Assembly (NCBI GenBank): GCA_003551005.1
Contig: PULR01000008.1
Coordinates: forward strand, 1 to 48,905
Direction: 5' to 3'
Source of the DNA: Mollicutes bacterium
GTDB lineage: Bacteria; Bacillota_I; Bacilli_A; Izemoplasmatales; Izemoplasmataceae
Length of the DNA stretch: 48,905 nt
How positions within the stretch are numbered: position 1 is the stretch's first letter; each line of letters opens with the position of its first letter. Of the stretch, positions 1 to 48,905 are shown piece by piece. A program made the translations under genes and the position numbers. The notes beneath the pieces are model-generated. The model saw only the letters and a program-made list of their open reading frames with translations, was not told the DNA's origin and did no database searches.

Positions 1-981
1 CCTGTCTGGAAAGCTGAACTTGGTGAAGCGATCGCCGATGGCGCCGACAATGTTGAACTTCCGGATACCATCGATACACCGTTCGGCGAACTCGATGTCG
101 CTTGGGATGCCCCCGAACTGGACAATAACAATAACGGCGAAGACAACCTCATTGATGAGAATGGCGACATCGAACGTCCGCACCCCGGTGAAGAAGACGG
201 CGAAGCCATGCTTGAAGCGACCATCACGGACGACAACGATCTCGAAGAAGAGGTCACTCTTTCCTTCGACGTTCCGGCCATCACCTACGAAGAGATCCTC
301 GACGCTTACATGTATGAAGAGGGACCCACACAAATCACCGAAACACCTTTCGAACTGCCGGATGAATACGAAATCGACGACTATGACTACAAAGGCTACA
401 CCGTCGAGAATTGGGAGCTCGATATCGCATGGAGCTTCTCGGCACCCGAATTCGAATATGGTGATGACGTAATCTTTGAAGCCGTCGCGACCTTCACGGA
501 TGACAACGACTTCGAACGTGACGTGACCTTCGAATTTGAAATGGATCCTGTGTTCGCAGAACCAGTGTTTGAAGGTCATATTGAAGACTTTGAGAATTTT
601 GATGAGCCGGGAACCTCTTATGAAGATGGCACCTTCACCGGTGTCGAAGACATCGAATGGACTTATGAAGATGCACGCGGCGATAAGGGCGATAACATTC
701 TGACGCTCAATCGTGATGGAGATGGCAAACTCTCGGCTACCATCGATGGCGGCATTGACTACTTCAGCATTGAATACACCAATACATTTTCTTCTCCCGC
801 AGGCATCGAAGTCTACATCGATGACGATCTGGTCGGTACGGGCGAAGAAGTTGAGGACGAATGGGGAACTCTCGAAATTGAAGACCTTGAAACCGAAGGA
901 ACCTTCGATATCCGTATCGAGACCACGAACGGACAGACGAACCTTAGAAACCTCATGTGGCTTCCCTACGAAGTCGACTGA
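1..981 (+). CDS. Secreted acidic protein with Ig-like domains, 3' part (5' end outside window)
   Basis: The frame is open from base 1 to the TGA at 979-981, so only the last 326 residues are visible. Two Ig-like units follow each other (about residues 1-93 and 94-183). Each has a W-containing strand and a closing strand of alternating hydrophobic residues, as in the atrophied bacterial Ig repeats of surface proteins. The first contains the I-x-R-P turn typical of such repeats. Residues 195-326 begin with an E-x-F-E-N-F motif, then S-Y-x-D-G-T-F-T-G and W-T-Y-E-x-A-R, and end with a predicted beta-sandwich. I know this C-terminal module from extracellular endonucleases and similar secreted proteins. 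Asp and Glu are extremely frequent and Lys is rare. Function of the missing N-terminus is unknown; a secreted nuclease or adhesin is inference. A perfect hairpin terminator follows. Confidence 0.75.
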   Translation, partial: PVWKAELGEAIADGADNVELPDTIDTPFGELDVAWDAPELDNNNNGEDNLIDENGDIERPHPGEEDGEAMLEATITDDNDLEEEVTLSFDVPAITYEEILDAYMYEEGPTQITETPFELPDEYEIDDYDYKGYTVENWELDIAWSFSAPEFEYGDDVIFEAVATFTDDNDFERDVTFEFEMDPVFAEPVFEGHIEDFENFDEPGTSYEDGTFTGVEDIEWTYEDARGDKGDNILTLNRDGDGKLSATIDGGIDYFSIEYTNTFSSPAGIEVYIDDDLVGTGEEVEDEWGTLEIEDLETEGTFDIRIETTNGQTNLRNLMWLPYEVD

Positions 982-1001
982 ACCAGCTTTACACATCACT
1001 T

Positions 1002-1036
1002 AAAGAGGCGCATCCAGCTTGGATGCGCCTCTTTTA
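1002..1036. terminator. Intrinsic terminator between convergent genes
   Basis: A perfect 14-bp stem (1002-1015 with 1021-1034) encloses the loop AGCTT and ends in a T run. A residues flank the 5' side, so it can also serve the convergent lplA on the minus strand. Confidence 0.9.
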
Positions 1037-1071
1037 TTGAATTTCTAAACCGAAAATCAAAATTGTAAAGA

Positions 1072-2061
1072 TTATGCAAACACGCAGTGTAGCAGGTCAT
1101 CAAGTGAGATGTTGAAGAAATATTCTTCAAGCGGTTCATCTTTCAGCGTCTCGCGGAATGCCTCTCGTTCGTATTTGATGCCTTTAAGCTTCGTCTCGAG
1201 GTTCGAGAGGTCTCGGCTGCCGAGAAAATCGCCGAAGATTTTGACATCCTTGATGCGACCGTCCTTGACGTCGAAATGGAATTCGACCTTTCCACCGGGA
1301 TAACGACCCGATTTTTCTATGGAGAAGTTCGGGGACTCGCCGTAGTTCCAGTCCCATTGGTTGTAGCGTTTCTCCATCAGCTCGTAGATGTTTTCCAGGT
1401 CCCGGTTCGAAAGCTCATAGACACGCTCGCTGATGTTATCAGTCCCGAGAAGATGTTTAAGGAGGGTTTTCTTGAAATCCAGCATGGAGATGTCTTCTTT
1501 TAAATAAGGGCGGATGTTGGTCACTCTTGAGCGTTGGGACTTGATGCCCTTGGATTTGATTTTGTCCTCTTTGACGTTGAGCACGTCGGAGACGACTGAA
1601 AGATCCGAGTCGAACAGGATCGTTCCATGGTGGAGCATCCGGTCCCGGTAGAAGCTCTGGGCGTTGCCGCTGATTTTCTGGCCGTCGACGACGATGTCGT
1701 TTCGTCCTTGGAATTCGGCCGGGACACCTAGAGCGTTCAAGGCATCGATGACCGGTTCAGTAAACTTCCGATAATTGTTCAGATTGTCCTTGAGATGGGT
1801 GATGAAAGAAAAGTTCAAATTTCCCAGGTCATGGTAGACAGCGCCGCCGCCGGTGATGCGGCGGACCACGTTGACGTCGTGACGTTCGACATAGTCGCTG
1901 TTGATCTCTTCAATGGTGTTCTGGTTACGGCCGATGATGACGCTGTTCTCATTCTGCCAAAGAAGCACAAAGTCCTCTTTGTCTTCGAGATACTTGAGCA
2001 CGTACTCCTCAAGCGCCAGGTTGAAGCGGGGATTCTTGGAATCGTTCAGGATGGTCTTCAT
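1072..2061 (-). CDS. lplA: Lipoate-protein ligase A
   Basis: Attaches lipoate, through lipoyl-AMP, to the lipoyl domains of 2-oxoacid dehydrogenases and GcvH in the cytoplasm. The 329 residues match the full two-domain LplA length. Family marks are the R-R-x-T-G-G-G-A-V-Y-H-D loop (residues 67-78), the G-R-N-D-I segment and the catalytic lysine region G-Q-K-I-S-G-N-A-Q (K129). The start has a GAGGTG ribosome site 5 nt upstream. It is transcribed alone from its own promoter, divergent from pncA. Whether it scavenges free lipoate or transfers octanoyl groups cannot be told from sequence. Confidence 0.95.
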   Translation of the reverse strand: MKTILNDSKNPRFNLALEEYVLKYLEDKEDFVLLWQNENSVIIGRNQNTIEEINSDYVERHDVNVVRRITGGGAVYHDLGNLNFSFITHLKDNLNNYRKFTEPVIDALNALGVPAEFQGRNDIVVDGQKISGNAQSFYRDRMLHHGTILFDSDLSVVSDVLNVKEDKIKSKGIKSQRSRVTNIRPYLKEDISMLDFKKTLLKHLLGTDNISERVYELSNRDLENIYELMEKRYNQWDWNYGESPNFSIEKSGRYPGGKVEFHFDVKDGRIKDVKIFGDFLGSRDLSNLETKLKGIKYEREAFRETLKDEPLEEYFFNISLDDLLHCVFA

Positions 2062-2089
2062 GCGTTCACCTCGTCAATAAGCTACTTTA

Positions 2090-2118
2090 AGTGTAGCCTA
2101 CCTGCGAGCTCAGGTCAA
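2090..2118 (-). promoter_or_regulatory. Sigma-A promoter of lplA
   Basis: On the minus strand TTGACC (2113-2118) lies 17 bp from TACACT (2090-2095), about 30 bp before the lplA start. Confidence 0.75.
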
Positions 2119-2170
2119 TCAAGGCACGCTGGAAACCTATGTTGTCACGCTGTCGAAAGGGTTCGAACTG

Positions 2171-2179
2171 TGTTACAAT
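2171..2179 (+). promoter_or_regulatory. Extended -10 promoter of pncA-pncB
   Basis: TGTTACAAT is a TG-n extended -10 element 20 bp upstream of the pncA start. No convincing -35 is seen. The same element recurs before several genes in this window. Confidence 0.6.
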
Positions 2180-2198
2180 TAAAAACGAGGTGATGCGC

Positions 2199-2732
2199 AT
2201 GGGTAAACATTGTCTGATCGTCGTCGATATGCAGAACGATTTCATCGACGGCGCGCTCGGCTTCGAGGGCGCAGAAGGAATCGTAGCAGCGGTGGTTCAG
2301 AAGATTCAGGCCTACCAATCCCGTGGGGATGACGTCCTCTACACCATGGATACGCATGATGAGAATTATCTGAGAACAGAAGAAGGGTCGCACCTTCCAA
2401 CCGCACACTGTGTGAAAGGCACGAAGGGACATCGTCTCCATCCGGATGTCGAGGACGTCAAACGCGCGGATGAGAGAATCTTCGAGAAGACGACCTTTCC
2501 TTCCCTTGGACTCGGGAATCATCTGGAGACACGTTCATTTGAAACCATTGAACTAGTCGGTCTGGTTTCGAACATCTGCGTACTGTCCAATGCCGTTATC
2601 GCCAAGGCGGCTCTGCCGGATGCCCGCATCGTCGTGGATGCGGCCGCAACCGCGAGTTTTGATGACGACCTGCACGAAAAAGCCCTGGATGTGCTTGAAG
2701 GACTGCATGTGCAGGTCACGAACAGGAGCTGA
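2199..2732 (+). CDS. pncA: Nicotinamidase
   Basis: Hydrolyses nicotinamide to nicotinate and ammonia in NAD salvage. It has 177 residues from the ATG at 2199, which is preceded by GAGGTG with 6-nt spacing; an ATG two codons earlier lies too close to that site. The isochorismatase-fold triad is visible as D10 (in V-D-M-Q-N-D-F), K97 and C127 (in S-N-I-C-V). Metal ligands D51 and H53 lie in M-D-T-H-D, with H70 nearby. The next gene, pncB, starts 4 nt after the stop and uses the product, so the pair is an operon for nicotinamide-to-NaMN conversion. Confidence 0.95.
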   Translation: MGKHCLIVVDMQNDFIDGALGFEGAEGIVAAVVQKIQAYQSRGDDVLYTMDTHDENYLRTEEGSHLPTAHCVKGTKGHRLHPDVEDVKRADERIFEKTTFPSLGLGNHLETRSFETIELVGLVSNICVLSNAVIAKAALPDARIVVDAAATASFDDDLHEKALDVLEGLHVQVTNRS

Positions 2733-2736
2733 GGTC

Positions 2737-4191
2737 ATGAACCGCACCAAGGAAAGCATGCTCATTGATTTCTATGAATTCACGATGGCGAATGGCTATT
2801 TCGAAAGCCCCTACCGCGAGCAGATCGTCTATTTCGATCTGTTTTTCCGGCGGATACCCGACGGCGGCGGCTATGCGATCATGGCCGGTCTGGAATCGGT
2901 CGTCCGCTATATCGAGAATCTCGCCTTCACCGAAGCCGACATCGACTATCTCCACTCGCGGGGCGTCTTCTCCGAGGATTTTCTCGAGTTCCTCTCGACG
3001 TTTCGCTTCACCGGCGATGTCTACGCCGTCGAGGAAGGCACCGTCATCTTTCCCGGCGAACCCATCGTCACCGTCCGGGCGACGGCCGTGGAGGCGCAGC
3101 TGCTCGAGACGTTCTTGCTGCTGACGATCAATCATCAGTCCCTGATCGCCACAAAAGCTTCACGGGTCAAGCATGCGGCCCAGGGGCGGACGGTCATCGA
3201 GATGGGCGCCCGGCGGGCGCATGGGGTCTCCAGTGCGAACCTGGGTGCGCGGGCGGCCTACATCGGCGGCGCGGACCGCACCTCGAACACGCTTGCGGAC
3301 CGACTCTACGGCATACCGGCCGGAGGGACCATGGCCCATTCGTGGGTTCAGATGTTCGAGGACGAATACGCCGCCTTCAAGCATTATGCCGAACTCTATC
3401 CCGATCTGTCCATCTTCCTCGTCGATACCTACGACACGCTGCGTAGCGGCGTGCCCAACGCCATCCGTGTCATCAAGGAGGTCCTCAAGCCCGGCGGCCA
3501 CGAGAACTACGCCGTGCGCATTGATTCGGGCGACCTTTATTATCTCTCGAAGGAAGCACGGCGCATGCTCGATGAGGCCGGGCTGCCGGAATGTCGGATT
3601 GTCGCGTCGAATGCGTTGGATGAGTATCTCATTCGTGCGTTGCTCAGCCAAGGCGCGCCGATTGACGTCTTCGGCGTGGGCGAGCGGCTGATCACTTCGA
3701 AGAACGACCCCGTCTTCGGCGGTGTCTACAAGCTGACCGCGATTGAAGAAGAAGGAGCCATCGTCCCGAAGATCAAGATCAGCGACAATCCCGAGAAAAT
3801 CACGACGCCGCACTTCAAACAGCTTTATCGGGTTCATGAGGCCGACGGGCACGCCTGCGCGGACTACTTGACGCTGCATGATGAGACCATCGACACCTCG
3901 AAGCCGCTCGTGCTCTTCGACCCGACCCACACGTGGCAGCGACAGCGACTGAAAAACTACAGTCTGAAACCCCTGCTCGTCCCGATTTTCAAAGGCGGTC
4001 GACGCGTCTACGAGCTGCCTGATGTTCATGCCATCCGCAGGCATCGGGAACAATCCCTCGGCGCGATGTGGGAGGAAGTGAAACGCTTCGACTATCCGCA
4101 TCAATACTATGTCGATCTCTCCGAGAAGCTTTGGAACCTCAAGCATGAACTGATCAAGGCCCACATGATCAAACCAAACAAGAACGGATGA
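2737..4191 (+). CDS. pncB: Nicotinate phosphoribosyltransferase
   Basis: Converts nicotinate and PRPP to nicotinate mononucleotide with ATP use (EC 6.3.4.21). It has 484 residues from ATG 2737, with an AGGAG site 9 nt upstream lying inside the end of pncA. Family motifs are the N-terminal D-F-Y-E-F-T-M-A-N-G-Y segment, G-G-A-D-R-T-S-N (residues 177-184), T-M-A-H-S-W-V with the likely phosphorylated His201, and the R-I-D-S-G-D-L phosphate-binding loop. The C-terminal domain is full length. The gene is translationally close-coupled to pncA and ends in a hairpin terminator. Confidence 0.96.
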   Translation: MNRTKESMLIDFYEFTMANGYFESPYREQIVYFDLFFRRIPDGGGYAIMAGLESVVRYIENLAFTEADIDYLHSRGVFSEDFLEFLSTFRFTGDVYAVEEGTVIFPGEPIVTVRATAVEAQLLETFLLLTINHQSLIATKASRVKHAAQGRTVIEMGARRAHGVSSANLGARAAYIGGADRTSNTLADRLYGIPAGGTMAHSWVQMFEDEYAAFKHYAELYPDLSIFLVDTYDTLRSGVPNAIRVIKEVLKPGGHENYAVRIDSGDLYYLSKEARRMLDEAGLPECRIVASNALDEYLIRALLSQGAPIDVFGVGERLITSKNDPVFGGVYKLTAIEEEGAIVPKIKISDNPEKITTPHFKQLYRVHEADGHACADYLTLHDETIDTSKPLVLFDPTHTWQRQRLKNYSLKPLLVPIFKGGRRVYELPDVHAIRRHREQSLGAMWEEVKRFDYPHQYYVDLSEKLWNLKHELIKAHMIKPNKNG

Positions 4192-4195
4192 AAGC

Positions 4196-4220
4196 GACCC
4201 GGCAAAGGCCGGGTCTTTTC
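4196..4220 (+). terminator. Intrinsic terminator after pncB
   Basis: The 8-bp stem GACCCGGC/GCCGGGTC with an AAAG loop is followed by TTTT. Confidence 0.85.
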
Positions 4221-4251
4221 ATGCGTCCATCGACCCGGCGAGCGGACAACG

Positions 4252-4260
4252 TGTTACACT
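4252..4260 (+). promoter_or_regulatory. Extended -10 promoter of tpx
   Basis: TGTTACACT is a TG-n extended -10 element about 40 bp before the tpx start. Confidence 0.5.
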
Positions 4261-4298
4261 ATAAGTAGCAAGCAATCAAAGAAGGAGGCATATCAGCC

Positions 4299-4796
4299 AT
4301 GGCCGTCACTTTTGCTGGAAATGCAGTCACCCTGAAAGGCAAAACCCGTGAAGTCGGGGAGCAGGCCCCGGATTTCACTGCGATCGACCGCAACCTCAAG
4401 GAGCGGAGCTTATCTTCCTTTGAGGCGGACTACTACGTGCTGAGCGTCGTCCCCTCCATCGACACCGGCGTGTGCGATTATCAGACCAAGAAATTCAACC
4501 AGACGCTCGATGGGCTTGACGGCGTGAAAGTCCTCACCATCTCCAACGACCTCCCCTTCGCACAGAAGCGCTGGTGCGCGAGTGAGGGGCTCGAGGACAT
4601 CATCACCCTCAGCGACCACCGGGACCTTGATTTCGCGCTCCGATACGGAACCTTAATCGAAGAGCACCGTTTGCAGGCGCGCGCCGTCTTCGTCCTGGAT
4701 GCGGACTGGCGGATTCTCCATGTGGAATACGTCAGCGAGGTTACCGACCATCCGGACTACGACGCGGTTGTGAAGCTTCTGAAAGAACGTAGTTAA
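4299..4796 (+). CDS. tpx: Thiol peroxidase (2-Cys peroxiredoxin, Tpx type)
   Basis: Reduces hydrogen peroxide and alkyl hydroperoxides with electrons from thioredoxin. It has 165 residues, the normal Tpx length. The peroxidatic cysteine is C59 in P-S-I-D-T-G-V-C-D, and the resolving cysteine C93 sits in K-R-W-C-A, the spacing expected for atypical 2-Cys Tpx. The N-terminal V-T-F-x-G-x-x-V-T-L-K-G strand is also typical. A strong AAGGAGG site precedes the ATG. The gene is monocistronic between two terminators. The Pro usually before the peroxidatic Val-Cys is Gly here, a minor deviation. Confidence 0.96.
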   Translation: MAVTFAGNAVTLKGKTREVGEQAPDFTAIDRNLKERSLSSFEADYYVLSVVPSIDTGVCDYQTKKFNQTLDGLDGVKVLTISNDLPFAQKRWCASEGLEDIITLSDHRDLDFALRYGTLIEEHRLQARAVFVLDADWRILHVEYVSEVTDHPDYDAVVKLLKERS

Positions 4797-4806
4797 CCAC
4801 CCGACC

Positions 4807-4831
4807 AAGCCGGCCTTCGCCGGCTTTTTTT
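4807..4831 (+). terminator. Intrinsic terminator after tpx
   Basis: The stem AAGCCGGC/GCCGGCTT with loop CTTC is followed by a T run. Confidence 0.9.
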
Positions 4832-4853
4832 GTGCACAGCACCGCACAAAATG

Positions 4854-4862
4854 TGTTAGAAT
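4854..4862 (+). promoter_or_regulatory. Extended -10 promoter of the HTH membrane protein gene
   Basis: TGTTAGAAT is identical to the elements before the minus-strand genes at 22237 and 27036. Confidence 0.55.
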
Positions 4863-4897
4863 ATACTGGTAAAGCTTTGTAGGGAAGGGGGCACACC

Positions 4898-5827
4898 ATG
4901 CGCAACGACATCATCGGCAACCGTCTGCGTGCCTATCGGGAGCAGTACGGTTACACACAACGCTACGTCGCTCAGCGGATCAACGTCGATGCCTCTACTA
5001 TCTCAAACTATGAACGGGGCAGCCGCAACGTCCCGATGGAGCAGCTGCAACACCTCGCCGAACTGTATGGAACGACCATCGACGAGCTGATCAAGGAACC
5101 CAGCCGGGAGTATCACTCGCAAAGCCGGGTGCATCTTATCAAGCGCCCCTATCGAGCCGGCTGGAGCCCGATTTCCACGGCGCTCGCTCTCATCTGGGTC
5201 GCATTGATCCTGGCGCACGGTGTCGAGGGTCCGGGTCGTTTCACCCTGCCGGCGACGGTGGCGACACTCGCCTTTTTCGTCTATCACGCCTACCGTTTTT
5301 TCATCCATCGTCCGGCGCAACGTCGGGGATTCACGCTGCCGGCCGGCGAGCGGGTGGTCTATCGTCATTCTGAGGATTCATCCGGCGTCAACCGCCTGCG
5401 CTTCTTCGAGTATTACGCCTTGCTGGCCCTGTTCGTGACGTTCATAATTATGAACGGCATGGTCATTAATTCCATCGAATCCGAGGGCGAGCAGATGTTC
5501 TTCGCGATGCTGGTAGTCTTTGTCAGTCTGTTCTATCTATCCCTGGCGCTCATTTCCATCCTCAGTCCGAGAAGAACCCGCATCTATGATGAAGAGGTGA
5601 ATCTGTCGCTGAACACGTATCGTTACTTGATCATCAAGGGCCTTGCCGCCTGTTCGTATATCATCTACATAACCTACTACACGCCGGTTGCAAAGACGAT
5701 TCCGCAGCCTATCCTGTATTTGCTGCTGGTACATGGACATCTGCTTCTCAGCTGGGTGTATGCGGATGTGAAGCTCAAGGAGTACGAACAGTTCAAGCTG
5801 ACGAACGAGATCACAAGTCAATCGTAA
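4898..5827 (+). CDS. XRE-family HTH protein with C-terminal membrane domain
   Basis: The first ~65 residues of this 309-residue protein form a Cro/CI-type helix-turn-helix (I-G-x-R-L-R-x-Y-R through T-I-S-N-Y-E-R-G-S-R). The remainder has about six hydrophobic segments, in pairs near residues 90-130, 170-230 and 245-290. This makes a membrane-tethered putative transcription regulator; what it senses is not visible. A purine-rich AGGGAAGGGGG site precedes the ATG. It is monocistronic, flanked by terminators. Membrane-anchored XRE proteins are common in Bacillota, often as small-signal or envelope-stress sensors, but I cannot assign a regulon. Confidence 0.8.
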   Translation: MRNDIIGNRLRAYREQYGYTQRYVAQRINVDASTISNYERGSRNVPMEQLQHLAELYGTTIDELIKEPSREYHSQSRVHLIKRPYRAGWSPISTALALIWVALILAHGVEGPGRFTLPATVATLAFFVYHAYRFFIHRPAQRRGFTLPAGERVVYRHSEDSSGVNRLRFFEYYALLALFVTFIIMNGMVINSIESEGEQMFFAMLVVFVSLFYLSLALISILSPRRTRIYDEEVNLSLNTYRYLIIKGLAACSYIIYITYYTPVAKTIPQPILYLLLVHGHLLLSWVYADVKLKEYEQFKLTNEITSQS

Positions 5828-5834
5828 TGTTTCC

Positions 5835-5856
5835 AGGCCGAAAGGCCTTTTTTTTA
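5835..5856 (+). terminator. Intrinsic terminator after the HTH membrane protein gene
   Basis: The short stem AGGCC-GAAA-GGCCT is followed by eight T. Confidence 0.85.
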
Positions 5857-5858
5857 TG

Positions 5859-5885
5859 TTGACAAGTTGTCAAATCGCATGACAA
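5859..5885 (+). promoter_or_regulatory. Candidate operator: three TGACAA half-sites
   Basis: TTGACAAGTTGTCAA (5859-5873) is an inverted repeat with 7-bp arms around one G. A third TGACAA half-site in direct orientation follows at 5880-5885. All lie just upstream of the -35 of the next promoter. The binding protein is unknown. Confidence 0.5.
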
Positions 5886-5898
5886 CGTTTCAGAACCG

Positions 5899-5927
5899 TT
5901 GAAAAAATGCCGGTTTGCGCGTAAAGT
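5899..5927 (+). promoter_or_regulatory. Sigma-A-like promoter of the NERD-like gene
   Basis: TTGAAA (5899-5904), a 17-bp spacer and TAAAGT (5922-5927). Confidence 0.6.
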
Positions 5928-5953
5928 GAATAATGGAAGGAATGGGATGTGCC

Positions 5954-6760
5954 ATGGATATGAAAGAGGTGCTAGAAGGGGACAAAACCCAAGGTCGGCT
6001 CTCAAGCGGTCAGGCCGTTGCCGCAGGGGTACCGGTCGCGCTGCTGCTGGCCTTGGTTATATGGTTTCTCATCAGTGATGATCGGGGAGCCATTCTCTTC
6101 GACGTCGCCCTTGTCGCTTTAGCGGCGAATGTATTCGTCTTGGGAATTTTCCTCCACAGGCAGTTCCAGGCAATCAGGCAACACATGAATGCCAAGCGTA
6201 GATACCGTCACTCCGCCTTTTTCGAACAAACCTCCATACCTTTTGAAGTTGTCCGTTCGGATGGCAAGTTACGCCTTTCCTATGCATTTCACGAAGCGAC
6301 AAGGACCTCCCATCCTTCCGCTACTCTTTTCGTCCAGGCGCTTGTACCCGATCCTTACATGCCGGATCAATCCTTGTACACGGATGTCATCGTGCTTCAC
6401 AAAAGCGGCGTCTATGTGGTGGATTTCCTGCCGCTTCACGCATTTGTCTACGGGAAGCCGAACGCCAAGTATTGGACGCTCGGCTTCGAGAAGGACGCAC
6501 AGAAACAGACCCGGGAAATCCGCAACCCGTTGTTGATGAATCAGAAACGTCTAAACGCCCTTGAAGCCTCGCTCGAAATCGAGGGTGCACAGGCGGTTGT
6601 CGTCGATGGAGCGACACGCCTGCGCATGAAGATTGCAAACGTCCACACGATTGAAAGTTTCCAGGAGCATCTTACAAATCAGCCGACCGTGTATTCTGAA
6701 GGGGATATGCGTGACCTATATAATCGATTGGACCGGATGTTGACACACAACGGCGGCTGA
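5954..6760 (+). CDS. Membrane protein with degenerate NERD-like domain
   Basis: A 268-residue protein. I chose ATG 5954 because GGAAGGA lies 11 nt upstream; ATG 5933 lies before that site. Two membrane segments occupy about residues 18-70 (by this start), followed by a basic stretch and a soluble domain. The region with T-D-V-I-V-L-H-K-S-G-V-Y-V-V-D, then W near 20 residues later and N-P-L-L-M-N-Q, resembles the core of nuclease-related domains (NERD). The usual E-V-K motif after the central strand is replaced by D-F-L, so nuclease activity is doubtful. The gene is monocistronic behind repeated TGACAA half-sites and ends in a strong terminator. The NERD relation is inference from pattern only. 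Confidence 0.6.
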   Translation: MDMKEVLEGDKTQGRLSSGQAVAAGVPVALLLALVIWFLISDDRGAILFDVALVALAANVFVLGIFLHRQFQAIRQHMNAKRRYRHSAFFEQTSIPFEVVRSDGKLRLSYAFHEATRTSHPSATLFVQALVPDPYMPDQSLYTDVIVLHKSGVYVVDFLPLHAFVYGKPNAKYWTLGFEKDAQKQTREIRNPLLMNQKRLNALEASLEIEGAQAVVVDGATRLRMKIANVHTIESFQEHLTNQPTVYSEGDMRDLYNRLDRMLTHNGG

Positions 6761-6791
6761 CCGTGCTGAACGGCACGGGTTAGGGAAGGGG

Positions 6792-6819
6792 GACGGAGCG
6801 AACCGCTCCGTCTTTTTTT
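6792..6819 (+). terminator. Intrinsic terminator after the NERD-like gene
   Basis: The 9-bp stem GACGGAGCG/CGCTCCGTC with loop AAC is followed by seven T. Confidence 0.92.
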
Positions 6820-6845
6820 ATGCAAAGGCAAAGGCCGCGCCTGAC

Positions 6846-6874
6846 TTGACAAAAGCGGCCGGCGGGCATAAAAT
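6846..6874 (+). promoter_or_regulatory. Sigma-A promoter of htpG
   Basis: A perfect TTGACA (6846-6851) lies exactly 17 bp from TAAAAT (6869-6874). It ends 24 bp before the ATG. No CIRCE or other heat-shock operator is seen. Confidence 0.85.
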
Positions 6875-6898
6875 CTTATTCGGATAGGAGGGAGAAAC

Positions 6899-8800
6899 AT
6901 GGCCAAGACACGCGAATTCCAGACAGAATCGAAGAAACTGTTACAATTGATGATCAATTCGATCTACACTCACAAGGATATCTTCCTTCGGGAACTGATC
7001 TCGAATGCGAGTGACGCCATCGACCGACGTCATCATCTTTCGCTGACGGATGAAAAAGTCGACGCCCCGGATGAATACGAGATCCGTCTGACACCCGATT
7101 CCGACGAACGGGTGCTGCGCGTCGAGGACAACGGCATCGGCATGACCGAGGAACAACTCACCAGCGAACTCGGCACCATCGCCGAGAGCGGCTCCCAGGC
7201 ATTCCTTGAGAAGCTCGAGCAGGAGGACCCTGAAATCATCGGCCAGTTCGGCGTCGGCTTCTACAGCGCCTTCATGGTCGCAAAGAAAGTCATCGTCCGC
7301 ACCCGCTCGCCTTATGCCGAGACGGGATATGAATGGCGCAGTGATGGGGAGGCGACCTACGAAATCGAGCCGATCGAGCGTTCGTCCATCGGCACGGAAG
7401 TCATCCTCCATCTTCGTGAGGACGACGAGGAACAAGAAGAGGACTTCTCGCAGTTTCTTGAAGAAGGGACCATCGAACGTCTCATCAAGAAATACAGCGA
7501 CTATATCCGCTACCCCATCCGCATGGAAAAGACTGTGACGAAGACAGATGACGAGGCAGAGGAAAAGCAGACCGAAACTGAACTCACAACCCTCAACTCG
7601 ATGGTGCCCATCTGGAAGAAACCGAAAGACGAACTCGAAGAAGGGGAAATCAACGAGTTCTTCAAGCGGCAGTTCAATGAGTTCGACGATCCCTTGCATG
7701 TCGTGCACACCAGCGTGGAAGGGATGACGACCTACACCGCGATGCTGTTCATTCCGAAGCAGCCCCCGTTCGATTTCTACACCGACAACTATGAAAAGGG
7801 TCTGCAGCTCTACTCGAAGGGCGTCTTTATCGAAGAGAAGAACAAGGACCTCGTGCCCGAACATTTCCGTTTCCTCAAAGGGCTCGTCGACAGCCCCGAT
7901 CTACCCCTCAACATCTCCCGGGAGATGCTGCAGCACAACCGCGAGCTCAGGAAGATCGCCTCACATCTGGAAAAAAAGGTCAAGAACGAGCTTGAGAAAC
8001 TGCTCAAGAATGACCGGGAGACCTACGTCGACTTCTACGAAGCCTATGGTACGATTCTCAAATACGGCATCTACGACCAGTTCGGGGCGAACAAGGACAA
8101 GCTGAAGGATCTCGTGATGTTCAAGACGAACAAGAGCGATGCCTACGTGACCCTTCGTGAATATGTCGACCGCATGAAGGAGGACCAGGAGGCCATCTAT
8201 TATGCCAGCGGCAAGAACAAGGACCAGATTCTCTCCCTGCCGCAGATGGATTTGATCAAGGACAAGGATTACGAGGTGCTGCTGTTCACCGACGACGTGG
8301 ATGAGTTCATGGTCCAGTTCCTCGACCGCTACGACGACATCCCCTTGAAATCCGTGCAGAAAAGCGAAAGCGACCTGCTGGATGAAGAGAAAAAGGAAGA
8401 CCTTGAAGCACGCGAGAAAGAGCACGAGAAACTACTCAAGTCACTGAAGAAGGCGCTCAAGGGCAAGGTCGAGGATGTCCGGCTCTCGGGACGCCTCAAG
8501 GAATCCCCTGTCTGTCTGGTCAGCGGCGAGGGACTCAGTCTGGAGATGGAGAAGGTCCTTCGTCAGATGCCGGGGGATCAGGCCTCCCAGATGAAGGCGC
8601 AGAAGATTCTCGAGATCAACCCCGACCACGAGCTCTTCAATGCGTTGCAGACGGTTCACTCGAAGGACAAGAAACGCATCAAGGACTATGCCAGTCTGCT
8701 TTATCACCAGGCACTCCTCATCGAGGGCTATCCCATCGACGACCCTCAGGAGGTCACCCGTCTGATGACCGAACTGCTTGTTGAAGCTTCGAACAAATGA
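6899..8800 (+). CDS. htpG: Molecular chaperone HtpG (Hsp90)
   Basis: ATP-dependent cytosolic chaperone, 633 residues, full length. The GHKL ATPase domain shows L-I-S-N-A-S-D-A-I-D, D-N-G-I-G-M-T, an I-A-E-S-G-S lid segment (usually I-A-K-S-G) and G-Q-F-G-V-G-F-Y-S-A-F. The middle domain carries G-L-V-D-S-P-D-L-P-L-N-I-S-R-E with the catalytic arginine. The C-terminal dimerisation domain follows a charged D/E/K-rich segment. AGGAGGGAGA lies directly before the ATG. It has its own strong promoter and terminator. Confidence 0.98.
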   Translation: MAKTREFQTESKKLLQLMINSIYTHKDIFLRELISNASDAIDRRHHLSLTDEKVDAPDEYEIRLTPDSDERVLRVEDNGIGMTEEQLTSELGTIAESGSQAFLEKLEQEDPEIIGQFGVGFYSAFMVAKKVIVRTRSPYAETGYEWRSDGEATYEIEPIERSSIGTEVILHLREDDEEQEEDFSQFLEEGTIERLIKKYSDYIRYPIRMEKTVTKTDDEAEEKQTETELTTLNSMVPIWKKPKDELEEGEINEFFKRQFNEFDDPLHVVHTSVEGMTTYTAMLFIPKQPPFDFYTDNYEKGLQLYSKGVFIEEKNKDLVPEHFRFLKGLVDSPDLPLNISREMLQHNRELRKIASHLEKKVKNELEKLLKNDRETYVDFYEAYGTILKYGIYDQFGANKDKLKDLVMFKTNKSDAYVTLREYVDRMKEDQEAIYYASGKNKDQILSLPQMDLIKDKDYEVLLFTDDVDEFMVQFLDRYDDIPLKSVQKSESDLLDEEKKEDLEAREKEHEKLLKSLKKALKGKVEDVRLSGRLKESPVCLVSGEGLSLEMEKVLRQMPGDQASQMKAQKILEINPDHELFNALQTVHSKDKKRIKDYASLLYHQALLIEGYPIDDPQEVTRLMTELLVEASNK

Positions 8801-8822
8801 CCCGCGCTAAGGCGGGTCTTTT
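8799..8822 (+). terminator. Intrinsic terminator after htpG, overlapping its stop codon
   Basis: The stem GACCCGC/GCGGGTC with a 6-nt loop is followed by a T run; the 5' arm includes the last bases of the TGA stop. Confidence 0.85.
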
Positions 8823-8852
8823 TGTACCATAGATGCCGGGGAAGGCCGTTCA

Positions 8853-8861
8853 TGTTATAAT
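8853..8861 (+). promoter_or_regulatory. Extended -10 promoter of the amidohydrolase gene
   Basis: TGTTATAAT is a perfect -10 with a TG extension, 21 bp before the chosen start. Confidence 0.65.
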
Positions 8862-8882
8862 AGCAAAGAAAGGATGAATCGT

Positions 8883-10424
8883 ATGCGCACTGCCTATATA
8901 CATCTGCATGTCCCCTTCACCAACACCCGCGCTTTCCTCGTAGAAGCGGGTCGCATCATCAAGACCGGCTCGCCCCGGCGCATCCTCAACAGCCACATCG
9001 ATCATGTCGTCGATCTGAAGGACGCAACGGTTCTCCCCGGCTTTCACGACGCGCACATGCATCTACTCGGCAAGGGCATGACCCTCAATCAGCTCGACGC
9101 CTCCCGCTACGCTTCGACTGCAGGAATCCAGAGAGCCATCCGCCAACGGGGAGGACGGGAAGTCGTCGCCCGCGGCTTTCACGAAGACATGCTCGAAGAA
9201 GGCCGCACCCCGACCCGGGCCGATCTGGATGCAGCGGATCGAGACCGTCCCGTACTGCTCTATCGCGCCTGCGGGCATCTCATCGTGGCCAACACCCCGG
9301 CCATCGAGGCCGCGGAAAAGAGGCGGGGCGGTTATCCCGAAGCCAAGGAAACCTTCGACGTCAATCAAGGCTGGTTCAGCGAGACCGCTCGCGAATGGAT
9401 CGCCGCCGCCCTGCCATCCCCGGATGAACAGACCCTCGAGGCCTGGATTCTTGATGCGCAGGACGCGCTCCTCTCTCAAGGAGTCACCGCGGTAGCGAGC
9501 GATGATTTCTCCGTCACCGCGGCGGACCCCGCGCTCGTTCATCGCGTGCTCAAGCAGCTGGATGCGGATGGAAAATTGAAACTTTTTGTCCTCGAGCAGG
9601 CCAACCTCGGCGGCATCGCCGCGACGGAACGCTTTTTGAATACAATGCAAAAACAGCCACAAGGACGCTATCGACTCGGGCCGATCAAACTGTTCACCGA
9701 CGGGTCTCTCGGGGCCGGTACGGCCTGGATGAAAAAGCCCTATGCCGATATGGCGGGAAGGGGCCTGTCGGTTTTTAACGACAGAGAAATCGAGCGTTTC
9801 TTCCATCTTGCGCACGCGCATGGTCGGGATGTTGCGTTGCATGCCATCGGGGATGCCGCCATAGAAGCGATCCTCATGGCCTATGGCCGCGCGCAGCGTA
9901 CGTTGCAGCATGCGCATCGGCACGCCATTATCCATGCGCAGCTCGCCAGCCGGAACCAGCTCGCCCGGATGCATACGCTGGGCATCGGCGCACAGATCCA
10001 GCCGGCTTTCGTCCGCACCGACGCCGAGCTTGCCCGCCGCCGCTTAGGAAAGCGAAGTGCGGATGCCTACGCTTTTGGCACGATGGAGAGCCTCGGCATC
10101 CCGCTGGCCTTGAGCACCGACTGTCCGATTGAATCGAGCGAGCCGCTTGCGAACCTCGACACGGCTGTGCACCGACTGGACAAGAACAACGCCCCGTTCC
10201 ACCCGGAAGAACGGATGTCCCTCAAGGGAGCGATTGACGCGTATACCCGCGGGGGTGCCTACTTTGCCCGCACGGATAACTGGATGGGGCAGATCCGAAA
10301 AGGTTTCGATGCCGATTTCGTTGTCGTCGAGGGGCTGGATGCCGATGCGCCGCAGACACTGGAAACGGCACGTGTGGCGGAAACCTATATCCGCGGGGAG
10401 CGGGTGTGGTCCGGGTGGGATTGA
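8883..10424 (+). CDS. YtcJ-like metal-dependent amidohydrolase
   Basis: A 513-residue amidohydrolase-family-3 enzyme. Marks are L-P-G-F-H-D-A-H-M-H with the HxH metal pair, the F-T-D-G-S-L-G motif typical of the YtcJ subgroup, H-A-I-G-D and H-A-x-I-H-A-Q metal-ligand segments, and S-T-D-C-P-I near the C-terminus with the catalytic aspartate. The start is ATG 8883: AAAGAAAGGA lies 8 nt upstream, while an ATG at 8874 would overlap that site. The natural substrate of YtcJ proteins is mostly unknown; N-substituted amino acids and exo-enzymatic imides are precedents. A membrane protein gene follows 45 bp downstream, probably in the same transcript. Confidence 0.9.
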   Translation: MRTAYIHLHVPFTNTRAFLVEAGRIIKTGSPRRILNSHIDHVVDLKDATVLPGFHDAHMHLLGKGMTLNQLDASRYASTAGIQRAIRQRGGREVVARGFHEDMLEEGRTPTRADLDAADRDRPVLLYRACGHLIVANTPAIEAAEKRRGGYPEAKETFDVNQGWFSETAREWIAAALPSPDEQTLEAWILDAQDALLSQGVTAVASDDFSVTAADPALVHRVLKQLDADGKLKLFVLEQANLGGIAATERFLNTMQKQPQGRYRLGPIKLFTDGSLGAGTAWMKKPYADMAGRGLSVFNDREIERFFHLAHAHGRDVALHAIGDAAIEAILMAYGRAQRTLQHAHRHAIIHAQLASRNQLARMHTLGIGAQIQPAFVRTDAELARRRLGKRSADAYAFGTMESLGIPLALSTDCPIESSEPLANLDTAVHRLDKNNAPFHPEERMSLKGAIDAYTRGGAYFARTDNWMGQIRKGFDADFVVVEGLDADAPQTLETARVAETYIRGERVWSGWD

Positions 10425-10469
10425 ACGGATCGCTCGCGCACGCACCCAGCAGGGAAAGAGGTGGCGTCA

Positions 10470-11165
10470 ATGCAAAATGAACCGTTACGAGGGACCGACT
10501 GGGCGATCGATACGCTGGTGCTGACCATCCTTTGGTTCATGGCGAGCGTCTTCACGCTCGGCTTCGGGCTCGGCGCCGCGACCGGCGCGGTCTACAAACA
10601 GCAGTTCCGCATGATTCGCTATCGCGACCGGCCGCGGGATTTGTTCGGAGAGTTCCGCTCGGACTTCAAGAGCACACTCCCCTACAGCATTGTCCACACC
10701 GTCGTATTGGCAGTGCTCGTGGCCGGCTTGTCGTTTGCTTTTCTGGCGGCGGACGACCTCGTCCTCCGCATCGTGCTGGCGGTGGCGGGCTTCGAGGCTG
10801 CGCTTTCGTTCATTTATGGCTTTCCGATGCTCGCCGTGTTCAAATTTGAAAGCTACGGCCACTTCCTCAAGACCGCCACCCTGGTCTCCAACTACCATGC
10901 GCTCACGACCTTCCAGGCGTTGTTGCTGCTTTTGGCGACGGTTGTCATCAGCGTCATCCTCCCCTGGATCTGGCTGTTCGTGCTGGTGGCGTACTTCATT
11001 TTCTCCGCAAAAGTGCTGCACCGGACCTTGTTCCCCTACATCCGCCGCATCGAGAAGGCGGATGCGCAAGATGCGGCTAAAGAGGGTCGAAGCGATGCCG
11101 ATACCTTGCCGGGGGAGCAGGATGTGCCATTCGAAGATGAATCCCGGGAGAACGACCACACATAA
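10470..11165 (+). CDS. DUF624/YesL-like membrane protein
   Basis: A 231-residue protein with about five hydrophobic segments (near residues 15-40, 72-92, 98-118, 145-170 and 172-190) and an acidic soluble tail. The N-terminal pattern, two helices with G-x-G-L-G-A-A-T-G-A and then a basic loop before P-R-D-L-F-G-E-F, fits the YesL/DUF624 family. That family usually sits beside sugar ABC transporters; here the partner is an amidohydrolase. Start ATG 10470 has GAAAGAGG 7 nt upstream; a GTG at 10461 is less likely. Function unknown. Confidence 0.7.
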   Translation: MQNEPLRGTDWAIDTLVLTILWFMASVFTLGFGLGAATGAVYKQQFRMIRYRDRPRDLFGEFRSDFKSTLPYSIVHTVVLAVLVAGLSFAFLAADDLVLRIVLAVAGFEAALSFIYGFPMLAVFKFESYGHFLKTATLVSNYHALTTFQALLLLLATVVISVILPWIWLFVLVAYFIFSAKVLHRTLFPYIRRIEKADAQDAAKEGRSDADTLPGEQDVPFEDESRENDHT

Positions 11166-11175
11166 GCATGCTTCC

Positions 11176-11209
11176 ATAAAAAAGTCGGACATCAAGTCCG
11201 ACTTCTTTA
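11176..11209. terminator. Bidirectional terminator between convergent genes
   Basis: The stem AAGTCGGAC/GTCCGACTT is flanked by an A run on the left and a weaker T-rich stretch on the right. On the minus strand it ends in six T and overlaps the stop codon of the HD-GYP gene. Confidence 0.85.
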
Positions 11210-13207
11210 TGCCAGGGTGTTGAGCACGCCTTGATCGATCAGCGCCAGCGCGGCGTCAACGGCGTCCGGTGCGAACTGCTTACCCCGGTGTGCTCGCAGT
11301 TCGCTCACGATGCGTTCAATCGAGAGACTCTCCTGGTAGGGGCGATAATCCTTCATCGTGACAATGGCGTCCGCGACGGCGAGGATGCGGCCGCCGAGAC
11401 TGATCTGCTCCCCTTGCTTGCCATCGGGGTAGCCGCTTCCGTCCCACCACTCATGATGGTCGCGGACGAATGCGGATATGTGCGAGAGGTCCTCGGCCCC
11501 CTCGAGAGTGTCCGCCCCCAGGGTGACGTGCCGTTTGATTGTTTCGTATTCTTCCTCGTCCAGACTGCCGCTCTTGTTCAGGATGTAACTCGGAATACCC
11601 AGTTTGCCGATATCGTGCAGAAGGCCGGCCCAGTAAAGGTTGTCGAGCTGCTCTTTCGATACCTCCAGATGTTCGGCAATCTTCGTGGCCAGCCGCGCAA
11701 CATCCTCGGCGTGGCGTTTTGTGTAGGTGTCGTAGAGTTCGAGGGATTTCGCGAGTGTCAGGATGATGTCTTCCTTCATGCGCATCGTCTGGGTTGTCAG
11801 ATGGTTCTTCCAGAACAGTTTGTTCAAGAGATTGGTGAAGGATTTCATGCGTTTGCCCCGCGCGGCGGTCACCTTTTCGGGGTCGAAGTAATCCAGGCCG
11901 ATGATGAAACGATGCTTCGGCGTGAAGGAGAAGATCAGATAGCACCGGGCGAAGGTCTGTGTTTCTGTGAGCGAAAGTTGAGGTCCGTAGAGTTTGTGTA
12001 GAAGGGTGTGGATATCCGAGTGGAAGAGGACCTCCTCTCGTTCCATATCCTCCGGCGCATGCAGTTCGTATAGATAGGGGACATGTTTCGTCGTGTAGTG
12101 ATCGGCGAACGCCATCGAGATCTCCCCTTCGCGTTCATGGTAGCCGAAGGCGGCATCCGCATTGGGGAAAAGCAAGGTGACGATTTCATAAGTCCGCGTG
12201 GCGAAGGCCCGGTAGGACTGCTTGTCGGCGAGGATTTCTCTCGAGAGCGAGAGGAACCCCCGGATGTAGCGAAGCATCCGATCGAGGTCCTGAGTGGTCT
12301 CCATGACGGCTTCGGCGGTTCTCTCGTTGTGGTCCCGGAAAAATTTCAAGGCCAGCGTGGTCGTGACAAGGACCAAAAAGAAAGCGGTCAGCGTAAACAC
12401 CTGATGGGCGAATGCGTAAGTATGCGGATCGCCATCCAGTATGAAGAAGACGACGGCGCTCATGAACGGGATGGTCAAAGCGGCTATAATCCGATAGGTG
12501 AAATGGTAGGCGGCGAGCAGGAAGAACGCGATGAACAGATATAGATTGGGCAGGAGGGGGATGAGGATTTCGCTTGCAAGCCCTGCAAAGACGGCGACAA
12601 ACAGCACCAAAAAGAGCGAGAGGCCGAGGCCGCGTCTCAGGGAGTGAAGCTTTAATGGTCCATCCCGGTGTTCGCTGAGAAAGATCAGCGGGGCCAGAGT
12701 GGCGAATCCGGTGAAGGCTCCCAGAAGATTCGCCGAGAAGAACGGGATGCTGAGGGTCGCTCCCTCGATGAAGAGAAGGTGCACACCCAGTCTCAGACCG
12801 CCAAAGACGACGGCTAGTGAAAACGCCACGAGCAGTGCGGAGAGCGTTCCCTCAAGCGGAGAGGTCGCAAACGACTTTGCAAGCTTTAGCCGGTTCGCGA
12901 GGGAAGCTCCGATCTGCAACGTGACGAATAGAATGGCCGCTTTCGAAAGCAAAAGCCACAGGCCAAGCGCGGCCGCTTCGAAAGCCAGAACGGCACCGAT
13001 GAAGGCGACAGCCGATAAATACCCGATGATCGCGGGGATGATGAGCCGCTTGCCATGCGCGAGAACGAAACCCGCTGCCGCACCGGCGCCGAAGGCACAG
13101 ACGGTTGTCGGAAATGTCTCCAGGGAGCACAAACTCTGAAGGACAGCCGCCGCAAAGATGATCAAGAACACAAAAAGACCCTGTCGGCTCTGCTTACGAT
13201 GCTTCAT
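11207..13207 (-). CDS. Membrane HD-GYP protein (putative c-di-GMP phosphodiesterase)
   Basis: A 666-residue sensor. About residues 1-285 hold eight or more hydrophobic segments (MASE-like). Residues ~300-480 form a GAF-like cytosolic region. Residues ~490-666 form an HD-GYP domain with H-D-I-G-K-L-G-I-P, I-K-x-H-x-x-x-G, H-H-E and D-G-S-G-Y-P, plus V-A-D and R-P-Y, so all usual metal and substrate residues appear present. Such proteins hydrolyse c-di-GMP. Start ATG 13207 has AGGTGAG 3-4 nt upstream and lies just after a promoter; the longer open frame to 13282 runs through that promoter and is excluded. Divergent from the PhzF-like gene. The input signal is unknown. Confidence 0.9.
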   Translation of the reverse strand: MKHRKQSRQGLFVFLIIFAAAVLQSLCSLETFPTTVCAFGAGAAAGFVLAHGKRLIIPAIIGYLSAVAFIGAVLAFEAAALGLWLLLSKAAILFVTLQIGASLANRLKLAKSFATSPLEGTLSALLVAFSLAVVFGGLRLGVHLLFIEGATLSIPFFSANLLGAFTGFATLAPLIFLSEHRDGPLKLHSLRRGLGLSLFLVLFVAVFAGLASEILIPLLPNLYLFIAFFLLAAYHFTYRIIAALTIPFMSAVVFFILDGDPHTYAFAHQVFTLTAFFLVLVTTTLALKFFRDHNERTAEAVMETTQDLDRMLRYIRGFLSLSREILADKQSYRAFATRTYEIVTLLFPNADAAFGYHEREGEISMAFADHYTTKHVPYLYELHAPEDMEREEVLFHSDIHTLLHKLYGPQLSLTETQTFARCYLIFSFTPKHRFIIGLDYFDPEKVTAARGKRMKSFTNLLNKLFWKNHLTTQTMRMKEDIILTLAKSLELYDTYTKRHAEDVARLATKIAEHLEVSKEQLDNLYWAGLLHDIGKLGIPSYILNKSGSLDEEEYETIKRHVTLGADTLEGAEDLSHISAFVRDHHEWWDGSGYPDGKQGEQISLGGRILAVADAIVTMKDYRPYQESLSIERIVSELRAHRGKQFAPDAVDAALALIDQGVLNTLA

Positions 13208-13226
13208 ATTCTCACCTACCTTTGTC

Positions 13227-13255
13227 ATTATACCATAGCCGGAAATACCCGTCAG
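13227..13255 (-). promoter_or_regulatory. Promoter of the HD-GYP gene
   Basis: On the minus strand CTGACG (13250-13255), a 17-bp spacer ending in TGG, and a perfect TATAAT (13227-13232). The leader is only about 13 nt. Confidence 0.75.
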
Positions 13256-13276
13256 CCTACAATCGCGGTTGAGGGC

Positions 13277-13305
13277 TTTCAAAGCAGAGTGTGTTGCGCT
13301 ATACT
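13277..13305 (+). promoter_or_regulatory. Promoter of the PhzF-like gene
   Basis: TATACT (13300-13305) has a weak TTTCAA 17 bp upstream; it lies 21 bp before the start codon. Confidence 0.5.
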
Positions 13306-13326
13306 GAACATACAGGAGTGATCTGC

Positions 13327-14160
13327 ATGCACGTGCACCGACTGGCTGCTTTTGCCGATGGGAATCAAGGCGGTAACGAAGCCGGCGTCGTCCTTGAAGC
13401 GGAGGATTTGACGACTGATAGAATGCAGGAAGTCGCCGCGGCCACCGGGTATTCGGAGACAGCTTTTTTGCTTGAGGCTGAAGACGCCGATTACCGGGTC
13501 CGCTATTTTACTCCGAAACAGGAAGTCGATGTCTGCGGGCATGCGACATTGGCCCTGCTTTGGTTGTTGTTTGCTAGCGGCCTCGAGTGTGGCCGCTGTA
13601 CTTTGAAGACGAAGGCGGGTCTCATTGAAGGTGTCGCTGCAGCCCAACCCGAGCTACGCCTGCCGACGCCTGCCGTCCGGCTTATAGACCCGTCTGAGGC
13701 GGAACCTTATGCAACGCTTTTTCCTGTTCCCTTCACGCATTCCGCCGTCGTCGACAGCGGTGTGAAGGAAGTGTATCTGCGGATCGACGAAAGCTTTAGA
13801 CTGGATGCACTAGCGCCTTCTACACAGGCGCTGACAGCACAACTTATTCAAGATGGACTAGCCGGCGCCGCCGTCTATGCCCTAGGGGAAGTCGATGACA
13901 GGGGTTATCAGCAGGTACAGCTGAGAAACTTCCTGTCTGCAATCGGAATCGTGGAAGAGAGCGCGACGGGGACAGCGGCTGCCTCCCTTGCACAACTTTT
14001 ACATGAACAAGGGTACGGGAGCCGCTATCTTTTTACACAAGGACATGCGCTGAAAAAACCTTCGCGGCTGCATGCAACCGTCGGCAGGGATGCGGTTCAC
14101 GTCGGTGGTGCGGTCCGCCGTCTCGACACAGCCACCCGACAGACGGAATCGGGTGGTTGA
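13327..14160 (+). CDS. PhzF-family isomerase/epimerase-like protein
   Basis: A 277-residue protein of the PhzF (diaminopimelate-epimerase-like) fold. Marks are G-G-N-E-A-G-V-V near residue 17, the catalytic-glutamate segment G-Y-S-E-T-A-F, D-V-C-G-H-A-T-L-A in the first half and E-S-A-T-G-T-A-A-A in the second half. PhzF proper isomerises trans-2,3-dihydro-3-hydroxyanthranilate, but most genomic homologues have unknown substrates, and no phenazine genes are here. Start ATG 13327 is set by AGGAGTG 6 nt upstream. The next gene starts 47 bp downstream with its own -10 element. Confidence 0.88.
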   Translation: MHVHRLAAFADGNQGGNEAGVVLEAEDLTTDRMQEVAAATGYSETAFLLEAEDADYRVRYFTPKQEVDVCGHATLALLWLLFASGLECGRCTLKTKAGLIEGVAAAQPELRLPTPAVRLIDPSEAEPYATLFPVPFTHSAVVDSGVKEVYLRIDESFRLDALAPSTQALTAQLIQDGLAGAAVYALGEVDDRGYQQVQLRNFLSAIGIVEESATGTAAASLAQLLHEQGYGSRYLFTQGHALKKPSRLHATVGRDAVHVGGAVRRLDTATRQTESGG

Positions 14161-14173
14161 GCGGCTGCAAAAG

Positions 14174-14182
14174 TGGTAAAAT
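14174..14182 (+). promoter_or_regulatory. Extended -10 promoter of the coiled-coil/cls/ABC run
   Basis: TGGTAAAAT is a TG-n extended -10 element 25 bp before the coiled-coil gene. Confidence 0.55.
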
Positions 14183-14207
14183 AGATATTAACGGAAGGGG
14201 TGTATCC

Positions 14208-16934
14208 ATGTCGAGAGATGAAAAGGATCGCGTGAAGGGTTTCCAAAGCTGGTTGGATGCCTTGTACCAGCCGCTCTTCAAGCAATGGACGAACACGGGA
14301 GAAACCCTTGATAAGTTCGAGGATCTGCATCGGGCGAACGATGGGCGGATCGACCGCTCACTCGATGCGAACATCGACACGTACCGACAGAATCTCGAGC
14401 AGATTGAAAAAGAGCATGCAAAGCAAGCGAAGGCCATCGACGAGACCTTCGACAAAAAACGTAAAGGCCTCGAAAAAGCGGATGAGACAATCAACCGCCG
14501 TCATGCAGAGCGGCTTGCGGAAATCGAGGAGGTCTTCGAGCAGAAACGCTCACACTGCACCTTGAAGGACGAAAAGACCCAGGTCGTGTATGAGCGTGCA
14601 ATCAAAGCCGCGGAGGAAGACACACTACGAAAACAAACGGACGCTGAATCAATGGTGGATGAAGCGATCGAGCGCCACAACGCCAACATCACCGAGCTCA
14701 TGCGTGAAAACAATATCAAGCATGCAGTCAATGATAATCGCTTGCAGCTTGCGCGCGTCGAATACGATGTCGCACACGCGAAGCTTGAAAAGGACATCGA
14801 GAGCAAGCTTGAAGCAATCAAGCAAGAACGCAGCCAGCTCGAATCGGATTACAAAACGCAGGTGGCGGATCTTGAAAAGACCCGCCGTAGAACCCTCGCT
14901 CCGCACGATGAAGGCATACGCAAGTTGAAATCCGAACACAAGGCTGAGCGTGAACGGCTCGAAAGCGAACTCGAAGAAGCGACGAACAAGCAACGTAGCT
15001 ACAAAAAAGAAGCGGAGAAACTCGGCGATCAGCAGACCATCGACCGCGTGGAAAAGAAACTGAAGGAGATCAGACGCGACCACCGGGATAAGAAACGAAG
15101 TTGTTCCGAGCGTCAGAATCAGGAGCTAGAAGAAAAGAAGCACCAACGCGATGAGGCGGTGAAGCAGATCGACGACCAGCTGCTTGAACTCAAGGCGGCT
15201 TTCCTGCAGTCGCTTTCGGAACTGCTGAAACGCAAGCACCATCTGGAAACCGAAAATTTCATCCAGCTTGATGAGACGAACACGGCGTTCAACCTTGCCG
15301 ATTCCCGTCATCGCAAGGACCGACGGGTGTTGGAGCTTGAAAACGATGTGCAGACCCTCAACATCAACCGCGCGCTTGAAGAGGCCCGTGAAGAGAACGA
15401 TTACCTCACCAAGCGCTCAAAACCCGAAGGCGACCTGGAGATCAACGAAGCCTGGCTCCAGCACAAGCTTGATGAAACCGATCACCAACGGACCCTCGAG
15501 GTCGCCCGGGCCAAACGTTCACGCGATGAAACGGAGGCGACCATCACCCGGGATCTGCGTCTGAAGGAGAACGACATCGCCCGGCGCCGGCTTCAGCACA
15601 AGCGATCCTACGACCTCGAACATCTCGAGATACAAAAAGCACTGCGCATATACAATCAGGACTACGAAAACGAACAAACCATCCTCGATCATTTCCTCAA
15701 ATACGCAAAAAACCACAACGCCTTGAAAAATGAATATGCGAATGCGCATCGTCCCGATTTCGATGCCGAAAGCGATCAGCGGACCCAGCTGCGCATCGAA
15801 CGCTTCGAAGCGATGCAGGAAGATGCGCGGCGGCAGCACGAAAACATCGTCGCGCGCATCGAAACCATCAGCGCCCGCGAGAGAAACCTGCATTTGCGGG
15901 CTTACGAGGAAGTCCAGACCGCCAGCGACGCTTCCCTCGAGCGGCTGAAAGAACAGCACGAGACCACGGCCAGGCAGGATATGGCCCGACTCGAATCGCT
16001 GCATCCCCGTCGCGACCGCCGCAGGATCGCCCGCATCCGCAAGGAGAACGAGGAACGCGAAGCCTCGCGACAGCGCGCCTATGAAGAGAGGAAGCGCGAG
16101 CTCCGCGAGCGTATCCGCCTGCACGAGGACATGCTAAAGAGCATCGACGAGAAGCGTCGGCAGTCGCTCGAAGAGGCCAAGACTCTGCTCAACCACGCAC
16201 TCGATGAACTTGACAACTTGATCGCCGATGCCAGACGCCAGGCTGAAGAGGAGAAGCAGCGTCTGCAGCGGGGTTTCGAAGAAATCAAGCGCCGCGCGTC
16301 TCTTTTCAACAGCTTTCAAAAAGACCGTCGCGAGGAGACTCTCCAGCAGGCGAAGACGTATTTGAACGCCCGCATCCACCGCATGAAGAACCGCAAATCA
16401 AGACTCGACAATCGGCATCAGACCCAGCTTGATGCGCTTGAGACCGAGTGGCAGGCCTATAGCTCCGACGTCGACAAACGCACCCGGGAGATGGAAGCGC
16501 AATACCAGCAAGCGCTTGAGGACCTTGAGAGCGAACACCAGAAGCGTCAGTCCCAGCTCAAGGAAGCCCACGAAGAAGAAAGCCGAAGGCTCAGGCGCTA
16601 CATGGAACATCTCGGAGAAAAACACGACACCGCCCTTGAGGAAATCAAGGAGCGCACTGAGCAGGAGATCACCCGCTATTTCGAGGAGAAATCGCGTCTC
16701 GAACGTGAATACGAAGCGGAATCCGACCGCTTAGAAAAAGCGCATGCGCGGTTTGTCGAGGAAAAACGAAAAGAAGAGGAAGCCTTCGCGGGTGAAATCA
16801 ATCGGACCATGGAAAAGCTGCATCAGCATATCGCCAAGCAGCCCGCTTCGCGGATGCGTTCCCGGGAAGCCGCCTCACTCGTGCCGCTGCTTCTGGGTGA
16901 ACGCAGCCTGGAAACCAGCCAGGGAAGCTCTTGA
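14208..16934 (+). CDS. Giant coiled-coil protein of unknown function
   Basis: A 908-residue protein made almost wholly of charged alpha-helical sequence rich in Glu, Lys, Arg, Gln and Leu, with very few Gly or Pro. There is no signal peptide, membrane segment, Walker motif or SMC-type hinge. Breaks with Pro/Gly occur near residues ~240 (L-A-P-H-D-E-G), ~420 (K-P-E-G-D), ~515 (R-P-D-F-D) and ~600 (H-P-R-R-D), dividing the rod into about five segments. The first ~45 residues, with several Trp/Phe/Tyr, look like a small head; the last ~30 lose heptad character. I do not recognise a family; a filament or scaffold protein is inference. GGAAGGGG precedes ATG 14208. Cardiolipin synthase follows after 50 nt without a terminator. 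Confidence 0.75.
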   Translation: MSRDEKDRVKGFQSWLDALYQPLFKQWTNTGETLDKFEDLHRANDGRIDRSLDANIDTYRQNLEQIEKEHAKQAKAIDETFDKKRKGLEKADETINRRHAERLAEIEEVFEQKRSHCTLKDEKTQVVYERAIKAAEEDTLRKQTDAESMVDEAIERHNANITELMRENNIKHAVNDNRLQLARVEYDVAHAKLEKDIESKLEAIKQERSQLESDYKTQVADLEKTRRRTLAPHDEGIRKLKSEHKAERERLESELEEATNKQRSYKKEAEKLGDQQTIDRVEKKLKEIRRDHRDKKRSCSERQNQELEEKKHQRDEAVKQIDDQLLELKAAFLQSLSELLKRKHHLETENFIQLDETNTAFNLADSRHRKDRRVLELENDVQTLNINRALEEAREENDYLTKRSKPEGDLEINEAWLQHKLDETDHQRTLEVARAKRSRDETEATITRDLRLKENDIARRRLQHKRSYDLEHLEIQKALRIYNQDYENEQTILDHFLKYAKNHNALKNEYANAHRPDFDAESDQRTQLRIERFEAMQEDARRQHENIVARIETISARERNLHLRAYEEVQTASDASLERLKEQHETTARQDMARLESLHPRRDRRRIARIRKENEEREASRQRAYEERKRELRERIRLHEDMLKSIDEKRRQSLEEAKTLLNHALDELDNLIADARRQAEEEKQRLQRGFEEIKRRASLFNSFQKDRREETLQQAKTYLNARIHRMKNRKSRLDNRHQTQLDALETEWQAYSSDVDKRTREMEAQYQQALEDLESEHQKRQSQLKEAHEEESRRLRRYMEHLGEKHDTALEEIKERTEQEITRYFEEKSRLEREYEAESDRLEKAHARFVEEKRKEEEAFAGEINRTMEKLHQHIAKQPASRMRSREAASLVPLLLGERSLETSQGSS

Positions 16935-16984
16935 TGCCGATTCTATAGACACGAACACGGTTACCTTAGCAAAAGGACGGTTGC

Positions 16985-18529
16985 ATGGAAAAGAACCTAC
17001 GCAAACTCATGATGATTTTCTTCGTCCTGGCTGTTGCGGCCGGACTGCGCTTCGGGTTGGAGTTCGTCTTCAACATCATCTGGGAGACCTTCGACCTTTC
17101 GAATTTCTCGGGTTATCTTGTCCGGGGAGCTTTTTTAGCGTTGTTCGCGATCATCTGGCTGTCCATCACCATCCGCAGCGAGAACCCGCATCAGAAACTG
17201 CCGTGGTTGCTGCTGCTGGCTTTCGAGCCGGTCGTCGGCACCACCTTGTTCCTGACTTTCGGGCGGAACTTCAAAAAAAGCCTCCGCTACCGCCGCCGGC
17301 CCTACATGCACGGGGACCGCTACATCACACATGAAGTCCGACCCTACGAAGTGGAGTTCCCCTTGTTGGAATATGACGAGGACATCCAGGAGGCCGCGCA
17401 CACGGCGCACCGCCTTTCACACCACCAGCCCTTCATCGACCAGAGCCACATTGAGGTCCTCCATAACGGCGAGGAATTCTATCCCGACCTGGTCCAATCC
17501 ATCCAGGAAGCCGAACATTTCATTCTCTTTGAATTCTTTATCCTCCGAAGCGACGGACGTGGCCGGGAAATTGTCGATCTGCTTATGCAGCGGGCGGCAG
17601 AAGGCATTGAAGTCAAGATTATCATCGACGCACTCGGCAGTGCGATGATCAGTCCGGCCTATCTTCGTAGAATCCGGCGTTCGAATGTCGAGATTATCAT
17701 CAACGACCGGATCTATTTCCCGCTATTCAACACCCGCATCAACTTCCGGAATCACCGCAAGATTGTCGTCGTCGACGGCAAGATCGGCTACACGGGCGGG
17801 ATGAACATCGCCAATGAATACGACAACACCACGATGTCCGGACCCTATTTCCGTGACACGCAGCTGCGAATCGAAGGTGCGGCGGTCCGCTCCCTGACCG
17901 CCTTGTTCTTCAAGGACTATTACTACAACACCGGGCGCTTCATCGACGATGACGCTTATTATCCCGACTACTCGGTCGAGGGCCGCGGGCTCGTACAGAT
18001 TCTGCAATCCGGACCCGATTCCGATGTGGCGGCCATCCGCAATCTCTATCTCAAGCTCATCCTGAACGCCAAGCGAAGCATCAAGATCATGACCCCCTAC
18101 ATGGCGCTGGACCAGGAAACGCTGACCGCCATCAAGGTCGCGGCCCAAAGCGGTGTCGACGTCGAGATCATCATCCCCGGCGAGCCTGATAAGTACCTCG
18201 TCTACAAAGTCACGAAAGCCTTTGTCGGACCTCTGCTCAAGGATGGTGTGAAGATTTATCAATACGTGCGGGGCTTCGCACATGCCAAAGTGCTGATCGT
18301 CGACGACAAGATCGCCTCGGTCGGTTCCTACAACCTCGACAACCGGAGTGCCGTCATCGATTTCGAAGTCACGGCCTTGATTTCGGGCGCATCGGTCGGC
18401 GAACTGCTCGAGGATTTTGAAGAGGACAAACAGGACTCGGCTCGCATCGATGCCGATGCCTGGTTCAAAAGACCGCTGCCTACGCGATTGTTCGAAGGCA
18501 TCATGAGCATCTTCTCGCCCATCATCTAA
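16985..18529 (+). CDS. cls: Cardiolipin synthase (phospholipase D family)
   Basis: Condenses two phosphatidylglycerol molecules to cardiolipin and glycerol at the membrane. The 514 residues hold two N-terminal membrane helices (about 8-30 and 44-62, with a third hydrophobic stretch at 74-92) and two HKD motifs. The first is H257-x-K259-x4-D264 and the second H433-x-K435-x4-D440, each followed by the usual G-(T/S) turn (Y-T-G-G-M-N and V-G-S-Y-N). Length and layout match the Bacillus-type Cls. AAAGGACGG precedes the ATG. It sits between the coiled-coil gene and an ABC exporter, with 50- and 18-nt gaps, so one transcript is likely. Confidence 0.95.
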   Translation: MEKNLRKLMMIFFVLAVAAGLRFGLEFVFNIIWETFDLSNFSGYLVRGAFLALFAIIWLSITIRSENPHQKLPWLLLLAFEPVVGTTLFLTFGRNFKKSLRYRRRPYMHGDRYITHEVRPYEVEFPLLEYDEDIQEAAHTAHRLSHHQPFIDQSHIEVLHNGEEFYPDLVQSIQEAEHFILFEFFILRSDGRGREIVDLLMQRAAEGIEVKIIIDALGSAMISPAYLRRIRRSNVEIIINDRIYFPLFNTRINFRNHRKIVVVDGKIGYTGGMNIANEYDNTTMSGPYFRDTQLRIEGAAVRSLTALFFKDYYYNTGRFIDDDAYYPDYSVEGRGLVQILQSGPDSDVAAIRNLYLKLILNAKRSIKIMTPYMALDQETLTAIKVAAQSGVDVEIIIPGEPDKYLVYKVTKAFVGPLLKDGVKIYQYVRGFAHAKVLIVDDKIASVGSYNLDNRSAVIDFEVTALISGASVGELLEDFEEDKQDSARIDADAWFKRPLPTRLFEGIMSIFSPII

Positions 18530-18547
18530 AAAAGGGAGGCTGACTTC

Positions 18548-19468
18548 ATGATTGACATCAAGAATTTGTATAAGGATTACGAGCGCACCCGGGCCCTGCA
18601 CGGCATCAGCTTCTCGGTACGGCCGGAAGCCTTCTTCGCCCTGCTCGGGCCGAATGGGGCGGGCAAGTCGACGACCATCGAAATCCTCTCGACATTGAAA
18701 TCGAAGACGGCCGGCACGGTGCAGGTTGCTACCCATCGTCTCGATGAAGCGGACGGTGCCATCCGTGAAGCCATCGGGGTGGTCTTTCAGACCTCCGCTT
18801 TGGATGCGACGTTGACGGTGCGGGAGAACCTTGAAGTGCGGGGCGCTTTTTATTCAAAGGACCGTTCAAGGATCCGCCGCCGGATCGATGAAGTTGCCGA
18901 CGAGATCGACATCCGGGAGTTTCTTGATCGGCGTGTGGGGACCCTCTCCGGCGGGCAGCGCCGCCGGGCGGACCTCGCTAGGGCGCTTTTGAACCGGCCG
19001 GAAGTGCTGTTGCTTGATGAGCCGACGACCGGGCTGGACCCTCGAAGCCGGGAGCGCATCTGGAGGTTGGTGTTGAAGCTCAAGCGCCGCCACCGCATGA
19101 CGATCGTTCTGACGACTCACTACATGGAGGAAGTCAACGACTGCGACCAGGTTGTCGTGCTTCATGAGGGGCGGATTGTTGCTGAAGATTCCGCGCAGAG
19201 ACTCAGGGAGCGCTACGCGCATGATAAACTGCTCATCACGCCGGCCTCGCCGGCTCTTTCGAGTCGTCTCGAGCGTGAGGGCATCGACTGCCATCCCCTC
19301 GGCGCGCGCCTTCACATACCGGTGGTCTCGCCGTTTCAAGCCATTGAACTCATTCAACGCTTTGAAGCGGACATCGAAACCTTCGAGATCGTCAAGGGGA
19401 CGATGGACGATGTCTTCTTGAATCTGACGGGAAGGACGTTGAGCGATCATGATGCGTCCGTTGCTTAA
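18548..19468 (+). CDS. ABC transporter ATP-binding protein (DrrA/CcmA type)
   Basis: A 306-residue ATPase with Walker A G-P-N-G-A-G-K-S-T, Q-loop F-Q, signature L-S-G-G-Q, Walker B L-L-L-D-E-P-T-T-G-L-D-P and H-loop T-H-Y-M. The C-terminal ~90 residues resemble the extra domain of drug or lipid exporters of the DrrA group. A GGGAGG site precedes the ATG. The partner permease gene begins 20 nt before this stop, so the two are translationally coupled. The substrate is unknown; the position behind cls makes a lipid or envelope substrate thinkable but unproven. Confidence 0.92.
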   Translation: MIDIKNLYKDYERTRALHGISFSVRPEAFFALLGPNGAGKSTTIEILSTLKSKTAGTVQVATHRLDEADGAIREAIGVVFQTSALDATLTVRENLEVRGAFYSKDRSRIRRRIDEVADEIDIREFLDRRVGTLSGGQRRRADLARALLNRPEVLLLDEPTTGLDPRSRERIWRLVLKLKRRHRMTIVLTTHYMEEVNDCDQVVVLHEGRIVAEDSAQRLRERYAHDKLLITPASPALSSRLEREGIDCHPLGARLHIPVVSPFQAIELIQRFEADIETFEIVKGTMDDVFLNLTGRTLSDHDASVA

Positions 19469-20309
19469 GCGGCACATGCTCATCTTCCTTCGCGATCGAT
19501 GGGCGGTGTTCTTCTCGTTTCTGAGCGTTGTCATCATTCTGTTTCTGTTTGCGTTCTTCCTTGGCAGCTTGCATGACGCGAGCGTGCCGGAAGCCTTCCG
19601 GGGGACTGCGGAGGCCGATTACCTCGTGAATGCCTGGTTGTTCTCCGGTGTGCTCTTCGTCTCGACGGTGACGATTCCTTTCGGTTTTCTGACGTTCATG
19701 GTGCGGGATGTCGAGACCGGGGTGCTCGACGATTTCTTCGTCACACCGGCGCCCAGGACCCGCATTGTCATCAGTTATCTGCTGGCCGCCGTCATAATCT
19801 CGACGGGACTGGGGATCGTGAATCTGCTGGTGGGGATGATTGTGATCTTCCTCGTCTCCTCCTACACCCTTCCGGTTCTGACTGTGTTTCACATCCTCGC
19901 GCTCGTGCTCTTCTCAAGCGCAATCTTCTCCGCTTTGGCCTACGTCGTAATGTCCTTCCTTCGTTCCATGAATGCGACCGGCACGCTCAACACGCTGGTC
20001 GGGACCCTGATCGGCTTTCTGGCCGGCATCTACGTGCCGGTGGGCAATTTCTCCTCAAGAGTCGGCTCGGTGCTTTCGTTGTTGCCGACGCTGCAGCTTT
20101 CAAGCCTGTTCCGTCAGGTCTACATGGCGGACGCCCTTGGGACTCTCTATGGTGGTGCTTCGGCCGATGGGTATCGGCTCTTCTTCGGTGTCGACCTTGA
20201 GATCGGCGGCACGCTGCTTCCTGCTTGGAGCCTTTATGCTTTCGGTGCTTTCTGGCTGGCAGGTTTCCTGGTACTTTCGGTGGTGCGGCTTAGCCGCTTC
20301 AAGCGATAA
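19449..20309 (+). CDS. ABC-2 type permease
   Basis: A 286-residue membrane protein with six hydrophobic segments (roughly residues 18-38, 60-82, 100-135, 137-165, 170-200 and 255-278). It is the typical ABC-2 partner of the preceding ATPase, which it overlaps by 20 nt. The conserved region after the fourth helix (S-A-I-F-S-A-L-A-Y-V-V) and the P-V-G-N-F loop before helix six fit multidrug/lipid exporters of the DrrB/YadH type. Two ATG codons stand in tandem at 19449 and 19452; either may be used. Confidence 0.9.
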   Translation: MMRPLLKRHMLIFLRDRWAVFFSFLSVVIILFLFAFFLGSLHDASVPEAFRGTAEADYLVNAWLFSGVLFVSTVTIPFGFLTFMVRDVETGVLDDFFVTPAPRTRIVISYLLAAVIISTGLGIVNLLVGMIVIFLVSSYTLPVLTVFHILALVLFSSAIFSALAYVVMSFLRSMNATGTLNTLVGTLIGFLAGIYVPVGNFSSRVGSVLSLLPTLQLSSLFRQVYMADALGTLYGGASADGYRLFFGVDLEIGGTLLPAWSLYAFGAFWLAGFLVLSVVRLSRFKR

Positions 20310-20334
20310 AAAAAAGGACGCACAATGTGCGTCC
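20306..20334 (-). terminator. Intrinsic terminator of the GGDEF gene (minus strand)
   Basis: The stem GGACGCAC/GTGCGTCC with a 3-nt loop is followed, on the minus strand, by eight T. It also touches the stop codon of the plus-strand permease gene. Confidence 0.88.
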
Positions 20335-20337
20335 GAT

Positions 20338-21288
20338 TCAACGCGTTCCAAAACGCCCGGCATCGGGCGCTTCCTGGCGACGCGTTTTTTTGTGTGCATA
20401 CATGCGTCTATCCGCGGTTGAGAGCAACCGCCGCAGATGTTTTCCATCGAGGGTTCTGCCGGCTTCGATGTCCACTTCGCCGATCGCAATGCTCAGGCGG
20501 TCGTGAAGGTTCTTTAGTTCTGTCTCGATGTCGTCGATGGCGCGCTTGAGCGTTGCGGGCGGGGTTGTATGGAGGACGACGAGGAATTCGTCCCCGCCGA
20601 TCCGGTATACTTCTTCATGCTTGTCAATTTCGCTCTTGAGGGTCTTGGCGAAACGTTTCAACGTTTCGTCCCCGCGGTCATGGCCGAAGTGGTCGTTGAC
20701 TTCCTTGAAGTGATTGAAATCCAGCATCAGCAGCGTTCCAGCCTCCTCCGGGGTCAGATCTTCATAATCCTGAAAGAAGGCCCTCCGGTTGGGAAGCCCG
20801 GTGAGGAAGTCGGTGCGGTGCGCGAGGCGTAGCGCTTCATTTTTCTGCTCGAGGCGCCGGCGGATGCTGATGAGTTCGCTGTTCAGTTTTCCCATCTCTT
20901 CGAAAGCCTTCTCATCCGGCGATGGCGAAGACCGCTTGCGTGTTTCATTGATCTGACGATTGTTCAGTTTCAGCATCTGCTCGACGGCCGTGACCTCAGA
21001 GGGCTCTTTCTCGCCGAGCACGAAGAAGCGACCCTCATCATGTACAAGGCTGATGCGGGTGTTGATTCGTTCCTCTCCGCCTGAGAAGGGCAGGTCCATC
21101 CCATAGCAGGCCCCATGCTTCCGGGCGGTCTCCATGCCGTGAATGAATCTTTCCCTGGCATCCTCCGCGATATAATCGCCGAGCAGCGCACCGCTTTCGA
21201 ATGGAACACCGGTGCTGTTTTCCACGATGCGGTCGATGGTATTCTCCTTGACGACAAGGAAGAAACCGTCCTTCGCGTCACTAGTCAT
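20338..21288 (-). CDS. GGDEF diguanylate cyclase
   Basis: A 316-residue cytosolic protein. Residues 1-100 look like a PAS-type sensor, ~101-155 a coiled linker, and ~156-316 a GGDEF domain. The domain has D-x-L-T-G-L-P-N-R-R, the metal-binding D-F-N-H-F-K-x-V-N-D segment and an intact G-G-D-E-F signature (231-235), so it should make c-di-GMP from GTP. The R-x-x-D inhibitory site before GGDEF is missing its Arg (S-E-I-D). Start ATG 21288 lies 8 nt inside the end of the upstream cobalamin-binding gene, with AGGTGA 8 nt before it: the two are translationally coupled. Confidence 0.92.
   Translation of the reverse strand: MTSDAKDGFFLVVKENTIDRIVENSTGVPFESGALLGDYIAEDARERFIHGMETARKHGACYGMDLPFSGGEERINTRISLVHDEGRFFVLGEKEPSEVTAVEQMLKLNNRQINETRKRSSPSPDEKAFEEMGKLNSELISIRRRLEQKNEALRLAHRTDFLTGLPNRRAFFQDYEDLTPEEAGTLLMLDFNHFKEVNDHFGHDRGDETLKRFAKTLKSEIDKHEEVYRIGGDEFLVVLHTTPPATLKRAIDDIETELKNLHDRLSIAIGEVDIEAGRTLDGKHLRRLLSTADRRMYAHKKTRRQEAPDAGRFGTR
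20354..20390 (+). terminator. Possible plus-strand terminator of the ABC exporter run
   Basis: The hairpin CGCCCG-GCAT-CGGGCG (20354-20369) is followed 15 nt later by seven T, and AACGCG/CGCGTT could extend the base of the stem. It lies inside the 3' end of the opposite-strand GGDEF gene, so it may be coincidental. Confidence 0.35.
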
Positions 21289-22237
21289 CAATCAGTTCAC
21301 CTGCCTTCTGCACGGCGTCGGAGAGGTTTTCTCCGTATGCGTCCGCATCGAGTTTTTCCTTCAGAGACGGGTCCTGGTTGAAGGGCTGTCCGCCGACCAG
21401 GATCGGGATGTCCCGGGTCCGCTCGTCGCCCTTGATGCGTTGAATGACATCCTCTAAAGCGGTGAGTTCGATCGGCAGCGTGATGCCGAGCGCGATGAGG
21501 TCCGGCGAATGAGCAATAACAGCATCGACAATCTCCGATTCAGGGAGGTTGCCGCCCAGGTAGTGCGTCCGGTAGCCTTTGTACTCCAGCACATCGGCGA
21601 CCATGCGGATGCCGATCTCATGCGGTGCCTCTCCGGGGGCCGCGGCCAGGACGAGTCCTCCGTGTTTCGGGGTGGCGAACAAGTCGGGGTAATATTGCGA
21701 CATCGCGTATTGCGTAGAGGCGGTGATGTAGTGTTCGGTGGCGATGGAGATGCGTCCAGTCTGCCAGAGATAGCCGGTCTCGTAGAGTATCGGCTGGAAA
21801 ACGTGCAGATAGACCTGATCAAGATTGTGTGTGTGTTTCCATTCGAGACTCATCGACAGCGCCTTTTCAGCCGAACCTTCCAGCAGGGCGTCGAGGAATT
21901 CCCTGGCCTCGCTCGCAAGCGGGGAGTCCTGGATGGCATTGTGCGGGGGCGTATCAATCGGGAACTTTTCCTTCGGCAAATTCGCCCCATGAACGATTCG
22001 AAAGAGTTCCTTTACGAGTGTCCAGAACTGTTTGCGTGTCAGATTGAAGACGTCGAATCGGCTTGCCAGCCAGCTCAAATAGGCACGGAAGAGTCTGTTT
22101 GACTGGTAACGCCTCGAAACCTCCAGATATTCCGCAAAAGGCTGTATATCCAGCATCAACAGCTCCCGCTGACGTTTATTGTCGAACCAGGTCGACGGGA
22201 GGACTTTTTCCAGTTGTTCTCTACGGATTTTGTTCAT
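21281..22237 (-). CDS. Cobalamin-binding, CarH-like sensor protein without HTH
   Basis: A 318-residue protein. Residues ~1-100 are helical and unassigned. Residues ~103-190 form a four-helix cap with W158-x9-E168-H169, the motif that contacts the adenosyl group in CarH/LitR photoreceptors. Residues ~195-318 form a Rossmann-like B12-binding domain with H206-E-I-G209 (the HxxG half of D/ExHxxG), then V-L-E-Y-K-G and Y-L-G-G-N-L-P. The acidic residue lies three rather than two positions before His206 (E-A-P-H). There is no MerR-type DNA-binding domain, so output is probably protein-based, most likely via the coupled GGDEF gene. AGGGGGGA precedes the start. Divergent from a cobalamin adenosyltransferase gene. 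Confidence 0.88.
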   Translation of the reverse strand: MNKIRREQLEKVLPSTWFDNKRQRELLMLDIQPFAEYLEVSRRYQSNRLFRAYLSWLASRFDVFNLTRKQFWTLVKELFRIVHGANLPKEKFPIDTPPHNAIQDSPLASEAREFLDALLEGSAEKALSMSLEWKHTHNLDQVYLHVFQPILYETGYLWQTGRISIATEHYITASTQYAMSQYYPDLFATPKHGGLVLAAAPGEAPHEIGIRMVADVLEYKGYRTHYLGGNLPESEIVDAVIAHSPDLIALGITLPIELTALEDVIQRIKGDERTRDIPILVGGQPFNQDPSLKEKLDADAYGENLSDAVQKAGELIDD

Positions 22238-22264
22238 GCGGAATCCCCCCTTGTCTGTAACTTT

Positions 22265-22273
22265 ATTCTAACA
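22265..22273 (-). promoter_or_regulatory. Extended -10 promoter of the cobalamin sensor/GGDEF pair
   Basis: On the minus strand TGTTAGAAT, 28 bp before the start codon at 22237. Confidence 0.6.
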
Positions 22274-22342
22274 CGCGGGAAGCAGGAAAAGAAACGAATA
22301 CAAAAAGGAGCCGGGTTTCACCTACCTTCACTGTTCCTCTCG

Positions 22343-22351
22343 TGCTATAAT
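22343..22351 (+). promoter_or_regulatory. Extended -10 promoter of the adenosyltransferase operon
   Basis: TGCTATAAT is a perfect -10 hexamer with a TG extension, 25 bp before the start codon. Confidence 0.65.
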
Positions 22352-22375
22352 GAACAGGAAAGGAGTGTGGATTCG

Positions 22376-22909
22376 ATGCCGATCAAGAACCTTCGTCATA
22401 TCTCGACGACCAAGGGAGACCAGGGCGTCTCAAGAAATTATTCAAATGAATCCCTGCCCAAGGATGACGCACTTTTTGAAACATTGGGAACTATCGATGA
22501 ACTGAGCGCCTTCCTGGGTCTTTCATTCCACTATACCCGCTATGAGCACATCAAGACGGTGCAGGATACCCTGCAGGCGATCAACTCCCTCATTGCGACC
22601 TCGCCTTCGCAGAAGACGCAATACGACGGGCTGCGTCAGATTAACGAGCAAGATATCCAATTCATTGAAGAACAAGAGGAGAAACTGCTTGTCAACCGGA
22701 CGATCGAGAACCGCTTCTACCTGCCGGGCAGTGAAACGACGCTGGCGAACGCCTATTTCGATTACGCCCGGACCATCGCCCGCCGTGCCGAGCGGACACT
22801 CGTGCGCTTCATCAATGAGAAGGGCCGCGAAGACCTGTCCTATCCCCGGACTTATCTGAACCGGCTCAGCGATCTGCTTTTCCTACTTGCACGAAACTAC
22901 GCAATATAA
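22376..22909 (+). CDS. pduO: Cob(I)alamin adenosyltransferase, PduO type
   Basis: Transfers the adenosyl group of ATP to cob(I)alamin to make adenosylcobalamin. The 177 residues from ATG 22376 (AAAGGAGTG upstream) show the PduO/MMAB signature: T-T-K-G-D-Q-G near the N-terminus, the K-D-D segment and G-T-I-D-E-L-S-A-F-L-G, then F-Y-L-P-G, A-R-T-I-A-R-R-A-E-R, and R-L-S-D-L-L-F-L-L-A-R at the C-terminus. The usual L-P-G-G is L-P-G-S here. It heads an operon with a DegV gene 17 nt downstream and is divergent from the cobalamin-binding sensor, the likely user of its product. Confidence 0.93.
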   Translation: MPIKNLRHISTTKGDQGVSRNYSNESLPKDDALFETLGTIDELSAFLGLSFHYTRYEHIKTVQDTLQAINSLIATSPSQKTQYDGLRQINEQDIQFIEEQEEKLLVNRTIENRFYLPGSETTLANAYFDYARTIARRAERTLVRFINEKGREDLSYPRTYLNRLSDLLFLLARNYAI

Positions 22910-22926
22910 AGGAAGGAGAGACAGCC

Positions 22927-23778
22927 ATGCCAAACATCGGCATCGTCACCGACACCAACGCTTGCCTGGATTATTTCGACCATGATTATGATATTCCGAT
23001 TCTGCGTTCCATCATACACCTCGGCGAGGAGGAATACCTCGACCACGTCGAACTCCGGGCTGAAGATTTCTATAAGGCTCTCGAATCCGATCCGGACCTT
23101 TTCCCGAGAACCTCCCAGCCTCCGCTCGCCAAGATGGTCGAGACGTACGAGACCATGCGTGAGAAAGGCTTTCAACAGCTGATTTTCGTGACTATCTCCT
23201 CGCAGATGAGCGGCATCCATGATGCCGCGAAAGTCGCCGCCGAGCAAGTCGAGGATCTCGAGGTGCATGTCTTCGATTCAAGATCCGTCGCCTACCCCCA
23301 GGCCAAGATGGCGCTCCACGCGGCAGACATGGCCTCACAGGGGGAATCGCTCGAGACGATTCTCGCCGAGCTTGAACGCATCCGGGCAGGCAACCACATC
23401 TACTTTGCCGTCGACACGCTCGCCTATCTTGTCAAGAACGGCCGTCTCAGCAATGCGCAGGGATTCTTCGGCAGCATGCTGAAGATCAAACCGTTGCTGC
23501 ACATCTCGAAAGCGGGCGTCGTCGAGAATGTCGAGAAGATCCGGACCTTCCGTCGCGCCGTCGACAAGGTTGTGGAGCGTTACCTTGAAGAAACAGCTGG
23601 CAAATCCGTCAGCCCCTTTATCTGCCATGCACACAACCCTGAAGTCCGTGAACGCATTGAAAGTAAGCTGAAAGCAGCCGACCCCTCCATCGAATCCGTC
23701 TTCAGCATGCCCCTCACGCCGGCCGTCGGTGCGCATGCCGGTCCGAAAGCCATCGGGCTCGGCTATATCGAGCACTGA
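22927..23778 (+). CDS. DegV-family fatty-acid-binding protein (paralog 1)
   Basis: DegV/FakB proteins bind a fatty acid and present it to the kinase FakA, which phosphorylates it for lipid synthesis. The 283 residues show the family layout: N-terminal D-T-N-A-C-L-D-Y, the T-S-Q-P loop near residue 62, T-I-S-S-Q-M-S-G, D-S-R-S-V at the domain border, L-V-K-N-G-R-L-S and L-K-I-K-P-L-L, and a C-terminal domain ending in H-A-G-P. AAGGAAGGAGAG precedes the ATG. Lies 17 nt after the adenosyltransferase gene and 8 nt before a membrane protein gene. No FakA gene is in the window, so the partner must be elsewhere. Confidence 0.93.
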   Translation: MPNIGIVTDTNACLDYFDHDYDIPILRSIIHLGEEEYLDHVELRAEDFYKALESDPDLFPRTSQPPLAKMVETYETMREKGFQQLIFVTISSQMSGIHDAAKVAAEQVEDLEVHVFDSRSVAYPQAKMALHAADMASQGESLETILAELERIRAGNHIYFAVDTLAYLVKNGRLSNAQGFFGSMLKIKPLLHISKAGVVENVEKIRTFRRAVDKVVERYLEETAGKSVSPFICHAHNPEVRERIESKLKAADPSIESVFSMPLTPAVGAHAGPKAIGLGYIEH

Positions 23779-23785
23779 AGAGCGC

Positions 23786-24616
23786 ATGGAACACGATACA
23801 CGCAACCCTCGTGGTCTGGAACATGGAAAGCTGAAGACTAGGTACCTGAGAAAGCTTTCTGGCTGGCTAGCGCGCTACGAAATGCGCGAGTCGCAGCGGG
23901 AGGCTTATCTCAAACAGGCGGAAGCCGCTTTCGACCGCGGAGCTGTCGAGCCCCCGAACCGCCTGCTCGCAAGCATCAAGCAATCTCACCCCCGGAAGGA
24001 CGCTCGCACCTCCGCAACTGCAATCCGGGCCGCTTTCGCGGTTTCCCTGCTGGGATTTCTCGGACTCGGCGCACAATCCCTCTGGCATCCGGGCTGGTTG
24101 GTTTTCGGGCTGGTTCCATTCATCCGGGCCGCTTTTTCGGGCGATGGGCGACCCTTTGGCGCGAGGGTCGCCGGGGCGGTGTTCTATGCCTCGCTGGTCG
24201 GGTTCCTGCTGCTTGGTTTCACACGGATGCTCTGGCATCCCGGATGGCTGGTGCTGCTTAGTCCCCTGGGAGTTGCCTGGTTCCGCTCCCGTCACAGCCT
24301 TTCAAACCCGCGCTTCGCCCTCTATGGCGGCATGCTGTTCACCGTGAGTGCCGTGACGCTCTCTTTGGCGTTGCTTCCCGCTGCTATGCCTTCCGGCATC
24401 TGGATTTTCCCGCTTTTGGCCGGCTGGGTCCGTTCGCGACAGGCGCCATTGCGGCTGTTCATCGGCCTTGCCGCTTGCATCAGCGGCTTGCTGTATCTGG
24501 GATTTGACGTGCTTGCCGGGTGGCGTTTCAGCTTTGGCTTTCTACTCACAGCGCCGGTGTCTGAATGGCTCTTCAAAGCCCGGATGGACGTCCGCGAAGA
24601 GGAGGACGCCACATGA
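23786..24616 (+). CDS. Membrane protein with paired L-W-H-P-G-W-L-V segments
   Basis: A 276-residue protein. An N-terminal helical region (about residues 8-65) resembles the cytosolic HAAS/permease-prefix domains. Six or more hydrophobic segments follow. The motif L-W-H-P-G-W-L-V occurs twice, near residues 95 and 148, suggesting an internal duplication of a two-helix unit. Single copies of this motif are common in small Bacillota membrane proteins and HTH-2TM proteins. Start ATG 23786 lies 8 nt after the degV stop; the ribosome site is weak (GAAGAG), so translation may depend on the upstream gene. Function unknown. Confidence 0.65.
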   Translation: MEHDTRNPRGLEHGKLKTRYLRKLSGWLARYEMRESQREAYLKQAEAAFDRGAVEPPNRLLASIKQSHPRKDARTSATAIRAAFAVSLLGFLGLGAQSLWHPGWLVFGLVPFIRAAFSGDGRPFGARVAGAVFYASLVGFLLLGFTRMLWHPGWLVLLSPLGVAWFRSRHSLSNPRFALYGGMLFTVSAVTLSLALLPAAMPSGIWIFPLLAGWVRSRQAPLRLFIGLAACISGLLYLGFDVLAGWRFSFGFLLTAPVSEWLFKARMDVREEEDAT

Positions 24617-24945
24617 AGGAACCGATGCGCTTTTTCAAAAGCGAGCTCATTGTGCTGCTTATCTCGATGAATCATTTGCTGCTTGTCGTCTTCGTGCTTG
24701 AGCTGAACCCTTTCAACGCGGCGGTGGGTCTGCCGTTTGCCTTGTTCAACGCCGCCTTGCTGATTCATTTCTTTATCCGCTCGATCCAGCATTTCCTTGA
24801 GCACCGAGGACTGAAGAATGAAGAGCAACGAATGTTCGTCAACCTCAATCTTCTCTTCGGGGGACTGTTCAACGCCGCGTTCATCTATGCGTTCTTTCTG
24901 CTGATGTTCTCGCAGATTACGACGATCGCCGCCGCTTTTGCATGA
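24613..24945 (+). CDS. Small membrane protein
   Basis: A 110-residue protein with three hydrophobic segments (about residues 10-28, 34-54 and 75-105) and a short basic/acidic loop between the second and third. The ATG overlaps the stop of the preceding gene (ATGA), with GAGGAGG upstream inside that gene. It is the last gene of the operon, followed by a terminator. I do not recognise a family; the coupling suggests it works with the preceding membrane protein. Confidence 0.7.
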   Translation: MKEPMRFFKSELIVLLISMNHLLLVVFVLELNPFNAAVGLPFALFNAALLIHFFIRSIQHFLEHRGLKNEEQRMFVNLNLLFGGLFNAAFIYAFFLLMFSQITTIAAAFA

Positions 24946-24992
24946 AAAAAAACCACCTTTCGCGCGGGAAACGCAGGGAAAGGTGTTTTTTA
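24944..24992. terminator. Bidirectional terminator between convergent genes
   Basis: CACCTTT (24954-24960) pairs with AAAGGTG (24979-24985) around an 18-nt loop. Six T follow and eight A precede, so it can act in both directions. Confidence 0.75.
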
Positions 24993-25011
24993 TTGCGGAA
25001 GGATTTGTCTT

Positions 25012-27036
25012 TCACCGGTAGAACTGATCGAGCAGTCCTTGCTTGATAAGGGTGATGGCGTGGGCTGCGATATCGGCGTCGAACTGGGTGCCGCTGTAGG
25101 TTTCAAGTTCGTGTAGAATTTCCTCTTTTGAGAGTTTACGCGCGTAGGATTGTTCCCGGGCCATGGTCGCGACGGCTTCTGCGACAGAAAGAACGGCCGC
25201 TTCTTTTGGTATCTCTTCGCCCTTCAGCCCTTCGGGATAGCCTTCCCCGTCCGGCCGTTCGTGGTGGTGTAGCACACTCTGGGCGATGCGGCTCAGAATC
25301 GTGGCGTCTCCGAGCAGGTCCGCACCGAGCTTGGGATGTGCCTGCATGGCTTCGTATTCCGCCAGGGTGAATTCGCCCGCCTTTTTGACGATGTCCGGGT
25401 CGACGCCCAGCTTGCCGATGTCGTGGACGATGCCCGCCCAATAAAGCTCCCTTGCACGCTCCGGAGTATAACCGGCGGCCCTGGCGAGCGGTTCGGCCAA
25501 AGCGGCGACATCCTCGCTGTGGCGGCGTGTGTAGTCATCATAGAGGTCGATGGTCCGCAACGCGCTCTGCACGAGGCTTGACCGCATCCGGTCGTGTTCT
25601 AAAGCGGCAGTCTCCGTCTCATAGAAACTGTTGAGGAACAGCTGCATCGACTGGAAATAATCGAGCATGAAGGCATCAATACGTGCCGTGCTGTTCTGAG
25701 CGATGTCGAAGCTCATCTCGCAGCTGATTTCCTCTGTGAGCTTGACGCTCATCAGGATGCTTTCCTTGATTCTCGGGTTTCTTTCGTCGTAGGTGCTGTA
25801 TTCTTCTTTCAGACTTTCTTGCAGGCGTTCTTCCGCGTTCTCGATATGGACGGGCTCGTCTAGATTGAGAATCCAACTTTCGATGTTGAACCGGATTGAA
25901 TTCAGATGCTCGATATCGTATCCCACCGCATCGATGAATCGGACTTCATCTTCCGTGCGGATCAAGCAGGCACCGTAGTCGATGCGGCTGAAGAAACGAT
26001 AGATGATGTGAAACAGATTGCGTGCTTGATCCTCGCGCTGCTCTTCATCAGAGACCTCCATCTGCATGGAGAGGGAGAAGAGCCGCTCGACTGCCTCGAC
26101 CAACTGTTCGCGACGGTGTTTTTTTTCATAGAGTCCGCGTTGTCTTTGTTCGATGGCATGACTGATGAAGCGCACGGCGAAGAAGGTGGTGACAATCAGG
26201 ATGAGGAAGAGATTGACGCCGAACGTGTAGCGGAAATACCCGATTTCGAGGGTGAACGGCGGAAAGAGCGCCATCGCCGTGAGAAAGATGGTCGTATTGA
26301 CGATGAAGGCGCGGTAGCTGAACCGTCTCGCAACAAAGATGACGACCGGGAGATAGAGGAAATTGTGTGCATCATAGGTCAAAAACGGGATGTTCTGATT
26401 GAAGAACAACATCGTCAGGAAACCGAAACCCACATACAAAAGCAACTCGCGTGTCGTGCCATAACGGTCCGGAAGCGGGTCCATCCAGATCGCGAGGGCG
26501 ATGGGCATGGCAAAGACCAAAAGCGAGAAGAAATCCCCGGCCGCCCAGACAAAAAGACTCTCGATGAAGGCCTCGGTTTCAACCGCCCCCAGCAGCAATA
26601 GTCCGGTGTTGCCAAGCACTGAGTTGAGAAGGGTGAAGGCGAGAAACCCCGACAGAACAGCCTTCAGCGACAGCCAGCAGATTTCCAGCCTGGCGCTTTC
26701 AGGATTTCTGGCTATCAGATAGGCGCCGACGAGTGCAGAAATCATCCCGCTCAAGGCAGAAAGCAGAACCTGAAAGATCAGCCGCGGGAGTTCGACGCCT
26801 TGAATCAAAAACAAACTGAACGCATAGCCAAGAACCAACCCGGCACCGATGTGAAGAAGCATCCGTCTCTCGAAACGCCCAATCAAGAAACCCAGCGAGA
26901 CCCCCGCTGCGGGCCAGATGATGCTGGCATCGAATTCTCCCAGGGTGAAAGCATGGCCGAGGGGGATCGCGACGGCTGTGAGGGCTGTTGCGAGCCAGTA
27001 TTCTTTGTAGGTGTACACACGAGCGAGGATGTCCAT
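25012..27036 (-). CDS. MASE1-HD-GYP membrane protein
   Basis: A 674-residue protein. Residues ~1-290 are a MASE1-type membrane sensor with eight or more helices and the W-P-A-A-G-V-S-L-G-F motif after helix one. Residues ~300-490 are a cytosolic sensor-like region, and ~495-674 an HD-GYP domain with H-D-I-G-K-L-G, H-H-H-E-R and D-G-E-G-Y-P. The helix that normally reads V-A-D-x-x-x-A-M has V-A-E, and the R-P-Y motif is replaced by Q-S-Y, so catalytic competence is uncertain. Start ATG 27036 has GGAGGGG 6 nt upstream. Same general build as the HD-GYP protein ending at 11207, but a different membrane family. Confidence 0.88.
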   Translation of the reverse strand: MDILARVYTYKEYWLATALTAVAIPLGHAFTLGEFDASIIWPAAGVSLGFLIGRFERRMLLHIGAGLVLGYAFSLFLIQGVELPRLIFQVLLSALSGMISALVGAYLIARNPESARLEICWLSLKAVLSGFLAFTLLNSVLGNTGLLLLGAVETEAFIESLFVWAAGDFFSLLVFAMPIALAIWMDPLPDRYGTTRELLLYVGFGFLTMLFFNQNIPFLTYDAHNFLYLPVVIFVARRFSYRAFIVNTTIFLTAMALFPPFTLEIGYFRYTFGVNLFLILIVTTFFAVRFISHAIEQRQRGLYEKKHRREQLVEAVERLFSLSMQMEVSDEEQREDQARNLFHIIYRFFSRIDYGACLIRTEDEVRFIDAVGYDIEHLNSIRFNIESWILNLDEPVHIENAEERLQESLKEEYSTYDERNPRIKESILMSVKLTEEISCEMSFDIAQNSTARIDAFMLDYFQSMQLFLNSFYETETAALEHDRMRSSLVQSALRTIDLYDDYTRRHSEDVAALAEPLARAAGYTPERARELYWAGIVHDIGKLGVDPDIVKKAGEFTLAEYEAMQAHPKLGADLLGDATILSRIAQSVLHHHERPDGEGYPEGLKGEEIPKEAAVLSVAEAVATMAREQSYARKLSKEEILHELETYSGTQFDADIAAHAITLIKQGLLDQFYR

Positions 27037-27066
27037 CAAAACCCCTCCAGGTTGTCTTCGTCTTTC

Positions 27067-27075
27067 ATTCTAACA
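27067..27075 (-). promoter_or_regulatory. Extended -10 promoter of the MASE1-HD-GYP gene
   Basis: On the minus strand GTGTTAGAAT, 30 bp before the start; identical over ten bases to the element of the cobalamin sensor gene. Confidence 0.6.
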
Positions 27076-27172
27076 CGAACAGCCGCCGACCCGCCATGTT
27101 TTCTTGCGGAGCCGTTGAAAGTCTCACCGCTCGGTGTTATCGTAGGGTGAAGACCGACAGGAGGTGCACGAA

Positions 27173-27817
27173 TTGGATACAACCATCCTAGGTGTCGAAC
27201 TGGTTGAATGGATCGGGTATGTTGCGTCTTTCATCATCCTGGTCTCGATGTTCATGGGTTCGCTCAAGCGGCTCAGGCTCATCAACCTGTTCGGGTCGAC
27301 ACTGTTCGCGATCTATGGATTTTTGATCGCTTCGCCGCCGGTGATGATCATGAACTTCGGCATCGCCGCCATCAACATCCATTATCTTCGGCAGATCTTC
27401 ATCTCGCGGGAATATTTCACCGTGCTGCCTGTGGAGAAGGACGGAGGGTATGTCAGCGCACTGCTTTCTTTCCACCGCAGGGACATCGAGCGGTTCATGG
27501 CTGTTGAAAAGGATATTCTACAGACGAGCGACTTCCGGTATCTTGTCCTTAGAAACATGAAGCCCGCCGGCATCTTCATTGCCAGGGAATACGACGCCGA
27601 GACGCTTGAAGTCATGCTGGATTATGCCATCCCCCCATTTCAGGATTTCAAGACGGGCGAACATATCTACCGACGTGAGCAGGAGCGGTTCAAACAAGCC
27701 GGTTATCGGACATTCGTCGCCTTCCCCCGTAGCCACACCCACCGCAAATATCTGAAACGCATGGGGTTCCGAGAGACATCCATCGACAATGAAGCCGCCT
27801 TGATCAAGCATATCTGA
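27173..27817 (+). CDS. YgjV-like membrane protein with GNAT-like C-terminal domain
   Basis: A 214-residue protein starting at TTG 27173, fixed by AGGAGGTG 6 nt upstream. Residues ~8-80 hold three hydrophobic segments with the S-M-F-M-G-S-L-K-R-L-R-x-I-N loop seen in YgjV-type inner-membrane proteins. Residues ~95-214 form a soluble domain ending in a (K)-Y-L-K-R-M-G-F-R-E-T segment, which resembles the last helix-strand of GNAT acetyltransferases. The acetyl-CoA-binding loop is not evident. Function unknown; I give the GNAT relation modest weight. Monocistronic. Confidence 0.65.
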   Translation: MDTTILGVELVEWIGYVASFIILVSMFMGSLKRLRLINLFGSTLFAIYGFLIASPPVMIMNFGIAAINIHYLRQIFISREYFTVLPVEKDGGYVSALLSFHRRDIERFMAVEKDILQTSDFRYLVLRNMKPAGIFIAREYDAETLEVMLDYAIPPFQDFKTGEHIYRREQERFKQAGYRTFVAFPRSHTHRKYLKRMGFRETSIDNEAALIKHI

Positions 27818-27846
27818 ACGCACAGTCCATCCTCATGTGCGTTTTT
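27817..27846 (+). terminator. Intrinsic terminator after the YgjV-like gene
   Basis: The stem AACGCACA/TGTGCGTT with an 11-nt loop is followed by a T run and overlaps the stop codon. Confidence 0.8.
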
Positions 27847-27882
27847 CTTGTCTCTTGTTTCAAAGGTCCGGCGGGAAACTAG

Positions 27883-27888
27883 TATAAT
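27883..27888 (+). promoter_or_regulatory. -10 element of the MacB-like ABC pair
   Basis: A perfect TATAAT, 34 bp before the start codon; no clear -35. Confidence 0.55.
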
Positions 27889-27922
27889 ATACTTAAGCGG
27901 CAACCTCTGAGGCGGTGATAGC

Positions 27923-30091
27923 TTGATCGAACTTCGAAACGTCTCGAAATATTATCATGAGAACGACACGGTCGTCAGAGCCCTTGAGAAGATCAGCCTG
28001 ACGCTCAGGAAAGGAGAATTCGTCGTCGTCACCGGCGAGAGCGGCAGCGGCAAGAGTACGTTGCTCAATCTCATCGGTGGCCTGGATCGCTATGAAGCGG
28101 GGGAGATGCTCGTCGACGAACGCGAGACCTCCTACTTTTCCCAAGCGGATTTCGAAACCTACCGCCGCACGAACATCGGCTTCATCTTCCAGGACTACAA
28201 CATCATCGAATCCTACACCGTCCGTGAAAACATCGAAGTGGCCCTGCTGTTCACCGATATGAACAAAGCCGACCGCAAGCAGCGCACCCGGCAGATCGCC
28301 GAGCGCGTCGGTCTTGGAAAGCTTCTCAACCAGAAGGCCTCGACGCTCTCGGGCGGAGAGAAACAACGGGTCGCCATCGCCCGGGCGCTTTCCAAGGATG
28401 CCCCGATCATCCTTGCGGACGAACCGACCGGCAATCTCGACCGGGAAGCCGGGGAAAAAATCCTCGACCTGCTCAAGTCCCTCTCGAGGGACCGGCTCGT
28501 GATTGTCGTCTCCCATAGCGACGAAGTGGCCGAACAATTCGCCACCCGGCATGTCCGTCTTTTTGATGGGCGGATTGTCGAGGACCGCGCGTTTGAAGTA
28601 GAACCGGAAGCCTCCCGATTGCGTGTGGCGCGTGAGGGCCGGCCGTTCCTCAGGATCGGCGGCCTGCTCCGGCTCGCGTTCACGAACCTCAAGGCGATGC
28701 CCCGCAAAAGCCTGTTCACACTGCTTGTGGCCCTGTTCGTGGTCGGAATTTTCGCCTACACCTACGGGGCGTATGTCGAACAGACCGCCACCACCCTCGG
28801 GACTTCGCATCCTTTTTTCGACAACCCCGACGAACGGCGGGTGGTCGTGAGCCGGGGGGACGACGAACCCTTTGACGAGGACGAGCTTCAAACGCTGGGA
28901 GAAGACCCAAGAGTCCAGGGGATCGTCCCGTTCGACGGCATCCTTGATCGACATTTCTATCTGGCTTCGGACAACGGTCGAAGGGGGGCTCGGATCACAC
29001 CCTTTCATGCTGGTGCTCTGGAATCCGGCGATCTGGACGGCGGCCGTCTGCCAGAACATCAAGAGGAGATTGTCGTCACCGGCGAGAGGCAGGTCGGTGA
29101 AGTCGTCGAACTCAACTACGACCTGCAGACGCCCTACGGCAGCAACGGCCAGAAGACCGAGAAGGAAATCGTCGGCGTCCTGGATACGGATGCGGGGCGG
29201 TTCACGGACCGGGTCTATTTTCATGAGATGTTCTTTCATGACGATGCCGTCCGTTATCACGCTCTCAGCGATCACCATACCTATTACCTGTCCTTCCTGG
29301 ATGCGTCGCAGGAGCTTTCTCCACGGTCGTTGATGGTGGACGATTCGCTCGAAGTGGGAACGATGAGCATCCCACGTTCACAGCTGGAAGGGGCTGTCGA
29401 CGAACCGGACGACCTGCTGGGGGAGACGTTCACCATCCACACGACGGAGCGTTTCAGCAACGAGACATTCTCCATCGAGGCGACATTGGCCGAAACCAAC
29501 GAGGAAGGCATACTGCGCATCCACCCGCGGACCCTTTACGATATCTATGAAGGTCTCGAACCTTATCAGATCACGCTGGTGGCGGCTGATCGGCACGCCG
29601 CCGCCGATCTTGCCGGTTCGCTATCCTCCGATGATTACACGACCATCCTCCCGGGGGATTATGAAGACGAGATGAATCAGCTCTTCGGTGTCGTGCTGCA
29701 GCTGTTCCAGGGAGGGTTGTCGATCCTGCTGCTCGTGGTGTTCTATTTTCTCGCCTATCTTTCGCTAAGAAACGTCATGCGTTCAAGAACGAAGGATTTC
29801 GTCATCCTCCGTTCGCTAGGAGCCGCGAAGAAGGACCTCAACCGCCTGACAGTGGTCGAGTTTGCCCTGACGATGCTGCTGGCGATGCTGGCGGTGGTTG
29901 TCTTCATGCAGCTTGATAGCCTGTACATGGGATGGCTGCCCTCTTATATCCGCTTTTTCGACCCTGGCAACTATCTAATCATGGTGACAGCCTTGCTCGC
30001 GCTTTCCATCCTGCTCGCCCATCGCTTCAATCAACGCATCTTCGCCACTTCCGTGAAGAGCGCCTTCAAGGAAGCGGGGGATCGCGCATGA
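27923..30091 (+). CDS. MacB-like ABC transporter, first subunit (ATPase-permease fusion)
   Basis: A 722-residue protein starting at TTG 27923, with AGGCGGTGA upstream. Residues 1-~225 are a LolD/MacB-type ATPase: Walker A G-E-S-G-S-G-K-S (38-45), Q-loop F-Q-D, L-S-G-G-E (142-146), and Walker B with D-loop L-A-D-E-P-T-G-N-L-D (164-173). One membrane helix follows at ~250-270, then an acidic extracellular domain to ~590, then three FtsX-type helices to the C-terminus. This is the MacB layout of type VII ABC systems (lipoprotein, toxin or peptide mechanotransmission). It overlaps the second subunit by ATGA, so they likely form a heterodimer. Substrate unknown. Confidence 0.9.
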   Translation: MIELRNVSKYYHENDTVVRALEKISLTLRKGEFVVVTGESGSGKSTLLNLIGGLDRYEAGEMLVDERETSYFSQADFETYRRTNIGFIFQDYNIIESYTVRENIEVALLFTDMNKADRKQRTRQIAERVGLGKLLNQKASTLSGGEKQRVAIARALSKDAPIILADEPTGNLDREAGEKILDLLKSLSRDRLVIVVSHSDEVAEQFATRHVRLFDGRIVEDRAFEVEPEASRLRVAREGRPFLRIGGLLRLAFTNLKAMPRKSLFTLLVALFVVGIFAYTYGAYVEQTATTLGTSHPFFDNPDERRVVVSRGDDEPFDEDELQTLGEDPRVQGIVPFDGILDRHFYLASDNGRRGARITPFHAGALESGDLDGGRLPEHQEEIVVTGERQVGEVVELNYDLQTPYGSNGQKTEKEIVGVLDTDAGRFTDRVYFHEMFFHDDAVRYHALSDHHTYYLSFLDASQELSPRSLMVDDSLEVGTMSIPRSQLEGAVDEPDDLLGETFTIHTTERFSNETFSIEATLAETNEEGILRIHPRTLYDIYEGLEPYQITLVAADRHAAADLAGSLSSDDYTTILPGDYEDEMNQLFGVVLQLFQGGLSILLLVVFYFLAYLSLRNVMRSRTKDFVILRSLGAAKKDLNRLTVVEFALTMLLAMLAVVVFMQLDSLYMGWLPSYIRFFDPGNYLIMVTALLALSILLAHRFNQRIFATSVKSAFKEAGDRA

Positions 30092-32484
30092 TTCGCCTGC
30101 AGAATATCCAGAAGGTCTACAACCGCGGCAAGCGCAACCAGCGTGAGGTTCTCAAAGACATTGATTTAGAGCTGCCCCGGCAGGGGCTGGTCATCGTGCT
30201 CGGCGACTCCGGAAGCGGAAAGACGACCCTGCTCAACATCGCAGGCGGGCTGGATCGTGCGGATGGTGGGACGATCACCTTTGATGAGACGACCTACACC
30301 CGCTATCGCCACCGGGACTTCGACGATCTTCGCAACACCCGCATCGGCTATGTCTTCCAGCATTACTATCTACTGCCCGAGGAGACCGTCTATCAGAATA
30401 TCCGCCTCACGTTGAAGATGGTCGGGCTTGAAACCGAGCAGGCCATCAACGCCCGCGTCGACCACATGCTTGAACTGGTCGGGCTGCGGCATTTCAAGTA
30501 CCGCAGGGCCAACCAGCTCTCCGGCGGCCAGCAGCAACGTGCGGCCATCGCCCGCGCGCTTTCAAAGGATCCGGATGTGCTCATCGCGGATGAGCCCACC
30601 GGCAACCTCGTCAGCAAGAACACTTTCGAGATCATGCGCATCCTCAAAGCCGTCGCCAAGGAGAAACTGGTGTTGCTCGTCACCCACGAAGCGCATCTCG
30701 CGAGACACTTCGCCGATCATCTCTACACCATCGAGGTCGGGCGGCTCGCTGAAGTGGAGCGAAAAAGCAAGGAGACGCTCGCGCATGATTACGACCGGAA
30801 TCTCTATCTGGGGGATCTAAACCGTCGTGCGAGGCTACACGAAGACGATGCCGAGATCGAACTCTACGGGGATGAGACCTATCGTCCGCTGCGGGCTCGC
30901 CTGATTGTGCGAAACAACACCCTCTATGTCGATGTCGACGCCGATGACTATGCGAACGTCGAGCTGATCGGCGAGGATAGCGAGGTCCGTGTGCAGGAAG
31001 GCTCAAAAGAAAGTGCCGAAACCGCCGAGGTCGACCCGCGCTATCAGGAACGCTTCCCGTTCGAGGCCAAACGCCCCTCGCGGATCTTCTCCTGGAAATA
31101 CAACCTCGAGCGCGCTTTTTACCGGTTCCGCCGCACCTCCCGTTTCACCAAGGTCCTTTTCGCCGGCTTTGCGCTCGGCGCCGCCTTCGTCGCCGTCTCC
31201 ACCTTCCTCCTTTTCAACATGCTCACGCTGGATGATGCCGACTTTCTCCGCGAGCCGCGTGTGACCTACCATGTGGAGGACGGGGAGATGGAGACCTACG
31301 AGGATTTCCGTGCGTTCTACGAAGACAAACCGATTGACGGCTACAACTTCCACGTCGAGCGGCGCCCCCTTGAACTCGAGCTCCCCGTGGTGTATCAATT
31401 CCCCGCGACCGCGAGTCACCGGGGCCATATCGCTCCGATCGGACTGATCGATGCGGACGATCTTCTTGAAGGCACGCTCCCTCAAAGAAAAGGGGACGTC
31501 GTCATCAGCGATACGCTCGCCGATGAGATAGTGGAACTCTCGCCTTTCAGGGCCGCCGCCATCGACGAACCTTCCGAACTCGTGGGGATGTCGCATCGCA
31601 TTGCGCTTCCCGAGGGCACCTTGACGGCACAGGTGAGCGGCATCGTCCGCGAGGACGCCCGGACGTATTATGCGGACGAGACGCTGATCACCCAGGCTCT
31701 CGCCGAGAACTACGTGACGTACGAACTGCTCGATGCGCACGATGCCGTATCCATCACCGCCGGTCGTGACATCGAGAATCCGGGCGAAGAGATTCTCCTC
31801 GCTGGAGAAGAGACGGACGCCTTCGATCCGCATCTGCACGAAGTGAACGGCGTCGCCTACGAGGTCGTCGGCCTCTTCGAGAGCGAGACGCTCCCCGATG
31901 GGACGCCCCTGCTCAAAAGCGAGACGGGATGGGCCAATTATTATGAGCATACCCACGCGCCGGCGCGGGGCAGGATGGTCTACACTTCCGAACCGGAAGC
32001 GTTGGAAGCGGCGCTCGGGGAGGAAGTCCGCTACGAAAATCTCTACGAAGTCCAGCGCGCCCGGGCGCAGGAAGAGCTCACCACCGGTATGGGCGGTCTG
32101 TATGTCTTCTCCGTGGTGGCCTTGTTAGCGACGGCGCTCAGCTTCTATTTCATCGTCCGCTCCTCGATGATGGGGCGCATTTATGAAATCGGCGTCTATC
32201 GGGCGCTCGGTATGCGGCGTGGGGAGGTCCTCCGGCTGTTCGCGCTTGAAGTGGCGCTGTTGACGACGTTCAGTTCAACCGCGGGCTTTCTTATCACCAC
32301 ATATGCGCTATCCCGCATCGCCGCTGTCGCGGAGCCGGTTCTCGACGCCTTCCACATCACGCCCGCAAGCGTCGGCTTCGGCTTGCTTGTCATCTACGCG
32401 GTGAATCTTCTCTTCGGGATGCTGCCGCTTTGGAAGCTGCTCAGGCGCACCCCGGCGGAGATACACGCCACCTATGATCTGTGA
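30088..32484 (+). CDS. MacB-like ABC transporter, second subunit with altered D-loop
   Basis: A 798-residue protein starting at ATG 30088 inside the stop of the first subunit. The ATPase (1-~220) has Walker A G-D-S-G-S-G-K-T, Q-loop F-Q-H, L-S-G-G-Q and H-loop T-H-E. The Walker B/D-loop reads I-A-D-E-P-T-G-N-L-V, so the D-loop aspartate is Val175. That change at the dimer interface suggests the two ATP sites are not equivalent. A middle acidic region (~245-350), one helix near 370, a large acidic ectodomain and three C-terminal helices follow, with the FtsX-like Y-R-A-L-G-M-R-R motif. Followed by a palindromic terminator. Confidence 0.9.
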   Translation: MIRLQNIQKVYNRGKRNQREVLKDIDLELPRQGLVIVLGDSGSGKTTLLNIAGGLDRADGGTITFDETTYTRYRHRDFDDLRNTRIGYVFQHYYLLPEETVYQNIRLTLKMVGLETEQAINARVDHMLELVGLRHFKYRRANQLSGGQQQRAAIARALSKDPDVLIADEPTGNLVSKNTFEIMRILKAVAKEKLVLLVTHEAHLARHFADHLYTIEVGRLAEVERKSKETLAHDYDRNLYLGDLNRRARLHEDDAEIELYGDETYRPLRARLIVRNNTLYVDVDADDYANVELIGEDSEVRVQEGSKESAETAEVDPRYQERFPFEAKRPSRIFSWKYNLERAFYRFRRTSRFTKVLFAGFALGAAFVAVSTFLLFNMLTLDDADFLREPRVTYHVEDGEMETYEDFRAFYEDKPIDGYNFHVERRPLELELPVVYQFPATASHRGHIAPIGLIDADDLLEGTLPQRKGDVVISDTLADEIVELSPFRAAAIDEPSELVGMSHRIALPEGTLTAQVSGIVREDARTYYADETLITQALAENYVTYELLDAHDAVSITAGRDIENPGEEILLAGEETDAFDPHLHEVNGVAYEVVGLFESETLPDGTPLLKSETGWANYYEHTHAPARGRMVYTSEPEALEAALGEEVRYENLYEVQRARAQEELTTGMGGLYVFSVVALLATALSFYFIVRSSMMGRIYEIGVYRALGMRRGEVLRLFALEVALLTTFSSTAGFLITTYALSRIAAVAEPVLDAFHITPASVGFGLLVIYAVNLLFGMLPLWKLLRRTPAEIHATYDL

Positions 32485-32488
32485 AGAA

Positions 32489-32512
32489 AAAGGCGCCCGG
32501 CCGGGCGCCTTT
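32489..32512. terminator. Bidirectional palindromic terminator
   Basis: A perfect 24-bp palindrome (12-bp arms, centre CCGG) with A runs on the left and T on both outer ends. It serves the ABC pair and the convergent photolyase gene, whose stop it abuts. Confidence 0.8.
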
Positions 32513-33875
32513 ATAGTTTCTTGCTGTAAGCGATGTAGCGGTCGATGTCGAACTTACGCCGGAGACCCGCCGCACTCAGGGGTCGCAGCTTGCCGATCAC
32601 CGGCCGTTCCTTGAAGGGCTGGTCGTGCCGTCCGAAGCACCAGGCGACCCCGGCGTAGCTGTTGGGGTCCCTGCCGTCGAGGAAGTATTTGTTGTTCAAG
32701 TGCAGGATGGTCTCGTAGGCCGCCTGCGGGGAAGGGCTCCAGTGGATGATCATCTTTCCCCAATACATCCGCATGTAGTTGTGCATATAGCCCGTGTGGA
32801 CCATTTCCCGCATCGCCGCGTTGAAGTAGGGATCGTGCGTGTCGGCGGCCTCGAGCTCCTCGAGGGTGTAAAGATGCTCGCGCGCATCGTCAGCGTGTTC
32901 ACGAAGGGTCTGGTGGGCCCAGTGGACCGTCATTGACTCGAACGTGTCGTAGCCCGCTTGATAGTATACGAAGTTGTGGGCGAGCTCGCGGCGGACGAAG
33001 AGCTGTTCGAGAAACGCCTCCGAGGCCTTGAGCGGAACGCCGTCAAGCGCGGCCCGCTCTTCAACTCGGCGGTGGATGGTCAAAGGCGAGAGATGTCCGA
33101 AATGCAGATAGGGGCTCAGTCGGCTGGTCAGATGCTTGGAGGGGTCGTTGCTTTCATGATAGCGCGGGAGACCTTCGTCAATGAAGGTCTCGAGGCGTTT
33201 CAAGCCTTCCCGTTCGCCACCGTGGAAGTAGATGCTCTTCTTCACCGAGGTGTCGACATCCAGCTGTTCCATCTGCGTCTCGATATATTCATCGATGATG
33301 GTCGGTTCGTTCGTGCGTCTCACCTTGAGCTGGGGGATTGTTGCTTCCTCGAGATAGCTATCCAGAGCTTTCAGCAGTTTCGGGCGCAAGGTTCGGGCCG
33401 CGTATTCAACTTTGTCGCTGACGGCTTCGATGGGGACGATGAGGTCGCTTTCGACTTCCACGGCGTGGAGACCTTCGCGTCGCGCGGCTTGAGCGACTGT
33501 CTGACGGGAGGCTCTCAATTCCCTCAGGTAGGGCTTGTCCATGATCAGGCAGGCGGCCTCGCCCAGGTGCCTCGGAAGCACGTCGGCGAATCCGCCGACT
33601 TCGATGACGAACTCGGCCCCCAGCTCCCTTAGCGAGGCGTTCAGAGATTTCAAGCCTTCAAGAAGAAAGGCGTAGTGACGTTCGTTGGCATCCTTGAACT
33701 CTCCGGTGAGGACGAACAGCACCCGCAGCGGGAGCCCGATACGGTTGGCCTCCGTCGCGGCATGTTCGAGAGCGAAGTTGTCCGTGACACGCTGGGAGCG
33801 TTGCATCCAGTAAAGGACATAGCTTCCCGCTTTGATGCTGGCAGAAGAGACTGTCTTGAGCCGTCTGGGGTGCAT
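32511..33875 (-). CDS. phr: Class II CPD photolyase
   Basis: Repairs cyclobutane pyrimidine dimers with blue light and reduced FAD. The 454 residues from ATG 33875 (AAAGGA 9 nt upstream; a TTG at 33884 would abut the site) match class II photolyases. The N-terminal domain has Y-V-L-Y-W-M-Q-R-S-Q-R and N-E-R-H-Y-x-F-L-L-E-G-L. The FAD domain has Y-M-R-M-Y-W-G-K-M-I, L-D-G-R-D-P-N-S-Y-A-G and a K-F-D near the C-terminus. Class II enzymes are less usual in Bacillota than class I. Monocistronic, convergent with the ABC pair. Confidence 0.93.
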   Translation of the reverse strand: MHPRRLKTVSSASIKAGSYVLYWMQRSQRVTDNFALEHAATEANRIGLPLRVLFVLTGEFKDANERHYAFLLEGLKSLNASLRELGAEFVIEVGGFADVLPRHLGEAACLIMDKPYLRELRASRQTVAQAARREGLHAVEVESDLIVPIEAVSDKVEYAARTLRPKLLKALDSYLEEATIPQLKVRRTNEPTIIDEYIETQMEQLDVDTSVKKSIYFHGGEREGLKRLETFIDEGLPRYHESNDPSKHLTSRLSPYLHFGHLSPLTIHRRVEERAALDGVPLKASEAFLEQLFVRRELAHNFVYYQAGYDTFESMTVHWAHQTLREHADDAREHLYTLEELEAADTHDPYFNAAMREMVHTGYMHNYMRMYWGKMIIHWSPSPQAAYETILHLNNKYFLDGRDPNSYAGVAWCFGRHDQPFKERPVIGKLRPLSAAGLRRKFDIDRYIAYSKKL

Positions 33876-33962
33876 GGTATGCAATCCTTTCTTGTCTCAG
33901 TCTTTCAAGGGCGGTTCAAAAGGCGTTGTAGCCTGCGGGCTCCGTCAAGGTGCAACAGCTTC

Positions 33963-33992
33963 ATTATACGGCACAGGACCGGGGTATTGCAA
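33963..33992 (-). promoter_or_regulatory. Candidate promoter of the photolyase gene
   Basis: On the minus strand TTGCAA (33987-33992), an 18-bp spacer and a perfect TATAAT (33963-33968). The leader would be about 80 nt; nothing else recognisable lies in it. Confidence 0.55.
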
Positions 33993-34060
33993 ACCGTCCC
34001 TATCACATTTTTTTCGGCTCTGGAAGCGGGACGATGCTTTATTCTTGGGGCGAACCGTAG

Positions 34061-34066
34061 TATAAT
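34061..34066 (+). promoter_or_regulatory. -10 element of the six-gene operon
   Basis: A perfect TATAAT preceded by TAG, 28 bp before the LURP-one start. Confidence 0.6.
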
Positions 34067-34094
34067 ACCACTAACAGGAAACGGAGTGACGCCC

Positions 34095-34589
34095 ATGAAA
34101 TACTACATCGCCCCCTCGCACTACGCGGGAAAGCAAACGTTCATCGTCCGTGACGAGGAGAAGAACAAAACCTATGAGGTCCGCGGTCGCGTCTTCATCA
34201 GCCTGCGGTGGCTGGAGCTGAGACACATCGATGGCACCTTGCTTTATCGTGCCCGAAGACGCTTCACCGTGGGTCTGCATCGACGCTATGACATCCAGGA
34301 TGCAAACGGGCGTCGGCTGGGGTCCGTCGGCCGCACGTATGGTCCATTCCGGCCGACGTTCTCCATTCAGCTTGAGGACAAAACCTACCATATTGTAGGC
34401 AGCCTGTTCCAGCATGACTTCGCACTGGTCTGCGAAGGGGATACAGCCTGCCAAGTCGAAAAGAAAGTCTTCTCTGATGGAGATGCCTTCGAGATCACGG
34501 TCGAGACCAAGGAACGTCCCGGATTGTATTTGTTCGTGCTGCTGCTGATTGATCAGTTCATTCATGAGAAGAAACGTTTCTTCCGCTGA
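34095..34589 (+). CDS. LURP-one-related protein (YxjI type)
   Basis: A 164-residue protein of the tubby-like LURP-one fold. It begins with short beta strands (M-K-Y-Y-I-A-P, F-x-V-R-D-E), carries L-x-L-R-H-I-D-G and Y-D-I-Q-D-A-N-G-R-R-L-G typical of the repeated hairpins, and ends in a hydrophobic helix (L-Y-L-F-V-L-L-L-I-D). Molecular function of bacterial members is unknown; eukaryotic tubby relatives bind phosphoinositides. AACGGAGTGA precedes ATG 34095. First gene of a packed operon; the next gene starts 26 nt before its stop. Confidence 0.85.
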   Translation: MKYYIAPSHYAGKQTFIVRDEEKNKTYEVRGRVFISLRWLELRHIDGTLLYRARRRFTVGLHRRYDIQDANGRRLGSVGRTYGPFRPTFSIQLEDKTYHIVGSLFQHDFALVCEGDTACQVEKKVFSDGDAFEITVETKERPGLYLFVLLLIDQFIHEKKRFFR

Positions 34590-35232
34590 GTGCCGCCTCT
34601 GCGGCGGTTCGACCTACGACCTTGCGGACGGGGCGCTCGGGGTGGTCTACGATGTGTGTCGCCGCTGCGGTTTCACCTATAAGCAACCCGCTTTCCATCC
34701 TACGCAAGCGAAGGCGAAGGCTATCTACGATCAGCATCAGAACACACTCGATAATCCGGGGTATGTCGCCATGTTCGAGACTTTCCTCGAGCAGTCGGTC
34801 CGTCCGTTCAACCCCGGCCGCGCGGCCCTCGATTTCGGAAGCGGCCCGGGGCCGGTGCTTTATGAACTCTTGCGCCGTGAAGGGTTCACCGCCGACCATT
34901 ACGATCCGCACTACCGTGGCGAGGAAGAGCCGTTGAACCGTCGTTATGATCTCATCACCGCGACCGAGGTATTCGAACACCTCGTTGATCCTAAACGCAC
35001 CCTCAAGCTTCTCGTCAGTCTGCTCAAGGAAGGCGGGCTGCTTGCAATCATGACCTCGCTGCGTCCAACAGAGGACGAGACGTTTCTCTCCTGGTGGTAC
35101 CGCCGCGACCCGACCCATTTGTCCTTTTTCACCGAAGACGCTCTTGACGCGTTGATCCGCGGAGAGCCGTTGCGGTTCATACACAGTTGCGAACGCAAAC
35201 AATTCACATTCCGAAAGGATCGTCGCCGATGA
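34564..35232 (+). CDS. SAM-dependent methyltransferase with N-terminal zinc ribbon
   Basis: A 222-residue protein. Residues ~10-35 hold two C-x-x-C pairs (C-R-L-C and C-R-R-C), a zinc knuckle. Residues ~75-222 form a class I methyltransferase with the SAM-binding motif D-F-G-S-G-P-G-P-V-L and T-A-T-E-V-F-E-H-L at motif III/IV. The layout resembles Zn-finger methyltransferases of small-molecule or nucleotide-sugar type; the substrate is unknown. I chose ATG 34564, overlapping LURP-one by 26 nt, but there is no strong ribosome site. A TTG at 34549 is possible. Confidence 0.8.
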   Translation: MRRNVSSAECRLCGGSTYDLADGALGVVYDVCRRCGFTYKQPAFHPTQAKAKAIYDQHQNTLDNPGYVAMFETFLEQSVRPFNPGRAALDFGSGPGPVLYELLRREGFTADHYDPHYRGEEEPLNRRYDLITATEVFEHLVDPKRTLKLLVSLLKEGGLLAIMTSLRPTEDETFLSWWYRRDPTHLSFFTEDALDALIRGEPLRFIHSCERKQFTFRKDRRR

Positions 35233-36134
35233 AAGTATACGTTTCCTATAAGACACACAAAGAGTATCTGAACCGGCATCTTCCCAAGTCCATCAAGCTT
35301 GTCGAGGATGCGCAACAGGCGGATGTACTCATCACCGGATCGCTAGCGCCCGATGCCGCGCCGCCCCGTCTGCGCGCGGTCATCATTCCGTTCACCGCCC
35401 ATAACAAGATTCATCTGCCGACCTTGAGACGTCAGAACATCGCGCTTTTCAACACCACCGCCCACAGCATCTACGTGGCCGAGAAAGCCATTCAGCTCCT
35501 GCTTGCCTCTCTCGGCGGCGTCATCAACAAGCATGCGGACCTTGCCGATGGTGTGTGGCGGACACGTTTCGAACCCTGGACGTCCCTTCGCAACAAACAC
35601 GTGGGCATCTACGGCTATGGACGCATCGGCCGTGCCTTCCATGAGCTGATCAAGCCGTTCGCACCGACGGTGCACGTCATCGACCGTGGAAAGGATTATC
35701 CCGGCTGCCGGCCCCTTCAGGATTTCGACGCGCTCATCGATGCGAGCGACATCCTCCTCATCGCCGCGCCGTTGACCGCGAGCACCCGGGGAGCGTTCGA
35801 TGCCGGCCGGTTGATGCGCATGCAGGGCAAATATCTCGTGAACGTCGGGCGCGGTCCGATCATTGATGAGGACGCGTTGTACGAAGCTATCCATTCGGGT
35901 GTCCTTGCCGGTTATGCCGGCGATGTGTGGTACCAATACCCTTCCTCCCCGGAAGGGTACGCGCATCCGTCGAAACACCCCTTCGAAGCGTTCGACAACG
36001 TCATCCTCTCGCCGCATTCCGGGGCCCACGCCGACCTCGGGCGCAAAGCCATGCTCGAAGAAGTCTATCGGCACGTGATGGCCGTCCATGCGGGGGATTA
36101 TTCCGAGGCTCTGGACCTCGATCGCCTGGAGTGA
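35229..36134 (+). CDS. D-2-hydroxyacid dehydrogenase family protein
   Basis: A 301-residue NAD(P)-dependent oxidoreductase. The nucleotide-binding domain carries G-Y-G-R-I-G-R followed by V-I-D, which suggests NAD preference. The catalytic-arginine motif is V-N-V-G-R-G-P-I-I-D-E, and S-P-H-S-G-A-H holds the catalytic histidine. The catalytic glutamate region is less clear (D-V-W-Y-Q-Y-P), as in several short family members. Natural substrate unknown. ATG 35229 overlaps the methyltransferase stop (ATGA), with AAAGGA 10 nt upstream. Confidence 0.88.
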   Translation: MKVYVSYKTHKEYLNRHLPKSIKLVEDAQQADVLITGSLAPDAAPPRLRAVIIPFTAHNKIHLPTLRRQNIALFNTTAHSIYVAEKAIQLLLASLGGVINKHADLADGVWRTRFEPWTSLRNKHVGIYGYGRIGRAFHELIKPFAPTVHVIDRGKDYPGCRPLQDFDALIDASDILLIAAPLTASTRGAFDAGRLMRMQGKYLVNVGRGPIIDEDALYEAIHSGVLAGYAGDVWYQYPSSPEGYAHPSKHPFEAFDNVILSPHSGAHADLGRKAMLEEVYRHVMAVHAGDYSEALDLDRLE

Positions 36135-36138
36135 GACG

Positions 36139-37206
36139 ATGGACCTGCCTTACGATGAACGACAGACGCTCTTTTCCCGCGTCCGGCTGAAAGCCGGCAG
36201 TAACCGCTACCGCGCCTTCTACGCCCGGTGGCCGCAGCTGCAGAAAGCGGACGACGCCGTGCGTGGCATGGACATCCTTGCCGCTTCGGGCGAGTCGAAA
36301 CCCCGCCAGCAAGCGCTGAAAGACCACATCGACGGCGTAGACGCGAGGGTCCGAGCCCTGTATGCCCATCCGCCGGCGCTTCGTCCGCTTCAACGGCTGG
36401 ATGCCATCCGGGAGGTGGCGTTGTCGGCGGGGGCGGTCGATGCCGGGGTGGCCCTCCTCAGCACGCGGGATTACTACCAGCGTTTCGGCGGGGTCGGTGA
36501 GAACCTCGGTAGGGATACTTACGGCGAAGAAACCCCCAGGCATTACTCCCGCGCGCTGGTTTTCGCTGTCGAGATGCGCCTGGCATATATGCTTCGCGCG
36601 CCCAGGGCGGAAGTGCTCTACGAAAGCAAGCGTGCCTATGAAGCCGTCGCCCGGATCGGCGCCACCGTCGCCTCAAGACTGCAAGCCTCCGGGTATGAGG
36701 CGGCTTTCGCAAGCGAGGATTACTACCTGACGCCGATGGTCCCCCTCGCCCGCAAAGCGGGTCTTGGCGAAATCGGGATGACCAATCATCTCGTGCATCC
36801 GGATTGCGGCAACCGTATCCGTCTCGGCGCGGTCTATACCACCGCCCCTCTGATTCCCGACGAACCGCGGGAATATGGTATCCGCACGTTCTGCCGGCGT
36901 TGTGCGTTGTGTCTGATGAACTGCCCCTCCCGGGCCATCAAGCCCTACACGCGGCGGCGGCAGGGCACGGCGTTTTTCCAGTTCGACGAACACGCCTGCT
37001 TCCGGATGTTCAAGGCGCTGGGAACCGACTGTTCAATCTGCATTGTCAGCTGTCCCTACACGCATGGCATCGACCGCCGGATGCAACGCTGGATGGCTGA
37101 CGACCGTGAACGGATGGACGCCGTCCTCAAAAAACACCTGCACACGCACGGGCGTCGCCCGCGCGTCAAAACCCCACTCCCTCTTGAGTGCGAAGGAGGT
37201 TGGTGA
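36139..37206 (+). CDS. Cytosolic RdhA/QueG-like cobalamin and Fe-S protein
   Basis: A 355-residue protein related to reductive dehalogenases and epoxyqueuosine reductase. Family marks are A-G-L-G-E-I-G near residues 207-213, the following R-I-R-L-G-A-V-Y-T-T segment (about 226-235), and two [4Fe-4S] clusters: C252-x2-C255-x2-C258-x3-C262-P and C287/C298/C301/C305-P. No twin-arginine signal or membrane anchor partner gene is present, so it is cytosolic. The reaction is unknown; a QueG-like reduction or another B12-dependent reduction is possible. GGAG lies 7 nt before the ATG; it is 4 nt after the dehydrogenase gene and 3 nt before the Smr gene. Confidence 0.85.
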   Translation: MDLPYDERQTLFSRVRLKAGSNRYRAFYARWPQLQKADDAVRGMDILAASGESKPRQQALKDHIDGVDARVRALYAHPPALRPLQRLDAIREVALSAGAVDAGVALLSTRDYYQRFGGVGENLGRDTYGEETPRHYSRALVFAVEMRLAYMLRAPRAEVLYESKRAYEAVARIGATVASRLQASGYEAAFASEDYYLTPMVPLARKAGLGEIGMTNHLVHPDCGNRIRLGAVYTTAPLIPDEPREYGIRTFCRRCALCLMNCPSRAIKPYTRRRQGTAFFQFDEHACFRMFKALGTDCSICIVSCPYTHGIDRRMQRWMADDRERMDAVLKKHLHTHGRRPRVKTPLPLECEGGW

Positions 37207-37209
37207 ATC

Positions 37210-37443
37210 ATGGAAATCACCGTCGACATCCACGGCATGAGCGAACTTGAAGCGCAGAAACATCTCGAGGATGTCCTGCGCCGTGCCGAACGCGGTGTCG
37301 AATACATCCGCGTCATCCACGGCCACACCCGCGGGCAGACCCTTGCACAGATGGTCCGCAGCCCCAACAAGCTCCGCAGCCGCCGGATCATCCGCAGGCG
37401 GCTGACGATGAATCAGGGCGAGACCCTGCTGGAGATTGAGTGA
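37210..37443 (+). CDS. Stand-alone Smr-domain protein
   Basis: A 77-residue protein that is almost only an Smr domain: V-D-I-H-G-M at residues 5-10, I-R-V-I-H-G-H-T-R-G-Q in the middle and the N-Q-G-E-T-L-L-E-I end. Smr domains, named from MutS2, often have nicking or RNA-endonuclease activity. The D-x-H and H-G-x-x-x-G motifs are intact. AAGGAGG precedes the ATG. It sits 3 nt after the Fe-S protein gene and overlaps the next gene by one base. Confidence 0.9.
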   Translation: MEITVDIHGMSELEAQKHLEDVLRRAERGVEYIRVIHGHTRGQTLAQMVRSPNKLRSRRIIRRRLTMNQGETLLEIE

Positions 37444-37745
37444 TGCTGTCTTTCAATGTCTCGCGGAACGTTTTTCTGGCAGGTACCGCCATCGCGCTGG
37501 CACTGGTGGTCGCCGCTTTTCTTATCGACGGGTACGCCGTGCTGCTCTTCCTCTCGGGGCTTGTCGTCTTCACGGCCTCGTTCTTCGCCTCGCAGGTGAT
37601 TTATTCCCTGCATCGGCTGAAGGAGATTGAAACGGAAGGGCGTCGACGGATGGTGCGCTGCAGCCACTGCGAGGCCCCGCTCTATCCGGAAGAAACAAAA
37701 TGCCCCTATTGCGGAACTCGACGGCCTGAAACCCCTCAGGATTGA
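37443..37745 (+). CDS. Two-helix membrane protein with C-terminal zinc ribbon
   Basis: A 100-residue protein with two hydrophobic helices (about residues 9-28 and 32-55) and a C-terminal zinc ribbon made of C-S-H-C and C-P-Y-C pairs. ATG 37443 shares one base with the Smr stop, with GGAG 8 nt upstream. Last gene of the six-gene operon. Function unknown. The TTGACA of the next promoter overlaps its stop codon. Confidence 0.8.
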   Translation: MLSFNVSRNVFLAGTAIALALVVAAFLIDGYAVLLFLSGLVVFTASFFASQVIYSLHRLKEIETEGRRRMVRCSHCEAPLYPEETKCPYCGTRRPETPQD

Positions 37746-37770
37746 CAAAGCGCCGGGTTGCTGGTAGACT
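37742..37770 (+). promoter_or_regulatory. Sigma-A promoter of degV paralog 2
   Basis: A perfect TTGACA (37742-37747), a 17-bp spacer ending in TGG, and TAGACT (37765-37770). Confidence 0.85.
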
Positions 37771-37780
37771 TTTGATATAT

Positions 37781-37797
37781 ACTTTGAGTATCAAAAC
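37781..37797 (+). promoter_or_regulatory. FabT-like operator at the degV paralog 2 start site
   Basis: ACTTTGAGTATCAAAAC contains TTTGA-G-TATCAAA, one base from the TTTGATTATCAAA core that I recall for FabT boxes of streptococci. It lies just downstream of the expected transcription start. A FabT-like MarR gene is encoded 0.9 kb downstream. A wider TTTGATA/TATCAAA inverted repeat (37771-37795) includes it. Confidence 0.6.
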
Positions 37798-37814
37798 ATT
37801 GGAGGGAACCAATC

Positions 37815-38669
37815 ATGAGCAAGATCGGCCTTGTTGTCTGCGGCAACTCGGGAATCGACTACATCGACCATCCTTATGACATCCGCGTCATCCGTTCGAC
37901 GTTGATCTTCGGCGAAGAGGAGTATACGGACTTCGTCGATATCCAGGCGGATGCTTTTTATCAAATGCTTAGAGAAAACCCGGATCTGCACCCGACCACG
38001 GCTCAGACGGCGACGGGGGAGATCCTTGATACGTATGAGAAGCTCAAGAAAGACGGGTACGAGGAGATTATCGTCGTCACCATCTCCGCGAAACTCAGCG
38101 GCACCTATGAAGGCGCGCGGATCGCCGGCAACATGCTTGAAGGCGTGCCGGTGCATGTCTTCGATTCCAAGTCGGTCGCCTACGGAGAGGCCTACATGAT
38201 TTTGAAGGCCGCCGAGATGGCACAAGCGGGACACGGGGTTCCCGAAATCATCGACACGCTCTCGCAGATCCGCGAAAACCAGGGCCTGTACGTCTCCGTC
38301 GACACGCTGGAATTTCTCGTCAAGAACGGGCGGCTCTCGGGTGTCGGCGGCTGGGTCGGCACGAAACTCAAGATCAAGCCGATGCTGCATCTGACGCGGG
38401 AAGGGCGGATTGAACCGCTTGAGAAGATCCGCAGTCGCAAGAAGGCCATCAACCGCATCGTGGACCGATTTCTTGAAGAGCGCCGCGAAGCGGATCTCGA
38501 ACCCTTCATCGTCCACGCGAACGCCTACGATGCGCTCGAGGATGTGCGGAGCCGCCTGCAGGAAGCCCGCCCGGAAATTGGCGAAGTGAAGGATTATCCA
38601 CTCACGCCGGTGGTCGGCGCCCACGCAGGACCGGGCGCGCTTGCGATCGGTTGGATTGTCAAAGAATGA
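37815..38669 (+). CDS. DegV-family fatty-acid-binding protein (paralog 2)
   Basis: A 284-residue FakB-type protein: N-terminal S-G-I-D-Y-I-D, T-A-Q-T in the fatty-acid headgroup loop (the first paralog has T-S-Q-P), T-I-S-A-K-L-S-G-T-Y, D-S-K-S-V, L-V-K-N-G-R-L-S and I-K-P-M-L-H-L. The C-terminal domain ends with H-A-G-P-G-A. TTGGAGGG precedes the ATG. It has its own strong promoter with a FabT-like operator, which ties its expression to fatty-acid supply by inference. Different FakB paralogs commonly prefer different acyl chains. Confidence 0.94.
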   Translation: MSKIGLVVCGNSGIDYIDHPYDIRVIRSTLIFGEEEYTDFVDIQADAFYQMLRENPDLHPTTAQTATGEILDTYEKLKKDGYEEIIVVTISAKLSGTYEGARIAGNMLEGVPVHVFDSKSVAYGEAYMILKAAEMAQAGHGVPEIIDTLSQIRENQGLYVSVDTLEFLVKNGRLSGVGGWVGTKLKIKPMLHLTREGRIEPLEKIRSRKKAINRIVDRFLEERREADLEPFIVHANAYDALEDVRSRLQEARPEIGEVKDYPLTPVVGAHAGPGALAIGWIVKE

Positions 38670-38691
38670 TGCATCCTTCCTCTGAATGGTT

Positions 38692-38697
38692 TATAAT
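38692..38697 (+). promoter_or_regulatory. -10 element of the MarR/PadR/HAAS/DegV operon
   Basis: A perfect TATAAT 30 bp before the MarR start; no good -35 and no FabT-like box seen here. Confidence 0.55.
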
Positions 38698-38727
38698 GTT
38701 CAATAGGACCCTATAGGAGGTGACTCC

Positions 38728-39180
38728 ATGTCGAGCGAAAACAAACCCTCGCCGAAAGAAGTCATCAACGAACTGCTCGTCGACGTGTTCAACCACATCC
38801 TCAGCATAGAAGAAGAGCATCTACGCGAGCGCGGGGTGCCGCTTTCCATGAATGAGATACATGTGCTCGAGGCGATTCAAAAAAGCGGAGAACCGACGAT
38901 GTCGAAGATCGCTTCCCGGCTCAGAGTGACCGTGGGGACGCTGACGACCAGCATCAACCGGCTCGTCAGGAAAGGCTATTGCGAACGCTATTCCGTACCC
39001 GGCGACAAGCGGAAGGTCTTCATCCGGCTGACGGACCGTGGACGGGAGGTCCTACGCATCCACGATGATTTCCACGATGAGATGATCGAGGCCGTCCTCG
39101 AGGACCTCAAACTTGAGGACAACACGTTGCTCATCGACTCGCTCGAGCGGCTTGTCGCCTATTTCAAGGAGAAATATTGA
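38728..39180 (+). CDS. MarR-family regulator, FabT-like
   Basis: A 150-residue winged-helix repressor. It shares with FabT the N-terminal V-F-N-H-I-L-S-I-E-E-x-x-L-R, the recognition region V-T-V-G-T-L-T-T-S-I-N-R-L-V-R-K-G-Y, the wing D-K-R-K-V and the C-terminal R-I-H-D-D-F-H-D-E-M-I-E. FabT represses fatty-acid synthesis genes with acyl-ACP as corepressor; that role here is inference, supported by flanking degV genes and the nearby FabT-like box. TAGGAGGTGA precedes the ATG. Its stop overlaps the TTG start of the PadR gene. Confidence 0.88.
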   Translation: MSSENKPSPKEVINELLVDVFNHILSIEEEHLRERGVPLSMNEIHVLEAIQKSGEPTMSKIASRLRVTVGTLTTSINRLVRKGYCERYSVPGDKRKVFIRLTDRGREVLRIHDDFHDEMIEAVLEDLKLEDNTLLIDSLERLVAYFKEKY

Positions 39181-39536
39181 CTCCTCCGAAAAAGCAGTCC
39201 CCCCCGCCGATCAGCTCCGATGTTCTCCGCGGGCACCTCGAAGGTATCATCCTGACGCTGATTGCCGAGCAGGACCGCTACGGCTACGAACTCGCCCGGG
39301 AAATCCGCACCCGCACGGATGACGCCTTCGATATGAAGGAGGCGACGCTGTATTCCATCATCCAAAGACTCGAAAAGAAAGAGCTCATCACGTCCTACAT
39401 CGGTGAACGCTCGCATGGAGGGAAGCGGCGCTATTATCGTCTCACGCCGCTAGGGAAGGCCTATTTAAGGGAGAAACGAAATGAATGGCAGACGCTTAAA
39501 CGGCTGATGGCCGTCTTCATGGAGGAATCCACATGA
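39177..39536 (+). CDS. PadR-family transcriptional regulator
   Basis: A 119-residue winged-helix protein with L-R-G-H-L-E-G-I-I-L, Y-G-Y-E-L-A-R-E-I, E-A-T-L-Y-S-I-I-Q-R-L-E and G-G-K-R-R-Y-Y-R-L-T, the PadR signature. It starts at TTG 39177 within the MarR stop (TTGA), with AAGGAG 5 nt upstream. The next gene, a HAAS-type membrane protein, is its usual partner in Bacillota: PadR plus a downstream membrane protein with a HAAS domain. Ligand unknown. Confidence 0.93.
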   Translation: MTPPKKQSPPPISSDVLRGHLEGIILTLIAEQDRYGYELAREIRTRTDDAFDMKEATLYSIIQRLEKKELITSYIGERSHGGKRRYYRLTPLGKAYLREKRNEWQTLKRLMAVFMEEST

Positions 39537-39967
39537 AAGACATCGACAAGTTCGTCCAGCGCGTATTCAAGGAATCTCCCCCCAAGGACCAAAGCGCCGA
39601 AAAACTCTCGGAGATGCTCAAGGAGAAAGTCGAGGACCTCAAGGAAGAAGGCTACAGTGAAGCACAGGCCATTGACCGGGCCATCGGAGAATTCGGCGAA
39701 GCCGAAGACTACCACGACCCCGCCCTCGACCGCGAGAAACGCCGGCATCAGCGTTTTTTGACAATCAAGCGCCACCGCAACGCGCTGCTTTTCGCCGCGC
39801 TCGCCTCACTGCTCATCATCAGCATCCTCCTGCTGGTGAACTTCGTGCTCCTTCGCGACCATGAGACCCTCTCGCACCCCTGGTCGCTGATTGTCTCAAT
39901 CGGTGTCTTGTTCTGGCCGCTCAGTCTGTTGTACCGACTCTTGAATAAAAAGGATGATCTCCCATGA
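39533..39967 (+). CDS. HAAS-domain (PadR-associated) membrane protein
   Basis: A 144-residue protein. Residues 1-~70 form the helical HAAS/permease-prefix domain (F-V-Q-R-V-F, then L-K-E-E-G-Y-S-E-A-Q-A-I-D-R-A-I-G-E-F-G). Two hydrophobic helices follow at ~83-107 and ~115-136. Such proteins are typically regulated with and by the neighbouring PadR. ATGA overlaps couple it to PadR upstream and DegV downstream. Cellular role unknown. Confidence 0.88.
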   Translation: MKDIDKFVQRVFKESPPKDQSAEKLSEMLKEKVEDLKEEGYSEAQAIDRAIGEFGEAEDYHDPALDREKRRHQRFLTIKRHRNALLFAALASLLIISILLLVNFVLLRDHETLSHPWSLIVSIGVLFWPLSLLYRLLNKKDDLP

Positions 39968-40842
39968 AGAAAACCGCTGTCAGCGCTGTGAGCACCGGAT
40001 GTCTGGATTATCTGGACATCGCACCTGAAAATCTCTTTATCGTCCGCTGCAAGATCATCATGGGCGGAGAGAGCTACGACGACTACGTCGACATGGATGC
40101 GGACAGTTTCTACCGCGCCATCAAGAGCGACTCCGATCTGGTCCCCACCAGCTCGATGCCCTCGACGGGCGAGATGCTCGAAACCTTCGAGACAATCGAG
40201 AAGGCCGGCTACGAAGCCGTCATCTTCAACACCATCTCCACCGCCCTCTCGGCGACCTACCAGAACGCACAGGTGGCCAGGGAAAGCTATGAAGGCGAGC
40301 TCGAGATCCATCTCGTCGACACCAAGAACGCCGCCATCAGCGAAGGGTTCCTGACCCTCGAGGCCCTGCGATTGATCGAGGCCGGGGAGGCCCCCGACAC
40401 GATCGTGCCCTATCTCGAGCGCCTCGCCCTCTCGCGGAAGCAGTATTTCATGGTCGACAACCTTCGTCTGCTCGTCAAGAACGGTCGCCTCTCGGGAGCG
40501 AGCGGATTCATGGGGCGGATTTTGAAGATCAAGCCCATCCTCGAGGTCAACGACGAAGGCAAGATCGTTCCGTTCGAGCGCATCCGCACCCGCAAACGCG
40601 CGCTCGATCGGATGGTCGAGCTCATCCTGGAAGATCTCAAGACGCTTGATCACGTCGTCCTCACCTACGATACCAGCGACAACCAGGAAGGCTACGAATA
40701 CGTCCGCGGGAAAATCGAGGAAGTCCACCCCGACATTCCGGCCTACGCCGCCCCGATCACCCCCGTCATCGGCGCGCATACCGGACAGGGGACCGTCGGC
40801 GTGGCCTATTTCGACCTGGCCTCCGCTAAACCCCCGAAATAA
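39964..40842 (+). CDS. DegV-family fatty-acid-binding protein (paralog 3)
   Basis: A 292-residue FakB-type protein with G-C-L-D-Y-L-D, T-S-S-M-P in the headgroup loop, T-I-S-T-A-L-S-A-T-Y, D-T-K-N-A (where the others have D-S-x-S-V), L-V-K-N-G-R-L-S and I-K-P-I-L. It is the most divergent of the three. AAAGGATG lies before the ATG, which overlaps the HAAS gene stop (ATGA). Last gene of the MarR-PadR-HAAS-DegV operon. Confidence 0.93.
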   Translation: MKKTAVSAVSTGCLDYLDIAPENLFIVRCKIIMGGESYDDYVDMDADSFYRAIKSDSDLVPTSSMPSTGEMLETFETIEKAGYEAVIFNTISTALSATYQNAQVARESYEGELEIHLVDTKNAAISEGFLTLEALRLIEAGEAPDTIVPYLERLALSRKQYFMVDNLRLLVKNGRLSGASGFMGRILKIKPILEVNDEGKIVPFERIRTRKRALDRMVELILEDLKTLDHVVLTYDTSDNQEGYEYVRGKIEEVHPDIPAYAAPITPVIGAHTGQGTVGVAYFDLASAKPPK

Positions 40843-40856
40843 GCCGTGTGTTGTGT

Positions 40857-40885
40857 TTGCTCCGCGGGTGCCGCTGTGGTAGACT
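40857..40885 (+). promoter_or_regulatory. Promoter of the Gx transporter gene
   Basis: TGGTAGACT (40877-40885), the same extended -10 as at degV paralog 2, with a weak TTGCTC 17 bp upstream. Confidence 0.55.
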
Positions 40886-40902
40886 GTAGCGGGTGATTGA
40901 GT

Positions 40903-41412
40903 ATGCAGACACGCCGACTCGTCTTTCTTGCCATCTTCCTCGCCGTCTCGATCGTGTTGAACCTTGTCGAGCGTATCGCTCTGGGCGGCATCACCGGCCT
41001 GCCCTGGGTGCGGCTCGGACTGGCGAACATCGTGGTTCTCATCACATTGTATCTGTATGATACCCGCGATGCCTTCACCGTACTCCTGCTGCGGATTGTC
41101 GTGGTCGGTTTTTTCACCAATGTGACCGCGTTCCTGCTCTCGCTTTCCGGCGGGGTGCTCGCCTTTGCGATGATGCTGCTTTTCAAGCGACTGCGCACAT
41201 TTTCCATCGTCAGCGTCAGCGTCGGCGGCGCGTTCGGACACGCCGTCGGTCAGGTCGGCATGGCGATCTTTTTGCTCGGCACGCAGGAGATTGTGTTCCT
41301 GCTGCCGCTTTTCATGACGCTCTCCGTGCCGACGGGCATCTTCACCGGGCTCGTCGCCCGCAAGCTCGTGCATTTGATGCAGGACCACCTCGTCCCCTAT
41401 AAATATGAATAA
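40903..41412 (+). CDS. Gx transporter family protein (heptaprenyl diphosphate synthase component I-like)
   Basis: A 169-residue membrane protein with five or six helices. Marks are L-E/V-E-R as in N-L-V-E-R, W-V-R-L-G-L-A-N-I-V after helix one and the L-S-L-S-G-G-V-L loop. The family resembles ECF-transporter S components and is often annotated as heptaprenyl diphosphate synthase component I; its substrate is not settled. ATG 40903 has GGGTGA 6 nt upstream; a TTG at 40897 would overlap that site. Monocistronic between its promoter and terminator. Confidence 0.88.
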   Translation: MQTRRLVFLAIFLAVSIVLNLVERIALGGITGLPWVRLGLANIVVLITLYLYDTRDAFTVLLLRIVVVGFFTNVTAFLLSLSGGVLAFAMMLLFKRLRTFSIVSVSVGGAFGHAVGQVGMAIFLLGTQEIVFLLPLFMTLSVPTGIFTGLVARKLVHLMQDHLVPYKYE

Positions 41413-41433
41413 CCCGTCCGTGGACGGGTTTTC
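41411..41433 (+). terminator. Intrinsic terminator after the Gx transporter gene
   Basis: The stem AACCCGTC/GACGGGTT with loop CGTG, then TT. Confidence 0.8.
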
Positions 41434-41440
41434 TCATGCA

Positions 41441-41480
41441 AAAAGTCCCCAGGGTCAGTGCAGCCACCCTGGGGACTTTT
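41441..41480 (-). terminator. Terminator at the end of the maltodextrin genes
   Basis: A perfect 15-bp stem (41441-41455 with 41466-41480) with a 10-nt loop. On the minus strand it ends in a T run downstream of the amylase stop. Confidence 0.9.
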
Positions 41481-41497
41481 ATCGATTGTGGTCGGGA

Positions 41498-43105
41498 TTA
41501 CTCCGTCAGGTCGGCTTCTTCGTCGATCTCAAGGATCAGGGAACCGTAGCCTTCCAGCTCCAGGCTTTCATCCGTGAGATCGTAGTCTTCGGATGCATGG
41601 AGCACATCCGGGTCATCAAGATTGTGCGGTGTTGTGCGGGTGTTGTGAGAGAGATTGTGCACGGCGAGCACCCGGCGTCCGTCGTGCTCGCGTTCGTAGG
41701 TGAGGAGTTCGCTGTCGGAGTCGACTTGTCTCAGCGAACCGTCCCGGTAGAGATTATCCTCGCCCCTCAGCTCGATGAGGTCGATGTAGGTGTTGAGGAG
41801 GGAATCCTCATCGGCGAGTTGTTCTTCAACGCCGTCAAGCTCTTTGTTGTGGTCGTCCCAGGCGGCGATGGCTTGATGGCCGCCGTGTTCGACGCCGGTC
41901 GTGTTGTAGGGGTTGTCCTCGCCCCAGATGAAGGGTTGGCGGACCTGAGGGTCTTCCCCCGAACCGGTCATGCCGAGCTCCTCGCCGTAGTAGACCCAGG
42001 CGAGGCCGGGCAGGGTCAGGAGGATGTTGGCGGCTAATCGGGACTTGCCTTCCTCGCCGAGCTGGCTCATGACGCGGTTCATGTCATGGTTGGAGAGGAA
42101 GATGGAATCGATGAAGTCCTCCCGGACCTCTCCGTAGGTGCTCCGGGTCTCGATCAGCGTCTCGATGACATCCTGGTCGCGGCCGGTGTTGATCGCCGAA
42201 AGCAGCTCGTCGGAAAACTTGAAGTTGAAGGCTGAATCCATGCCTTCGTAGAAATCCGCGATGTAATCGTCGGAATAATCCCAGATCTCGCCGACGATGA
42301 AGGCGTCTTCATCATGATCCTTGATGTGGGCGTTGAATTCGCGGAAGAACTCGATGTTCTTGCTGTAGACGTCGGTGTCTTCCGGGTACTGGTTCACATC
42401 ATAGATGTGTTTCGCCGCGTCGATGCGGAAACCGTCGACGCCGTGGTCGAGCCAGTAGGTCGCGAGGTCGTAGATGGTCTCGCGGACGTCTTCGCTTTCA
42501 TAATTAAGTTCCGGCATCATGTCCCAGAAGGAGGCGTAGTAGTATTCATCGCCCTCCTGATACCATCCATCCCATCCAGGATAGTCTTCCTCGATTTCCT
42601 CATGAGTCGCCCAGGTGTACCAGTCGCGATAGTCGTCGATGTCGTCGGCCGAGCGTTGGAACCAGAGGTGGTTCTTCGAGGTGTGGTTGATGACAAAATC
42701 CATGATGATCTCGATGTCGTGTTCTTCAAAGGTGCTGGCGAGTTCCTCGAACGTCTCAAGGTCGCCGAAGGTCTCGTCGATGCCGTAGTAGTCGGTGACA
42801 TCGTATTTGTGGTAGCTGTCCGCCTCATTGAACGGGTTGAACCACACGCAGTCGACCCCGAGGTCCTCGCTCAAATACTCGACGTTGTCGATGACGCCCT
42901 GAAGGTCGCCATCGCCATCACCTGTGGAATCGGCGAAGGAGATCGGGAAGATCTGATAGCATGTGTGGACGTCTTCCTTGAAATGCGGCGAGCTCGGACG
43001 CAGCTCGTCGGGGTCGAGTTCGTCATCCGGGTCCTCATCTTCGGGGCAGGCGGCGAGCGTGAAGATTAGCACGCCTGCGAGCAGCAGCATCAAGAGTTTT
43101 TTCAA
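41498..43105 (-). CDS. Lipoprotein alpha-amylase (GH13)
   Basis: A 535-residue secreted glycosidase anchored by a lipoprotein signal (lipobox L-A-A-C at ~17-20). GH13 motifs follow in order: D-F-V-I-N-H-T (region I), G-F-R-I-D-A-A-K-H (region II, nucleophile Asp), V-G-E-I-W (region III, acid/base Glu) and L-S-N-H-D-M-N (region IV). The N-terminal linker and the whole surface are strongly acidic. It would cut starch or maltodextrin outside the cell, feeding the transporter encoded upstream. The start is TTG 43105, with AAAGGATG upstream. It follows malE after a terminator-like hairpin, so it may be expressed at a lower level by read-through. Confidence 0.93.
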   Translation of the reverse strand: MKKLLMLLLAGVLIFTLAACPEDEDPDDELDPDELRPSSPHFKEDVHTCYQIFPISFADSTGDGDGDLQGVIDNVEYLSEDLGVDCVWFNPFNEADSYHKYDVTDYYGIDETFGDLETFEELASTFEEHDIEIIMDFVINHTSKNHLWFQRSADDIDDYRDWYTWATHEEIEEDYPGWDGWYQEGDEYYYASFWDMMPELNYESEDVRETIYDLATYWLDHGVDGFRIDAAKHIYDVNQYPEDTDVYSKNIEFFREFNAHIKDHDEDAFIVGEIWDYSDDYIADFYEGMDSAFNFKFSDELLSAINTGRDQDVIETLIETRSTYGEVREDFIDSIFLSNHDMNRVMSQLGEEGKSRLAANILLTLPGLAWVYYGEELGMTGSGEDPQVRQPFIWGEDNPYNTTGVEHGGHQAIAAWDDHNKELDGVEEQLADEDSLLNTYIDLIELRGEDNLYRDGSLRQVDSDSELLTYEREHDGRRVLAVHNLSHNTRTTPHNLDDPDVLHASEDYDLTDESLELEGYGSLILEIDEEADLTE

Positions 43106-43123
43106 GATTCATTCATCCTTTCG

Positions 43124-43152
43124 GAAAAAAAGGCTCTTGCGAGCCTTTTTTA
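43124..43152 (-). terminator. Hairpin between malE and the amylase gene
   Basis: An 11-bp stem AAAAAAGGCTC/GAGCCTTTTTT with loop TTGC; T runs on both outer ends. It can end malE transcription or lower amylase expression. Confidence 0.85.
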
Positions 43153-43162
43153 GAAGTGTTTG

Positions 43163-44545
43163 TTAGTCGCCGCGACGCTGATCCATCCAGTACTCGGCGT
43201 CGTCGACGATGTCGTCCTGGGTTTCTTCAGGCGTGCGGTCACCGTCCCAGAGTTCTTGCATGTAGGCTTCGACGCCGATGTCGTAGTAGACGCTCATCGC
43301 ACGCTGGGTCGGGTTTCCAGGCACGCGGTCGGCGCTTTCAAGCCAGCCGTTGTGCTCGATGGCGTTGATCATGTCCTCTTTGTAATCCTGTTCAACTTCG
43401 GGTGTGATTTCCGCATCCTCCTGCAGAGCGGGGATATAGGCGGATTCGTTGACGATGGTGCCCATGGTGTCCTCGCTGTAGAGCCAGCGCATGACTTCGT
43501 TTGCTGCGGAGGGATAGTCGGTGTAGGAGTTGATGACGAAACCCTTGGTCTTGTAGAGCGTGCTCGGGTCGTTGCCTTCCCAGGTGGGCAGATAAGCGAA
43601 CTCGAATTCGTAGCCGGTATCTTCCATGTATCCATCGATATCCATCCAGGTACCCACAAGACCGAAGGGATAGTCGCCTTCAAGATAGTTCTCCCAGCGC
43701 CATGCCATCGCGCCAGCGGAACGGGGTTCGCCGCCGGAGTCCACGCTCATGTTCGCTTCGGAGAACGCCTCTAGGAATTCAAGACCTTCGAGGAACTGAG
43801 GATCGTCGAATTCGGGATCGCCGTAGTCTTCGCCCTCGAAAATGTTCCAGCCGGTGGCGGAAAGCTGCATGTAGCCGGACCAGGCTTCGGCGACGCTCAG
43901 GGGGAAGAACTCGAGAATCTCATCGCCTTCAAATTCGGGACGCTCGCCGGGCTCTTTACCGTATTCGTCCGCGTAGTCGAAGATGTCCTCCCAGCTTGCG
44001 AATTCCGCGGGCAGGTTGCCTTCCGTGCGGTCGTCCACATCGACGTCCCACTCTTCCAGCATGGTCTTGTTCCAGGAGAAGACCATGCCGTCGTAGACCG
44101 CGGGCAGATAGAAGTTGCCGAGTTCATTGATGTCCTCGTAGATTTCGTGTGTCTGCTCTTCGCCGATGTCGATGAAGTAATCATGAAGCTCGCGGACGGC
44201 CGGCTCGCGGCCAAGAACTTCGTTGTCGATGACGAGTGCCACATCAGGCGCTTCGTCCTCCATCAGTTCAAGACCTTCCATGCCGCCGTCTTCATCGTTG
44301 ACGGCATCATAGAATGTGTAGCTGAGGACGTCCTCGTGTTCGGGATATTCCTCCTCCCATTGTTCGACGAGCGCCTGTCCGAGCGTGACGCTGTCCACGC
44401 CGATTTCAATCTCTGCGCCGTCTTCGATTTCGAATTCTTCTGCATCTTCATCAAACATGACGGCTTCTTCCGCCTCCTCGCGTTCGCAGGCGGCGATTGT
44501 CATGCCGAGAAGCAGCGCGAGGGCTAGTACTGTCAGTTTCTTCAT
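43163..44545 (-). CDS. malE: Maltodextrin-type ABC solute-binding lipoprotein
   Basis: A 460-residue solute-binding protein with lipobox I-A-A-C at ~17-20. The mature N-terminus is a run of Asp/Glu to about residue 48. Family-1 marks include A-P-D-V-A-L-V near residue 100, Y-D-G-M-V-F-S-W-N-K-T-M-L near 150-162, and C-terminal N-E-V-M-R-W-L. GGAGG lies 12 nt before the ATG. It should bind malto-oligosaccharides for the MalF/MalG permease encoded upstream, but specificity for maltose rather than another glucan is inferred from the neighbours. Very acidic for a solute-binding protein. Confidence 0.88.
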   Translation of the reverse strand: MKKLTVLALALLLGMTIAACEREEAEEAVMFDEDAEEFEIEDGAEIEIGVDSVTLGQALVEQWEEEYPEHEDVLSYTFYDAVNDEDGGMEGLELMEDEAPDVALVIDNEVLGREPAVRELHDYFIDIGEEQTHEIYEDINELGNFYLPAVYDGMVFSWNKTMLEEWDVDVDDRTEGNLPAEFASWEDIFDYADEYGKEPGERPEFEGDEILEFFPLSVAEAWSGYMQLSATGWNIFEGEDYGDPEFDDPQFLEGLEFLEAFSEANMSVDSGGEPRSAGAMAWRWENYLEGDYPFGLVGTWMDIDGYMEDTGYEFEFAYLPTWEGNDPSTLYKTKGFVINSYTDYPSAANEVMRWLYSEDTMGTIVNESAYIPALQEDAEITPEVEQDYKEDMINAIEHNGWLESADRVPGNPTQRAMSVYYDIGVEAYMQELWDGDRTPEETQDDIVDDAEYWMDQRRGD

Positions 44546-44604
44546 AGTGGTACATACCTCCTATCAGGGTTTTATATTTATGTTGCTGTTCGTTTGATGT
44601 TCAC

Positions 44605-45447
44605 TTATCCGCCTGCCTTTTCATAGAAAGGGCCGGGAAGTCTGTTGACGTTGGCGTAGACCAGGATGATGCGGATCATGTAGACGAAAAGGAAAAGCAT
44701 ATTGGCCCAGCCGAGCAGCCAGTAACCAAGCGCGGCGCTCAGGAAAGCGGGGCCGGTCATGGCGAAGGTCGCCATCTTGATGCTAGCGGTCCACGTGATT
44801 TTCTTATGCTCGACTCGGTAGTTGGCGATCATGAAGAGCACGCTGACAAGCATCACATAGAGAATGGTCTGCAACGTCTGTGCGCCGTAGGTCGTGAAAA
44901 TGTTGCGGGTGACCTCGGAATAGTACAAATTGAGCATGAAGTTCTCCGACATCGTGCGGTAGACGTGCTCGGGATTGTCATCAGCCTGTGCTTCGGGATG
45001 GATGTCGGCGAAATCGAGGTCGCTGTGCAGAGAGTAATCCCCTGCGACGTGCCGGTAGGTGTCGTCGTCAATCTGTACGACCGCGGCGTTGTTCGGCGTC
45101 AGGAGAATCGACGACTGCTCGATGTCCTCAGGATCCGGCAGCTCCTCGATGAAGGCGACGCGGTAAGAATTGTAGTCCCCTTCAATGTCGTCCTCGCATG
45201 AGAGCTCGGCGCCTTCCAGCCTGCAGGCCGGCTCGCTGCGGTAGAAGGCTTCGAATGCCTCGTGTGCTCCCTCGAGGTCGTCCGGATGGTCCGCTCCGTC
45301 AAGCACGCCGAAGAAGAAGGGGACGCTGATGAGCGAGATGTTCACCAGCAGCAGTACGAATGTCAGGATGAGCGGTGCCTTGTAGGCTCTGAGCAGCGGA
45401 CGGTTCTTCACCATCATCTTGAAGAACGTCTCGAATTTACTTTTCAA
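44605..45447 (-). CDS. yvdJ: YvdJ-like DUF1189 protein
   Basis: A 280-residue membrane protein with one helix near residues 25-48, an acidic external domain (~50-185) and three to four helices at the C-terminus. This is the DUF1189 build of Bacillus subtilis YvdJ, encoded in the same kind of maltodextrin operon right after the mdxG permease gene. Its role is unknown. It starts at TTG 45447 with GAGGAGA 7 nt upstream. It lies between malG (25 nt) and malE (59 nt). Confidence 0.82.
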   Translation of the reverse strand: MKSKFETFFKMMVKNRPLLRAYKAPLILTFVLLLVNISLISVPFFFGVLDGADHPDDLEGAHEAFEAFYRSEPACRLEGAELSCEDDIEGDYNSYRVAFIEELPDPEDIEQSSILLTPNNAAVVQIDDDTYRHVAGDYSLHSDLDFADIHPEAQADDNPEHVYRTMSENFMLNLYYSEVTRNIFTTYGAQTLQTILYVMLVSVLFMIANYRVEHKKITWTASIKMATFAMTGPAFLSAALGYWLLGWANMLFLFVYMIRIILVYANVNRLPGPFYEKAGG

Positions 45448-45472
45448 GGCCGTCTCCTCTCAAGGGCGGAAA

Positions 45473-46345
45473 TCATCCTTTTTCTCCGCCGGAGACGAGG
45501 CCGTAGGTGACATATTTCTGCATCTTGATCTGCACGATGATGATGGGGACACTGATAAACATCGCACCGGCCATGAAAAGCATGGGCTCGTGAGGAGTGG
45601 TGGCCGGGTCATTCATCCTGAACAGCCACATCGCGACCGTCTCGTTACGAGGCATGACAATGGAGGGAAGGATGTAGTCCATCCAGGGCCCCATGAAAGC
45701 GTTGATGGCGATGAATCCCATGATGGGCTTGGCGAGGGGGACGATAATCTTTCTCATGATCTGCAGGTTCGTCGCCCCGTCGATCGCGGCCGCCTCGTCG
45801 AGGGATTTGGGCACGTTGCGCATGAATCCGCGTACGATGAAGGTGTTGAAGGGAATCGCCCCGCCGACGTAGATGAGCGCGAGCATGAAGGGGTTGTTCA
45901 GCCAGCCGAAGACACGGAAGATCAGGAAGATCGCAATCATGCCCATGAATCCCGGGAACATCTGCAGTCCGAGCATGAACAGCAAGGCCGGTTTCTTGCC
46001 TTTTATGCGATAGCGCGTGAAGGCGAAACCGACAAGCGAGGAGAAAATGACCACGAGTATGGTCGTGACCGTCGCCACCAGGCCCGTCACGAGGAACGAC
46101 TGCACATAATCGGGCAGCAGCTGCCCTCCAGTAGAGCGATAAGTGAAAACCTCCCGGAAATTGACCAGCGACCACTCGGTGATGCGCGGAATCACCGGGA
46201 CATCCCGTAGTCTGCGCACAGGACTGAAGGCTGCCGAGACCATGTAGGAGATGGGCACCAGCGCGATAATGACGGTCATGATCAGCCACGTATAGGCGAA
46301 GAGGGCGAAGAGGGCGCGTTTGAGCCTGACCCAGAACATCAGCAT
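45473..46345 (-). CDS. malG: Maltodextrin ABC permease MalG
   Basis: A 290-residue binding-protein-dependent permease with six helices and the EAA loop (E-A-A-A-I-D-G-A-T, then I-I-V-P-L-A-K-P) about 90 residues from the C-terminus. I chose ATG 46345, 1 nt after the malF stop, because AGGAGG lies 9 nt upstream. The in-frame ATG 46354 abuts that site. Forms the membrane channel with MalF. Confidence 0.92.
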   Translation of the reverse strand: MLMFWVRLKRALFALFAYTWLIMTVIIALVPISYMVSAAFSPVRRLRDVPVIPRITEWSLVNFREVFTYRSTGGQLLPDYVQSFLVTGLVATVTTILVVIFSSLVGFAFTRYRIKGKKPALLFMLGLQMFPGFMGMIAIFLIFRVFGWLNNPFMLALIYVGGAIPFNTFIVRGFMRNVPKSLDEAAAIDGATNLQIMRKIIVPLAKPIMGFIAINAFMGPWMDYILPSIVMPRNETVAMWLFRMNDPATTPHEPMLFMAGAMFISVPIIIVQIKMQKYVTYGLVSGGEKG

Positions 46346-46346
46346 A

Positions 46347-48065
46347 TCAGTCATCCTCCTCCCAGAAGGAACGCAGTCTCGATAGATAGTAGATGGAGAC
46401 GAAGGCGATCAGGACGAACACCATGATGGAATAGACCGCCGCGAGGTTGTACGTGTCGTGATCCCCGCTTTCGAAGGCCATCGTGTAGATCCACGAGATC
46501 AGGATGTCCGTCTTGCCGGGCTCGATGCCGATCAGGGCCTGCGGAACCTCCGCCCTCGGATATGCGGGACCACCTCCGGTGAAGAAGTAGATGACCCCGA
46601 AGTTGTTGAAGTTGAAGGTGAAGGTGGTGATGATCACCGGCGCGGTCGCCCGCAGCACCCAGGGGAACGTGATGAAACGGAATTTCTGGTTGGCGGAGCC
46701 GCCGTCGATATCCGCCGCTTCATATAGTTCGGAGGGGATGGTGCCGAGCACTCCGGTGATCAGCAGCATGAAGTATGGATACCCCATCCAGAGGTTGACG
46801 AGGATGATGATGAGCCGTGCAAGATTGGCGTTTTCATGATGCGTGAACCATTCAATATCTCCCACGCGGTCGCGGACGAGCCAGATATCGTCAAAGAACG
46901 CGAAGCGGTCGAAGGGGAAGAATTCAAACCGCAGAATCGTCCGGGTCGTATCGAGCAGATCGTGGCGCGAGAGGATCTGATTGAGCAGCCCATCGCTCGC
47001 ATCGAAAATGTTCGAGAAGACGAGTAGTGCCACCATACCGGGAACCGCCCAGGGCAGGATCAGAATCAACCGCCAGACGCGCTTGCCGACGATGGGGCGG
47101 CTTTCAATGACCATCGCCTGGATGAATCCCATCACGTAGACAGTGATGCTGCTGACAATGGCGTAGAACGTCGTCCACCCGAGCGTGGTGATGAAGAAAT
47201 CACGGAACCCGGGTTCGGCGCCGAAGACCTCCCGGAAGGTGGTCAGCCCGTGCCATTCAATCAGATTAGCGCGCAGGCTGATAGCTGCGTCATAGTTTGT
47301 GAAACCGACCATGAAAGAGAACAGGAACGGCATCAGCGTGAACAAAACGAGCAGGGCAGCGCCGGGAATGATGATGATGTAGGCGAAATAATCATCCCAG
47401 ACGTTGCGGATCCACTTTTTGAACCGCTCGATTTCCATGCCGGCGCGCAGCTTGATGTGCGTTATGTAGGCGTCGCGGACGCTAAATGCCCATATTGCAA
47501 GGAAGAACGCCATGAAGACCAGCACGATGACGCCCTCGCCCATCAAGGTCCGTGAATTGTCGGCCATCATCCAGTCTAAGCGGGCGTCCTCGGTGACGAT
47601 GGGTTCTCCGCGATACACATCGCCGGCAACGAGCGCACCGAGCGTGAAGAAGCCCCAGATTCCGCGGGTGAAGATCCCGCCGTAGTCGCGGAAGAAGTAA
47701 AGGTTCTCTTCAGCAGGGTAATTGGCGATCTCTCCGGGGGCATAGATATAATTGCCGCTGATGAACTCTATAAGCAAGAAAAGGACAAGAATCGCCAGAA
47801 TCGGGACGCCCTTGTACCATTGTCCGTTCTTCAACTGTCCGAGACCGGGCAGGAAGAGACTCGATAGCCCTCGCTTGAAGGAGGAGGGATTTTCCCTGCG
47901 TGCTCTTGGAATACTCGCGAAAAAGTCCCCAACACCTTTGAATACAGCAAAAAAAAGCTTATGGATTGGTCTGATGACCCCGTTCGCAAGGAAATCGAAT
48001 ACGAACCATAACAAGCGAAGGAGTAGCTTCAGTGGCTTTTTCACGAATCGGATCACGGTATCCAT
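46347..48065 (-). CDS. malF: Maltodextrin ABC permease MalF with long N-terminal extension
   Basis: A 572-residue permease. The typical core, six helices with E-A-A-D-I-D-G-G-S, fills about residues 230-572. The first ~230 residues are extra: an amphipathic basic start, then S-S-L-F-L-P-G-L-G-Q-L-K-N-G-Q-W-Y-K-G, a short motif seen in small membrane proteins and some permease N-termini, and three helices. Bacillus MdxF is markedly shorter. Start ATG 48065 has AAGGGA 8 nt upstream; a TTG at 48071 is less likely. First gene of the permease operon, behind LacI/cre-type operators. No MalK ATPase gene is in the window. Confidence 0.9.
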   Translation of the reverse strand: MDTVIRFVKKPLKLLLRLLWFVFDFLANGVIRPIHKLFFAVFKGVGDFFASIPRARRENPSSFKRGLSSLFLPGLGQLKNGQWYKGVPILAILVLFLLIEFISGNYIYAPGEIANYPAEENLYFFRDYGGIFTRGIWGFFTLGALVAGDVYRGEPIVTEDARLDWMMADNSRTLMGEGVIVLVFMAFFLAIWAFSVRDAYITHIKLRAGMEIERFKKWIRNVWDDYFAYIIIIPGAALLVLFTLMPFLFSFMVGFTNYDAAISLRANLIEWHGLTTFREVFGAEPGFRDFFITTLGWTTFYAIVSSITVYVMGFIQAMVIESRPIVGKRVWRLILILPWAVPGMVALLVFSNIFDASDGLLNQILSRHDLLDTTRTILRFEFFPFDRFAFFDDIWLVRDRVGDIEWFTHHENANLARLIIILVNLWMGYPYFMLLITGVLGTIPSELYEAADIDGGSANQKFRFITFPWVLRATAPVIITTFTFNFNNFGVIYFFTGGGPAYPRAEVPQALIGIEPGKTDILISWIYTMAFESGDHDTYNLAAVYSIMVFVLIAFVSIYYLSRLRSFWEEDD

Positions 48066-48119
48066 CGACAAAATCCCTTCATCAATAGTTGTCGTCTTGT
48101 CTGGTCTTTTCTATCTTGA

Positions 48120-48148
48120 ATAATAACAAAGAGCGACATGTTTGTAAA
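48120..48148 (-). promoter_or_regulatory. Sigma-A promoter of the malF operon
   Basis: On the minus strand TTTACA (48143-48148), a 17-bp spacer ending in TGT, and TATTAT (48120-48125). Confidence 0.7.
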
Positions 48149-48156
48149 CGCTTGAG
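48142..48156 (+). promoter_or_regulatory. cre/LacI-type operator 1, overlapping the malF -35
   Basis: TTGTAAACGCTTGAG matches WTGNAANCGNWNNCW except for the last two positions. It covers the -35 hexamer, the position expected for repression. Confidence 0.5.
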
Positions 48157-48199
48157 CGGTCTATTTTGTACTCATCGGGCGCCGTAGACATCACGGGCA

Positions 48200-48214
48200 C
48201 GCAAGCGTTTTCAT
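48200..48214 (-). promoter_or_regulatory. cre/LacI-type operator 2
   Basis: The minus strand reads ATGAAAACGCTTGCG, one mismatch (last base) from the cre consensus, about 50 bp upstream of the malF -35. Confidence 0.55.
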
Positions 48215-48297
48215 CCGCATTGCAAGTGAAACGAGGCCCGCTCCAGCTGAATACCCGGCACCCAGGCGGGAGACTTCGTGAAGGGCTTGCCCATGCG

Positions 48298-48312
48298 AGA
48301 TAGCGTTTTCAA
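48298..48312 (-). promoter_or_regulatory. cre/LacI-type operator 3, overlapping the glucosidase stop
   Basis: The minus strand reads TTGAAAACGCTATCT, a full match to WTGNAANCGNWNNCW. It overlaps the TGA of the alpha-glucosidase gene. Confidence 0.5.
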
Positions 48313-48905
48313 CGGGCGATTTTGTAGATGCGGGCCTCGTAAGGTGCGAACTGCATGCTCGAGCCGGTGTCCGGCTCTTTGCGGTTGACCTCGTACAAAT
48401 CGTCAGCGGTGAATGGATCGGGGAGCTCGATCTCGACCGGTGCTTTGGAGAAGTTCGCGACGACAAGAAGCTTCGTCTGTTGCGTGGTGTTGGTGTAGAC
48501 GAAGATCTGCTCGTCTTCGAGCGCATGAATCTGCATGCGGCCGAAAGCGGCCCCGCTTTCGCGGCGCAGCTTCAGCACGCGCCGGTAGGTGTGGAGGATG
48601 GAGTCCTCAGCCGCTTCCTGTCTGGCGACGTTGATCGATGGATAATTGGCGACGACGGGTATCCAGGGTTCGCTCTCGCTGAAACCGGCGTGCGCCTCGG
48701 CCGACCATTGCATGGGGGTGCGTGCATTATCCCGGGAACGGTCCCGCAGGGCCTGCATCGCAGTTTCATGAGAGGCGCCGTTGCGCCGGAAGTTCTCGTA
48801 CTCGGTGAAGACCTCCACATCGCGGAAGCTTTGCAGGTCCTCGTAATCGACGTTGGTCATGCCGATCTCCTCGCCGTAGTAGACAATCGGCGTGCCCGGC
48901 ATCAA
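48309..48905 (-). CDS. Alpha-glucosidase (GH13), C-terminal part
   Basis: The last 198 residues of an oligo-1,6-glucosidase/alpha-glucosidase-type enzyme; the frame stays open to the window edge and the catalytic half lies outside. Visible marks are P-G-T-P-I-V-Y-Y-G-E-E-I-G-M-T-N, R-D-N-A-R-T-P-M-Q-W and the C-terminal beta domain with L-L-V-V-A-N-F-S. No exported signal can be judged. The intracellular split of imported maltodextrins or isomaltose fits the operon next door, from which it is separated by 240 bp of operator-containing DNA. Confidence 0.92.
   Translation of the reverse strand: MMPGTPIVYYGEEIGMTNVDYEDLQSFRDVEVFTEYENFRRNGASHETAMQALRDRSRDNARTPMQWSAEAHAGFSESEPWIPVVANYPSINVARQEAAEDSILHTYRRVLKLRRESGAAFGRMQIHALEDEQIFVYTNTTQQTKLLVVANFSKAPVEIELPDPFTADDLYEVNRKEPDTGSSMQFAPYEARIYKIAR

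Follow-up and report, generated by a model that had tools for sequence, protein, structure and literature searches.

A long, predicted fold-back coiled-coil protein encoded beside cardiolipin synthase: a candidate structural rod of wall-less Izimaplasma-like bacteria

The coil1 locus

The window analysed here is a stretch of 48,905 nucleotides from a Mollicutes bacterium (Izemoplasmataceae; contig PULR01000008.1), and the genes of the locus lie on its forward strand. Coil1 (14208..16934) encodes a 908-aa protein that its open reading frame, homologues, AlphaFold model and covariation describe as a three-helix rod. The frame runs from an ATG at 14208, with a GGAAGGGG-like ribosome site 5' of it, to a stop codon ending at 16934; it is also open from a TTG 17 codons upstream, an alternative start. 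A run of 908 open codons has a chance probability of about 1e-15 at the local GC content and homologous open frames occur in 39 further genomes of the taxonomic family, which upholds coil1 as a real gene.

The order proposed in the initial annotation, coil1 followed after 50 nt by cls and then by an ABC-2 exporter, holds by ORF positions and Pfam. The cardiolipin synthase homologue cls (16985..18529, 514 aa; PLDc_N, PLDc and PLDc_2) begins 50 nt past the coil1 stop and is the only such homologue in the window's genome (E<=1e-30). Both of its HxKxxxxD motifs, at residues 257 and 433, are intact, as in a cardiolipin synthase of the PLD fold. An ABC transporter ATPase (18548..19468; Pfam) starts 18 nt past cls and is overlapped by an ABC-2 type permease (19449..20309; Pfam). 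Upstream of coil1 lies a PhzF-like gene (13291..14160; Pfam), a neighbour that, judged by the relatives' loci, is kept only in the window's clade. Scans of 13000-20600 found promoters (3, with 2.4 expected) and terminators (12, with 9.2 expected) at chance level.

Coil1 had been described as a protein of no recognised family with no ATPase, membrane or signal sequence, and this description stood up. The sequence contains no Walker A motif, and it shows neither a membrane span nor a signal sequence (the top hydrophobic 19-mer reaches 0.38 on the Kyte-Doolittle scale). Pfam assigns no family to the window's coil1, and none of 23 members gives a match at E<=0.001 in either Pfam or NCBIfam, so that a clear match to a known family is absent. 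Literature on Izemoplasma coiled-coil proteins or an Izemoplasmat- cytoskeleton yielded nothing on coil1, the coiled-coil papers being judged by title.

Three predicted helices folded back at two hairpins

In place of the about five helical segments first suggested, AlphaFold and covariation give three helices, of about 270, 322 and 274 residues, with two hairpins between them: helix 1 (residues 3-272; 14214..15023), hairpin 1 (273-274; 15024..15029), helix 2 (275-596; 15030..15995), hairpin 2 (597-603; 15996..16016) and helix 3 (604-877; 16017..16838). The C-terminal tail that follows (878-908; 16839..16931) is delimited by alignment and lengths; it is present in the window's clade and missing from the MreB-bearing clade. 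The hairpin positions come from the first alignment (pLDDT 84.7), and a model from 14 clade-B rows only places the hairpins at 268-270 and 592-596 (pLDDT 84.4), which are homologous places. Because the pTM is 0.39, the model does not fix the helix packing or the monomer, dimer or polymer state. In hairpin 1, D274 is near-invariant (37/38 rows); hairpin 2 is the main internal site of length difference among relatives (2-3 residues). Prolines are conserved at columns 232, 406, 516 and 600; the first three fall within predicted helices and the last in hairpin 2.

Charge covariation finds the same turns. A blind scan has its two best centres at 273.5 and 602.5, neither of which is equalled in any of 500 null scans; clade A scanned alone gives 274.5 and 603.5, and clade B alone 268.5 and 598.5 (clade B numbering). 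Blind scans and permutation tests used 33 rows, 5 incomplete rows of 38 being left out. The settings of the scanning window were picked after earlier covariation scans. The null of the blind scan covers all centres, which makes it independent of the centre (1203) chosen post-scan for the permutation test of helix 2 with helix 3; at the predicted centre, 1200, that test gave 2/2000. Helix 2 is the central helix and covaries antiparallel with both other helices. No covariation peak appears in coil1 for parallel helix pairings, or between helices 1 and 3 (z -0.55 when paired in parallel), and because the latter signal is absent the covariation does not support a closed three-helix bundle. Coiled coils are a class of sequences usually deemed intractable, yet the scan shows that about 30 divergent ones can reveal a fold-back topology.

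Over the whole coil1 helices the hydrophobic period is 3.62-3.70, with a power of 18.7-51.2 at the peak against 0.5-3.1 at 3.5; helix 1 peaks at 3.625 (power 49.7 vs 3.1 at 3.5) and helix 3 at 3.63 (power 51.2). A heptad coiled coil of intermediate-filament-like type was considered for coil1 and rejected, the period of 3.5 not being found; the heptad control, which was simulated and not natural, did return 3.5. A period near 3.6-3.67 is that of the 11-residue type, and a profile search of solved structures yields apolipoprotein A-IV (E 1.3e-6) and the designed three-helix bundle 4tql (E 6.3e-5), so coil1 could be read as an apolipoprotein-like, lipid-binding amphipathic bundle whose helices open onto a membrane. 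We regard this as improbable: the hydrophobic stripe is narrow (ILVMFYW 22% vs DEKR 43%), the covariation between helices implies that they pack on each other, and the structure matches may come from composition and period alone. The 4tql design is reportedly antiparallel and untwisted, with 80-residue helices, whereas coil1 is natural, has helices three to four times longer, and shows no covariation for a closed bundle. The spectrin repeat is likewise a three-helix fold-back, of about 106 aa and arranged in tandem; compared with that description, a single three-helix unit takes up the whole coil1 chain.

Among solved structures Foldseek matches coil1 best to MukB (9gm7, E 2.4e-5; 7nyx, E 1.1e-4) and to further arms of the SMC type, which share with coil1 long antiparallel helices. 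That coil1 is a headless SMC-, Rad50- or MukB-like arm organising DNA is nevertheless highly improbable, as both MukB matches have TM-scores of 0.11-0.13, there are no ATPase heads and no Walker motif, none of 23 members matches Pfam SMC_N, and the chain has two hairpins and not a single hinge. At the fold-backs AlphaFold places turns of 2 and 7 residues, with helix elsewhere, and no globular hinge.

Distribution and gene neighbourhood in relatives

A search profile built from 23 members gave strong matches in 39 of the 49 genomes of the wall-less (Izimaplasma-like) taxonomic family. In G020 coil1 is broken into two fragments, each at the end of a contig and in the correct locus; counting it, the family is present in 40/49. 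Among genomes at least 90% complete, 18/20 carry coil1, and the nine of 49 in which it was not detected include the 96%-complete G029. Elsewhere in the order (41 genomes) no strong match was found, and the 19 matching genomes in a class sample of 296 all come from the same taxonomic family. The two coil1 clades are related beyond doubt (hhalign 361 vs 64 reversed, separate alignments). Full-length copies measure 873-908 aa (33 rows) and show 9 distinct internal indel events, compared with 97 in 10 rows of a set of coils of about 1160 aa, which contained one unrelated protein (L113). Sequence identity falls to 11-15% between relatives and helix lengths barely change; this near-constancy while the sequence drifts suggests that rod length is under selection.

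Coil1 lies immediately 5' of cls in 32 of the 40 coil1-bearing genomes, so cls-free neighbourhoods are not the rule among relatives. The gap is -1 to 152 nt (28 genomes measured), and the genes upstream of the pair vary between clades. Seven genomes (G017, G021, G022, G023, G045, G046 and G048) have the order mreBabc-EAL-coil1 on one contig; in G023 and G048 the stretch covers part of the mreB run, the remainder being placed by coordinates. In genus g10 (G032, G033) MreB-EAL is separate from coil1-cls, and the window's own clade is without MreB. The relatives amount to a natural deletion series: with MreB, with EAL only, and with neither. In G020, G024 and G035 coil1 is followed by the exporter, and a search of these genomes found no cls; G017 carries cls on a different contig, and coil1 remains with MreB. 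None of 20 cls loci in sister families has such a rod adjoining.

A cytoskeletal or polar scaffold that organises cardiolipin regions had been suggested for coil1 at the outset. The first half of this idea is strengthened, because relatives encode coil1 right after an mreB triplet and an EAL gene, in genomes without a penicillin-binding transpeptidase (0/49 in the family; control detection in 10/14 known genomes). The second half gains no comparable strength. A scaffold specific for cardiolipin or Cls, gathering enzyme and product at curved or polar membrane, would account for the short coil1-cls gap despite differing upstream genes, and in Chlamydia trachomatis localized cardiolipin synthesis is described as directing MreB assembly (PMC9499288). 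We consider it unlikely, since coil1 outlasts cls in some relatives, cls in sister families stands without the rod, two similar giant rods are encoded away from cls, and coil1 has a net charge of -14 and no hydrophobic segment. Judged by gene order, coil1 is more than a mere accessory of cls, because relatives retain it after loss of MreB, cls or exporter. Alternatively, coil1 could be a structural rod functionally unlinked to cls, MreB and exporter, which merely hitchhikes in gene order: for every neighbour there is some relative that has lost or relocated it and still keeps coil1 in place. This seems rather unlikely, given that the short-gap coil1-cls arrangement persists across genera that share little else nearby, which suggests selection on the arrangement.

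A probable structural rod in wall-less bacteria

We infer that coil1 is probably a cytoplasmic structural rod or cytoskeletal strut, folded back on itself and derived from a partner of MreB. The middle helix would pack antiparallel on both outer helices across the two tight turns and form a straight strut of roughly 40-48 nm, computed at 1.5 angstrom per residue on a fold taken from prediction and covariation. The bundle would be hardly supercoiled, because the hydrophobic stripe is nearly straight. Such rods may associate laterally or end to end into a membrane skeleton replacing the missing wall. Since coil1 is encoded together with mreBabc and the EAL gene in MreB-bearing relatives, it probably originated as a partner of the MreB filament and later functioned without MreB. 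Co-expression with cls may, as a hypothesis, supply anionic lipid at the contacts between skeleton and membrane; a coupling of coil1 and cardiolipin is plausible.

Free-living wall-less bacteria must keep their shape and divide without peptidoglycan, and coil1 is a concrete candidate for the load-bearing element: its length is nearly fixed, it is retained after in-place loss of MreB, and it is encoded at the cls locus. Spiroplasma, likewise wall-less, has several MreB proteins beside a lineage-specific filament protein, fibril (PMC8432965). Fibril, however, is a nucleosidase-derived protein of 512 aa, whereas coil1 is an all-helical fold-back that persists where MreB is lost; its model and the lack of a Pfam match give no nucleosidase-like N-terminal domain of the fibril type. 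HMW2 of Mycoplasma pneumoniae is, like coil1, a large coiled-coil protein of a wall-less bacterium, and a cytoskeletal one; it has 1818 aa and eleven coiled-coil regions separated by gaps, and is described as dimeric, within a parallel bundle (PMC4923136). Proteins of the HMW2 type sit in an attachment organelle. Coil1, in contrast, is one chain of about 900 aa predicted to fold back twice, with antiparallel pairing within the chain.

Two further giant coils

Elsewhere in the window's genome two more giant rods are encoded in tandem, coil 2 (about 1160 aa) and coil 3 (about 960 aa); both adjoin ruvB-like genes, and cls is not near. Ten frames of about 1160 aa, weakly matched by the coil1 profile, had been taken for SMC proteins and chosen to serve as a length and period control. 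Nine of them belong to a second giant coil family; the tenth, L113, is lipoprotein-like with few charged residues, and the SMC control was dropped. Coil1 aligns with coil 2 at an hhalign score of 180.6 (reversed 95.8) and with coil 3 at 140.7 (reversed 53.3). Common descent of the three is only suggested, because coil1 scores 143.7 against its own reverse.

As a tentative and rather doubtful possibility, the shape-bearing skeleton of wall-less Izimaplasma-like bacteria may consist of several giant helical rods, each folded twice and almost constant in length (about 900, 1160 and 960 aa), successors first to peptidoglycan and then to MreB, with the 900-aa rod anchored where cardiolipin is made. 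If true, this set would be a class of bacterial cytoskeleton unlike the actin, tubulin, bactofilin and heptad-filament types. Covariation scans of the two further rods used sets selected by length and composition (35 rows for coil 2, of which L132, 1059 aa, may be a misassigned coil 3, and 45 for coil 3). Coil 3 is less clear, with a centre at 655.5 (0/300 null scans), a weaker one near 306 (12/300) and a further dip near 898; coil 2 has hairpins at 297 (0/300) and 762 (1/300).

A conserved rod family and its neighbours

The frame at 14208-16934 (+) encodes a protein of 908 aa, the rod, in which D, E, K or R account for 43% of residues; its source is a draft genome of 1.35 Mb, 97% complete. 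The initial annotation, which saw no ATPase, membrane or signal sequence in the protein, is borne out: there is no Walker A motif, and no stretch exceeds 0.38 in a 19-residue Kyte-Doolittle window. The gene order that it described is likewise confirmed in the window, where cls (16985-18529 (+)) starts 50 nt past the rod frame; it encodes a cardiolipin synthase homologue of 514 aa that has PLDc_N, a pair of PLD domains and the two HKD motifs. An ABC ATPase comes 18 nt after cls, and an ABC-2 permease overlaps that ATPase (together the exporter).

BLAST-level matches to the rod occur in 6/6 genomes of the genus and in 25/49 of the family. Identity to the five genus relatives is 30-35% in the rod as opposed to 65-70% in cls, and the rod therefore evolves fast. 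Most BLAST-negative genomes possess a charged, glycine- and proline-poor frame of 870-895 aa before cls, and these frames align with hardly any gaps; profiles built separately for the window's clade (clade A) and for the clade of MreB-bearing relatives (clade B) match over their full length, with an hhalign score of 361 where a reversed control scores 64. A 23-row profile finds the family in 39 of the 49 genomes, or 40 if one counts genome G020, whose rod, at the expected locus, is fragmentary and falls at the ends of contigs; among family genomes at least 90% complete it is present in 18 of 20. No strong match was found in the sister families (34 and 7 genomes), and the 19 matching genomes in a class sample of 296 all belong to the same family. 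The 908-aa rod has no Pfam match and none of the 23 members matches Pfam or NCBIfam, in agreement with the earlier failure to recognise a family: this is a real, conserved and unnamed one.

The relatives' neighbours uphold the pairing with cls, which directly follows the rod gene, in the same orientation, in 32 of the 40 rod-bearing genomes (tallied by hand), at a distance of -1 to 152 nt in the 28 genomes with a measurable gap. Two opposite-strand genes intervene in G018 and G022 (gap 2257 nt), cls sits on a different contig in G017, the contig ends in G038 and G039, and in G020, G024 and G035, in which cls was not found, the exporter follows the rod. No such rod adjoins cls at 20 sister-family loci.

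Upstream genes differ by clade. In clade A the rod is preceded by PhzF, in clade B by pyroglutamyl peptidase, an alpha/beta hydrolase, three MreB genes and an EAL protein. True MreB (E<=1e-60) is present in 13/49 family genomes: the mreB-EAL-rod run lies on a single contig in seven, a contig break falls inside the locus in four (G016, G018, G025, G047), and mreB-EAL is located away from the rod in two (G032, G033). Clade A has no MreB; most of its 70-80-bit matches fall in frames some 615 aa long, which by their length are probably DnaK. Three relatives record losses in place, with the orders peptidase-hydrolase-EAL-rod (G020, locus L117) and peptidase-hydrolase-rod (G019, L047; G024, L067), and a fourth has peptidase-rod (G044, L057); MreB was not found in these four genomes (75-88% complete). 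Across the series the genes between the peptidase/hydrolase pair and the rod gene are lost in steps, mreBabc first and EAL next. The rod persists where MreB, cls or the exporter has been lost, an argument that it has its own function.

Predicted fold

AlphaFold with 38 rows predicts three helices (3-272, 275-596, 604-877; mean pLDDT 84.7, pTM 0.39), and 14 clade B rows alone give the same turns (helices 2-267, 271-591, which is broken once, at 498, and 597-881; pLDDT 84.4). Because AlphaFold tends toward long helices for coiled coils, the fold-back was tested from the sequences alone, on the premise that antiparallel packing should make opposite charges covary wherever i+j is constant. Charges were centred clade by clade. 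Among 456 offsets tried for helices 1 and 2, 548 scores best, which puts a hairpin at 274; among 477 for helices 2 and 3, the top smoothed values fall at 1203-1208. Where a peak would be expected for parallel pairings, or for helix 1 against helix 3, there is none. Within-clade row permutations reach the observed band in 0/2000 for both pairs; for helices 2 and 3 the centre 1203 was picked once the scan had been seen, and the predicted 1200 gives 2/2000. In a blind scan of all centres the top two separate positions are 273.5 and 602.5, neither of them reached in 500 null scans in which 20-column blocks were shuffled among rows. Each clade alone repeats the result: 274.5 and 603.5 in clade A (20 rows), 268.5 and 598.5 in clade B (13 rows, own numbering), close to the clade B AlphaFold turns. 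The hairpin signal is not confined to the neighbourhood of the turns but is also seen at a distance from them, though it is weak in some segments.

Within each of the three helices, covariation at spacings i,i+3 and i,i+4 is negative, as expected of a helix. The hydrophobic period is 3.625 in helix 1 and 3.63 in helix 3 with little power at 3.5, hence a nearly untwisted rather than a heptad coil; the stripe of the middle helix is weaker than that of the outer ones, which would fit burial on two faces. Across 33 rows the length is 873-908 aa, with nine distinct internal indel events, of which four fall in the second turn (residues 597-605). Prediction and covariation together show one long chain that folds back twice to form a straight rod whose length is nearly fixed.

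Two further giant coils

The window's genome encodes a 1159-aa coil (G000:C1:13943-17419; L118 13943-17419) and, in tandem, a 960-aa coil (G000:C1:17468-20347; L119 469-3348), about 9 kb from ftsZ; the divergent genes are presumably ruvB-queA, as read from their first residues. Nine members have no Pfam match. The 960-aa coil occurs in 38/49 family genomes and in 20/34 and 0/7 of the sister families; all 49 family genomes have this coil, the rod or both. Covariation hairpins appear in both further coils, more clearly in the longer, and the evidence is suggestive of a common ancestor for all three.

Probable function in a wall-less envelope

The transpeptidase PF00905 is missing from all 49 family genomes and from 89/90 of the order, and was matched in 10/14 control genomes. 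A cultured Izemoplasma strain is described as a coccus about 300-800 nm across that lacks a wall (PMC8397711). Gene order shows that the rod has long been associated with cls and, within one of the clades, also with mreBabc-EAL. The rod probably serves as a structural strut in the envelope of these wall-less cells, and would have been a partner of MreB at first and independent afterwards. In Spiroplasma, MreB is reported to work together with a lineage-specific filament (PMC8432965). A rod-cardiolipin link has precedent, since in Chlamydia locally made cardiolipin is reported to direct MreB assembly (PMC9499288). The cytoskeletal part of the original proposal is strengthened; its cardiolipin-organising part is unproven.

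Further observations

The sole transpeptidase match among the 90 genomes of the order (G062:C40:12172-13092, E 7.2e-69) is either contamination or a relict. Three tandem MreB genes followed by the EAL protein (L103:6120-10668; same run in L102, L104, L105 and L106) form a candidate c-di-GMP-linked MreB module in wall-less bacteria; the N-terminal half of the EAL protein matches GGDEF weakly at best, and in sister-family genome G059 (L093) an EAL gene stands ahead of the three MreB genes instead. In two sister-family loci checked (L074:1371-2603, L079:22-1305), an RmuC-family gene replaces the exporter within about 25 nt after cls. In G023, G018 and G027 (L059:5745-7285, L060:4322-5823, L061:2178-3550) the cls gene reads as two pieces or is interrupted by an in-frame stop, through either sequencing error or decay.

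In the window, an HD-domain protein (11207-13282 (-), HD_5 Pfam match) with an apparently membrane-spanning N-terminal part is kept upstream of PhzF-rod-cls in clade A, and a second protein (25012-27039 (-)) appears similar to it in build. At 20338-22237 (-) a B12-binding-domain protein overlaps a GGDEF protein, a placement kept in locus L031; the two are possibly a B12- or light-sensing diguanylate cyclase pair.

Follow-up and report, generated by a model that had tools for sequence, protein, structure and literature searches.

A 48,905-nt stretch of DNA from a Mollicutes bacterium (GCA_003551005.1, PULR01000008.1:1-48905; hereafter the window) encodes what is probably a split photoreceptor system, in which a photoglobin-B12 sensor and a dedicated diguanylate cyclase operate under the control of adenosylcobalamin (AdoCbl) and light. 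A broader reading, to which we give an even chance, makes the pair one instance of a widespread two-protein module. Stand-alone photoglobin-B12 sensors of bacteria and archaea would control a separate histidine kinase, phosphorelay kinase or cyclase via one shared docking linker; outputs would have been exchanged while sensor and linker were kept. The Izemoplasma-type branch (an inferred name for the group of order-level relatives) would be bilin-less, using AdoCbl alone, with cyclic-di-GMP as its output.

The two genes lie on the - strand, with the sensor gene running from 22237 to 21281 and the GGDEF gene from 21288 to 20338. A strong intrinsic terminator 3' of the GGDEF gene indicates that they form a bicistronic unit. 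ORFs and Pfam place both genes and their strand as in the original prediction, and the 8-nt overlap it described is present, given an ATG start of the partner gene at 21288; a possible TTG start lies 3 nt upstream at 21291. A scan of the window recovered no B12 riboswitch or other known RNA at the gathering threshold, and a promoter scan from sequence alone gave nothing above chance. The features of the locus are as follows.

20316-20334, - strand: intrinsic terminator immediately 3' of the partner gene (stem of 8 pairs followed by 8 T)
20338-21288, - strand: partner gene, about 316 aa, with predicted PAS-like, coiled-coil and GGDEF diguanylate cyclase regions (Pfam, AF2, Foldseek)
20374-20814, - strand: GGDEF domain of the partner, active-site motif at 20584-20598 (Pfam, alignment)
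20830-20988, - strand: partner-specific linker, consensus INNEQxNxLR ... LNNELVNxQRELAKKN (profile from histidine-kinase partners)
21010-21267, - strand: PAS-like domain of the partner (AF2 secondary structure b-b-a-a-b-b-b)
21281-22237, - strand: sensor gene, 318 aa, photoglobin-like and B12-binding domains (Pfam, PDB phmmer, AF2 model, Foldseek)
21287-21655, - strand: Rossmann B12-binding domain with axial H206 (E203-A-P-H206) and G228-x-x-x-P232 (Pfam, AF2 model, alignment)
21620-21631, - strand: E-A-P-H, acidic residue at -3 rather than -2 before the axial His, in this copy only (alignment of relatives)
21674-21916, - strand: B12-domain four-helix cap carrying the adenosyl contacts G155-x-x-W158 and E168-H169 (invariant in 69 relatives; signature of PMC11796333)
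21920-22237, - strand: N-terminal photoglobin/phycobiliprotein-type domain, residues 1-106, helices at 6-83, chromophore Cys absent (L27) (family profile)
22376-22909, + strand: pduO adenosyltransferase, divergent neighbour outside the conserved unit (Pfam, NCBIfam, synteny)

The original prediction had counted the divergent PduO-type adenosyltransferase as part of the switch. The gene is real (Pfam E 6e-34; NCBIfam PduO_Nterm 100.4 bits, slightly below the cut-off of 108.45) and is the only PduO-type adenosyltransferase found in the genome, so AdoCbl can be made; its membership of the unit is not supported. Two genomes of the same genus (G002, G004) and one of the same family (G028) keep the order cardiolipin synthase, ABC ATPase, ABC permease, pduO and DegV intact with no sensor pair, leaving a permease-pduO gap of about 50-95 nt. 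In the window, the pair sits between the ABC permease and pduO, and seemingly does so in G001 as well, where the contig ends about 227 nt past pduO. No pduO was found near the sensors in 20 related neighbourhoods or in the loci of 80 wider relatives. Because the cluster is kept without the pair and other sensors have no pduO nearby, the adjacency appears coincidental. It is best read as insertion or retention of the pair next to an older pduO cluster that in addition supplies AdoCbl to enzymes such as glutamate mutase and ornithine aminomutase; the genome contains ORFs resembling both, assigned by eye from sequence. The window also carries three DegV-like genes on the + strand (22927-23778, on which Pfam was run, 37815-38669 and 39964-40842) and a 925-aa, highly charged coiled-coil ORF at 14157-16934 (+) that is conserved beside the cardiolipin synthase gene in G001 (34% identity).

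The sensor and its probable chromophore

The sensor matches the Pfam families B12-binding (E 4e-17) and B12-binding_2 (E 7e-9). Its closest solved structures by phmmer against the PDB are SasPcob (8j2x/8j2w), CtMerR (8jbs), AbPcob (8j2y) and CarH (5c8a), and its AF2 model (pLDDT 95) has SasPcob 8j2w as the top Foldseek match. The protein contains G155-x-x-W158-x9-E168-H169 and E203-A-P-H206-E-I-G. G155, W158, E168, H169 and H206 are identical in 69 of 69 aligned relatives, and P232 in 66; an invariant W158/E168/H169/H206 motif across this set is far beyond chance. The CarH/LitR-like W-x9-E-H adenosyl-contact motif originally read in the 318-aa protein is thus confirmed, and the protein does lack a DNA-binding domain, as neither Pfam nor NCBIfam detects a MerR domain. 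On these residues, the sensor is predicted to bind AdoCbl.

The light-response signature of B12 domains consists of GxxW, EH, GxxH and GxxxP (PMC11796333). GxxW, EH and GxxxP are present in the sensor; its Gly-to-axial-His spacing is G-x-x-x-H, compared with GxxH in the CarH-type signature, and the whole sensor family has this one additional residue. The W-(9/10x)-EH motif of photocobilin B12 domains is also found. The strict E/D-x-H form at the axial His is absent, with Ala (A204) at position -2, and we therefore call the protein photocobilin-type and not a strict photocobilin member. An acidic residue occupies -2 in all 80 wide relatives, and among 27 order-level sequences, the window copy included, it is present in 26, the window copy being the sole exception; a small number of contigs belong to both sets. 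The one-residue shift, previously thought to distinguish the protein from described members, is real and confined to this copy, with E/D-x-H in all other scored relatives, and alignment marks it as an idiosyncrasy of the window copy and not as the sign of a distinct class. The window sensor also diverges fast, with 41% identity to the same-genus copy compared with 50-75% for neighbouring annotated genes. Together with A204, this suggests that its cobalamin site may be altered.

The N-terminal ~100 residues were considered unassigned in the original prediction. They are photoglobin-type by family profile. A profile built from 60 N-termini matches the bilin domain of SasPcob (residues 227-319, E 2e-9), then that of AbPcob (E 7e-6), then mostly phycobiliproteins, and the window N-terminus matches the family profile with E 4e-7 when it is itself left out and E 7e-6 when its genus is left out. 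These matches identify the sensor as a photoglobin-B12 protein whose domain order is reversed relative to SasPcob. A DNA-binding role for the N-terminus was rejected, given the outcome of the domain scans and the similarity to phycobiliproteins.

Roughly one third of the wide relatives have Cys where phycobiliproteins carry theirs (C-x-x-D). It occurs in no Izemoplasma-type relative examined, and the window has Leu. The Tyr-His of the family motif is lost in the window sensor as well, and no haem oxygenase was found in the genome (1.35 Mb assembly, 97% complete). With the bilin Cys missing and haem oxygenase not found, AdoCbl is probably the sole chromophore of the sensor, and bilin is probably not used in this organism.

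Two further observations concern sensor-like genes and their surroundings. A small gene with an ABM domain lies just upstream of the sensor in about 14 of 80 loci (including L078, L080, L083, L090, L092, L103, L110, L123, L134 and L151). This domain, Pfam PF03992 as confirmed for L080, belongs to the fold class of IsdG-type haem-degrading enzymes, and the gene could provide the sensor with a chromophore derived from haem. Elsewhere the genome encodes a second, short (~211 aa) B12-binding protein with W-L-E-H and D-E-Y-H-E-L-G (L005:1228-1860, + strand, contig G000:C19), adjoining an FtsX-like ABC exporter. Similar proteins (L033-L035) point to an apparently widespread separate family in the order.

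The partner cyclase, its linker and their conservation

The partner is predicted to be a GGDEF diguanylate cyclase with an intact active site. Its GGDEF domain matches Pfam with E 2e-31, and the motif that the original prediction had recognised is accompanied by the surrounding catalytic residues (RIGGDEF, DFNHFKEVND, GHDRGD). The RxxD product-inhibition site (I-site) is absent from the alignment, with DKHE in its place. The AF2 model (pLDDT 87) has a PAS-like topology at residues 8-93, followed by two long helices and the GGDEF domain, and Pfam PAS finds no match in the protein. The best Foldseek hit is a LOV-activated diguanylate cyclase (8c05), with SiaD next. The genome carries 15 GGDEF loci, and a search for PilZ effectors in it returned no match. 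About 4 kb from the cyclase gene, the window encodes an HD-GYP-type HD_5 membrane protein (25012-27039, -) that is likely a cyclic-di-GMP phosphodiesterase.

Some sensor match occurs in 65 of the 101 genomes searched, and in many of these it covers just the B12 domain of a different protein. Conserved linkage of sensor and GGDEF gene, which the original prediction had set beforehand as a test of itself, is found at both scales. Among the 20 best-match neighbourhoods, two were not scored for both genes owing to a contig end or ORF calling. In all 18 remaining Izemoplasma-type loci, the sensor gene is followed immediately by a GGDEF gene in the same orientation, and in most of them the two overlap. 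When whole genomes are compared with the window GGDEF protein, the top match is the sensor-adjacent protein in 11 of 12. For the wide relatives, the best 80 of 371 from a motif scan of genome contigs, an output gene follows immediately downstream in 70 (59 scored as kinases and 11 as GGDEF). Pfam identifies two of these 59 (L079, L112) as PAS-GGDEF proteins instead. HisKA/HATPase, response-regulator and Hpt domains were confirmed by Pfam in sampled kinase partners. These 80 relatives span Bacillota, Balneolota, Bacteroidota, Chloroflexota, Pseudomonadota, Thermodesulfobacteriota, Spirochaetota, Lokiarchaeota, Methanolobus and others. On a quick tree of the sensors, those with the same type of partner group strongly together, and the partner has switched between kinase and cyclase at least twice. 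Within the taxonomic order of the window organism, the pair also occurs as a second paralogous group (L063, L065-L070), whose cyclases have SGDEF or AGDEF instead of GGDEF; G004 has two copies.

Kinase and cyclase partners have a linker in common. We described it with a profile of 69 positions whose training set consisted solely of 25 histidine-kinase partners, GGDEF proteins being excluded. Among the ORFs of the genome's 15 GGDEF loci, the window cyclase is the sole match (E 3e-6), and all Izemoplasma-type cyclase partners match too. Across the 80 loci, the profile picks out the gene next to the sensor in 75, of which 50 lay outside the training set, along with one gene slightly further from the sensor and none of 30 non-adjacent histidine kinase or GGDEF genes. 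In a genome-wide search of 30 relatives, 22 of 24 matches are sensor-adjacent cyclases; the other two are a weak match in a coiled-coil protein and an orphan cyclase of the same build in G016 (PAS-like-linker-GGDEF, L158:3305-4270, -), which has no sensor gene beside it. Seven of eight genomes without a sensor match also gave no linker match. An earlier re-trained profile had taken in stray PAS segments and matched other GGDEF proteins; it was rejected and rebuilt without them. Given how widely the pairing recurs, the cyclase is very probably the dedicated partner of the sensor. A profile trained on kinases that singles out the adjacent GGDEF protein also points to a dedicated partner, and the linker is their likely contact site.

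Proposed mechanism and alternative readings

We propose that the sensor binds AdoCbl between its four-helix cap and Rossmann domain and would recognise the cyclase through the coiled-coil linker between the PAS-like domain and GGDEF. Green or blue light would split the Co-C bond of AdoCbl, and the resulting change in sensor shape would alter its fit on the linker. This could in turn alter the geometry of the GGDEF dimer and hence cyclic-di-GMP synthesis, which light would most likely raise, though the sign of light control is not readable from the sequence. We infer the contact between the proteins, light as the signal and the direction of regulation from the features described above. Light is a plausible input: the sensor carries GxxW, EH, the axial His and GxxxP of the published light signature, and the organism has genes for a DNA photolyase (window 32511-33884, -) and, elsewhere, a heliorhodopsin (G000:C10:44604-45362, L156), which are independent signs that the organism meets light. 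Several observations count against the proposal: this copy has A204 and diverges fast, many relatives come from anoxic or dark places, and G016 has a linker-bearing cyclase with no adjoining sensor.

The same two-protein module might instead sense how much cobalamin is available or in which form (AdoCbl-bound or apo), which we regard as less likely. Cofactor supply would matter to an organism with AdoCbl-dependent enzymes, many relatives live in the dark, and AbDPcob has lower cyclase activity with mere AdoCbl binding than as apo protein (PMC10979010). However, the W, EH and GxxxP that the sensor retains have been published as contacts to the adenosyl group and within the dimer in light-responsive domains, the photolyase and the heliorhodopsin point to light exposure, and the riboswitch scan of the window was negative. 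A sensor that is degenerating or binds a different ligand, leaving the cyclase to be regulated by its own PAS-like domain, would fit the lost acidic residue at -2 and the fast divergence. This is unlikely given a long intact ORF with normal codon-position composition, the retention of all other signature residues and the maintained overlap with the cyclase gene.

It is quite unlikely that the sensor is a photocobilin in the full sense, with a bilin as second chromophore for sensing red light. Its N-terminal domain shares ancestry with the SasPcob biliverdin domain, where binding takes place without a Cys, and a third or so of the relatives keep the Cys of C-x-x-D; set against this are the missing haem oxygenase and the loss of both Cys and Tyr-His in the window, with Cys lost throughout the Izemoplasma-type relatives examined. 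An ordinary corrinoid methyl-carrier protein beside an unrelated cyclase would share the B12-binding fold and a weak NCBIfam similarity to MtgC and MtbC, but no NCBIfam model reaches its cut-off, W-x9-EH and the photoglobin domain are present, and no methyltransferase gene was identified beside the sensor. The conserved pairing with signalling genes already contradicts this last reading, which is extremely improbable.

Relation to known systems

The AdoCbl- and light-controlled pair that we favour has close relatives among characterised proteins. Photoglobins, the family described by Schneider et al. in 2022, reportedly include globin-B12 proteins associated with prokaryotic signalling domains and predicted as light-sensing bundles. 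That study is cited in PMC10151467 and PMC10979010. The original prediction had taken CarH, which works through a light-broken tetramer, as the best analogue. Photocobilins are closer, and in the fused AbDPcob, inhibited with AdoCbl in the dark, light already activates cyclic-di-GMP synthesis more than 10-fold (PMC10979010, 2024). Control of cyclic-di-GMP by a B12 photoreceptor is therefore known. Separate photocobilins also alter the activity of an isolated cyclase in trans in vitro; the function of stand-alone photocobilins is described as less clear, and they were tested only on a borrowed cyclase domain (PMC10979010). As far as the searched literature shows, with the 2022 photoglobin study compared by its abstract and citations alone, the new elements are a dedicated partner that is encoded separately and carries the linker, the switching of outputs between kinase and cyclase, and an Izemoplasma-type branch that probably does without a bilin.

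In dozens of genomes, those of cultured Paenibacillus, Fodinibius and Azospirillum among them, these loci identify the natural partner of stand-alone photocobilins. They also supply a short linker where the two proteins would probably meet, which makes the function of such proteins directly testable. B12 photochemistry would further be tied to cyclic-di-GMP in Mollicutes-related bacteria with small genomes, and the pair offers compact two-part optogenetic tools.

The window sensor shares with CarH/LitR and CtMerR (PMC11796333) the B12-binding fold and the AdoCbl signature residues GxxW, EH, axial His and GxxxP. It differs in having no DNA-binding domain, in G-x-x-x-H versus G-x-x-H and in an output that would be an enzyme acted on in trans. 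SiaC-SiaD (PDB 7e6g) offers a parallel in mode of action only: a separately encoded protein acts on a diguanylate cyclase, and SiaD is a fold neighbour of the window cyclase, whereas SiaC is not a cobalamin protein. The photocobilins SasPcob and AbDPcob (PMC10979010; PDB 8j2w/x/y) have both the B12 domain with W-EH and axial His and a globin-like bilin domain, and AbDPcob places a GGDEF domain under light control. Unlike SasPcob, the window sensor has its photoglobin domain before the B12 domain. It also departs from photocobilins in lacking the bilin Cys and a haem oxygenase, in its E-x-x-H, and in that its cyclase has a gene of its own, which overlaps that of the sensor and encodes a PAS-like domain and the conserved linker as well. 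By analogy, the window pair would be a natural two-protein version of AbDPcob and of the experiment with separate photocobilins.
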